Assembly: GCA_018656005.1 (NCBI GenBank) | Contig: JABHZW010000006.1 | Location: 1-32,018 of the forward strand | DNA from: Candidatus Pseudelusimicrobium marinum | GTDB lineage: Bacteria > Elusimicrobiota > Elusimicrobia > Elusimicrobiales > Elusimicrobiaceae | DNA length: 32,018 nucleotides | Reading direction: 5' to 3' | Shown here: positions 1-32,018 of the stretch, piece by piece | Position numbering within the stretch: position 1 is the first letter of the stretch | Layout: each line of letters begins with the position of its first letter | Made by a program: the position numbers and the translations under genes | The notes under the pieces: model-generated | What the model saw: the letters and a program-made list of their open reading frames with translations, nothing else | The model's database searches: none | What the model was told of the DNA's origin: nothing

Positions 1-697
1 AACTATAAAAGCAAATAATATCATAGGTCCTTTTTGCATAATAGAAAATGCGGATATTGACGAAGGAAACGAATTTTTAGCACATGTTTGCGTAGGCACA
101 CCACCACAAGATTTTGGTTATGATAAAAATCTAAAAACAATGGTAAAAATTGGTAAAAATAATATTTTTAGAGAAAATTTTACCGTTCATCGATCCACAA
201 AACTAGACACCCCTACAACAATTGGTAGCGGTGGTATGTTTATGGCAAATGCACATATCGGACACGACTGTAAAGTTGGCGATAAAGTTGTAATGGTAAA
301 CGCTACCGGGCTTTCTGGACATGTAGAAATTGAGGATAATGTTGTACTTTCTGGTTTAATAGGCGTGCATCAGTTTTGTAGAATAGGCAAAATGACAATG
401 GTCTCTGGCGGTGCAATGGTAGTTTTAGATATTCCTCCTTATTGCCGAGCACAAGGCGACCGAGTTAAACTTGCAGGACTAAATTTAGTTGGTTTAAAAC
501 GAAATGGTTTTTCAAGAGAAACAATTTTAGAAATTAAAGATGTATACAAACAATTATTTTTAGATAGTGGAACTTTGAAAGACAAAATTTCACAACTAGA
601 AAACCAAAAGCTTGGCAAAGAAGCTATGGAAATGGTGAAATTTTGTAAAGATAGCAAACGAGGCATCGCTAGTGCTAGGGGTGGAAAAAATGAGTAA
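1..697 (+). CDS. lpxA: UDP-N-acetylglucosamine O-acyltransferase LpxA (5' truncated by window edge)
   Basis: LpxA transfers a hydroxyacyl chain from ACP to UDP-GlcNAc, the first step of lipid A synthesis in the cytoplasm. The frame is open from base 2, well before the first internal ATG at 140, so the gene begins outside the window; about 231 codons remain of a family usually near 260. The visible part reads as a left-handed beta-helix, with VGTPPQDFGY near the start, the NAHIGHDC block that carries the catalytic His, GVHQFC, and a helical C-terminus beginning GLKRNGFSRE. These match the LpxA family closely. The stop overlaps the start of lpxI by 8 bases, so the two are co-transcribed and probably translationally coupled. 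Confidence 0.96.
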   Translation, partial: TIKANNIIGPFCIIENADIDEGNEFLAHVCVGTPPQDFGYDKNLKTMVKIGKNNIFRENFTVHRSTKLDTPTTIGSGGMFMANAHIGHDCKVGDKVVMVNATGLSGHVEIEDNVVLSGLIGVHQFCRIGKMTMVSGGAMVVLDIPPYCRAQGDRVKLAGLNLVGLKRNGFSRETILEIKDVYKQLFLDSGTLKDKISQLENQKLGKEAMEMVKFCKDSKRGIASARGGKNE

Positions 698-1511
698 AAA
701 AATTGGAATAATTTGTGGGCTTGGTAAACTTGCTCGTTATACGGCGAAAAACGCTTATGAAAAAGGTCATAAAGTTTACATCGTAGCAGTGCAAGATAAT
801 TACGATAAACAAATTTTAAAATATTCACACTCGCATTGCGAAGTTAAAATAGGTCAACTTTCAAAAGCTATAAAATTCTTTAAACAAAATGAAGTTAAAG
901 ATGTAATAATGGTTGGTCTTATAAAACATATAAATATTTTCAAAAATCTAATGCCAGATTTACGGGCTGCAAAGTTGCTTGCTTTACTTAAAGATAAAAG
1001 AGCGAAAAGCATATTAAAATCTGTAATTTCAGAATTTAATAAAGATGGTATAAAATTTATGAACTCTGCTTATTTTTTAAAAGACTTTCTAGCAAAAAAA
1101 GGTGTCCTAACTAAAAAGAAACCTTCTAATAATGAACAAAAAGATATTATTTTTGGTAAAAAAATAGCTAAAATAATTGCCAATACAGATATTGGTCTTA
1201 CGGCGATAGTTTCTAACCAAAGTGTAATAGCTGTTGAAGGTATGGAAGGCACAGATCAATGTATTTTAAGAGCTGGTGAAATTTTTGGAACTACCAAAGA
1301 AAAAGTTACCACAATAACAGCCGTTAAAGTTGCAAGAGATAAACAAGATATGCGTTTTGACTTACCTATAATCGGCAAAAATACAATTAAAATGATGAAG
1401 ACTGCTGGAGTAAGAGTCCTTGCAATTGAAAGTGGTAAAACACTTATTTTAGATAAAGAAGAAGTTATAGAAACTGCTAATAAAAATAATATTTCTATAA
1501 TCGCAATATAA
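690..1511 (+). CDS. lpxI: UDP-2,3-diacylglucosamine pyrophosphatase LpxI
   Basis: LpxI (formerly DUF1009) hydrolyses UDP-2,3-diacylglucosamine to lipid X and UMP and stands in for LpxH in many non-enteric Gram-negatives. The 273-residue product has the family length. The N-terminal domain begins IGIICGLGKLARYTAKNA. The C-terminal domain holds VEGMEGTDQCILRAGE, QDMRFDLPIIG and AGVRVLAIESGKTLILD, all diagnostic. I chose the ATG at 690 over a GTG at 672 because AGGGGTGG lies just upstream and the product then starts like the family. It overlaps lpxA by 8 bases. A typical LpxI has Lys-Pro before QD; here it reads RDKQD, a small deviation. Confidence 0.93.
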   Translation: MSKKIGIICGLGKLARYTAKNAYEKGHKVYIVAVQDNYDKQILKYSHSHCEVKIGQLSKAIKFFKQNEVKDVIMVGLIKHINIFKNLMPDLRAAKLLALLKDKRAKSILKSVISEFNKDGIKFMNSAYFLKDFLAKKGVLTKKKPSNNEQKDIIFGKKIAKIIANTDIGLTAIVSNQSVIAVEGMEGTDQCILRAGEIFGTTKEKVTTITAVKVARDKQDMRFDLPIIGKNTIKMMKTAGVRVLAIESGKTLILDKEEVIETANKNNISIIAI

Positions 1512-1521
1512 TTTACTAATT

Positions 1522-1552
1522 TATACTAGCAATATAATAAATTGCTAGTATA
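1522..1552. other. Perfect AT-rich inverted repeat after lpxI
   Basis: A 12-bp perfect stem (TATACTAGCAAT, 1522-1533, with its complement at 1541-1552) encloses a 7-nt loop. TTTAC/GTAAA (1512-1516/1553-1557) can extend it across an internal loop. It starts 11 bases after the lpxI stop. No clear T-run follows, so it is a poor intrinsic terminator. It may stabilise the lpxI 3' end or slow transcription. Confidence 0.6.
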
Positions 1553-1577
1553 GTAAATTGTTAATATAAAATAATTA

Positions 1578-1606
1578 TTTACATAAAATTTAAAATTGGG
1601 TACAAT
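1578..1606 (+). promoter_or_regulatory. Sigma70-type promoter in the lpxI-ddl gap
   Basis: TTTACA (1578-1583) and TACAAT (1601-1606) are separated by exactly 17 bases, close to the sigma70 consensus. Transcription should start near G1613. No + strand gene follows, only the candidate small RNA and then the antisense strand of ddl. That makes a dedicated RNA promoter the simplest reading. Confidence 0.6.
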
Positions 1607-1612
1607 ATTATT

Positions 1613-1706
1613 GCCTTATTTAAAAAAAGGCATAGTTAAAAATTAAATAAGGCAATAAATTTTTCTGTTGGTATTTATTTTTTAGTGGCAAAGCCACTCC
1701 TTTTTT
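1613..1706 (+). ncRNA. Candidate small RNA, about 94 nt
   Basis: Predicted start is near 1613, 6 nt after a consensus-like -10 box; the predicted end is the T-run of an intrinsic terminator at 1684-1706. A 14-bp inverted repeat (1610-1623 with 1643-1656) puts the 5' end in a hairpin with a 19-nt loop. An alternative short hairpin pairs GCCTT (1613-1617) with AAGGC at 1627-1631 instead of AAGGC at 1649-1653, so two 5' folds compete. There is no credible ORF inside. Part of its 3' half (1674-1691) repeats the antisense of the ddl 3' end, so it could pair with ddl mRNA. I do not recognise the family. It could instead be an over-engineered terminator region for lpxI. Confidence 0.45.
1684..1706 (+). 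terminator. Intrinsic terminator of the candidate sRNA / lpxI unit
   Basis: AGTGGC (1684-1689), an AAA loop and GCCACT (1693-1698) are followed by CC and six T (1701-1706). The T-run is on the + strand only; on the - strand the hairpin is followed by an A-run. It therefore ends + strand transcription, not ddl. Confidence 0.7.
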
Positions 1707-1739
1707 GTTTTTCGTGACTACATCACACTTGTTCTGTTT

Positions 1740-2768
1740 TTATTTTTTAGTGGCAAGAGCTGTTGAGACCATTGTGTTTAGCAAATCTTCGTAGCTTATC
1801 TTACTAGCTGAAAAAAGTTGTGGAAATAAACTTTTTTCAGACATTCCCGGAATACTATTAATTTCTGAAAAGTAAATTTCATTTTTATCTGTAACCAAAA
1901 AATCTACCCTAGAAAATCCTTGGCATTTTAATGAAGCAAAAATTTTTGTGGAAAATTTTTGCATTTTTTCTGCCAATTCGTAGTCAATATCGGCTGGGGT
2001 TTTGGCTATGCAACCTCTAGGATCTTGATACTTTGCTTCATAGTCAAAAAACTCGTGCTTAGACGGCAAAAGCTCTCCACATTTAGATGCTACAACCTCG
2101 CCATTATCTTTTTCTAGTAATGCACAGAAAATTTCTCTTGGATTATCTATACCCTTTTCCAAAATAACACGACTCTCGTATTTTAGAGCTTTTTTTGTTG
2201 CAGATTCAAGATCTTTTTCGGTTTTAACTTTGCTAATACCAATCGAAGAACCTAAATTTACTGGCTTTACAAAAATAGGATAACCAAGTCGCTCTACTTT
2301 TTGTTTGATATCTTTTAAATCGTAATTATTTGAAATTTCTATATGTTCAAGTGTTAGTATTTGTAAACCTTGCGCAATTTCTTTGCTGATCGCTTTATCC
2401 ATAGACATAAAACTGCTTTTAACACCACAACCAATATATTTGCAACCATAACTTTCCAATATCCCCTGAATTTTGCCGTCTTCACCATAAGGACCGTGAA
2501 GTACTGGGAAGAATAAGGCGATTTTTTCCTCCACCTTACCATCTTCAGAAATTATTTTGGAATGGTTTTTTAGATTTACTTTAATATCAGTTGGTTTTTT
2601 AAAACCACAGGTTTGTTGGAGGAAAAAATCGCCCTCCTTACTTATATATATAGGTAGTATGCGATGTTTTTTAGTCAAAACCTTACAAACATCTTCTGCC
2701 GAATGTACGGACACTTCATGCTCGGGCGAAATGCCACCATATAAGACTGCTATAGTAATTTTATTCAT
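1740..2768 (-). CDS. ddl: D-alanine--D-alanine ligase
   Basis: Ddl makes the D-Ala-D-Ala dipeptide of peptidoglycan with ATP in the cytoplasm. The 342-residue product has the typical length and ATP-grasp order: VLYGGISPEHEVSVHSAEDV at the N-terminus, HGPYGEDGKIQG, the nucleotide-binding VKPVNLGSSIGISKV, FSRVDFLV, and the Mg-binding EINSIPGMS near the C-terminus. The start ATG (2766-2768) has no Shine-Dalgarno site; a TATACT box lies exactly 6 nt upstream and is preceded by TG at the extended -10 spacing, suggesting leaderless translation. It lies 35 bases downstream of tRNA-Phe on the same strand. The last codons are repeated 65 bases downstream. Confidence 0.96.
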   Translation of the reverse strand: MNKITIAVLYGGISPEHEVSVHSAEDVCKVLTKKHRILPIYISKEGDFFLQQTCGFKKPTDIKVNLKNHSKIISEDGKVEEKIALFFPVLHGPYGEDGKIQGILESYGCKYIGCGVKSSFMSMDKAISKEIAQGLQILTLEHIEISNNYDLKDIKQKVERLGYPIFVKPVNLGSSIGISKVKTEKDLESATKKALKYESRVILEKGIDNPREIFCALLEKDNGEVVASKCGELLPSKHEFFDYEAKYQDPRGCIAKTPADIDYELAEKMQKFSTKIFASLKCQGFSRVDFLVTDKNEIYFSEINSIPGMSEKSLFPQLFSASKISYEDLLNTMVSTALATKK

Positions 2769-2774
2769 ATATAA

Positions 2775-2780
2775 AGTATA
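2775..2780 (-). promoter_or_regulatory. -10 box for leaderless ddl
   Basis: On the - strand TGA-TATACT is followed by 6 nt and the ddl ATG, so a transcript starting at the usual distance would begin at the start codon itself. No -35 match is convincing; the TG at the extended -10 position may compensate. Confidence 0.5.
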
Positions 2781-2803
2781 TCAAATGAGATAAGATAAAA
2801 GAT

Positions 2804-2875
2804 TGCCGAGGGGCAGGATCGAACTGCCGACACCTGGTTTTTCAGACCAGTGCTCTACCACTGAGCTACCTCGGC
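2804..2875 (-). tRNA. tRNA-Phe (GAA)
   Basis: Read on the - strand this is a full cloverleaf: a 7-bp acceptor GCCGAGG/CCTCGGC (2869-2875/2805-2811), a D-arm with AGCTCAGTGGTAGAGC, an anticodon stem CTGGT/ACCAG with loop CTGAAAA (anticodon GAA, Phe), and a T-arm GGCAG-TTCGATC-CTGCC. The discriminator base is A (2804). CCA is not encoded, so it must be added enzymatically. It lies in the same orientation as ddl and just upstream of it. Confidence 0.96.
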
Positions 2876-2886
2876 TTTTAACCGAT

Positions 2887-2917
2887 AAAAAAGTTCGTAG
2901 TTGGAAAACTATCGAAC
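2887..2917 (-). terminator. Terminator-like hairpin in the tRNA-Phe leader
   Basis: On the - strand GTTCG-A-TAGTT, loop TTCC, AACTA-CGAAC (2893-2917, 10 pairs with one bulge) is followed at once by six T (complement of 2887-2892). It lies between the likely tRNA promoter and the tRNA 5' end, where it could act as an attenuator or a processing signal. No other - strand gene lies close upstream that it would terminate. Confidence 0.45.
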
Positions 2918-2923
2918 ATAATT

Positions 2924-2953
2924 ATTATATCATTTTTTTAATATCTGCCTCAA
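2924..2953 (-). promoter_or_regulatory. Probable promoter of tRNA-Phe
   Basis: On the - strand TTGAGG (complement of 2948-2953), an 18-nt spacer and a perfect TATAAT (complement of 2924-2929) predict a start near 2917, about 42 nt before the mature tRNA. Confidence 0.5.
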
Positions 2954-2970
2954 TCTATTCCCAAAAATTA

Positions 2971-2976
2971 TATAAT
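2971..2976 (+). promoter_or_regulatory. -10 box for leaderless nadD-yqeK
   Basis: A perfect TATAAT is followed by TCTATT and then the ATG at 2983. There is no Shine-Dalgarno sequence before the start. The spacing of 6 nt matches that before ddl, rsfS, plsY, miaA and miaB. Confidence 0.55.
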
Positions 2977-2982
2977 TCTATT

Positions 2983-4134
2983 ATGAAAGCAACTACTAAA
3001 CAAGACAATGTATTAATATTTGGTGGCAGTTTCGATCCTGTGCATTCTGCACACATCGCATTACTAAAACAAGCCATTAAACAAATTAAACCAAAGTATA
3101 GTTATGTTATACCTACATATTTGTCTCCGTTTAAAAAAAGTCATTCTATTGACCCAAAACATAGAATTAAAATGGCGAAACTTGTATTTAATAAAATATC
3201 CAAAACAATTATTGTAGATGATATTGAAATTAAAAATAATAAAAAAACTTATGCATATCAAAATCTAAAATATTTGCAAAAAAAGCATACTAATGCAAAA
3301 TTTTTCCTACTTGTAGGCTCAGATTGTGTAGACACACTACCCAAATGGAAAAATTTTGCCTATCTAAAACAAAACATTATATTTTTAATAGGGAAACGGG
3401 AAGGATTTAAACTTAAAAAGAATTTACCATTTAATTACGAGGTGTTGAAAGGGAATTTTCCAAAAATTTCGTCCACTGGTGTTCGTGAAAATTTGGAAAT
3501 TTTTGGAAAGACCGATAGCCACATACCAAGTCCTATAAAAACATATATAAAGCAACGCAATTTATACAATTACGAAATCCATAAATGGCTTGAAAAAAAT
3601 TTAGCGGTTGCAAGGTACACTCACACAAAATACGCAGCGAAATTGGCTGTGGAACTTGCAAAAACACATAATATAGACGAACAAAAAGCATTAATAGCTA
3701 GCTTAATTCATGATATGGGCAAAAGTTTAACGGTGGAACAAAAAATAAAATATTGCGAAAAAAATAAAATAAATTTTAAAAACATAAAAACTGTAGAAAC
3801 CTATGCTCCACAGCTTTTACATAGCCATATTTCAGAGGATATGGCTAAAAAAATATTTAAAATAAAAGATAAAGATATTTTAAATGCTGCCAAGCATCAT
3901 ACCCTTGGCAAAAACAAAATGAATAAACTTTCAAAAGTTATTTTTGTGTCAGATGCAAGCTCTGAAGATAGAAATTATCCTAATGCAAAAAAAGTAAGAC
4001 AATTAGCTTTCGAAAATTTAGATAATGCACTAAAAGAAGCAATGCGTTTAAAAATATCTTATACTATATCCACAGGTAAATGGGTAAGTTTAGAGGCAAT
4101 ACGAATATGGAACCAAATTATTTCACAAAAATAA
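2983..4134 (+). CDS. nadD: Nicotinate-nucleotide adenylyltransferase fused to a YqeK-type HD hydrolase
   Basis: The 383-residue product joins two enzymes. Residues about 9-195 are NadD, which makes nicotinate adenine dinucleotide for NAD synthesis: FGGSFDPVHSAH carries the nucleotidyltransferase His motif and ISSTGVRENL closes the domain. Residues about 200-383 are an HD hydrolase of the YqeK type (diadenosine tetraphosphatase in the characterised family), with RYTHTKYAAKLA, ASLIHDMGK and AAKHHTLGK supplying the metal His/Asp residues. In many bacteria nadD, yqeK and rsfS are separate neighbours; here the first two are one polypeptide and rsfS follows after one gene. The start at 2983 is chosen because an upstream extension would translate the antisense of tRNA-Phe. 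Confidence 0.92.
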   Translation: MKATTKQDNVLIFGGSFDPVHSAHIALLKQAIKQIKPKYSYVIPTYLSPFKKSHSIDPKHRIKMAKLVFNKISKTIIVDDIEIKNNKKTYAYQNLKYLQKKHTNAKFFLLVGSDCVDTLPKWKNFAYLKQNIIFLIGKREGFKLKKNLPFNYEVLKGNFPKISSTGVRENLEIFGKTDSHIPSPIKTYIKQRNLYNYEIHKWLEKNLAVARYTHTKYAAKLAVELAKTHNIDEQKALIASLIHDMGKSLTVEQKIKYCEKNKINFKNIKTVETYAPQLLHSHISEDMAKKIFKIKDKDILNAAKHHTLGKNKMNKLSKVIFVSDASSEDRNYPNAKKVRQLAFENLDNALKEAMRLKISYTISTGKWVSLEAIRIWNQIISQK

Positions 4135-4970
4135 CAAAATCAAAAATATTTCTTTTTACAGCACTTTTATTTATAGTGTTAAGCTTTATTTTTCATTTTA
4201 CATCAAAAGTATCAAAGGCATTGAACCCTAAAAAAGATACTAGCTTTGCAATCGTATTTTTAACAGAAAAACCTTTAATAATAGAAATTTCTTCAGATAA
4301 AAACACACTTTATATGCCAAAACGAAGTTCTAAATTTAAAAAAAATGCCACATATAAACAAAAAGCTAAAAAAGTTTTAGAAGATGCAGAACTTGGCGAA
4401 ACAAACTTCGCTTTTATATCCCCCAAAGAAACAGACAGACAAACTGTATGGCAAAATCTAAAAACAAGTATGCTTTATAAACGATATAACCCGACGATAC
4501 TTGCAAAAAATTTATACAACTTTACAATTTTGAAATTTAACAAGAGAACAAATCTTTCTTGGCACGATTTTGCACTTATAACCATAAGAAAAGCTACCCT
4601 TCACCCATCAGACTTCATTGTAAAACAAGATGCCACCCAAAAAGATTTGGAAACAAATATAAACAAACCACTATTGATAGAAGTTTTTAATGCGTCTGGT
4701 AAAAAAAATATGGCGGTTAACTTAACAAAATATTTAAGAAAACTTAACGACGACAATATAATAAGATTGGATGTTTTAAGATATTCCAACTATCATAAAG
4801 AAGAAAAGCATACAAAAATTATTTCGCACACAGGCAGAACCGAAGATTTAAGGGAACTTAGCAAAAATTTAAATTTAACCAATACAGAAATTTTTCATAA
4901 AAATGCAGGTTCTGTAAATTCGGATGCTAAAATTATCATAGGTAAAGATTTTGAGCTACCTAAGAACTAA
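4107..4970 (+). CDS. Membrane-anchored protein with LytR_C domain
   Basis: The product is 287 residues. One N-terminal transmembrane helix (about residues 13-32, FLFTALLFIVLSFIFHF) precedes a long extracytoplasmic part. The last 95 residues begin LLIEVFNASGKKNMAVNL and include VLRYSNY, HTGR and AKIIIGKDF, matching the LytR cell-envelope C-terminal domain often found alone on membrane anchors. The middle region is not recognised. It overlaps the end of nadD-yqeK by 28 bases. The ATG at 4107 is preferred (AGAGG about 10 bases upstream); an ATG at 4080 would add nine residues. A LytR_C protein between yqeK and rsfS is a known neighbourhood, where LytR-family proteins often sit. The biochemical role is not established. 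Confidence 0.75.
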   Translation: MEPNYFTKITKSKIFLFTALLFIVLSFIFHFTSKVSKALNPKKDTSFAIVFLTEKPLIIEISSDKNTLYMPKRSSKFKKNATYKQKAKKVLEDAELGETNFAFISPKETDRQTVWQNLKTSMLYKRYNPTILAKNLYNFTILKFNKRTNLSWHDFALITIRKATLHPSDFIVKQDATQKDLETNINKPLLIEVFNASGKKNMAVNLTKYLRKLNDDNIIRLDVLRYSNYHKEEKHTKIISHTGRTEDLRELSKNLNLTNTEIFHKNAGSVNSDAKIIIGKDFELPKN

Positions 4971-4982
4971 GTTTAAAAATGG

Positions 4983-4988
4983 TAAAAT
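4983..4988 (+). promoter_or_regulatory. -10 box for leaderless rsfS
   Basis: TAAAAT is followed by exactly 6 nt (GTATAT) and the rsfS ATG. No Shine-Dalgarno sequence precedes the start. This would give rsfS-argS a promoter of its own inside the cluster. Confidence 0.45.
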
Positions 4989-4994
4989 GTATAT

Positions 4995-5399
4995 ATGACT
5001 AAAAAAGAAGTATTAACAAAAACACAAATTAAAAAATTAGCAGTACTTGCTGCCAACTTGGCAGACGATAAAAAAGCAAAAGATATTGTCTTGCTAGATT
5101 TAAAGGGACTTAGCTCCCTAGCAGATTTCGTTATAATAAGCACCACTATGAGCAAACCTCAAATGGAAGCTGTAGAATATGAAATTAACAAAGAATTAAA
5201 AGCAAAAGGTGTGTATCAGCTTCATAAAGACGGTTCGCAAAGTTCTCTTTGGAAAATTATAGATTATGGTGGCTTCATAGTTCACATAATGAGCAAAGAA
5301 GCAAGAAAATTCTATATGTTAGATGATATTTATAGTTTCGCTAAACCAATAAATTGGATTAAAAAAGATGCTAAAAAATCTAGAAAAAAAAGCAAATAA
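4995..5399 (+). CDS. rsfS: Ribosome silencing factor RsfS
   Basis: RsfS binds ribosomal protein L14 on the large subunit and blocks subunit joining under starvation. The 134-residue product has the family core: KAKDIVLLDLKGLSSLADFV, then SQSSLWKIIDYGGFIVHIM, and ARKFYMLDDIY near the end. A lysine-rich tail (about 15 residues) follows. It starts 24 bases after the LytR_C gene and overlaps the start of argS by 32 bases. Translation probably starts without a Shine-Dalgarno site. Confidence 0.95.
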   Translation: MTKKEVLTKTQIKKLAVLAANLADDKKAKDIVLLDLKGLSSLADFVIISTTMSKPQMEAVEYEINKELKAKGVYQLHKDGSQSSLWKIIDYGGFIVHIMSKEARKFYMLDDIYSFAKPINWIKKDAKKSRKKSK

Positions 5400-6945
5400 A
5401 CAGTTATTAAAAAGTTTTGAAAATTTGGAATTACCAGTTTTGAAATTTTTGCCCGCTCCAGAACATACAAAAGCAGACCTTACGACAAATTGGTCTATGA
5501 GTTGCTGTAAATTACTTAAAAAAAATCCGCTACAACTAGCCGAAAGTGCTAAATCTTCATTGGAAAAATTAGAAGAAATAGAAAAAATAGAAATTGCCAA
5601 ACCTGGCTTTCTAAATATCACACTAAAAAATAGTTTTGTAGCCAAAGAAGCGGAAAATTTTTACAAAACTAGCCCCTCTTCCGCTAAAAATAATAAAGAA
5701 AAAATTTTAATAGAATTTGTATCAGCTAATCCAACTGGTCCGCTTCATGTGGCAAGCGGAAGAGGGGCTAGTTTAGGCGATAGCCTGGTAAAAATTTTCC
5801 GTGCATTAGGTTACACTTGCGATGCAGAATTTTATGTAAACGATTCTGGCAACCAAGCAAAAATGTTAGGTAAAAGCTTAAAAGCTCGCACAGAAAAGCA
5901 AGAACCACCCGAAAATGGTTATCATGGTGATTATCTTATAGAATTAGCTAAAACTATTGAAAAGGGTAAAACCGAACAGGAATATCAAGATATTGCCGTA
6001 AAAGCAATGCTAAAAACTCATAAAGAAGACATGAAAAACTTTCGTGTGGAATTTGATACATGGTTCTTAGAATCCGATTTATATAAAAAAGACGAACTTA
6101 ATAAAACTTTAAAATTTTTAGATAAGAAAAAATTATCTTATCAAAACGAAGGTGCAACTTGGTTTGGCACAAAACAAGATGATGACGATAAAGATAGAGT
6201 ATTAGTAAAATCTAATGGGCTACCAACTTACTTTTTGGCAGACATTGCGTATCATAAAAATAAATTTGATAGAGGTTACGATAAACTTATAGATATCCTC
6301 GGAGCAGACCATCATGGCTATATACCGAGAATGAAGAGTGCTATTAAAAGTTTAGGTAAAGAACCAGAAAATTTCCAACCAATTATCCATCAGCTTGTAC
6401 ATTTAATAAAAGATGGCAAGCAAGTGAAAATGTCTAAACGGGCAGGCGAATTTTTAAGCTTAAAAGGACTTATGAAAGATGTTGGAGTAGATGCATGCAG
6501 ATTTTTCTTCGCATTAAGAACACCAAATTCTCATATGAATTTTGATATAGATTTAGCCAAAAAGAAATCTAATGAAAATCCAGTATTTTATGTTCAATAT
6601 GCACATGCGCGAATATCTTCTATACTAAAAAAAGCAGAAGCTGAAGGGTTTAAAGCTAGTAAAAAAATAGAAAATATTAACGAAAGCGAAAAAGAAGTTT
6701 TAATAAAGCTAGCTTGGTTTGAAAGTGTGCTTGAAATTTGCACAAGGGATTTATCCCCCCACCATTTAGCAAATTATTTAATAGAACTTGCAAGTATGTT
6801 TCATAGTTTTTATGACCAAAATAAAGTTGTAGATGCAGAAGATAAAAAAACAACCGAGAAGCGGTTGTTAATTGTAAATTTGGTTAAAGAAACTATTAGT
6901 AAAGGTCTATATCTTATCGGCGTAAATGCCCCAGAATCTATGTAA
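5368..6945 (+). CDS. argS: Arginyl-tRNA synthetase
   Basis: ArgS charges tRNA-Arg with arginine using ATP. The 525-residue product is at the short end for the family. The class I signature region reads SANPTGPLHVASGRGASLGD, so the usual HIGH motif is HVAS here. The KMSKS equivalent is intact (KQVKMSKRAGEF). The anticodon-binding domain is recognisable near residue 405 (NPVFYVQYAHARISSIL). The start lies inside rsfS and overlaps it by 32 bases in another frame, so the exact start is less certain; the chosen ATG gives a plausible ArgS N-terminal domain. Confidence 0.94.
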   Translation: MLKNLEKKANKQLLKSFENLELPVLKFLPAPEHTKADLTTNWSMSCCKLLKKNPLQLAESAKSSLEKLEEIEKIEIAKPGFLNITLKNSFVAKEAENFYKTSPSSAKNNKEKILIEFVSANPTGPLHVASGRGASLGDSLVKIFRALGYTCDAEFYVNDSGNQAKMLGKSLKARTEKQEPPENGYHGDYLIELAKTIEKGKTEQEYQDIAVKAMLKTHKEDMKNFRVEFDTWFLESDLYKKDELNKTLKFLDKKKLSYQNEGATWFGTKQDDDDKDRVLVKSNGLPTYFLADIAYHKNKFDRGYDKLIDILGADHHGYIPRMKSAIKSLGKEPENFQPIIHQLVHLIKDGKQVKMSKRAGEFLSLKGLMKDVGVDACRFFFALRTPNSHMNFDIDLAKKKSNENPVFYVQYAHARISSILKKAEAEGFKASKKIENINESEKEVLIKLAWFESVLEICTRDLSPHHLANYLIELASMFHSFYDQNKVVDAEDKKTTEKRLLIVNLVKETISKGLYLIGVNAPESM

Positions 6946-6966
6946 TAAATTATTAGGAGAAATTTT

Positions 6967-8175
6967 ATGAAAAAAATAATATTAATTGTATTTGGGATAC
7001 TAATAGCAATACCATCCTTATTTAGTGCTTATCCCACAGAAGAAATGATGAAAAATCCTAATTTAAAAAAGATTCCTGAAGCAGGAATATCTATATATAT
7101 ATTTAAGGATGCTTACAAAAATAAAAACAATCGACATATATCCGGTCTTATATATGAAAATGGAAAAGAATTTCAAGAGAACGAAATTGAGTTAGAAATA
7201 GGTTGGCTTGATCTTAATGGTTTTGTAGAGGTTATTGACATGTGTGTTAATGACAGAAAAAAAGATAGCAAATGGATAGTAAAAGAATTAAAAAAAATAA
7301 AAAAAGAAAATCTTCCACTAATGAAAACCCTGCAAAAAGGGTGTTTCGATATGGAAGATTCTTTAGAAAACATGCTTTTTGAAACTAACCGTAGCACATT
7401 TAATAGCCACATTACTCATATAATTACTTTGGAAGAATTTTTAGAAAATCCTTTTATGACATGGAAAAAAAGCAAAAGACCCCTTCTAAACAATATTGCT
7501 TACCACATAGATTTAATAGAAGACATTCTTGATAGTAAATATTATCCTGAACTTTTAGAAAAACAAGATAAGAATGGGTGGAATATTTTGTACTACATGA
7601 CTCATTTAAGAGTTATCGATAAGCTTGAAGAAAGAAATTTAGATGGTTATGTTGGAAATGGTCTAAATATTATAGACATCACAATGAATCGATATAGAGA
7701 AAATATCCTTCCCGTAGTATTAACACAGTGTGTTTTTTGCATGGAAGGAAATGTAAGTACTAATTTGTATTATAATTTAGTATTTTCAAACAAAAAAAAT
7801 AAACCTCTAAATAAATTTAATATTTTAGAAATATCAATAGTTAAAAACTCTAAAATTATTTTTTATACAATATTTTTTCTCTCTATTTCCCTAGCATTTC
7901 TATTGGGGATAAAAAAAGGTAGGAAAGCTATTTTTATTAATATTTTAAATACACTTCTTGCTTTTGTTGTGTTAGTTTTATGGTCATGCATAGGTTTCTC
8001 AATTGGATATCTAAATTTTTGGATATTTTTGATTTTAGAGTTAGTTTTGATTGCAATAGCATGTTTTCTGTTTAAAAAAAGCTACAAAACAACTCCAATA
8101 CTTATATTGATAATGGTATTCACACTTTTTGTTTCAATGATACAGTATATATTCGATACATTAACATCAATGTAG
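6967..8175 (+). CDS. Unrecognised signal-peptide protein with ankyrin-like segment and C-terminal membrane helices
   Basis: I do not recognise a named family. The 402-residue product begins with a signal peptide (residues 1-21, MKKIILIVFGILIAIPSLFS). Two segments of DxxGxN type (DKNGWNILYYMTHL and NGLNIIDITMN) resemble single ankyrin repeats. About four hydrophobic helices fill residues 289-396. The gene at 11178-12095 has the same architecture and shared motifs (ITLEEFLENPF against ITIESVLEDPF), so the two are divergent members of one family. An AGGAGA Shine-Dalgarno site precedes the ATG. It follows argS by 21 bases and ends before a bidirectional terminator, so it is probably read from the argS transcript. 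Confidence 0.7.
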   Translation: MKKIILIVFGILIAIPSLFSAYPTEEMMKNPNLKKIPEAGISIYIFKDAYKNKNNRHISGLIYENGKEFQENEIELEIGWLDLNGFVEVIDMCVNDRKKDSKWIVKELKKIKKENLPLMKTLQKGCFDMEDSLENMLFETNRSTFNSHITHIITLEEFLENPFMTWKKSKRPLLNNIAYHIDLIEDILDSKYYPELLEKQDKNGWNILYYMTHLRVIDKLEERNLDGYVGNGLNIIDITMNRYRENILPVVLTQCVFCMEGNVSTNLYYNLVFSNKKNKPLNKFNILEISIVKNSKIIFYTIFFLSISLAFLLGIKKGRKAIFINILNTLLAFVVLVLWSCIGFSIGYLNFWIFLILELVLIAIACFLFKKSYKTTPILILIMVFTLFVSMIQYIFDTLTSM

Positions 8176-8256
8176 CATTAATATATCTTTTTAACTAAAT
8201 CCAAAGAAATCAGGTCCACTATTGACTTTTGAATTTTCACTAAACAATTTACTAAT

Positions 8257-8298
8257 AAAAAACAGGCAGGTTCGAAAAAACGAACCTGCCTGTTTTTT
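8257..8298. terminator. Strong bidirectional terminator
   Basis: An 18-bp perfect stem (8257-8274 with 8281-8298) has a 6-A loop. The stem begins with six A and ends with six T, so it gives a G+C-rich hairpin and U-run on both strands. It separates the converging argS-side genes and the merR-side operon. Confidence 0.93.
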
Positions 8299-8313
8299 AT
8301 GTTTAAATTATTT

Positions 8314-8685
8314 CTAGTCTTTTATTATGTCCCCTAAAGTATCGGCTAAGTCTTTCAATAGATTTTTGTCTTTGGCAGAATAGTTTGGGCTATCTTCAGA
8401 GGAAGTATTTTCTTTTAAAGCATGTTGCCCAACACCAGTAATTTTGTTCATATACTTTTTGACACCTTCAAGTGTCATTTTGTGTTTATAAATTAAATCT
8501 TTAACTTTTAAAACCGTGTAAACATCTTCTTTTTTGTATCTTCTATGTCCACTTTCTTTTCGGATAGGACGAATTAAACGAAACTCGCTTTCCCAATAGC
8601 GAATAGAATATTCCGGCACTCCACTGATTCGTGAAACATCGCCGATACTAAAATATTGTTTTGTTTCCAGCTCTTTTAAATCCAT
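8314..8685 (-). CDS. MerR-family transcriptional regulator
   Basis: The 123-residue product has an N-terminal MerR winged helix-turn-helix: YFSIGDVSRISGVPEYSIRY, the WESEF turn, then HRRYKKEDVYTVLKVKDLIY. A short helical and charged C-terminus follows with no cysteine or histidine effector site, so no metal or drug ligand is suggested. Its ATG overlaps the stop of the HU gene by one base (TAATG), implying coupled translation. Small MerR-type proteins paired with HU/IHF genes occur in several phyla; the target here is unknown. Confidence 0.88.
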   Translation of the reverse strand: MDLKELETKQYFSIGDVSRISGVPEYSIRYWESEFRLIRPIRKESGHRRYKKEDVYTVLKVKDLIYKHKMTLEGVKKYMNKITGVGQHALKENTSSEDSPNYSAKDKNLLKDLADTLGDIIKD

Positions 8686-8954
8686 TATTTTTTCCTACTG
8701 AAAATATTTTCGCTTGCTTTAAATCTTATCCGTTTTTTACCAGCAACAGTAACTTCTGCTTGAGTTTTTGGATTTCTAAATTTGCTTGGTTTTGTTTCTT
8801 TTACTTTAAATGTACCAAAGTTAGATAACATCACTTTATCGCCGTTGGCAAGTGATTTTTTAATTAGTTCAAGAGTATTTTCCACCGCAAGTCTTGCGTG
8901 GTTTTTGTCTAATAATACATTTGATAATTGTTCTATCAATTTTTCTTTATTCAT
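8685..8954 (-). CDS. HU/IHF-family DNA-binding protein
   Basis: The 89-residue product has the exact size and fold pattern of the HU/IHF family: an N-terminal helical body beginning MNKEKLIEQLSNVL, the GTFKVKETKPSKFRNPKT strand region, and the basic arm through GKKRIRFKASE. The intercalating Pro is present in RNPKT. It bends and compacts DNA as a homodimer. I cannot assign it to HU or IHF alpha/beta from the sequence alone. It is 1 base downstream of the BFN gene and overlaps merR by one base. Confidence 0.93.
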   Translation of the reverse strand: MNKEKLIEQLSNVLLDKNHARLAVENTLELIKKSLANGDKVMLSNFGTFKVKETKPSKFRNPKTQAEVTVAGKKRIRFKASENIFSRKK

Positions 8955-8955
8955 T

Positions 8956-9471
8956 TTAATTATCGTCTTTTTTTAATTGTTCAAAAAACTTTTTTGGACC
9001 AAGTTCGTCTAAATTACTTTTAAAATCTGAAATTTCAGAATCCGAAATTGGTTTTTTTACAGATAATGTTTTTTCAAGCACATCGTCTGCCACCCAAATT
9101 GGGCAACCTGCCCGAACACTTATTGCAAGTGCATCTGAAGGTCTCATATCTATAAATTTTATTTCGCCACCCTCTTTTTCTAAAGCTAAGCTGGAATAAT
9201 ATGTTTCTTTTTCAAAATTATCTATAGATACAAATTTTATTTTACCACCCAAATGCTCTACAATTGGCAAAAATAAATCTTGCGTTATAGGACGAGGCAT
9301 TGCTATACCCGTAAACCTAATTGCTATAGAACTTGCAGCTATATTTCCTATTTCTATCGGCAATAATCTTGCTTTTTGTTTATCTTCCAAAATAACATAA
9401 GTTTCCTGCTGAGAACTTGCTAAAGAATATATTTTTGCTTCAAAATACTGAGCATCTTTTTTAAATTTCAT
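8956..9471 (-). CDS. Bifunctional nuclease (BFN/DUF151) domain protein
   Basis: The 171-residue product matches the BFN/DUF151 family through the N-terminal YVILEDKQKARLLPIEIG and, later, MRPSDALAISVRAGCPIWV, the best conserved part of the domain. Plant members have DNase and RNase activity; the bacterial role is poorly defined. It follows gpsA directly, with the gpsA stop touching the region before its ATG (TTATAAATG), so translation is probably coupled. Confidence 0.88.
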   Translation of the reverse strand: MKFKKDAQYFEAKIYSLASSQQETYVILEDKQKARLLPIEIGNIAASSIAIRFTGIAMPRPITQDLFLPIVEHLGGKIKFVSIDNFEKETYYSSLALEKEGGEIKFIDMRPSDALAISVRAGCPIWVADDVLEKTLSVKKPISDSEISDFKSNLDELGPKKFFEQLKKDDN

Positions 9472-10452
9472 TTATAACCCCATTGCTTTTACTAAAACAG
9501 TTGGCTTTTCGCCCTTACATACAACTTGCCATATTGCAGAAATTACAGGTGCATTAATTTTGTGTCTTTCTATTAAATGATACACACTCGCTACAGAATT
9601 TACACCTTCTGCAACTGTACCAACTTCTTCTATGGATGTTTGCAAATCTTTACCTTGCCCTAATTTTTCGCCAAGTTTTCGGTTTCTAGACATTTGGCTC
9701 ATACCTGTCAAAATAACATCGCCCAAACCAGCTAAACCGTAAACAGTTTCTGTTTTAGCACCTTCTTTTAACATAATTTGGTTCATCTCTTGCATTGCTT
9801 TTACTATTAAGGCAGATTTGGTGTTAGCACCAGTTCTAATACCGTCTAAAATACCGCAACCTATTGCTAAAACATTTTTTATAGCTCCGCCGTATTCTAC
9901 ACCTCGTCTATCTGTTGAAATTTCTACGATGATAGGTTTTTTTGCAAGTGCTTTTTCTAAAATTTTGAGTAGTTTTTCGTCGCTACCTGCCAACATTATT
10001 TTTGTTGGCACATGCCTTGCAACTTCTAGTGCAAAGGTTGGTCCTGTAAATGCCATAGCTTGGTTTTTTAAATGAGGAATTTCCTCTTCAATAATTTCGC
10101 AAATTGTTTTATAACTTTCGTCTTCTATACCTTTAGATGCAGATATTACAGGTATAACTTTTCCGTCCAAAGCTGTTTTTAAATTAGCACAAAAACCTCT
10201 TATGCCTTTGGTGGAAATAACTATAAAAGCCAAATCTGTATTTTCTAAAGCTTGTTTAATATCGCCGAAGAAAGTTATATTTTCGTTAAAAGTAAAGTTT
10301 TCTATATTTGGGTGGGTTCTGTCTTTAAAGCTGGCAAGAAGGTCTTTATTATATTCCCAAAGCGAAATTTTGTATCCGCCTTCAGCAAGATATTGTGCTA
10401 TTACACTTCCCCATACGCCTGCACCAAAAACTGTTATATTATTTATTTTCAT
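9472..10452 (-). CDS. gpsA: Glycerol-3-phosphate dehydrogenase [NAD(P)+]
   Basis: GpsA reduces dihydroxyacetone phosphate to sn-glycerol 3-phosphate, the substrate of PlsY, encoded just upstream. The product is 326 residues with the chosen start. It opens with the Rossmann motif GAGVWG (residues 10-15) and contains ISASKGIE, FTGPTFALEVA, GGAIKNVLAIGCGILDG with the catalytic Lys, and GLAGLGDVILT. An upstream ATG at 10485 would add 11 residues reading into plsY; the internal ATG at 10452 puts the Rossmann motif at the normal distance. It overlaps plsY by 14 bases. Confidence 0.95.
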   Translation of the reverse strand: MKINNITVFGAGVWGSVIAQYLAEGGYKISLWEYNKDLLASFKDRTHPNIENFTFNENITFFGDIKQALENTDLAFIVISTKGIRGFCANLKTALDGKVIPVISASKGIEDESYKTICEIIEEEIPHLKNQAMAFTGPTFALEVARHVPTKIMLAGSDEKLLKILEKALAKKPIIVEISTDRRGVEYGGAIKNVLAIGCGILDGIRTGANTKSALIVKAMQEMNQIMLKEGAKTETVYGLAGLGDVILTGMSQMSRNRKLGEKLGQGKDLQTSIEEVGTVAEGVNSVASVYHLIERHKINAPVISAIWQVVCKGEKPTVLVKAMGL

Positions 10453-11071
10453 GCCGTTTATGGTCCTTATCAGAGCCGTCTTCAAACTTAAGCTCTTCTT
10501 TTTTGAAAAGTCGTTTCATATTTGGGATATGTTTGTAAACTATTAAAATTGAAATTACTGTCCCCATTATTTTAAAGGATATTGGATAATCGCCAATAAA
10601 GAAACTTAAAAATGGGAATGCTAATGCGGCAATTACCGAACCTACGGAAATATGCCCGCTAATAGCGACACAAATTATAAAAATAGTGAATACGATAGCT
10701 GTTGGTATTGGTAATAATGCAGCGAAAACACCTGCTGATGTTGCCACCCCTTTACCACCTTTAAATTTGAGTAGGATATTGGACATATGTGCAAAAATAG
10801 CTATGAAACCACAGCCAATTGCGAACCAATGATATCCGGGAAAGAAATGTTGAGCCAGTGCAACAGCAGCGAAGCCTTTGGCGGCATCTACTAAAAATGT
10901 TGCCCAGCCGGCACCCTTGCCGACTATTCTGTACACATTCGCAGCACCGGGATTACCAGAGCCGTATTTTCTTATATCTATTCCTCTTAATTTCTTGGCT
11001 AAAATGTAGCCAGTGGGAATTGCGCCAAGCAAGTAGCTAAGAACGCCTACGAAAATCATTTTTATTATCAT
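10439..11071 (-). CDS. plsY: Acyl-phosphate:glycerol-3-phosphate acyltransferase PlsY
   Basis: PlsY is the inner-membrane enzyme that acylates glycerol 3-phosphate from acyl phosphate to make lysophosphatidic acid. The 210-residue product has multiple membrane helices and the three family motifs: GAIPTGYILAK near the N-terminus, KYGSGNPGAANVYR, and KFKGGKGVATSAG. The C-terminus is a charged cytoplasmic tail. The ATG is preceded by TATAAT at 6 nt and no Shine-Dalgarno site, so it is a leaderless candidate and head of the plsY-gpsA-BFN-HU-merR operon. A decayed copy of the miaA 3' end lies immediately upstream, suggesting miaA and plsY were once neighbours. Confidence 0.95.
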   Translation of the reverse strand: MIIKMIFVGVLSYLLGAIPTGYILAKKLRGIDIRKYGSGNPGAANVYRIVGKGAGWATFLVDAAKGFAAVALAQHFFPGYHWFAIGCGFIAIFAHMSNILLKFKGGKGVATSAGVFAALLPIPTAIVFTIFIICVAISGHISVGSVIAALAFPFLSFFIGDYPISFKIMGTVISILIVYKHIPNMKRLFKKEELKFEDGSDKDHKRHENK

Positions 11072-11077
11072 AGTTTT

Positions 11078-11083
11078 ATTATA
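11078..11083 (-). promoter_or_regulatory. -10 box for leaderless plsY
   Basis: On the - strand TATAAT is followed by AAAACT and the plsY ATG. The box overlaps the stop codon of the decayed miaA tail, so this promoter lies in former miaA coding sequence. No clear -35 is visible. Confidence 0.55.
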
Positions 11084-11162
11084 ATAAATTTATAAGCTGT
11101 GTGCAGGTATTTTGAAGGTCTTTTTGCGAATTTATGCTTATTTTTTCAGCACTTTTGTATGC
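11079..11162 (-). pseudogene. miaA 3'-end remnant (copy 3, next to plsY)
   Basis: In the miaA reading frame this 84-base piece reads as 27 codons plus a stop, with AEKISINSQKDL identical to residues in the intact MiaA C-terminus and a different last part ending QLINLL. Bases 11116-11150 are identical to 12146-12180 and differ at two positions from 13227-13261. It has no start and cannot encode an enzyme. Its distinct tail and position beside plsY suggest it is the original end of the resident miaA. Confidence 0.75.
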
Positions 11163-11177
11163 TTATTATAAAAAACC

Positions 11178-12095
11178 CTATCCCATTCTTCTCGTTATAA
11201 TTTCTACTGTCCAAATAGTTAGAAACACCAAAGATAGAATAGCACTAAGTATAACAGTGCTTTTATATTTATCTATTTCTTTTTGGATAAAATAACCTAC
11301 AGGGACTATAAATATACTCCAAACAAAACAAACAATTAGATAAAAAGGAAGAATACGATAATAGATAATGTCCCTCAAAATAGAGAAAATCATTATTACT
11401 ATTACAAATGATATGCCTAAGTTTATAATTTTGGATATTTTCTTATGAGTATTTTCTTTCCTATTTCTATAGTATATAAGGGAAGATAGTAATAAAAATA
11501 ATAAAAATATCGTAATTTTACAATATTTTACAATGTATATTTTCATTATATTTTCTTTTTTTACTGGATATAAATCGTTTTTTATTATAGTTTTGAGTAA
11601 AGGCTCATAGTAATTTCTATAAATCCAAGGACGAGGTACATCAGCTAGATCAAAAAAATTAAATTTAAAAACTACTGAAAAAAATGTCAACTTATTAGTG
11701 AATATTTTATGTTCCATTAGACTGTCTATAATATTATTTCCATTTTCATCTTTTATTTCTAGTATTTCAGACATATATTTGCTTTTCCCTAAATATTCAA
11801 ATCTTTTAATTTTTAGTAGAGAATATTCAAAGAAATCCATTTTTATATAATCATCTCTACTTCCACTATAGTTCCAAGTATCTCTAATAATTTTTTCAAA
11901 GGGGTCTTCTAAAACACTCTCAATCGTTATGTTTTTTTTAATGAAATATTTTTTGTTTTTAGAAGAATTAAAATCCATTACTATTTTTTCTAATGAATCT
12001 ACACTTTTATTTAGCTCTTGGCTATTTTGAGAATAAGAATTAAAAGTCATGCCCACCAGAAATACCATAAAAATAATTGTTATTAATTTTTTCAT
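11178..12095 (-). CDS. Unrecognised signal-peptide membrane protein, paralogue of the 6967-8175 product
   Basis: No named family is recognised. The 305-residue product has a signal peptide (residues 1-22), an extracytoplasmic part with a DENGNNIIDSLMEH segment resembling one ankyrin repeat, and four hydrophobic helices from about residue 192 to 297. Shared motifs with the 6967-8175 gene (ITIESVLEDPF; KYMSEILEIKDENGNNI against KYYPELLEKQDKNGWNI; the run into the first helix) show homology. It lies between two fragments of the miaA 3' end, as a single-gene unit of about 1.03 kb. AAGGAGAG precedes the ATG. A TATAAT box in the upstream miaA-like repeat may serve as its promoter. Confidence 0.7.
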   Translation of the reverse strand: MKKLITIIFMVFLVGMTFNSYSQNSQELNKSVDSLEKIVMDFNSSKNKKYFIKKNITIESVLEDPFEKIIRDTWNYSGSRDDYIKMDFFEYSLLKIKRFEYLGKSKYMSEILEIKDENGNNIIDSLMEHKIFTNKLTFFSVVFKFNFFDLADVPRPWIYRNYYEPLLKTIIKNDLYPVKKENIMKIYIVKYCKITIFLLFLLLSSLIYYRNRKENTHKKISKIINLGISFVIVIMIFSILRDIIYYRILPFYLIVCFVWSIFIVPVGYFIQKEIDKYKSTVILSAILSLVFLTIWTVEIITRRMG

Positions 12096-12122
12096 ATCAA
12101 ACTCTCCTTAAATTTTTCTTTT

Positions 12123-12128
12123 ATTATA
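12123..12128 (-). promoter_or_regulatory. -10 box in miaA-like repeat, upstream of the 11178-12095 gene
   Basis: On the - strand TATAAT lies about 27 bases before the ATG, with an AAGGAGAG site between. It overlaps the stop of the miaA-like fragment. The corresponding site in intact miaA is TACAAT (13204-13209). No good -35 is seen. Confidence 0.35.
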
Positions 12129-12237
12129 CTATATTAATATTTTCTAGGTCTTTTTGCGAATTTATGCTTATTTTTTCAGCGTTTTTATAGCGAGCGAACC
12201 AAGTTCTCTGCCGTTTGGCATACTGACAAGTTAAAGC
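12124..12237 (-). pseudogene. miaA 3'-end fragment (copy 2)
   Basis: This reads in the miaA frame as 37 codons and a stop, from ALTCQYAKRQRTWF to LENINIV, against LTRQYAKRQRTWF to LENINIVQ in intact MiaA. Homology extends at DNA level from about 12112 to 12225 (13193 to 13306 in miaA) with only five mismatches over 114 bases. Some differences are synonymous (CAG/CAA, ACT/ACA), so it appears to come from a related but diverged miaA, not from a fresh local duplication. It overlaps the 3' end of the 12231-13178 gene by 7 bases in another frame. Confidence 0.85.
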
Positions 12238-13178
12238 CCTATATCTTCAGGTCTAACTAAAATTTCTTCTTTTATTTTAAAACCGATACAATTATCTCTA
12301 TCTTTATATTCTTTTAATCCCCATATATATGTTGGTTTTCCAAGCATATCTTCCAAAACTTTACGATGACTACGATAATGTCCTTCTCCAAAAGCAGCAT
12401 AAACAATATCATACCTATTTAGTGCAGCGGCAATATTTTTTAACATAAAAGGATCTCTCCCATAAAAATCCTCATCTTCTGAAAGTTTATTAAAAATAGT
12501 CCCTGTTGATTTAGGAGCAGACCAACCCTTTTTAAACACAGTATTCAATTCTACTTTATCAAAATCTTTGTCAAACTCTTTTTTAAACCAAGATTTGAAT
12601 TCTTCAGTATTCATCATTTTTCCTAATTCAGGATTATGATTAAATATTTTAAAATTATGCACCTCTTTCTCTGCGTTACTATTTTTGCCAAATTGTTTTT
12701 TATAGGAAATAGCATTTTTTATCATCCATTCTGCTTGCATAGCTTTATAAGCATTAGAATTTTTTGTGAGAACTACCTTGACTTTATCTTCATAAGATAA
12801 ATCTGCTAAAACAACTGGGATATTTTTATCAGAAGCAATTCCTGCACTGTATTCAAATTCATTCCAACTACACTTTTCTTTTAATTTTCTACCAGTTCTT
12901 TCAAATTCAACAACAGCAATTTCTGGAGCATATTTTTTGTAAATATAATCCACCATATCCAATGTTTTACCAGAGTTATGGTCACTTGCTAAATAGATTA
13001 ATGTTTTTCCATCTTTTCTATACACGGCAATATAAGGTTGCTTATGTTGTTTTGAGGTTTGTCCTGCATTTTCCCAAGTTTGAAGAAGTTTTAAATTGGG
13101 GGTAAACTCGTTTTTACTTTGAGCACTTAGAGAACCAACAAAAAATAAAATAGAAAGAAATAATGTAGTTTTTTTCAT
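12231..13178 (-). CDS. Secreted TraB/GumN (Tiki)-like protein
   Basis: The 315-residue product has a signal peptide (residues 1-19) and no further membrane helix, so it is probably periplasmic or secreted. Three spaced motifs fit the TraB/PrgY/GumN/Tiki superfamily: LASDHNSG (residues 63-70, the GxxH position), AVVEFER (88-94, the conserved Glu), and AAFGEGHYRS followed by VLEDMLGKP (261-282, the second His). Family members include putative metalloproteases and pheromone-shutdown proteins; activity here is inferred only. The gene forms a roughly 1.08 kb unit between intact miaA and a miaA 3' fragment. AAGGAG precedes the ATG. The last codons run into the miaA-like fragment. Confidence 0.6.
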   Translation of the reverse strand: MKKTTLFLSILFFVGSLSAQSKNEFTPNLKLLQTWENAGQTSKQHKQPYIAVYRKDGKTLIYLASDHNSGKTLDMVDYIYKKYAPEIAVVEFERTGRKLKEKCSWNEFEYSAGIASDKNIPVVLADLSYEDKVKVVLTKNSNAYKAMQAEWMIKNAISYKKQFGKNSNAEKEVHNFKIFNHNPELGKMMNTEEFKSWFKKEFDKDFDKVELNTVFKKGWSAPKSTGTIFNKLSEDEDFYGRDPFMLKNIAAALNRYDIVYAAFGEGHYRSHRKVLEDMLGKPTYIWGLKEYKDRDNCIGFKIKEEILVRPEDIGL

Positions 13179-13201
13179 GAAAATCTCCTTTGATTTTTCT
13201 T

Positions 13202-14128
13202 TTATTGTACTATATTAATGTTTTCTAGGTCTTTTTGGGAATTTATGCTGATTTTTTCAGCGTTTTTATAGCGAGCGAACCAAGTTCTCTGCCGTTTGGC
13301 ATATTGTCTTGTTAGAATTACGATTTTTTCTATCGCTTGTTTTTTAGACAATTTGCCATCTAAAAATTCTATCGCTTCTTTATAGCCTAAGCTTTTTAGA
13401 GCGGGGCAATCTTTGGCGAAACCTTTTTCTATTAAAGCTTTGGCTTCTTTTACCATAGGTTCAAAAATCTGATTGGTGCGAAGTATAATGCGTTTTTCTA
13501 GCTCTTCTTTGTCCCAATTTAGATATAGTATAGTCGCTTTTTTTGAGGGGATATCCTCAAAAAAAGCACCTGTTTTTAAGCTAGATGGTTTCTTGCCAGA
13601 TATTTGGTAAATTTCTAATGCTCGCATCACTCTTTGGATATTTTGTGGTGGTATTTGGCTAGCCGAAATCCGATCGATTTTTGCTAATTTTTTATGTAAA
13701 TAGTCTTTCCCAAATTTTTCGGCTTCAGCTTGTAATTTTGCACGAATTTTTGGATTGGATTTCGGCATATTATCCATACCAACAAAATATGCTTGTATAT
13801 ACATGCCCGTACCACCTGCAAATATTGGTGTCTTTTTTCTTTGTAAAATTTCTAGTGAAATTTTACTTGCCATTGCCACAAATTTACTAGCATCGAAAGT
13901 TTCAGTCGGCTCTAAAATATCAACAAGATGATATGGCACATCATCGACAAGATATTTGCCATCTTGCCATTTGCCTTCTGGTTTTGCTGTACCCTTTTCT
14001 AGATATTTATATACCTGCCGAGAATCGACAGAAATTATTTCGCCATTAATTTTTTTTGCAAGAGCTATCGCAACATCTGTTTTACCAGACGCTGTAGGTG
14101 CTACTATAATTATTGGTTTCTTGCTCAT
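13202..14128 (-). CDS. miaA: tRNA dimethylallyltransferase MiaA
   Basis: MiaA attaches a dimethylallyl group to A37 of tRNAs that read UNN codons; MiaB (14935-16035) then methylthiolates it. The 308-residue product has the P-loop APTASGKT (10-17), SVDSRQVYKYLEKGTAKP, the GGTGMY motif and the C-terminal RQYAKRQRTWF. The ATG is preceded by TAAAAT at 6 nt with no Shine-Dalgarno site, a leaderless candidate. The stop overlaps a TACAAT box that may drive the next gene. Its last about 110 bases occur again at 12124-12237 and partly at 11079-11162. Confidence 0.96.
   Translation of the reverse strand: MSKKPIIIVAPTASGKTDVAIALAKKINGEIISVDSRQVYKYLEKGTAKPEGKWQDGKYLVDDVPYHLVDILEPTETFDASKFVAMASKISLEILQRKKTPIFAGGTGMYIQAYFVGMDNMPKSNPKIRAKLQAEAEKFGKDYLHKKLAKIDRISASQIPPQNIQRVMRALEIYQISGKKPSSLKTGAFFEDIPSKKATILYLNWDKEELEKRIILRTNQIFEPMVKEAKALIEKGFAKDCPALKSLGYKEAIEFLDGKLSKKQAIEKIVILTRQYAKRQRTWFARYKNAEKISINSQKDLENINIVQ
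13204..13209 (-). promoter_or_regulatory. -10-like box at miaA stop, upstream of the 12231-13178 gene
   Basis: On the - strand TACAAT overlaps the miaA TAA stop and lies about 25 bases before the next ATG, with an AAGGAG site between. It is conserved in the second copy (TATAAT at 12123-12128). There is no convincing -35. Confidence 0.3.
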
Positions 14129-14134
14129 ATACTT

Positions 14135-14140
14135 ATTTTA
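14135..14140 (-). promoter_or_regulatory. -10 box for leaderless miaA
   Basis: On the - strand TAAAAT is followed by AAGTAT (6 nt) and the miaA ATG. No Shine-Dalgarno sequence or -35 is evident. Confidence 0.45.
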
Positions 14141-14172
14141 CTATAAAAAAGAAACATCCCCCTCACCTTAAT

Positions 14173-14194
14173 CCTCTCCCTCGTAGGGGAGAGG
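14173..14194. repeat. G+C-rich hairpin repeat in miaA-PilZ gap
   Basis: CCTCTCCC (14173-14180) pairs with GGGAGAGG (14187-14194) around a 6-nt loop, preceded by CCCCTCACCTTAAT. This resembles a short dispersed intergenic repeat seen in many unrelated bacterial genomes. It is the first of three repeat-like blocks filling the 318-base gap 14129-14446. Confidence 0.5.
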
Positions 14195-14232
14195 AGATAA
14201 AAAGGATATTTTATTCCTTAACAAATCTAAAT

Positions 14233-14269
14233 GAGATTGCCACGGCGATTAAAATCGCCTCGCAATGAC
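14233..14269. repeat. GAGATTGC...CGCAATGAC-type dispersed repeat
   Basis: GAGATTGC and CGCAATGAC flank a hairpin: ATTGC/GCAAT (14236-14240/14262-14266) and GGCGATT/AATCGCC (14244-14250/14253-14259). This block shape is familiar from intergenic repeats of several bacterial groups. The copy number in this genome cannot be judged from one window. Confidence 0.5.
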
Positions 14270-14324
14270 AAGACTTTTAAATAATTTAATTTACGAGTAT
14301 TTTGAATTTGTTTTTTTTAATAAG

Positions 14325-14445
14325 TTTGGATGCTATACGAGGCTTGAGGGAGGGCGGTTTACATTAGCGAATACTCCGAAGGAGTAGCGGTAAATAACTG
14401 ACAGGGAACCTAGCCTCTAGGTCGAAAACAAAGTATAGCGCCAAA
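14325..14445. repeat. Long nested hairpin element, copy A (after PilZ gene)
   Basis: The outer stem pairs TTTGG and GCTATAC (14325-14338) with GTATAGC and CCAAA (14433-14445). Inner pairs are GAGGCT/AGCCTC (14339-14344/14412-14417), GTTTAC/GTAAAT (14357-14362/14390-14395) and the tip TACTCC-GAA-GGAGTA (14372-14386). The tip region (14364-14390) matches 29870-29898, where the stem bases differ but still pair. The element starts one base after the PilZ stop. Confidence 0.6.
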
Positions 14446-14446
14446 A

Positions 14447-14914
14447 TTATTTAAAAAGAGTTTCATCTTTTTGTAGTTTATTGCAAAGTGAATTTGCTTT
14501 ACAATTTTCTACACAAACTTCTGGTAGTTTTAACAAAATTCTGGTATCGCAATCGTTAAAGTCTTCACTCATTTTGTTAATTTTGTCTGCTGATGCTTTA
14601 GAGATTTCTAAAATTTGTATACCAGCGGTGTATACTCCGCCTTTTTGTTTTATCCAACTAGTTTTACCATTAATATGCATATCGCCAATACTTGGTAAAG
14701 ATAAGTGGATATCTAAATAACCTTTTGGTACTTTTAAAAATGTTACAAGACGCATACCCGCAGCGGATAAATCTGCCAAGATAGCCGGTATAGAAACTTC
14801 TGTATCGCTATCTCTATCTTTGCAAAGTAAGTTGATAGGTTCAATAATATCGTGCATTATTGGCATTCTTGGATGTGTTCGTTTTTCTTTAAAATCCTTA
14901 TTTGTAATATTCAT
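14447..14914 (-). CDS. PilZ-domain protein
   Basis: The 155-residue product has the PilZ cyclic-di-GMP signature in order: an N-terminal KRTHPRMPI (RxxxR-like) near residue 13 and DLSAAGMRL (DxSxxG) about 40 residues later, followed by a beta-barrel and a helical tail containing several Cys residues. It probably binds c-di-GMP, although no diguanylate cyclase is visible here. I prefer the ATG at 14914, with AAGGAG at good distance, over an ATG at 14935 that would overlap the miaB stop. It is the last gene of the long - strand block. Confidence 0.8.
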   Translation of the reverse strand: MNITNKDFKEKRTHPRMPIMHDIIEPINLLCKDRDSDTEVSIPAILADLSAAGMRLVTFLKVPKGYLDIHLSLPSIGDMHINGKTSWIKQKGGVYTAGIQILEISKASADKINKMSEDFNDCDTRILLKLPEVCVENCKANSLCNKLQKDETLFK

Positions 14915-14934
14915 AAATTCTCCTTGCGGTAGCA

Positions 14935-16035
14935 TTATTTTAGTTTAGATGCTTTTTGCTTAACTTTATTTAACAAAATATTTACCCTCTTTTCCAGTAC
15001 TTTTTTATCTAATGGTTTTAAATGCTCTGCTTTAGTGCCTTGTCTGGGAGAGAATATGAAGCAATATGCGTGGGAAAAACCAATTTTTTCTACTATGCTA
15101 ATTGTATCTTTAAAGTCTTTTTCGGTTTCTGTGGGATAGCCGACAATAAAATCTGTAGAAATTTTAATGCCAATATCTTTTAACTTTTTACATATAATTA
15201 AAATGTCTCTTCGAGAATATCCCCGTTTCATATCTTTCAAAATCTTTGTGCTTCCGCTTTGTATAGGCAAGTGAATGTTTCTTGCGATTTTTGGATTGTT
15301 TTTTATCGTATCTATAAGTTTATCGGTAATGTGGATAGGATGCGGACTCATGAAACTTACTCTTTTAAGATTTGATAGTTTTGATACTTCTTTTAATAAG
15401 TCCGCAAAATCTGTTTTCCCATATCGCCACGCATTTACTGTTTGACCAAGTAGAACAATTTCCTTAGCGCCATTTTTAATTTTTTGTTCTATGCTACTAA
15501 TAATTTCTTTCTTGCTTAAACACTTAACACCACCACGAACACTTGGTACGATGCAGTAGGTGCATGCAAAATCGCACCCGCGCATTATTGTTTGTACGCC
15601 TAATGGGTTGGCTGGCGATTTTGCATGATGTGGTTTTTTTGACTGCCCGTCAAAAAAACCACTATTATCTAAAACCTCAGCAAATTTTTCTATACTTTTT
15701 GCACCTGTAGTTATGTCAAGGTGAGGATGTTTTTTTCTTACTTCTGCTCCAAGCCTTTGTGCTGCGCAACCTGCAAAAATTATAAGTTGTTTTTTACTAC
15801 CCCTAACATCTTCAATGGTAACACCTTTCCATTTTTTAAGACGACCTAAAAAAGACAAAGCTTTATTCTCTGCATTGGCTCTAACCGTGCAGGAATTTAC
15901 TAAAACAACATCTGCTTTTTTAATATTTTTTGTTTCTTGCGTGCCGTAAAGAGAGAAGATTGAAGACATTTCATCAGAATCGGCTTCGTTCATCTGGCAA
16001 CCATAGGTTTTTATAAAAACTTTTTTAGGCTTCAT
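14935..16035 (-). CDS. miaB: tRNA-2-methylthio-N6-dimethylallyladenosine synthase MiaB, lacking TRAM domain
   Basis: MiaB is a radical SAM methylthiotransferase that acts on the MiaA product at A37. The N-terminal UPF0004 domain supplies C13, C49 and C90 (KTYGCQMNEADS, VNSCTVR, FAGCAAQR). The radical SAM cluster is C154, C158, C161 (GCDFACTYC). YCFIFSPRQGT near the C-terminus fits MiaB better than RimO or MtaB. The product is only 366 residues, while MiaB is usually 430-450; it ends where the TRAM RNA-binding domain would begin. The ATG has TATAAT 6 nt upstream and no Shine-Dalgarno site. Confidence 0.9.
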   Translation of the reverse strand: MKPKKVFIKTYGCQMNEADSDEMSSIFSLYGTQETKNIKKADVVLVNSCTVRANAENKALSFLGRLKKWKGVTIEDVRGSKKQLIIFAGCAAQRLGAEVRKKHPHLDITTGAKSIEKFAEVLDNSGFFDGQSKKPHHAKSPANPLGVQTIMRGCDFACTYCIVPSVRGGVKCLSKKEIISSIEQKIKNGAKEIVLLGQTVNAWRYGKTDFADLLKEVSKLSNLKRVSFMSPHPIHITDKLIDTIKNNPKIARNIHLPIQSGSTKILKDMKRGYSRRDILIICKKLKDIGIKISTDFIVGYPTETEKDFKDTISIVEKIGFSHAYCFIFSPRQGTKAEHLKPLDKKVLEKRVNILLNKVKQKASKLK

Positions 16036-16041
16036 AAGTAC

Positions 16042-16047
16042 ATTATA
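16042..16047 (-). promoter_or_regulatory. -10 box for leaderless miaB
   Basis: On the - strand a perfect TATAAT is followed by GTACTT and the miaB ATG. It sits in the 57-base gap after pgi, so miaB-pilZ probably has its own promoter within the block. No clear -35. Confidence 0.5.
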
Positions 16048-16092
16048 GAATTTTAATTAACCAGTTGCCTTTTTATTGAACACTTTATCATA

Positions 16093-17736
16093 TCAAAATA
16101 AATTATTTATTTTCTTAAGTCCTTCAATAGCAGGTTTTTCGAGATGTATCTTTATTACACTTCTACCACCATTACTCAATGCCTTAAAATCGCCGAGAGC
16201 TTGAGCATTACATAAATCCTCAAAACTATACTCTTCGCCTGGTATTCTAATTTCATTTTCTACTGGGGCAGATAATATTATAAATAAACCTTTATTCCCG
16301 TCGCCTTTGTATAGCTGACCGGTGGAATGCAAATATCTTGGACCATAACCAAACACCACTGGACGAGATGTTCTTGTGAAAATTTCATCTTTCCAACAAT
16401 TTATAACTTTTGTATATCCCTCTGAACTATTTGTGTAAGGAAGTATCGCCAAGTATTCATGATCTTTTAATAATTTGTAAACATTTGATGCTAAATTTTG
16501 GAAATTTATATCTTTATCTTTTAAGTTTTCTGATAATATTAGCTTTTCTGGTTCTTGTTTTTCATCAGAAGAAAGTTCTTTTAAAAGTTCTTTAGTTAAA
16601 ATTTTTGCAGATTCTACATTCGGCTGATCGAACGGATTAATTTTCATTAAAGCACCCGCACCTGCTGTGGCTATTTGCCATAAAATATATTGAGTAGCAA
16701 GATCATAATTATTTTCCATACAAACGGTCATAAGTGGATGCCCTGCATTTGTAATTTCTTCTAAAATAGAGGAAATTCTTTTATCAAAATCTTCACATTG
16801 TTTTATATAAACAAAAACTCTGTCGTCAATATATTTAAAATCTCTGTACAAACCTTCGCCACAAATAGGAAGTATGCCCTTGCCTTCTTTACCTGTGCTT
16901 TCTGCTACAAGTTGTTCCACCCAAAGCCCAAAACTTTCTATCTGTTTTGGCATTATTAATGTTAATTTATCTCTGCCTTCTAGATTTGCTTGCCCTAAAA
17001 GTGAGGCTAAACTTAGGGCTTTATCTTCTGCTAAAAATTCTTGATAAGAATTTTTAGCAACACCCAAAAACTTTTTAACATCTACACCAAGTAAAGATGC
17101 AGGAACCATACCAAAATAAGATAGTGCAGAAAATCTGCCACCGATATCAGACGGATTAACAAACCTTTTTAAAAATTTTTGATCTTCGGATAATTTATAT
17201 AAACCAGTGCCTTCGTCTGTAATTGCTATAAAATTATCACCTGGATTTTCCACCCCTTCTCTTTTAAGTTCTGCCCAGAAATATTTGAAACTAGAATTTG
17301 GTTCTACAGTGCCACCGCTTTTACTTGCGAAAATAAAAAGTGTTTTTTTAATATCTATTTCTTTTCTTACAAAATTTATCCAATCTGCATTTGTGGTATC
17401 CAAAACAAACATTTTTGGGAAACCTTCGGCATTGCCGAAAATATTATTAAAAACTTCCGGCGCTAAACTTGAACCGCCCATGCCCAAAAGTACACAATAT
17501 TCAAATTTTTGTTTTGCCTCGTTTGCAAAACTGGTTATTTCGTCTGCATTTTCTAAAGAAAAATCTATAACAGACAGCCAACCTAGGGAATTATTGATTA
17601 TTTTTTTATGCTCTTCGTCATTTTTCCACAAAGTAGCATCTTTTTTTTGTAAACGAGATATGAAATCTTGATTTTTTAAAGATTCTAAACCAGAATTGAT
17701 TATTTTTTTTGCAGGTTCATTAATTTCTATTTTCAT
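16093..17736 (-). CDS. pgi: Glucose-6-phosphate isomerase
   Basis: Pgi interconverts glucose 6-phosphate and fructose 6-phosphate. The 547-residue product has LLGMGGSSLAPEVF, FIFASKSGGTVEPNSSF with the sugar-phosphate-binding SGGT, and INPFDQPNVESAK near the C-terminal third. The sequence resembles the isomerase half of the transaldolase-Pgi fusions found in several phyla, but no transaldolase domain is attached. It overlaps rpiB by 4 bases, so the two are translated together, in a sugar-phosphate isomerase trio with gmhA. Confidence 0.93.
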   Translation of the reverse strand: MKIEINEPAKKIINSGLESLKNQDFISRLQKKDATLWKNDEEHKKIINNSLGWLSVIDFSLENADEITSFANEAKQKFEYCVLLGMGGSSLAPEVFNNIFGNAEGFPKMFVLDTTNADWINFVRKEIDIKKTLFIFASKSGGTVEPNSSFKYFWAELKREGVENPGDNFIAITDEGTGLYKLSEDQKFLKRFVNPSDIGGRFSALSYFGMVPASLLGVDVKKFLGVAKNSYQEFLAEDKALSLASLLGQANLEGRDKLTLIMPKQIESFGLWVEQLVAESTGKEGKGILPICGEGLYRDFKYIDDRVFVYIKQCEDFDKRISSILEEITNAGHPLMTVCMENNYDLATQYILWQIATAGAGALMKINPFDQPNVESAKILTKELLKELSSDEKQEPEKLILSENLKDKDINFQNLASNVYKLLKDHEYLAILPYTNSSEGYTKVINCWKDEIFTRTSRPVVFGYGPRYLHSTGQLYKGDGNKGLFIILSAPVENEIRIPGEEYSFEDLCNAQALGDFKALSNGGRSVIKIHLEKPAIEGLKKINNLF

Positions 17737-18185
17737 TTGAAGTTATTTTTTTCGATATCTAAAACTTTATTGAGTCGTCTTAAATGTCTTTCTTCTTTGG
17801 TAAATTTCGCTTTTAAAAAGTTTTCAACAAGTATTTTCGCAGTTGTATTATTAACTATCCGTCCGCCGATACAAATTACATTCATGTCGTCGTGTTCCAC
17901 ACCTTGCGTAGCGGAATATTCGTCGTGACAAATAGCCGCACGAACACCTTTAACTTTATTTGCAGTAATGCAAGCACCTACACCACTTCCACAAATTATT
18001 ACACCTTTTTCTGCTTCGCCTTTTGCTACTTTTTCTGCACATGCAAATGCAAAATCTGGATAGTCTACACTTTCTTCAGAATTTGTTCCAACATCGATAA
18101 CTTCATATCCTAATTTTTCGATATGTTCCTTAACTTCTTTTTTTAATACAAATCCCGCATGATCGCAACCTAATGCTATTTTCAT
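17733..18185 (-). CDS. rpiB: Ribose-5-phosphate isomerase B
   Basis: RpiB interconverts ribose 5-phosphate and ribulose 5-phosphate. The 150-residue product has the full signature: ALGCDHAGFVLKKEV at the N-terminus, VDYPDFA, and IICGSGVGACITANKVKGVR with the active-site Cys, followed by EHDDMNVICIGGR. It overlaps gmhA by 4 bases and pgi by 4 bases. Supplying pentose and heptose phosphates with gmhA and pgi fits an LPS-precursor and pentose-phosphate role. Confidence 0.96.
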   Translation of the reverse strand: MKIALGCDHAGFVLKKEVKEHIEKLGYEVIDVGTNSEESVDYPDFAFACAEKVAKGEAEKGVIICGSGVGACITANKVKGVRAAICHDEYSATQGVEHDDMNVICIGGRIVNNTTAKILVENFLKAKFTKEERHLRRLNKVLDIEKNNFK

Positions 18186-18742
18186 AAATTTTCCTCTACA
18201 ATTTCACAAACCGAATGCCCAATTAGTATATGACACTCTTGAACTCTTGGTGTGTTATTTGTTTTTACTATTAAATTTAAATCTGTTATATTTTTTATAG
18301 TTCCACCGTCTTTACCAAGAAGCCCTACTGCAAGACAACCCATCTGTTTTGCTTTTTCTAAAGCTAAATAAACATTTTTACTATTGCCTGATGTTGATAT
18401 CCCTATAACAATATCACCCTTATTTGCAAATGCTTCTACTTGACGAGAAAAAATGTGTTCATACCCATAATCATTACCAACTGCAGTTATGGTAGATGTG
18501 TTTGTGTTAAGTGCAATCGCAGGATACGCTTTTCTTTCTTTTTTGTATCTGCCAACAAGCTCTGCTGCTATGTGTTGAGCATCACCTGCACTACCACCAT
18601 TTCCCATCAAAATAACTTTACCACCTGCTTTTAAAGTTTTAGTGATTTTTTCTGCAAGTTGATTTACAGGTTCTTGTAAATTTTCTGAAACCCAGTTAAG
18701 TGTTTCTATTAATTCTTTTGTATATTCTTTAAAATTATTCAT
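18182..18742 (-). CDS. gmhA: Sedoheptulose 7-phosphate isomerase GmhA
   Basis: GmhA makes D-glycero-D-manno-heptose 7-phosphate, the first step to LPS core heptose. The 186-residue SIS-domain protein shows GNGGSAGDAQHIAAELVGRY, the TSTITAVGNDYGYEHIFSRQ block and GISTSGNSKNV, all characteristic. The C-terminal metal/active-site segment is VQECHILIGHSVCEIVE. It starts 9 bases after batE with GAGG upstream. Its presence supports a heptose-containing LPS. Confidence 0.95.
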   Translation of the reverse strand: MNNFKEYTKELIETLNWVSENLQEPVNQLAEKITKTLKAGGKVILMGNGGSAGDAQHIAAELVGRYKKERKAYPAIALNTNTSTITAVGNDYGYEHIFSRQVEAFANKGDIVIGISTSGNSKNVYLALEKAKQMGCLAVGLLGKDGGTIKNITDLNLIVKTNNTPRVQECHILIGHSVCEIVEENL

Positions 18743-18751
18743 TTTTTTCCT

Positions 18752-19486
18752 CTATATTATTAATATATTTTCTTTTTCGCTCCAGCCCTTAAGCTGTTTT
18801 TTTTCTACACCAATTTCTATCCAATCGTCTTTAGTGTCTAGTATTTTTACCAAATATCCTTGGGGGATGGTGTAAGATACTGCAAACCTTTCACTAGGAC
18901 CACTTCTTAAATTTACGGTATATGCTACAACACCAAGTTCAACATGTTGATATTTATGTTTAAGCCCATAATAACTGCCAGAAATTATAAACAAAATACC
19001 AAAAAATATTAAAAGTGGTCTAAACCATTTAGATCTTGTTAGTAAGTAAATGCTAAAGGTTATACCAAATAGCCAAATAAACACCCAAAATATACCTTCT
19101 ACTTCTTTTTCTGAGAAATAGTTAAATGCCCTATGCACCGCTGTTGGCATACCTTTAGGCACAAGATCTATCCCTGTTAAACTTAATGCAAGTTGTAAGT
19201 TTTCCCTGATATCCTTATCTCTTGGTAATATTTTGTATGCTTTGTAATAATAATAAGTAGCATAACCAAGTTCGTCAAGTTTAAAGTAGCAGTTACCTAT
19301 ATTATAGTAAACATAAGGGTCTTCTATGTTTTTTGACGAGGCATCTCGCTCTGTAATTTTGTAAAATTCCAAGGCTTTTTTAAAGTTACCCTGTCTGTAA
19401 AAATCCTCTGCTTCTTTAGTGCCAGCATAAGACCATGCACTAACTGCAAAAGACATTACAAGTAAAAATAAAAATAATTTTTTCAT
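18752..19486 (-). CDS. batE: BatE-like protein: signal peptide, TPR, membrane helices and SH3 domain
   Basis: The 244-residue product has a signal peptide (1-20), TPR-like repeats at about 23-105 (EAEDFYRQGNFKKALEFY; YYNIGNCYFKL), two membrane helices at about 131-173, and a bacterial SH3 domain at about 182-244 (YTVNLRSGPSERF...DDWIEIG). This order is typical of BatE in Bat operons, where Bat proteins are linked to oxidative-stress tolerance or envelope function, without a settled mechanism. It is the last bat gene, 4 bases after batD. Confidence 0.82.
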   Translation of the reverse strand: MKKLFLFLLVMSFAVSAWSYAGTKEAEDFYRQGNFKKALEFYKITERDASSKNIEDPYVYYNIGNCYFKLDELGYATYYYYKAYKILPRDKDIRENLQLALSLTGIDLVPKGMPTAVHRAFNYFSEKEVEGIFWVFIWLFGITFSIYLLTRSKWFRPLLIFFGILFIISGSYYGLKHKYQHVELGVVAYTVNLRSGPSERFAVSYTIPQGYLVKILDTKDDWIEIGVEKKQLKGWSEKENILII

Positions 19487-19490
19487 TTTT

Positions 19491-21296
19491 TTAACCCTTT
19501 TTCCTGCTTTTCATTTCTTTTGACATTAAATCCATAAATGCTAAAGTTTTTTGTTTTAAATCTTTTATATCATAACCATCTTTTGAAGGTGCATATTTTA
19601 CATTTTCAAGCTCTGTCCAAATATTTGTAAATGCTTTTATAAGATTTGACGAATAACCTTTTTTAGTAAGTTCTTTAGAAATATCTTTCACTTTTTTTGT
19701 AGTTTTTATTTTTAAACATTTATGAAAGAAACCTTTTAAGGTTTTAATTATATCTTCGTAATCTTTGGCACTGCCAATGTCTGACAAAATACCACTACAT
19801 ATTCTTTCCTCAGTAAACATTTGAGAACCTTCCCTGAGTAAAAATCCTACAACAAAACTTACTATTATTATCACAAATATAGAAAACTTAACACCGCCAG
19901 CATTATAAAGCATCATAAGCCCAGCAAAGTCGCCTGGTAATGTTTCGACATTTTCTTTAATATAATTTATATTACTACCTAATTTTTTAATTGTTTCAGG
20001 TAATATTTCTGTGAAAGATAATTTACCACCAACACCTTCCCTAGCCTCTAACACTTTTACTTTTATAGGTTGAGAATAAACTTTTTCATATGTTCTCGTT
20101 TTAGGGTTAAAATAAGAAAATGCCATCTTTGGAATAACATAAAAACCTTCGGTTTTTGCAACTATGGATGTTCTAAATGTTTTGTAACCTTGTAAAACAT
20201 CATTTTTAGTTTCTACTTCTATTTTATCTTCTAAACTATCGTAAATTTTAAAGTTTTCGCTGTCTGGCATTTTTGGTAAAGTTAAACTTCTTATGTAACC
20301 TGAACCAGAAATTTTTGTATTTAAATCAAACACTTCGCCTGCTCTTATCTCTTTTTTACCAACGCTGGTAGAAATTTTATATTCGCCCACAGCACCAGTA
20401 AAATTAGCTGGTTTGTTTTTGGTTGGAAGAGAGTCTACCTTTAATGTAATTGGTGTTGTTTTTACGGTTGCTCTTTTAGAAGAGCTTGTAAAAAAGCCCG
20501 GGAAAAATTCGTCTAAAACGCTACCTGTTTTGTATTCGTATTCTACAGATGCAGAACTTACTTTATTTCGCCCGCTACCTGCACCAAATAATGCAGTTTT
20601 ATATTCCACATAGCCATAATTTTTGCCATTGATATATTCCACCCCTCGTTTTTCTGGTGGCATTTCTTCTGCAAAGAAACCTTTAAATTCTGGTGGGAAA
20701 TAAATCGCACCAAAAATATTTTCCGTAGCAGAATAAAACCTTGTTGTTAATATTATCTGTTCGTTTACAAAAGCAGATTTTTTATCTGTTTCTGCGGTCA
20801 TAAAAATTAGTTCGTTAGGATATTTACCATCTTTTGTAGTTACGGTTTTTGCAAGATCTTGTCCTACAATTTCTTTGGCATTACCAAATTGTTGTTTATC
20901 TGTAAGTCTTTTTACTACAACTAAATCTATTTTTTCTGTGTAATATTTTTTATTATTATATTCCAAAGCTATTGGTTCAACCGTAAACTTGCCCGCAAAT
21001 CTAGGTGATAACACATAAGTATATCTAACACTACTTTGCATATTTCCGTTTATTATACTCACACTTCTACTTTGACCAGTAGAATATATATTGAAATTCG
21101 CCATAGACGGCAATTTAGGTAGTCCAGCATCGCCAGGAGCACCTTCTACTACTACATTAAGCAGTATTTCCTCGTCTAAATGAGCTACATCTTTATCTAC
21201 ATAAGCTTTTACGGAAATACCTGCCCAACTTACAGCCGAAACTGTAATTAAAAGTGTAGAAAATAATATTATCTTGAAAAACTTATTCATAATCAT
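19491..21296 (-). CDS. batD: BatD (oxygen tolerance) membrane protein
   Basis: The 601-residue product has a signal peptide (about 1-26), a long beta-rich periplasmic region beginning ISVKAYVDKDVAHLDEEILL, which is the typical BatD opening, internal Ig-like modules (EIRAGEVFDLNTKISGSGYI), and a membrane helix at about residues 474-490 followed by a cytoplasmic helical tail. The family is defined by position and shape; its ligand is unknown. It follows the batB/C fusion by 24 bases. Two ATGs in frame (21294-21296 and 21288-21290) are both plausible starts. Confidence 0.85.
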   Translation of the reverse strand: MIMNKFFKIILFSTLLITVSAVSWAGISVKAYVDKDVAHLDEEILLNVVVEGAPGDAGLPKLPSMANFNIYSTGQSRSVSIINGNMQSSVRYTYVLSPRFAGKFTVEPIALEYNNKKYYTEKIDLVVVKRLTDKQQFGNAKEIVGQDLAKTVTTKDGKYPNELIFMTAETDKKSAFVNEQIILTTRFYSATENIFGAIYFPPEFKGFFAEEMPPEKRGVEYINGKNYGYVEYKTALFGAGSGRNKVSSASVEYEYKTGSVLDEFFPGFFTSSSKRATVKTTPITLKVDSLPTKNKPANFTGAVGEYKISTSVGKKEIRAGEVFDLNTKISGSGYIRSLTLPKMPDSENFKIYDSLEDKIEVETKNDVLQGYKTFRTSIVAKTEGFYVIPKMAFSYFNPKTRTYEKVYSQPIKVKVLEAREGVGGKLSFTEILPETIKKLGSNINYIKENVETLPGDFAGLMMLYNAGGVKFSIFVIIIVSFVVGFLLREGSQMFTEERICSGILSDIGSAKDYEDIIKTLKGFFHKCLKIKTTKKVKDISKELTKKGYSSNLIKAFTNIWTELENVKYAPSKDGYDIKDLKQKTLAFMDLMSKEMKSRKKG

Positions 21297-21320
21297 TATT
21301 ATCCTAATTTTTAAAAATTT

Positions 21321-22994
21321 TTACCAGTCTTTATCTTCCTTAACCATACTTGGTGCAGAAGATCCTTGCTGTTGTTGCTTTTTGCTCGCATTAGTTTCAG
21401 ACTGTTTTGCCATTTGCATAACCCTATCAACATCTTCCTGCGACATCTGGCTCTGATCTGCCCCGCCATTGCCACCACTATCTTTATTATCTTGATTTGG
21501 CTGATTATCCTGATTTTGTTGATCTTCTTTATTTTTATCTTTCTGTTTATCTTTTTCTTGCTGTTGTTCTTGCAAAATATATTGCAAGTTATGTATCGCC
21601 CGCTCGTCGATACCATTTAAAAGGATAGCTTCTTTATATGCCAAAATGGCGTCTTCTTTTTCGCCATCATAATAGTTAGCATTACCTTGGTTAAAATAAG
21701 ATTTTGGAGCTAAATAGCTTTCTTTTTCTATAACTTCGTCATACAAAGTACTAGCTTTATCGTATTCTTTTAATTTATATAAAGCATTACCTATATTGAA
21801 GAGCGATTTATCTTTATCTTCCTGTTTATCGTAGGCTTGTTTATACTCGTCTATCGCATGACCATATTGTTCGTTTTTATAAAATTTATTGCCTTTGATT
21901 AAATCGCTATCACCTTTATCCGCATACATTGTTGCGCTTAAAGATAAGCAAAATAAAAATAAAAATATTTTTTTATTTATCTTTTTTAAATTTATTTTTG
22001 TACCCGGTAAAATAATAGCTAAAAGTAAAAATATGAAAGAAATAACTAATGGAATTTGATACCTATTTTTATATCCTGCTCTTGTTTTAGTTTCATACAA
22101 GGCACGGTCTATATTTTTAAGTTCTGTTATTAAAAATTCTGCTGTATTTTCGGCGATATCGTTTCTTATATATGCACCTTCAGTTTCGCTTGCTAGTTTA
22201 ACTAAAAAGGCCTCGTTTAATTTACTTAAAACTGTATTGCCGTCTGCATCTTTTTTATAAGATTTAACTTTGCCATTAACAATTGTTTCTGGTATAAGTG
22301 AGCCGTCTTTACTACCAATACCAACTGTAAATATTTTTATATTATTTCTTTTTGCAAAGTTTAAAGATGCATTAATTTTTTCTGGTTTATGATCTTCACC
22401 ATCTGTTAAAATTATCAGTCCTTTTTCACCAGGATAATTTTTCATAAGGTCTGAAGATAACAACACAGCTTTACTTATTTTTGTGCCATAAAATGGCAAA
22501 CTATCTGCTTGTAATCGCGAAATAAAAAACTTAACAGCATTGGTATCCAAAGTTAGCGGGCAACTAACAAAAGCTTCAGATGTAAATGTAACTATTGCGA
22601 TTCTATGGTTAGGTAAATTATCCGCTAAAAGTGTGAGTATTTTTTTGACACTTTCTATTCTACTTGGCTTAACATCTGTGGCTTTCATCGACGAGGAAAC
22701 ATCAACCGCTATAACCGTGTTTGCCATTAAACTACTAGACGGTTCAAGCTCTACCCCCCACCTTGGTGAAGCTAATGCGAAAAATAAAAATAATATGGAA
22801 AACATTATTAACATTGTTTTAAATTTGCACATTTTTACAGCATCAATTGGCACTAATCTTTTCCATGCGGTAGTTGTGAATAAAGATAATATTATTTTTC
22901 TTTTTCGCACATTACCAAAATACACAATCAGCCCAGCAAAAGCTAGTGTTATTAGCATCAAAATTAGTGTTTTTGGGTATATAAATATGTCCAT
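21321..22994 (-). CDS. batB: BatB-BatC fusion: VWA domain plus TPR protein
   Basis: The 557-residue product joins two Bat functions. Residues 1-330 are BatB: two N-terminal membrane helices, a von Willebrand A domain with the MIDAS motif DVSSSM (98-103) and ILTDGEDH, and a helix near 312-330. A second hydrophobic signal-like helix at about 341-359 starts a BatC-type part with TPRs (GNKFYKNEQYGHAIDEYKQ; LFNIGNALYKLKEYDKA; YFNQGNANYYDGEKEDAI), ending in a Gln/Asp/Lys-rich low-complexity tail from about 475. The signal-like helix places the TPRs in the periplasm. In Leptospira and Bacteroides BatB and BatC can be separate. It overlaps batA by 1 base. Confidence 0.88.
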   Translation of the reverse strand: MDIFIYPKTLILMLITLAFAGLIVYFGNVRKRKIILSLFTTTAWKRLVPIDAVKMCKFKTMLIMFSILFLFFALASPRWGVELEPSSSLMANTVIAVDVSSSMKATDVKPSRIESVKKILTLLADNLPNHRIAIVTFTSEAFVSCPLTLDTNAVKFFISRLQADSLPFYGTKISKAVLLSSDLMKNYPGEKGLIILTDGEDHKPEKINASLNFAKRNNIKIFTVGIGSKDGSLIPETIVNGKVKSYKKDADGNTVLSKLNEAFLVKLASETEGAYIRNDIAENTAEFLITELKNIDRALYETKTRAGYKNRYQIPLVISFIFLLLAIILPGTKINLKKINKKIFLFLFCLSLSATMYADKGDSDLIKGNKFYKNEQYGHAIDEYKQAYDKQEDKDKSLFNIGNALYKLKEYDKASTLYDEVIEKESYLAPKSYFNQGNANYYDGEKEDAILAYKEAILLNGIDERAIHNLQYILQEQQQEKDKQKDKNKEDQQNQDNQPNQDNKDSGGNGGADQSQMSQEDVDRVMQMAKQSETNASKKQQQQGSSAPSMVKEDKDW

Positions 22995-24061
22995 TATGGT
23001 ACCTTTATAAATATTAATCTTGCTGAAATTAAACCAAGTAAAATAAACAGTAAGGATAGAAATAAATAATTTCTATATTTTTTGTCATACGATATGTTTA
23101 CAGATTTTTCAAATTCTGTTTTTTCAAGCTCGTTTATTTTACCGTAGATAGTATCTAGTTCTATATTATTTCTTGCTCTGAAAAATTCACCACCAGTTAT
23201 TTTTGCAATTTCGTGAAGAGTAGCTTCGTCGATATCATTAGAAATTGTCACATAACTTGTACCAAAAATTCCGTTATCAACTGCTATTTTTTGCTCACCC
23301 TCGCCTGCTGTTGCGATGGTGTAAATTCTTATTCCTAATTTTTCTGCCGCCCTTGCTGATACCAGCGGATCTGGTATTACACCAGCGTTTGAAGATCCAT
23401 CTGTAAGTAAAATTATGACCTTACTTTTTGCAACGCTACTTTTTAAATATTGCGACGCTAATGCTATTGCATCGCCGATAGCCGTTCGCTGTATGCCTAT
23501 CATACCTATTTTTATAAAGGATAAAAATTCTAGCAAAGAATCATAATCTAAAGTTAGTGGACATTGAAGCATTGGTGCACCTTGGAAAACAACAATACCT
23601 ATTCTATCACTAGTTCTATTTTCTATGAAATCTTTAGCAGATAGTTTTGCAGCTTCCAATCTATTAGGTTTAAAATCTTGTCCTGCCATACTTAAAGAGA
23701 CATCTATCACCATCATAATATCTACCCCTTCTTGCGGAGGTATCGTCGATTTACCCGCCTGTCTTGGATTAGCAAGTGCAATTATCATAAGTAAAAGTGC
23801 AACGAGATATAAACTTAAACTTAGCCATTTTGCAAGTATTGATTTTGTTGTTTGTTTTCCAGAAAATTCCAAAGGTAAAGAATATTTTACTGTTGCTGTT
23901 TTACTACTTCTTAAATATGTTGCCACAAAAATTGCACCACCTAAAACAATTAATAAAAGAAAATAAAGAGGATCCTTAAAATTAAAATTTTCTAAGTATT
24001 TTGCAAATGCAAAAACACTAAAAATTAAAAAGAGAAGTAATATTCTTACATTATTTTGCAT
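22994..24061 (-). CDS. batA: BatA VWA-domain membrane protein
   Basis: The 355-residue product has N-terminal membrane helices (about 4-20, 32-49 and 77-96), a VWA domain with the MIDAS motif DVSLSM (120-125), the BatA-typical QDFKPNRLEAAK just after it, and ILLTDGSSNAG for the second metal site. A C-terminal helix lies at about 331-352. BatA is the membrane partner of BatB in Bat operons. It overlaps the upstream gene by 11 bases and batB/C by 1 base. Confidence 0.9.
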   Translation of the reverse strand: MQNNVRILLLFLIFSVFAFAKYLENFNFKDPLYFLLLIVLGGAIFVATYLRSSKTATVKYSLPLEFSGKQTTKSILAKWLSLSLYLVALLLMIIALANPRQAGKSTIPPQEGVDIMMVIDVSLSMAGQDFKPNRLEAAKLSAKDFIENRTSDRIGIVVFQGAPMLQCPLTLDYDSLLEFLSFIKIGMIGIQRTAIGDAIALASQYLKSSVAKSKVIILLTDGSSNAGVIPDPLVSARAAEKLGIRIYTIATAGEGEQKIAVDNGIFGTSYVTISNDIDEATLHEIAKITGGEFFRARNNIELDTIYGKINELEKTEFEKSVNISYDKKYRNYLFLSLLFILLGLISARLIFIKVP

Positions 24062-25019
24062 TTTTATTTTCTTCCCCCTCTGATTTATATAGTACTCTTG
24101 TATCCTCGATAATTTTTCTTATTAACACAACTGCTTTATCTCTATATTGCATAGGTGGTATGTATTTAGAAAATTTTACCAAGTCGCACATTAACAAAAA
24201 TTCTCTTATATTTCTTATTGTCATTTTATTAGAAATTTTGGTTCGTAATTGTCTTAATACCTCCGTAGTATTTTTTTGATACGCATTAACTTCAAACATA
24301 CTGGTTAAATATTTTCTTAAGATACCAGACAGCACATAAAAATATTTTTTGTATTGTTTTTCTTGCCAAAAACAACTATTTGTAAGCCCATTTAATTGAT
24401 CGTGTGCAAGTTGATAAGGAGATATGTTTTTTAAACGATCTGCATTTATTTTTTTTGCAATAATTTCTTTCTTTTTAAAGAATTTATTACTAATATAATA
24501 TGCCAAGATTCCAAGAAAACTTAGCACCCCAACCCATATTAAAATTAATGCCCAATTTAAGGGTTTATACGGCGAATAAATGTCTATAAGCCCTTTGGCT
24601 TTTACCTTTGGTTTTGTTGGTTTAATTGTAAGTGGAATATCTTTTGGATTTGGTCCGGAAACAAGGTTATCTTGTTCGTAAAAATCTACACAAAAAGCTG
24701 TTAAAGTGCTAACACCTAATGTGAAAGGAACAAGGGTCAAATTAAAATTTGTATTTGTAAAATTATTTTTCAAAAAAATAGTTTCTTTTTCCACATTAGT
24801 TAATGAAAAATATTTATTTTTTTCGTTTAATTTGGAAATATTTATTCTTGCTTCTAAATCATTTGGGTGTTTTGTTTCTACATTAATATTAAATTCTCTA
24901 GCTAGCTGAATATCCTCTGGGATTTCGCCAATAGAAACAGAAATATTTTTATTTTCCGTTGCAAAAGAAAGCAAAGAAATAAACATTATAAAATTAAAAA
25001 TTAATATTTTTTTGAACAT
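24051..25019 (-). CDS. Bat-operon membrane protein (BatG/DUF4381-like)
   Basis: The 322-residue product has a signal peptide (1-20), a beta-rich periplasmic domain to about residue 150, one membrane helix at about 156-178 (WALILIWVGVLSFLGILAYY), and a helical cytoplasmic C-terminal region (SPYQLAHDQLNGL; KKYFYVLSGILRKYL; DLVKFSKYIPP). This order, and the slot between DUF58 and batA, matches the DUF4381/BatG-type protein of MoxR-Bat operons. Direct similarity is modest by eye and the function is unknown. Confidence 0.6.
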   Translation of the reverse strand: MFKKILIFNFIMFISLLSFATENKNISVSIGEIPEDIQLAREFNINVETKHPNDLEARINISKLNEKNKYFSLTNVEKETIFLKNNFTNTNFNLTLVPFTLGVSTLTAFCVDFYEQDNLVSGPNPKDIPLTIKPTKPKVKAKGLIDIYSPYKPLNWALILIWVGVLSFLGILAYYISNKFFKKKEIIAKKINADRLKNISPYQLAHDQLNGLTNSCFWQEKQYKKYFYVLSGILRKYLTSMFEVNAYQKNTTEVLRQLRTKISNKMTIRNIREFLLMCDLVKFSKYIPPMQYRDKAVVLIRKIIEDTRVLYKSEGEENKNAK

Positions 25020-25022
25020 TAT

Positions 25023-25910
25023 TTACCCTTTTTTTAATCTTTTTGCTCTTTGTCTAAAAAACTTTACAACTTCGTCCAACATATTTTCGCTATCGCTAAG
25101 ATGCATATGTTCCAAAGAAAGCGATGCGAAAAGTTTATCTAAATTATTATCGTGTTTTTGTTTAGAATTTATAAAGTTTTGGTTTAAATTTTTACTAGTT
25201 AAATCGTACATAAACTTTTCGCCTGTTTCTGGGTTTTCTATATCTAGGTAGCCAGATGTCTTTGGCATATTAATTTCTAGTTTATCCTCGATAATAACAG
25301 GTATAAGTTCGTGTTTTTTTGATGCAAAACGAAATGGTTTTTCAAAACCTTTATCTAAAAAGTCTGACAAAAGTAAAACTATTGAATGTCTTTTTACAAT
25401 TTTATTAACAGTTTCTAAACAGCTTGTTAAATTCGTGCCTTTGCTTGTTGGTTTAAATGCTAAAAGTTCGCGTATAATTCTTAAAATATGTGTTTGCCCT
25501 TTTTTTGCAGGGATATATTTTTCCAATTTATCTGAAAATAAAATCAAACCAACTTTGTCATAATTTTTTAATGCAGAAAATGCAAATAAGGCAGAAAGTT
25601 CTGCCATAATTTCTTGTTTAAATTTAGTTGTAGAACCAAAATATTTGGAAGCCGAAACATCACACACTAGCATTAAGGTTAATTGTCTTTCTTCTCGATA
25701 TTCTTTAATAAAAATCTCGCCAAGTCTTGCAGAAATATTCCAATCTATCCGTCTTACATCGTCGCCGGGAACATAGTGTCTTGCTTCTGCAAACTCCATG
25801 CCCTGACCTTTAAAAACACTATGATATTTACCCGCAAAAGTTTCACTTACCAACCTACCGGCTGATATTTCTATCTGGCGGACTTTCTTTAATAATTGAG
25901 AAGACTGCAT
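25023..25910 (-). CDS. DUF58 domain protein
   Basis: The 295-residue product shows the DUF58 core: FAGKYHSVFKGQGMEFAEAR, then HYVPGDDVRRIDWN (residues 45-58), and LMLVCDVSASKYFGS, a VWA-like MIDAS variant (DxSxS). It has no membrane helix and is probably cytoplasmic at the membrane. DUF58 proteins nearly always follow moxR and precede bat VWA genes, as here. Spacing is 15 bases after moxR. Confidence 0.9.
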   Translation of the reverse strand: MQSSQLLKKVRQIEISAGRLVSETFAGKYHSVFKGQGMEFAEARHYVPGDDVRRIDWNISARLGEIFIKEYREERQLTLMLVCDVSASKYFGSTTKFKQEIMAELSALFAFSALKNYDKVGLILFSDKLEKYIPAKKGQTHILRIIRELLAFKPTSKGTNLTSCLETVNKIVKRHSIVLLLSDFLDKGFEKPFRFASKKHELIPVIIEDKLEINMPKTSGYLDIENPETGEKFMYDLTSKNLNQNFINSKQKHDNNLDKLFASLSLEHMHLSDSENMLDEVVKFFRQRAKRLKKG

Positions 25911-25925
25911 TATATCCCCTAATTT

Positions 25926-26909
25926 TTATGGAACATCTATCGCTTCAAATACATGATTAACTATATTTTGCGCGGTAACATTCTCTGCCTCTGCCTCGTA
26001 TGTTAGCAATATTCTGTGTTGGAAAACATCCATACCTATTGCTTTTATATCCTCTGGCGTTACATATCCCCTGCCGTTTAAAAACGCATATGCTTTTGCA
26101 GCTTGTGTTAGATATATCGTCGCTCTTGGGCTTGCGCCAAATGCAATATAGGAAGATAGTTTTTGTAAGCCATATTTTTCTGGGTTTCTTGTTGCAAGTA
26201 CTAAGTCCACTATATAATTTTTAACCTTTTCATCTATATATATAGATTTGGCAGATTCTCTTGCCTTTAATATATCCTCTTCTTTTATCTGACTAGATAT
26301 TTTTGGCAAACTATCTATACCCACCGCTTGAAGAATTTGTTTTTCTTCTTCTTTATCTGGATAGGTAATATTCACCTTAAACATAAACCTATCTACCTGA
26401 GCTTCTGGCAAAGGATATGTACCCTCGTGTTCTATTGGGTTTTGGGTAGCCATTACCATAAACATTTTAGGAAGTTGATGTGTTGTATCGCCGATAGTTA
26501 CCTGTCTTTCTTGCATAGCTTCTAACAATGCACTTTGAACTTTTGCAGGTGCACGGTTAATTTCATCTGCTAAAATTAGGTTGGCAAAAATAGGTCCTTT
26601 TCTTGCAGAAAAAGTTGCATCTTTTGGATTGAAAATTTGAGTACCTGTAATATCTGCGGGAATTAAATCCGGCGTGAACTGAATTCTTTGGAAACTGGAA
26701 TTTAAAACCTGAGATAATGTACTTACGGTCAATGTTTTCGCAAGTCCTGGCACACCTTCTATTAATATATGTCCGTCTGCTATAAGTGCAGTTAGCATTT
26801 TGTCTACCAAGTCTTCTTGACCGACTATTATTTTTCTAATTTCTTTTTTTAAATCCTGCAAAAACAAACTTTCTGCTTTTACTTTTTTATTTAATTCTGT
26901 TATATCCAT
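25926..26909 (-). CDS. MoxR-family AAA+ ATPase
   Basis: MoxR ATPases act as chaperones for VWA-domain partners. The 327-residue product has Walker A GVPGLAKT (52-59), LILADEINRAPAKVQSALLE for Walker B and the following helix, MATQNPIEHEGTYPLPEAQ for sensor 1 and the arginine-finger region, and ASPRATIYL near the C-terminus. All are standard. AGGGGG precedes the ATG. It is the second gene of the Bat block. Confidence 0.94.
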   Translation of the reverse strand: MDITELNKKVKAESLFLQDLKKEIRKIIVGQEDLVDKMLTALIADGHILIEGVPGLAKTLTVSTLSQVLNSSFQRIQFTPDLIPADITGTQIFNPKDATFSARKGPIFANLILADEINRAPAKVQSALLEAMQERQVTIGDTTHQLPKMFMVMATQNPIEHEGTYPLPEAQVDRFMFKVNITYPDKEEEKQILQAVGIDSLPKISSQIKEEDILKARESAKSIYIDEKVKNYIVDLVLATRNPEKYGLQKLSSYIAFGASPRATIYLTQAAKAYAFLNGRGYVTPEDIKAIGMDVFQHRILLTYEAEAENVTAQNIVNHVFEAIDVP

Positions 26910-26929
26910 AATGGTTGTGTCCCCCTAAT

Positions 26930-27544
26930 TTATTTTCTCATAAGAAGCTGAATTTCTTGTTCTTTTTTGCGTCTTTTTTCCTCGATATCATAATTTAAAG
27001 TTTCATACCCTTTTGCAGCTTCTACCCTTACATTTTTATTGCCATTTCTTTCTTTTGCTTCTATTAATATAGGCAGGATATCTGGAGTTTTGTATTTTAA
27101 AATTTGCTCCAATGCAAACAAACGGTTTCTTTGGCTACCGTCTTTTTGTACCACATGAGCTAAAATATCAAGAGTATCTTTATCTTTATATTTAGCTATA
27201 TTTTGGAGTACTGCATATCTTATATTTGCATCTACTTCTGCTACAAAAAACATTCTTACGATCTCTTCTGTATTACCAAGCTGGTTTGAATAAATAAGGT
27301 CATATGCAGATATTTTAGTTTTTGCATACAGACTTGTTCTAAGAGATAAAATTACATCTACAGAAGATTGGTTTATTGCTCTAATACCATTACCTCTATC
27401 TATATCTTTTGGTGGTATTGCTTTAAAAGAATATCGTTGCTCCACAGCAGCTATATCTCTTGTGAGGTTAGCCTCCGATTTTTTGTTCTTATATACAAAA
27501 ACTATAACTAGTACTATTGCCATTAGAAATAAGAATTTTTTCAT
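26930..27544 (-). CDS. Membrane-anchored HEAT-repeat-like protein at the head of the Bat operon
   Basis: The 204-residue product has an N-terminal hydrophobic helix (about 4-18), probably an uncleaved anchor, then helical repeats: EEIVRMFFVAEVDANIRYAV, NIAKYKDKDTLDILAHVV and the following two units fit HEAT/PBS-lyase-like repeats. The C-terminus is a charged coiled helix (EEKRRKKEQEIQ). No enzyme motif is visible, so it is likely a binding scaffold. AGGGAG precedes the ATG. It starts the long - strand unit and ends 20 bases before moxR. Confidence 0.7.
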   Translation of the reverse strand: MKKFLFLMAIVLVIVFVYKNKKSEANLTRDIAAVEQRYSFKAIPPKDIDRGNGIRAINQSSVDVILSLRTSLYAKTKISAYDLIYSNQLGNTEEIVRMFFVAEVDANIRYAVLQNIAKYKDKDTLDILAHVVQKDGSQRNRLFALEQILKYKTPDILPILIEAKERNGNKNVRVEAAKGYETLNYDIEEKRRKKEQEIQLLMRK

Positions 27545-27632
27545 ATTATCAATTCTCCCTAAATTTAAATTTATGGTTCAAGCATATTTAATCATTTTTT
27601 GAACACTAATTTCAATATATTTTAAAAAACTT

Positions 27633-27645
27633 CCCTATATTAGGG
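27633..27645. promoter_or_regulatory. Short palindrome CCCTA-TAT-TAGGG before the rrf2 promoter
   Basis: A 5-bp perfect inverted repeat abuts the -35 box of the rrf2 promoter (27648). It could be a second operator in the divergent region between the HEAT gene and rrf2. No regulator can be named. Confidence 0.25.
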
Positions 27646-27647
27646 GG

Positions 27648-27677
27648 TTGACAAATATCTTAAACTAATACTATAAT
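27648..27677 (+). promoter_or_regulatory. Strong sigma70 promoter of rrf2-hcp
   Basis: Consensus TTGACA (27648-27653), an 18-base spacer and consensus TATAAT (27672-27677) give the best promoter in the window. The start should be near 27684, about 28 bases before the Rrf2 ATG. Such a strong promoter overlapped by an operator suggests repression as the main control. Confidence 0.85.
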
Positions 27678-27685
27678 GGTATTAG
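27665..27685. promoter_or_regulatory. Probable Rrf2-family operator over the -10 box
   Basis: CTAATAC (27665-27671) and GTATTAG (27679-27685) form a perfect inverted repeat centred on the TATAAT box; ATACTAAT (27686-27693) adds another half-site. Its position would block polymerase, and the adjacent gene is a repressor-type Rrf2 protein, so autorepression is likely. Confidence 0.55.
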
Positions 27686-27711
27686 ATACTAATTTTAATA
27701 AAGGAAGCGAA

Positions 27712-28128
27712 ATGAAAATACTTAGGAAAGATTCTGACTATGCAATAAGAACTCTTTTAACAATTGCAATAAATAAAGATAAAAAATTTATGTCTTCTTC
27801 GGAAATTTCTAAAACAGAAAACATACCACTTCCTTATTTGAGACGACTAATAACAAAATTAATATCTGCAGGTTATTTAGAAGCAAAAGAAGGTGTTGGT
27901 GGTGGGGTTAGGTTAGCTAGAAAACCATCAGAAATAAACACCATGCAGATAATGGAACTTTTCCAAGGTAATTTAGAAATTTCCGAATGCCTTTTTAGAA
28001 AAAAGTTTTGTACAAACAGAGCAACCTGTCCAATGCGAAAAAGAATTTTGAAGATAGAAGAAAAACTAGTAAAAGAATTTGAAAGCATAACATTAAAGAA
28101 CTTGATATCGGATATAAACAAAAAATAA
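27712..28128 (+). CDS. Rrf2-family transcriptional regulator, probable Fe-S sensor
   Basis: The 138-residue product has the Rrf2 winged helix (LRKDSDYAIRTLLTIA; NIPLPYLRRLITKLISAGYL; KEGVGGGVRLAR) and a cysteine set C93, C100, C106 in SECLFRKKFCTNRATC, the place where IscR and NsrR hold a cluster. The linked gene is hcp, which in other bacteria is controlled by the nitric-oxide sensor NsrR, so a nitrosative or redox sensor is likely; the exact subfamily is not proven. The ATG at 27712 follows AAGGAAG; an upstream ATG at 27676 lies in the -10 box and is rejected. Confidence 0.88.
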   Translation: MKILRKDSDYAIRTLLTIAINKDKKFMSSSEISKTENIPLPYLRRLITKLISAGYLEAKEGVGGGVRLARKPSEINTMQIMELFQGNLEISECLFRKKFCTNRATCPMRKRILKIEEKLVKEFESITLKNLISDINKK

Positions 28129-28143
28129 AAAGAGGATAAAAAA

Positions 28144-29787
28144 ATGACAGAAAATAAAATGTATTGTAGACAATGCGAACAAACCGCCGGTGGCACAGCA
28201 TGCACAAGCATGGGTGTGTGTGGCAAAACTCCAGAAGTATCTGGCTTACAGGATTTACTTATTTACACATTAAGAGGCATAGCTCACTGTGTAAATAAAA
28301 CAGGAAAAAGAACTCCTGAGGTAGATACATTTGTACGAGAAGCACTTTTCGCAACCGTAACAAATGTAGACTTTGATGATAAAGAGGTAGTAAAACTCAT
28401 CAGAAAAGGTCATGAACTTAGAGCACAACTAAAAGGCAATTGCACAGATAAATGTGGTGCACATTCGCCAAAAAGTGGTACTTTCAAATTAGCAGACACA
28501 GAAGAAGAAATGCTAGTACAAGCTAAAGAAGCAAGTTTATTTGATGCATCTGCCAACGAGGATATAAGAAGCTTACAACACATATTATTATATGGTATGA
28601 AAGGTGTAGCAGCTTATGCAGAACATGCAAGTGTGATGGGTAAAACATCAGACGAAATTGATACCTTCTTTTACAAAGCATTAGATATGCTAAACAAAAC
28701 CGATGCAACAGCAGACGAACTTTTAGGTTTAGTTTTAGAATGCGGTAAAGTAAACTTTACAACAATGGGTTTGTTAGACGAAGCACATACGACAAATTTC
28801 GGTCATCCAGAGCCAACCCAAGTATCACTTGGTGCAAAAAAAGGTAAAGCAATTTTAATTTCTGGACACGATATACCAGACTTAAAAATGCTGTTAGAAC
28901 AAACCGAAGGCAAAGACATCAATATATATACACACGGCGAAATGTTGCCATTACATGCTTATCCAGAAATTAAAAAGTTCAAACATTTGGCGGGTCATTA
29001 TGGCACAGCATGGCAAAATCAGCATAAAGAATTTGCAGCATTCCCAGGTTCAATTTTAATGACAACAAACTGTATTCAAAAACCAATGGATTCTTATATG
29101 CCAAATATTTTTACAACTGGTTTAGTACAATACCCAGGTGTAAAACATATCGACGCAAAAGATGGTAAAAAAGACTTCTCTTCAGTTATAAACAGAGCAT
29201 TAGAATTGCCTGGTTTTGAAAGCAATACTGAAGGCAAAAATATTACTATTGGGTTTGGTCATAATGCAGTGATGGGTGTTGCAGGCAAAGTTATAGACGC
29301 TGTAAAAGCTGGTAAAATTAAACATTTCTTTTTAGTAGGTGGTTGCGATGGTGCAAAACCAGGCAGAAACTACTATACAGAATTTGTAGAAAAAACACCA
29401 AAAGATACGGTGATATTGACATTAGCATGTGGTAAATTTAGGTTCAACACAATGGATTTAGGCGATATTGATGGCATACCACGACTATTGGATATCGGTC
29501 AATGTAATGATGCATATTCGGCGATAAAAATTGCAGTAGCATTGGCAGAAGCATTCAAATGTGATGTAAACGAATTACCACTTTCAATGATACTTTCATG
29601 GTACGAGCAAAAAGCGGTATGTATTTTGTTAACATTGTTGCATTTGGGCATAAAAAATATTAAATTAGGACCAACCTTACCAGCATTTGTATCACCAAAT
29701 GTGTTAAATATTTTGGTAGAAAAGTTTAATATCGCACCGATAACAACACCGGAAAAAGATTTGGCAGAAATTTTGGATAAGAAGTAA
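28144..29787 (+). CDS. hcp: Hydroxylamine reductase / hybrid-cluster protein
   Basis: Hcp is a cytoplasmic Fe-S protein that reduces hydroxylamine and, in some species, nitric oxide. The 547-residue product starts with the cluster motif C8-x2-C11-x8-C20-x5-C26. The hybrid-cluster ligands appear in order: SGHDIPDLK, YTHGEMLP, TTNCIQKP, VGGCDGAKPGRNYYTEF, LTLACGKFRFN and GQCNDAYSA. It follows rrf2 by 15 bases with GAGG before the ATG, so they form an operon under the 27648 promoter. Codon use and A+T content look like those of the neighbours. Confidence 0.96.
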   Translation: MTENKMYCRQCEQTAGGTACTSMGVCGKTPEVSGLQDLLIYTLRGIAHCVNKTGKRTPEVDTFVREALFATVTNVDFDDKEVVKLIRKGHELRAQLKGNCTDKCGAHSPKSGTFKLADTEEEMLVQAKEASLFDASANEDIRSLQHILLYGMKGVAAYAEHASVMGKTSDEIDTFFYKALDMLNKTDATADELLGLVLECGKVNFTTMGLLDEAHTTNFGHPEPTQVSLGAKKGKAILISGHDIPDLKMLLEQTEGKDINIYTHGEMLPLHAYPEIKKFKHLAGHYGTAWQNQHKEFAAFPGSILMTTNCIQKPMDSYMPNIFTTGLVQYPGVKHIDAKDGKKDFSSVINRALELPGFESNTEGKNITIGFGHNAVMGVAGKVIDAVKAGKIKHFFLVGGCDGAKPGRNYYTEFVEKTPKDTVILTLACGKFRFNTMDLGDIDGIPRLLDIGQCNDAYSAIKIAVALAEAFKCDVNELPLSMILSWYEQKAVCILLTLLHLGIKNIKLGPTLPAFVSPNVLNILVEKFNIAPITTPEKDLAEILDKK

Positions 29788-29937
29788 AAATTAAACCAAA
29801 AGAGTTCTGTGGTGATATTTTTGAAAATGTTTTGTGGTTAATTTTTGTTTTCTTTGCGACGACTAGTCCATTCAGCGAATACTGCGAAGCAGTAGCGGGA
29901 CTTTAGGAAACAAAAAAACAAAAATTAAACCAAAAGA
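29786..29937. repeat. Hairpin element, copy B, with flanking direct repeats (after hcp)
   Basis: Bases 29786-29803 and 29920-29937 are an 18-bp direct repeat; the first overlaps the hcp stop codon. Between them, 29835-29851 is the inverted complement of the right arm, so the right part can form a long A+T stem. The tip has AGTCC/GGACT (29865-29869/29898-29902) and TACTGC-GAA-GCAGTA (29880-29894). The tip sequence matches copy A near 14372-14386 with compensatory changes. Confidence 0.6.
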
Positions 29938-29981
29938 ATTTCCAAAAAGGGGATTGTACGGGGATTACACAGCATAGCACT

Positions 29982-30013
29982 AATAACGGCGGTAATAAAT
30001 TACCGCCGTTATT
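29982..30013. terminator. Probable bidirectional terminator between hcp and arsC
   Basis: A 14-bp perfect stem (29982-29995 with 30000-30013) has loop TAAA and a G+C-rich middle (ACGGCGG/CCGCCGT). It sits between the converging hcp and arsC genes. The T-runs are short on both sides, so termination strength is uncertain. Confidence 0.65.
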
Positions 30014-30035
30014 GTATTTAAAAACACTTAAACTT

Positions 30036-30467
30036 TTACAATTCTGATTCTATTTTTTCTTTAATGCTATCTCTCACTTTGCGGAAAATTTCTAATACCT
30101 CTTCCTCAGTGCCAGTGGCAGAAGCAGGATCTTGAAAATTCCAATTCTTTATCTCGCATTCCCCACCACTACAATTATAAAATATCGGGCATTTATCCTT
30201 GGCTCTATCACAAACGGTTATAACAACATCAAAATTTCGGTCTGAATAACTGGAAACTTCATTAGACTTCTGTCCGTTAATATTAACACCCACTTCGTCC
30301 ATCACCTTAACCGCATAAGGATTAATCCCACCTGCTTCTGTGCCAGCACTAAAAACTTCGTATTTATCCCCGTAAAGATGCCTCGCAAAACCCTCTGCCA
30401 TTTGGCTACGACAGGAGTTGGCTGAACATAAAAACAAAATATCCTTTCTTTTATTTTCTTTTTCCAT
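30036..30467 (-). CDS. arsC: Arsenate reductase, thioredoxin-coupled (LMW phosphatase fold)
   Basis: This ArsC type reduces arsenate to arsenite through a three-cysteine relay. The 143-residue product has the P-loop C14-SANSC-R20 (CX5R), then the relay cysteines C86 and C93 in VCDRAKDKCP, and the general acid in FQDPASATG. These match the Staphylococcus aureus-type ArsC and not the glutaredoxin type. GGAGGGGAG precedes the ATG. A - strand promoter lies at 30488-30516. It diverges from arsS. A protein-tyrosine phosphatase role is the alternative, but the second Cys pair favours ArsC. Confidence 0.92.
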   Translation of the reverse strand: MEKENKRKDILFLCSANSCRSQMAEGFARHLYGDKYEVFSAGTEAGGINPYAVKVMDEVGVNINGQKSNEVSSYSDRNFDVVITVCDRAKDKCPIFYNCSGGECEIKNWNFQDPASATGTEEEVLEIFRKVRDSIKEKIESEL

Positions 30468-30487
30468 AATCTCCCCTCCATAAAAAC

Positions 30488-30516
30488 ATTATACATTATG
30501 TGAAAAATAATATAAA
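30488..30516 (-). promoter_or_regulatory. Probable promoter of arsC
   Basis: On the - strand TTTATA (complement of 30511-30516), a 17-nt spacer and TATAAT (complement of 30488-30493) lie about 20 bases before the arsC ATG. The -35 is weak. The 89-base divergent region to arsS shows no clear ArsR-type operator. Confidence 0.45.
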
Positions 30517-30556
30517 ATAGTTATGTGCATTTTTAGAATATATACGGGGGTATAAA

Positions 30557-31537
30557 ATGAACAAAAATAAGCGCGAGAGTACCGCTTTCATGAAAAAAGT
30601 AAAAGAAACTAATAAGCAAGGATTACTTTTTGATAAACTTGAAACACTTCAAGTAAACTTGGGGAATATTTGCAATCAAACTTGCAGTCATTGTCATATA
30701 GGTGCAGGTCCTAAAGGCGACCATATTATGGACGAAGCAAGAATAGAAGATGTTATGCTATTTTTGACCAATAACCCAAACTTAATTTTAGATATCACCG
30801 GTGGCGAACCTAGTATGCACCCTCAAATAGATCGGCTGATAAATTTTGCAAGGGGTATAACAAAAAAAATAATGATAAGAACAAACTTAACCGCACTTGT
30901 AGACGATAAATATAAACATTTACCAGAAATTTATAAGCAAAATAAAGTAGAAATAGTTGCATCTATGCCGTGCTTTTCGCAGGAAAATGTGGATTATCAA
31001 CGAGGCAATGGCACATTTGAAAAATCCATCTTAGCTTTACAAAATCTTAACAAGATTAAGTATGGGAAAAATGAAAATTTAAATTTGCATTTGGTATATA
31101 ATCCTAACAGTGCAATGCTTCCACCAGAACAAAAACAGCTGGAAAAAGATTATAAAAGAGTTTTACAAAAAAATTATGGTATAGTATTTAATAATTTGTT
31201 TACAATGGTGAATGTTCCACTTGGCAGGTTTGCAGCATTTTTAAAGAAAGAAAATCAGTATGATAGATATATACAAATTTTAAAAGACAACTATAACCCT
31301 GCAACCCTGGACAATATTATGTGTAAAAATCTGATTAGTGTAGATTGGAAAGGTAATGTTTATAATTGTGATTTCAATCAAATATCAAACCAACCAATAA
31401 TAAATGCAGATAGTGGAGTGGTAAATATAAGAAACTTTAATCAAAAAGATTTGAAAAAACAACCAATAGAAACTCATGAGCATTGCTTTGCTTGTACTGC
31501 TGGACATGGTTCAAGTTGTACAGGATCTTTAGATTAG
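30557..31537 (+). CDS. arsS: Arsenosugar biosynthesis radical SAM protein ArsS
   Basis: ArsS joins a 5'-deoxyadenosyl group to a methylated arsenical, a step toward arsenosugars. The 326-residue product has the radical SAM cluster C39-x3-C43-x2-C46 in CNQTCSHCHIGAGPKG, ITGGEPSMH for SAM binding, and a C-terminal DUF3641-type region ending CFACTAGHGSSCTG (C310, C313, C321), characteristic of ArsS. No in-frame TGA suggesting selenocysteine is seen. GGGGG precedes the ATG at a short distance. It diverges from arsC. The partner arsenite methyltransferase ArsM is not in the window. Confidence 0.88.
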   Translation: MNKNKRESTAFMKKVKETNKQGLLFDKLETLQVNLGNICNQTCSHCHIGAGPKGDHIMDEARIEDVMLFLTNNPNLILDITGGEPSMHPQIDRLINFARGITKKIMIRTNLTALVDDKYKHLPEIYKQNKVEIVASMPCFSQENVDYQRGNGTFEKSILALQNLNKIKYGKNENLNLHLVYNPNSAMLPPEQKQLEKDYKRVLQKNYGIVFNNLFTMVNVPLGRFAAFLKKENQYDRYIQILKDNYNPATLDNIMCKNLISVDWKGNVYNCDFNQISNQPIINADSGVVNIRNFNQKDLKKQPIETHEHCFACTAGHGSSCTGSLD

Positions 31538-31557
31538 AGTTAAAAAGAGGTGAAAAT

Positions 31558-32013
31558 ATGAACTCAACTTATTTAAAAACAGATAATTTTATGGTGAAGA
31601 TTGCAGAGGATAATGGTAAAATCTGTGAAGTTAAGTTTGTGTCTAAAATACCCCCTTCACTAGTAAAAAATATTTCAAATAAAATATTAAAGCAAGCTGT
31701 GAAAGAGTTAAAAGAATATTCCTTAGGTAAAAGAAAAAAGTTTGATGTTCCACTTGATATCAACGGCACAACTTTTCAAAAACAAGTTTGGAATGCTTTA
31801 TTAAAAATACCTTATGGCAAAACAATCTCTTATATGGAAGTGGCCACTTTGATAGCCCGCCCGAAAGCCGCCAGAGCCGTAGGCACCGCTTGTGGAAAAA
31901 ATAATATCCCTATAATAATACCATGCCATAGGGTTTTAGCTACAAATAATAAACTTGGCGGATTCTCGGGCGGGCTAAATATCAAAAAACAGCTACTTAA
32001 ACTAGAAGACTAA
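31558..32013 (+). CDS. ogt: Methylated-DNA--[protein]-cysteine S-methyltransferase
   Basis: This suicidal repair protein takes a methyl group from O6-methylguanine onto its active Cys. The 151-residue product shows the catalytic domain in order: FQKQVWNALLKIPYGKTISY, ARPKAARAVGTACGKNNIP and IIPCHRVL with active C123, then GGFSGGLNIKKQLL. I chose the ATG at 31558 because AGAGGTG precedes it; an upstream ATG would read into arsS. It is 20 bases after arsS and probably co-transcribed. The family is sure; the choice of ogt over other names is by size and lack of an Ada domain. Confidence 0.94.
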   Translation: MNSTYLKTDNFMVKIAEDNGKICEVKFVSKIPPSLVKNISNKILKQAVKELKEYSLGKRKKFDVPLDINGTTFQKQVWNALLKIPYGKTISYMEVATLIARPKAARAVGTACGKNNIPIIIPCHRVLATNNKLGGFSGGLNIKKQLLKLED

Positions 32014-32018
32014 CCAAT

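Follow-up and report, generated by a model that had tools for sequence, protein, structure and literature searches.

A seven-copy promoter–hairpin repeat family in the genome of Candidatus Pseudelusimicrobium marinum

The Locus and Its Genomic Setting

The window analyzed here, that is, the whole stretch of 32,018 nucleotides, is contig C23 of the 1.20-Mb, 62-contig genome of Candidatus Pseudelusimicrobium marinum, the completeness of which is approximately 93%. The G+C content of the window is 31.7%, and the genome is AT-rich and Elusimicrobiota-like; the six best relatives of the ddl protein in public genomes all belong to Elusimicrobia, with 37–40% identity in the best segment. The site under study occupies the gap between a + strand gene located 5′ of it and ending at 1511, which we take to be lpxI, and ddl (1740–2768) on the − strand. 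The first-pass annotation of this DNA had noted the lack of a following + strand gene; none is present up to 2.8 kb. Directly past lpxI, at 1522–1552, there is a separate 12-bp perfect hairpin without a T run.

The intergenic unit is approximately 100 bp long and consists of an upstream block (CTAAYACAAANNAATTA), a −35 hexamer (TTTACW), 17 bp, a −10 hexamer (TACAAT or TAAAAT), 1 base, and an inverted repeat (Table 1). The promoter-like sequence TTTACA-17-TACAAT, which had been correctly read at this site, shares 10 of 12 positions with the sigma-70 consensus, with G1613 being the seventh base past the −10 hexamer. The inverted repeat had also been seen, but as 14 bp; it contains 16 perfect pairs (1608–1623 with 1643–1658) around a loop of 19 nt, and reaches to 1 base from the −10 hexamer. 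It is the second longest in the window. The longest, at 8255–8300, has 20 perfect pairs around a 6-nt loop and is terminator-like on both strands.

Promoter-like and terminator-like matches are, taken singly, within chance (18 promoter-like sites in the window against 19.4 expected from shuffles, and one terminator-like match, the hairpin at 1684–1698 followed by CCTTTTTT, against 2.0 expected), and the 16-bp perfect repeat is beyond chance, with no perfect repeat of at least 16 bp in 12 shuffles of the window. The 94-nt RNA proposed in the first-pass annotation is predicted to fold with −19.9 kcal/mol (z = −2.1), and 7 of 200 shuffles fold equally well.

Table 1. Positions of the features between lpxI and ddl in the window
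Feature	Position	Strand	Observation
Conserved block upstream of −35, consensus CTAAYACAAANNAATTA	1561–1577	+	Pattern finds 7 genomic copies; control 0
−35 hexamer, TTTACA	1578–1583	+	TTTACW in 7/7 copies; mean pairwise identity 0.90
−10 hexamer, TACAAT	1601–1606	+	TACAAT in 5/7, TAAAAT in 2/7; 17-bp spacing in 7/7
Stem, 5′ arm, 16 bp	1608–1623	+	108/110 hand-aligned cells paired, 7 copies
Putative transcription start	1613	+	Purine 7 nt past −10 in 7/7 copies
19-nt loop, centre GGCATAGT	1624–1642	+	Resembles loops of other copies, directly or inverted
Stem, 3′ arm	1643–1658	+	Paired with 1608–1623
ATTTTT past the stem	1659–1664	+	Possible end of a shorter RNA of ~52 nt; similarity to closest copy stops here
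Second repeat element, TGTNATGTNGTCACGAAAAACAAAAAAGGAG + GTGGC/GCCAC	1683–1738	−	9 genomic places; boundaries approximate
Terminator-like hairpin and T run	1684–1706	+	Part of second dispersed repeat family
ddl	1740–2768	−	Name taken from the first-pass annotation

Seven Paralogous Copies of the Unit

The strong evidence lies in paralogous copies of the unit, which were out of the earlier reader's view. When the own genome was searched at the DNA level, window 1562–1664 matched a second copy with 89% identity over 103 bp, and promoter-only matches turned up elsewhere; this pair of copies diverges on both sides of the shared 103 bp. Searching the same genome with model R1 gave seven copies, and model R2 gave the same seven at 79–96 bits, with the next matches at or below 22.8 bits besides the same hairpins on the opposite strand (35–41 bits). 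A pattern comprising the bases up to and including the −35 hexamer alone likewise found the same seven places, with none from a reversed-pattern control, and thus, with up to 3 mismatches allowed, every occurrence of the block in the genome is joined to the hairpin. Exactly seven copies, labeled from their contigs as win, C45a, C45b, C17, C28, C44, and C59, are scattered in the genome, always in intergenic positions, with one overlapping a stop codon.

The −35 hexamer is TTTACA in four copies and TTTACT in three. Mean identity is 0.90 for the −35 hexamer, 0.92 for the −10 hexamer, and 0.66 for the spacer; upstream, 22 bases are conserved at 0.66, the same as the spacer, and the bases beyond at 0.31. 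In all seven copies, the stem begins 1 base past the −10 hexamer and a purine stands 7 nt past it; the arms are 16 bp long (14 in C44), and the loops are 19 or 21 nt. The stretch at 1561–1658 is one copy of this seven-copy, genome-specific unit, in which a sigma-70-type promoter block is joined to a stem-loop. The proposal of a promoter with a structured RNA is supported by the seven paralogues, the hexamers exactly 17 bp apart, and the covarying stem. The anatomy described in the first-pass annotation is real, but its extent differs, the recurring unit being 1561–1658 with the terminator outside. The elements defining a length of 94 nt are at the site, but this length is not a family trait, since the closest copy shares only ~1562–1664.

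Stem Covariation and Apparent Loop Inversion

The stem-loop keeps its pairing while its sequence changes across the copies. In the model-fitted alignment, which leans to the structure, 96.4% of 111 stem cells are paired, and both partners have changed in 13 of the 16 pairs. The covariation score is 0.815 compared with 0.224 in shuffles that leave the relatedness of the copies in place (none of 500 reaching it), and pairing falls to ~50% when the partner is slid by one column. Because the MAFFT alignments A2–A4 misplaced part of the 3′ arm, the arms were also paired by hand. This pairing, independent of the model-fitted alignment, gave 108 of 110 paired cells in the seven copies, although the stem sequences differ. 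When arms were paired across copies, 6–13 of 16 positions matched among the first five, and 15–16 in the near-identical pair win and C45b.

If the start is at +7, pairs 1–5 would each have a 5′ half outside the transcript; 35 of 35 such cells are paired, and pairs 3–5 show three or four pair types each. Selection on an RNA hairpin alone would leave this pairing on the presumably untranscribed side unexplained. The loops were also compared between copies (21 comparisons, with uncorrected shuffle P values). Those of C45a and C45b are identical at 14 of 19 positions when one is inverted, as its reverse complement, and at 7 of 19 in direct orientation, and the loop of C28 shows a weaker inverted likeness (12 vs. 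7 direct); in the remaining pairs, the two orientations are equal or the direct one is favored, as in C17/C28 (14 direct, 6 inverted).

Covariation usually counts as proof that an RNA stem is under selection. Because presumably untranscribed bases pair and loops appear inverted, it is not taken as such proof alone here. Arm homogenization and loop inversion are described as footprints of replication template switching in the sections consulted of two papers (PMC8604942; PMC8794818), and the arm pairing upstream of the likely start, together with the apparent loop inversion, fits homogenization of this kind. With strong covariation reaching promoter bases outside the likely transcript, the family is a natural case for testing whether such a signal can arise from template switching alone. 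A speculative extension, to which we give little credence, is that the unit represents a promoter class in which the DNA hairpin abutting the −10 hexamer is an evolving part, with template switching matching the arms and flipping the loop. Were this so, the copies would vary the RNA 5′ end and the promoter-proximal DNA structure while keeping structure constant, and the system would either diversify small RNAs or couple promoter activity to cruciform extrusion.

Possible Ends of the Predicted Transcript and Neighboring Genes

A T run lies directly past the hairpin in three of the seven copies (win, C45b, and C59, the copies with 19-nt loops), and the copies with 21-nt loops have a G-rich stretch there (GTGGGG or similar). 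Good terminator-like hairpins occur further downstream in win, C17, and C45a, as found by a scan restricted to loops of at most 8 nt, to which the main hairpin is invisible. Taken together, some termination signal is present in five of the seven copies, with C28 and C44 lacking a convincing terminator. The gene downstream of C44 is presumably a cdsA-like gene. Downstream of C28, at ~1440–1500 (−) of locus L078, there is a tandem-like motif (AATTTTRGGTRGTRAAAATTTT), and further intergenic stretches also contain GGTGG motifs.

The upstream neighbor is on the same strand as the unit in all seven copies, at gaps of 49, 13, −4, 463, 23, 105, and 66 nt. It is conceivable, although improbable, that the unit is a 3′ element of the upstream gene, with read-through mRNA carrying the whole stem as a 3′ end or terminator and the conserved block being RNA rather than promoter. 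Pairing over the full stem would then be explained without any problem of the start, and the shared strand, the gaps of −4 to 105 nt in six of the seven copies, and the three stems leading straight to a T run are consistent with such a role. On the other hand, four of the seven copies have no T run past the stem, C59 is 463 nt from its gene, and three of the gaps are convergent, so that orientation is uninformative there; moreover, the conserved block is promoter-like, with a spacing of exactly 17 bp.

Our best reading, held with moderate confidence, is instead a family of small transcription units that is confined to this species and probably non-coding. Each copy would be a small transcription unit of its own, in which RNA polymerase would start at the purine 7 nt past the −10 hexamer and produce a short RNA with its 5′ end inside, and capped by, the hairpin. 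Two ends are possible for the RNA from the window: the T run past the stem, giving ~52 nt, or the neighboring repeat's terminator-like hairpin, giving ~94 nt. As arms and loop differ among the copies, any pairing target should differ too; since bases ahead of such a start also pair perfectly, template switching is probably responsible, at least in part, for the matched arms and the occasional inversion of the loop.

A Second Repeat Element and the ddl-Like Stretch

The terminator recognized earlier, a hairpin at 1684–1698 with a T run, does exist, but belongs to a different repeat family; an RNA of 94 nt would therefore span two repeats. This second element, in which TGTNATGTNGTCACGAAAAACAAAAAAGGAG precedes a short hairpin that varies in sequence, occurs at nine places (up to 3 mismatches), all intergenic and in either orientation relative to genes, including directly upstream of genes that we take, from their sequences, to be xerC-like and murA-like. 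At some places, its GGAG is positioned like a ribosome-binding site before these genes. Both flanks of the second element carry 18 bp of the ddl 3′ end as a direct repeat (1673–1692 vs. 1737–1755). The stretch shared with ddl, from which contact with ddl mRNA had been suggested, is real, but is a local direct repeat.

The proposal of mutually exclusive 5′ folds rested on GCCTT, which indeed occurs once (1613–1617), and AAGGC, which occurs twice (1627–1631 and 1649–1653). It is not supported: the closest copy has ATGGC in place of the first AAGGC, and the alternative hairpin is predicted at −5.5 kcal/mol compared with −11.5 kcal/mol for the main stem from G1613. A single 94-nt small RNA with a 5′ conformational switch and pairing with ddl mRNA thus seems very improbable. 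The promoter, stem, terminator, and shared stretch do exist, but the switch bases are lost in the closest copy, the alternative fold is weaker by 6 kcal/mol, and the terminator and the ddl-like bases are another repeat and its flanking direct repeat.

Distribution of the Unit

A pattern search of 90 genomes of the family was positive for the own genome only. Model R1 gave 2 positives among 60 relatives, the own genome included, and model R2, among the 149 genomes of the order, gave the own genome and one weak match in the 148 others, both under stricter filters, at the cost of some weak matches. The family search of 90 genomes contained no other species of the genus, nor did the 22 entries listed for the order search. 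The weak model matches in relatives scored 28 bits (G031) and 35.9 bits (G009, at E = 0.02 for a single genome of 149). The match in G009 has TAAAAT, 1 base, and a 16-bp stem, but a 19-bp spacing and a different block, and was not counted as a copy. A weak match of this form, in another genus of the family, lies at 1501–1596 (−) of locus L095, with TAAAAT, 1 base, and a 16-bp stem before a gene that is presumably TolC-like.

The DNA search returned matches in 50 of 60 genomes, including the own genome, at E ≤ 1, the best outside the own genome being 2.6e-5 over 36 nt. None of the 29 loci fetched from other genomes qualified as a copy; R2, run on all 29, gave one weak match (21.9 bits), and six of the loci were read. 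Three patterns had no match in viral contigs. At the gathering threshold, Rfam matched only tRNAs in the window and the six further copy loci, and a relaxed search of 1500–1760 gave best matches far below threshold; the earlier statement that the form belongs to no named family is correct for Rfam. Xer/dif sites, integron attC sites, retron leaders, and CRISPR leaders were considered and dropped for lack of fit.

This distribution bears on a serious rival, which we consider possible but unlikely: the unit may be a small non-autonomous repeat of the mobile-promoter or MITE type, spread within the lineage, with any RNA being a by-product and the stem being kept by template switching alone. Such a repeat would account for the restriction to one genome, the always intergenic copies, the two recent copies that are 89% identical over 103 bp and diverge on both sides, the arm matching that reaches past the likely transcript, and the apparent loop inversion, a template-switch footprint in the sections consulted of PMC8604942 and PMC8794818. 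Against it, no terminal repeats or target duplications were seen by eye at the copies inspected, where there were no empty sites for comparison; no Y1 transposase (PF01797) was matched in the ~93% complete genome; and conservation is higher in the hexamers than in the spacer, unlike in a decaying repeat.

Comparison with Known Systems

The promoter–hairpin family is real, and no description of it was found in the literature searched, where nothing on small RNAs in this phylum was found either. REP/REPIN sequences, MITEs, and mobile promoters are short, dispersed, intergenic, hairpin-bearing, and lineage-restricted, and the unit resembles them in each of these respects; in contrast to them, it has a variable hairpin and a constant promoter-like block. 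A RAYT (Y1) transposase, expected alongside REP/REPIN sequences, had no match in this genome. Intrinsic terminators likewise have a stem-loop, and a T run is present in three of the seven copies; however, the loop of 19–21 nt, the AT-rich stem base, and the four copies without a T run set the unit apart from that class.

In LhrC1-5 and CsrB-type families, the RNA itself is recognizably conserved. The likeness to such multicopy (sibling) small RNA families lies, as far as the material consulted on them goes, in several dispersed copies per genome with their own promoters: here, there are seven copies, each with its own promoter as judged from conserved −35 and −10 hexamers at 17 bp, and the conserved RNA structure takes the form of a covarying stem. 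The difference from LhrC1-5 and CsrB is that the promoter is constant and the RNA arms diverge through paired changes. If the copies are transcribed, they would form a small-RNA family in which the promoters stay constant and the hairpins have diversified. Template-switch hairpins, too, show arms altered by paired changes of several bases and loops that are inverted; the examples in the sections consulted are from RNA genes and yeast coding sequences (PMC8794818; PMC8604942), whereas in the present unit the hairpin abuts a −10 hexamer in a repeat family.

What the first reader, a model, noticed from the sequence alone, without database searches (positions are those of the whole stretch)
11079..13318. 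Three copies of the miaA 3' end separate two single-gene units between miaA and plsY
Seen directly: the last about 110 bases of miaA recur at 12124-12237 (five mismatches over 114 aligned bases, some synonymous), and a 35-base core recurs again at 11116-11150. Copies 2 and 3 stay open in the miaA frame to a stop, with different tails (NINIV and QLINLL). Between them lie one secreted TraB-like gene (12231-13178) and one membrane-protein gene (11178-12095). Inference: foreign units of miaA-tail plus gene entered by crossovers at the miaA 3' end, each leaving a functional hybrid miaA upstream and a decapitated tail downstream, as integrative elements do at gene 3' ends. The tail beside plsY would be the original one. 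No integrase is present, so the mechanism may be homologous recombination at a hotspot that trades single cargo genes, with the promoter carried inside the repeat.
Basis: partly seen in the sequence, partly recalled or inferred. Interest (0 to 1): 0.78.

Follow-up and report, generated by a model that had tools for sequence, protein, structure and literature searches.

The report
Single-gene insertions leave core-gene tail relics
In a bacterium that is probably a member of the Elusimicrobiaceae, small accessory genes sit just behind housekeeping genes and are each followed by a cut-off leftover of that housekeeping gene's end, a scar suggesting that single genes were imported together with a foreign copy of the gene end, without an integrase.

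Summary
The repeats are real. Behind miaA lie a secreted protein gene, a cut-off miaA 3' end, a membrane protein gene and a second cut-off miaA end, then plsY. The order miaA-hflX-plsY is ancestral in the family and its sister family, and neither inserted gene occurs there in any relative examined. Scanning 99% of the genome (997 gene ends) gave one more clear case: uppS, a lipocalin-like gene, a cut-off uppS end, then cdsA. In a different genus a pilin-like gene is flanked by a 107-nt, 98% direct repeat of the uppS end. Between intact and cut-off tails most codon differences are synonymous (uppS 9 of 11; miaA tails about 6 of 8), so both copies were long under coding selection; local duplication followed by decay fits poorly for the uppS pair and only marginally for miaA. 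The genome has only two tyrosine recombinases (Xer-sized) and no serine recombinase, and the targets share no core sequence. Best reading: one-sided homologous import of [foreign gene 3' end + accessory gene], landing in the resident gene's tail. It resembles insertion with long target duplication and homology-facilitated illegitimate recombination.

The parts
13202..14128 (-). miaA, full length; its 3' end is intact tail 1
   Evidence: Pfam IPPT 1.1e-69; ORF list
13169..13314 (-). Repeat copy 1: miaA 3' end, stop, leader with AGGAG, start codon of the next gene
   Evidence: 146 nt, 90% to copy 2
12231..13178 (-). Accessory gene 1: secreted TraB/GumN-like protein, 315 aa; C-terminus runs about 7 residues past the end of its homologues
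   Evidence: homologues in G009, G015, G017 and own C17, none at miaA
12088..12233 (-). Repeat copy 2: decapitated miaA tail (...NINIV*) plus leader of accessory gene 2
   Evidence: synonymous differences
11178..12095 (-). Accessory gene 2: signal peptide plus membrane segments, 305 aa; no homologue in 89 other family genomes, a 28% paralogue at 6967-8175
11079..11159 (-). Repeat copy 3: shorter decapitated miaA tail with a different C-terminus (QLINLL*), presumed original tail
10439..11071 (-). plsY, resident downstream gene; conserved miaA-(hflX)-plsY-gpsA order in relatives

Best explanation
Each accessory gene entered together with the 3' end of a foreign homologue of the upstream core gene. 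One side of the incoming DNA recombined by homology inside miaA (or uppS). The other side, past the accessory gene, was joined without long homology to a point inside the last 60-115 nt of the resident gene. The product keeps a complete hybrid core gene, gains one gene, and leaves the resident gene's cut-off tail next to the untouched downstream gene. In a compact genome the redundant 3' end of the replaced gene is one of the few harmless landing places, which would explain why scars sit there. At miaA this happened twice in succession, the unit beside plsY first. Shown: anatomy, synonymous divergence of tails, absence of the cargo from relatives at these sites, recurrence at uppS, no candidate integrase. 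Inferred: the crossover inside miaA, the illegitimate end, natural transformation as the route, order of events.
For: Three decapitated tails at two loci among 997 gene ends scanned (the third, short tail). uppS relic against tail: 9 of 11 differing sense codons synonymous, 10 of 14 differences at codon position 3. miaA tails: 3 of 3 sense differences synonymous between copies 1 and 2, about 6 of 8 over three copies by hand count; probability under duplication plus decay 0.006 (uppS), 0.05 (miaA), 6e-4 pooled. Tail 3 has a different C-terminus. Accessory genes absent from relatives at these sites. Ancestral miaA-hflX-plsY and uppS-cdsA orders; hflX missing from this genome. A ComEC-family DNA-uptake gene is present. 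No shared core between targets.
Against: No donor or same-genus genome was available, so import is inferred from substitution patterns over short stretches (33 and 19 codons). The binomial nulls are rough, the 0.40 synonymous fraction for duplication plus decay was my own estimate, and the three-tail count (6 of 8) is by hand. The pilin-like case in G015 has 98% identical copies, which fits local target duplication equally well. The two miaA units share their leader up to the start codon, which one-sided joins alone do not predict.
Confidence: 0.52

Rival explanations
1. Insertion with long target duplication: each accessory gene was inserted by an unknown end-joining event that copied 50-110 nt of the target locally; the copies were identical at birth and drifted apart.
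For: Direct repeats flank each insert; a near-identical 107-nt repeat flanks a pilin-like gene at uppS in G015; the same pattern was described in Helicobacter (PMC1643837).
Against: A non-coding relic should decay at random, but the uppS differences are mostly synonymous (P about 0.006) and miaA marginally so; tail 3 and tail 2 differ wholly in their last codons.
Confidence: 0.24
2. Campbell-type insertion or unequal crossover: the accessory genes were alternative occupants behind miaA in different strains, and homologous recombination between tails of two such alleles (or a popped-out circle) stacked them.
For: Copies 1 and 2 share 146 nt including leader and start codon, as expected if both genes once occupied the same place; 53 nt of exact identity is enough for homologous recombination (general knowledge).
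Against: Does not by itself explain the first insertion or the uppS case; no strain variants could be seen.
Confidence: 0.12
3. Tandem accretion of tiny non-autonomous integrative elements at an attachment site in the miaA 3' end, moved by a site-specific integrase in trans.
For: Anatomy of gene 3' end restored upstream and remnant downstream, stacked in tandem, as in CIMEs (PMC7563491).
Against: Only two tyrosine recombinases, of Xer size, and no serine recombinase in the genome; the 35-nt core is not conserved in copy 1; uppS and miaA targets share no core.
Confidence: 0.07
4. Assembly artefact joining strain variants at a repeat in a metagenome-assembled genome.
For: The genome is in 62 contigs and looks like a metagenome assembly (inference).
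Against: Copies differ from one another and share at most 53 exact nt; a second independent locus has the same anatomy.
Confidence: 0.03

Closest known systems
Insertion with long target duplication (Nobusato et al. 2000, Gene 259:99-108, as cited in PMC1643837)
   Same: Inserted gene flanked by long direct repeats of a target sequence; no transposase or integrase at the locus
   Different: Described for restriction-modification genes; here single secreted or membrane genes, stacked twice at one target, and repeats differ by mainly synonymous changes rather than being near-identical copies
Homology-facilitated illegitimate recombination (PMC3240628 and the transformation studies it cites)
   Same: Works like it: one homologous end, one illegitimate end, foreign DNA gained
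   Different: A reaction seen in laboratory transformations; here a proposed natural footprint with the resident gene's tail left as a scar. The homologous end cannot be located here
CIMEs and accretion of integrative elements at gene 3' ends (PMC7563491)
   Same: Intact 3' end upstream, remnant ends in tandem downstream
   Different: No integrase found in the genome, no common core, units of one gene and about 1 kb
Integron gene cassettes
   Same: Single small genes in a row separated by related sequences
   Different: Separators are coding remnants of miaA; no integron integrase found

Membership tests
Insertion with long target duplication | Insert flanked by long direct repeats of target sequence | tested here: met
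Insertion with long target duplication | Repeats derive from local duplication of one target copy | tested here: inconclusive
   Synonymous divergence argues against it at uppS (P about 0.006) and only marginally at miaA; G015 copy is 98% identical
Insertion with long target duplication | Related genome with the empty, single-copy target | tested here: inconclusive
   Family relatives have single tails and neither cargo gene in the interval but are only about 45-58% identical in MiaA
Homology-facilitated illegitimate recombination | Homologous join on one side of the insert | tested here: inconclusive
   Hybrid core gene inferred from tails only; no donor available
Homology-facilitated illegitimate recombination | DNA uptake machinery | tested here: inconclusive
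   A ComEC-family protein is present, cut by a contig end; other competence genes not tested
Integrative element / CIME | Site-specific recombinase available | tested here: not met
   Two tyrosine recombinases of 301-306 aa open frames only, no serine recombinase; about 7% of the genome may be missing
Integrative element / CIME | Identical core shared by all att copies | tested here: not met
   35-nt core shared by copies 2 and 3 only; copies 1 and 3 share at most 11 exact nt
Integron cassette array | Integron integrase | tested here: not met
   only two tyrosine recombinases, taken as XerC and XerD from their size

The most novel reading that the evidence does not exclude
Elusimicrobiaceae trade single accessory genes as integrase-free cassettes whose portable homology arm is the 3' end and leader of a conserved gene: any gene lying behind miaA or uppS in one strain can be stacked behind the same gene in another by ordinary recombination.
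Probability: 0.15. Interest if true: 0.72.

Novelty: new variant of a known kind. Interest (0 to 1): 0.46.

Why it matters
How single accessory genes enter compact genomes without mobile elements is usually inferred only from gene content. Here the replaced gene leaves a readable scar, and the scan used (gene tail repeated downstream, cut off, ending at a stop) can be run on any genome to count such events and to find donor alleles.

Tried and rejected
Tail repeats of miaA in 29 relatives: none. Cargo at miaA in relatives: none. Tail core in viral contigs: no match. TraB-like gene in plasmids: none. Xer/dif-type site in the tail: a dif-like scan gave many weak hits and the tail does not look like one by eye. 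Repeats in L100, L098 and L051 first looked like cassette spacers but are dispersed leader and REP-like repeats. Tail repeats in L061, L090, L175 and L173 are tandem paralogues. Mirror-image relics of gene heads: no clear case. AlphaFold model of the TraB-like protein without alignment: pLDDT 40, not used. Phage, defence and NCBIfam libraries: nothing convincing for the cargo. The named-genome collection gave only distant MiaA relatives.

Full report
Setting. The window is contig 23 of a 1.20 Mb, 62-contig genome, 92.75% complete, the only genome of its genus among those held. One family relative, G001, is a single contig of 1,643,562 bases, which I recognise from memory as the size of Elusimicrobium minutum; the family assignment Elusimicrobiaceae therefore rests on recall, not on a test.

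Observation. On the - strand the order is miaA, TraB-like gene, cut-off miaA tail, membrane gene, shorter cut-off miaA tail, plsY. Repeat copies 1 and 2 match over 146 nt at 90%, including stop, leader and next start codon; copy 3 matches over 52 nt. The coordinates given were right; the mismatch count was low (8, not 5, in 113 nt).

Chance and artefact. The match of tail 1 to tail 2 has E about 1e-43. Longest exact identity is 53 nt between copies 1 and 2, 35 between 2 and 3, and 11 between 1 and 3, so a contig chimera through a collapsed repeat is unlikely.

Comparison of the interval. In both families examined the usual order is miaA-hflX-plsY(-gpsA). In this genome hflX is missing: no match over the family's cut-off, while 14 of 14 control genomes have one. 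In genus g6 the interval also varies: pilin-like genes or a trypsin-like secreted gene (my reading of its TAAHC motif) lie there and hflX is absent from the interval in several species, but without tail repeats. The membrane gene has no homologue in 89 other family genomes; the TraB-like gene has homologues in four of 39 searched relatives, those inspected lying at other loci.

Is it special to miaA? I fetched about 1.186 of 1.201 Mb of the genome and compared each of 997 gene ends with the 5-6 kb downstream, at protein level. Besides tandem paralogues, only two genes have a clear cut-off tail downstream that ends at a stop and has no upstream homology: miaA and uppS. At uppS a Lipocalin_5-domain gene (1.2e-30), absent from 59 relatives, lies between uppS and a relic reading NLEKAISEYQQRTRRFGGI*, against NLEKAISEYQNRTRRYGGI* in uppS. 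uppS-cdsA adjacency is common in relatives. The relative G001, 640 kb and 535 tails, has none. In G015, another genus, a pilin-like gene behind uppS is flanked by a 107-nt direct repeat, 98% identical, that begins in the last 34 nt of uppS and includes a terminator-like hairpin.

What the differences say. In the uppS pair 9 of 11 differing sense codons are synonymous and 10 of 14 differences fall at third positions. In the miaA tails, copies 1 and 2 differ at three sense codons from the shared TAT codon on, all synonymous; over three tails I count by hand 6 synonymous of 8 changes. If a relic decayed freely after a local duplication I estimate about 40% synonymous differences (my own rough figure); the observed counts have probabilities 0.006 (uppS), 0.05 (miaA) and 6e-4 pooled. 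So at uppS, and probably at miaA, both tails evolved as working gene ends in separate lineages before they met. That favours import of a foreign gene end with the accessory gene. Tail 3 has an unrelated last dozen codons, as a different allele would.

Mechanism. Only two tyrosine recombinases (306 and 301 aa open frames, the size of XerC and XerD) and no serine recombinase were found. miaA, uppS and the G015 repeat share no more sequence than shuffled strings. A site-specific system is therefore unlikely. A ComEC-family gene is present. I propose one-sided homologous recombination in the core gene with an illegitimate join in its tail, the reaction that PMC3240628 describes as homology-facilitated illegitimate recombination. 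The cargo stop codons lie at the start of the tails (TTTAA in both the TraB-like and lipocalin joins), and the TraB-like protein runs about seven residues beyond the ends of its homologues, as expected if its own stop was lost at the join. The shared leader of the two miaA units suggests that both once lay directly behind miaA in different strains and were stacked by unequal recombination; this is inference.

Limits. No same-genus genome, no donor, short tails. Local target duplication remains a live rival, above all for the G015 case. The promoter-in-repeat idea is neither shown nor excluded: a TATAAT overlaps the tail's stop in copies 2 and 3, but promoter-like hits in the region are at the shuffle level.

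Noticed in passing
L086 (G000:C44) 16314-17499: uppS, lipocalin-like gene and uppS-tail relic: second case of the same anatomy, used in the main argument.
   Followed up: yes
L207 oriented 2154-3010 (G015): Pilin-like gene flanked by a 107-nt, 98% direct repeat covering the uppS 3' end and a terminator-like hairpin. Further pilin places (L255/L261, L260) have 35-36-nt exact, palindrome-like repeats on both sides. G015 has 102 matches to this pilin N-terminus, so this may be one way these genes spread.
   Followed up: partly
L100 1411, 3528-3692, 5622, 9743, 11956; L050 4863; L076 13129 and others: A dispersed repeat of about 60 nt (roughly AGGTGGCWATAAAGCATTAGCAAAACWAGTGTTATRTRGTCACGAAAACAAAAAGGAG), at least 37 copies, 27 with an ORF starting within 67 nt downstream on the same strand, several inside the ribosomal protein operon. 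In the stretches given to Rfam only tRNAs matched.
   Followed up: partly
window 14366 and 29874; L051, L054 and others: REP-like intergenic element AGCGAATACTSCGAAGSAGTAGCGG, at least 34 copies in the genome.
   Followed up: no
window 6967-8175: Paralogue (28% identity) of the membrane cargo gene directly behind argS, without a repeat of the argS tail.
   Followed up: partly
L073 4395-4970 and 5025-5606: Two neighbouring genes share an almost identical signal peptide and N-terminus (88% over 119 nt) but differ after it, as if the signal region had been exchanged or copied.
   Followed up: no
window 2803-4134: The longest ORF of the nadD-like gene starts inside a tRNA gene on the other strand (2804-2875); the true start is probably further downstream.
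   Followed up: no
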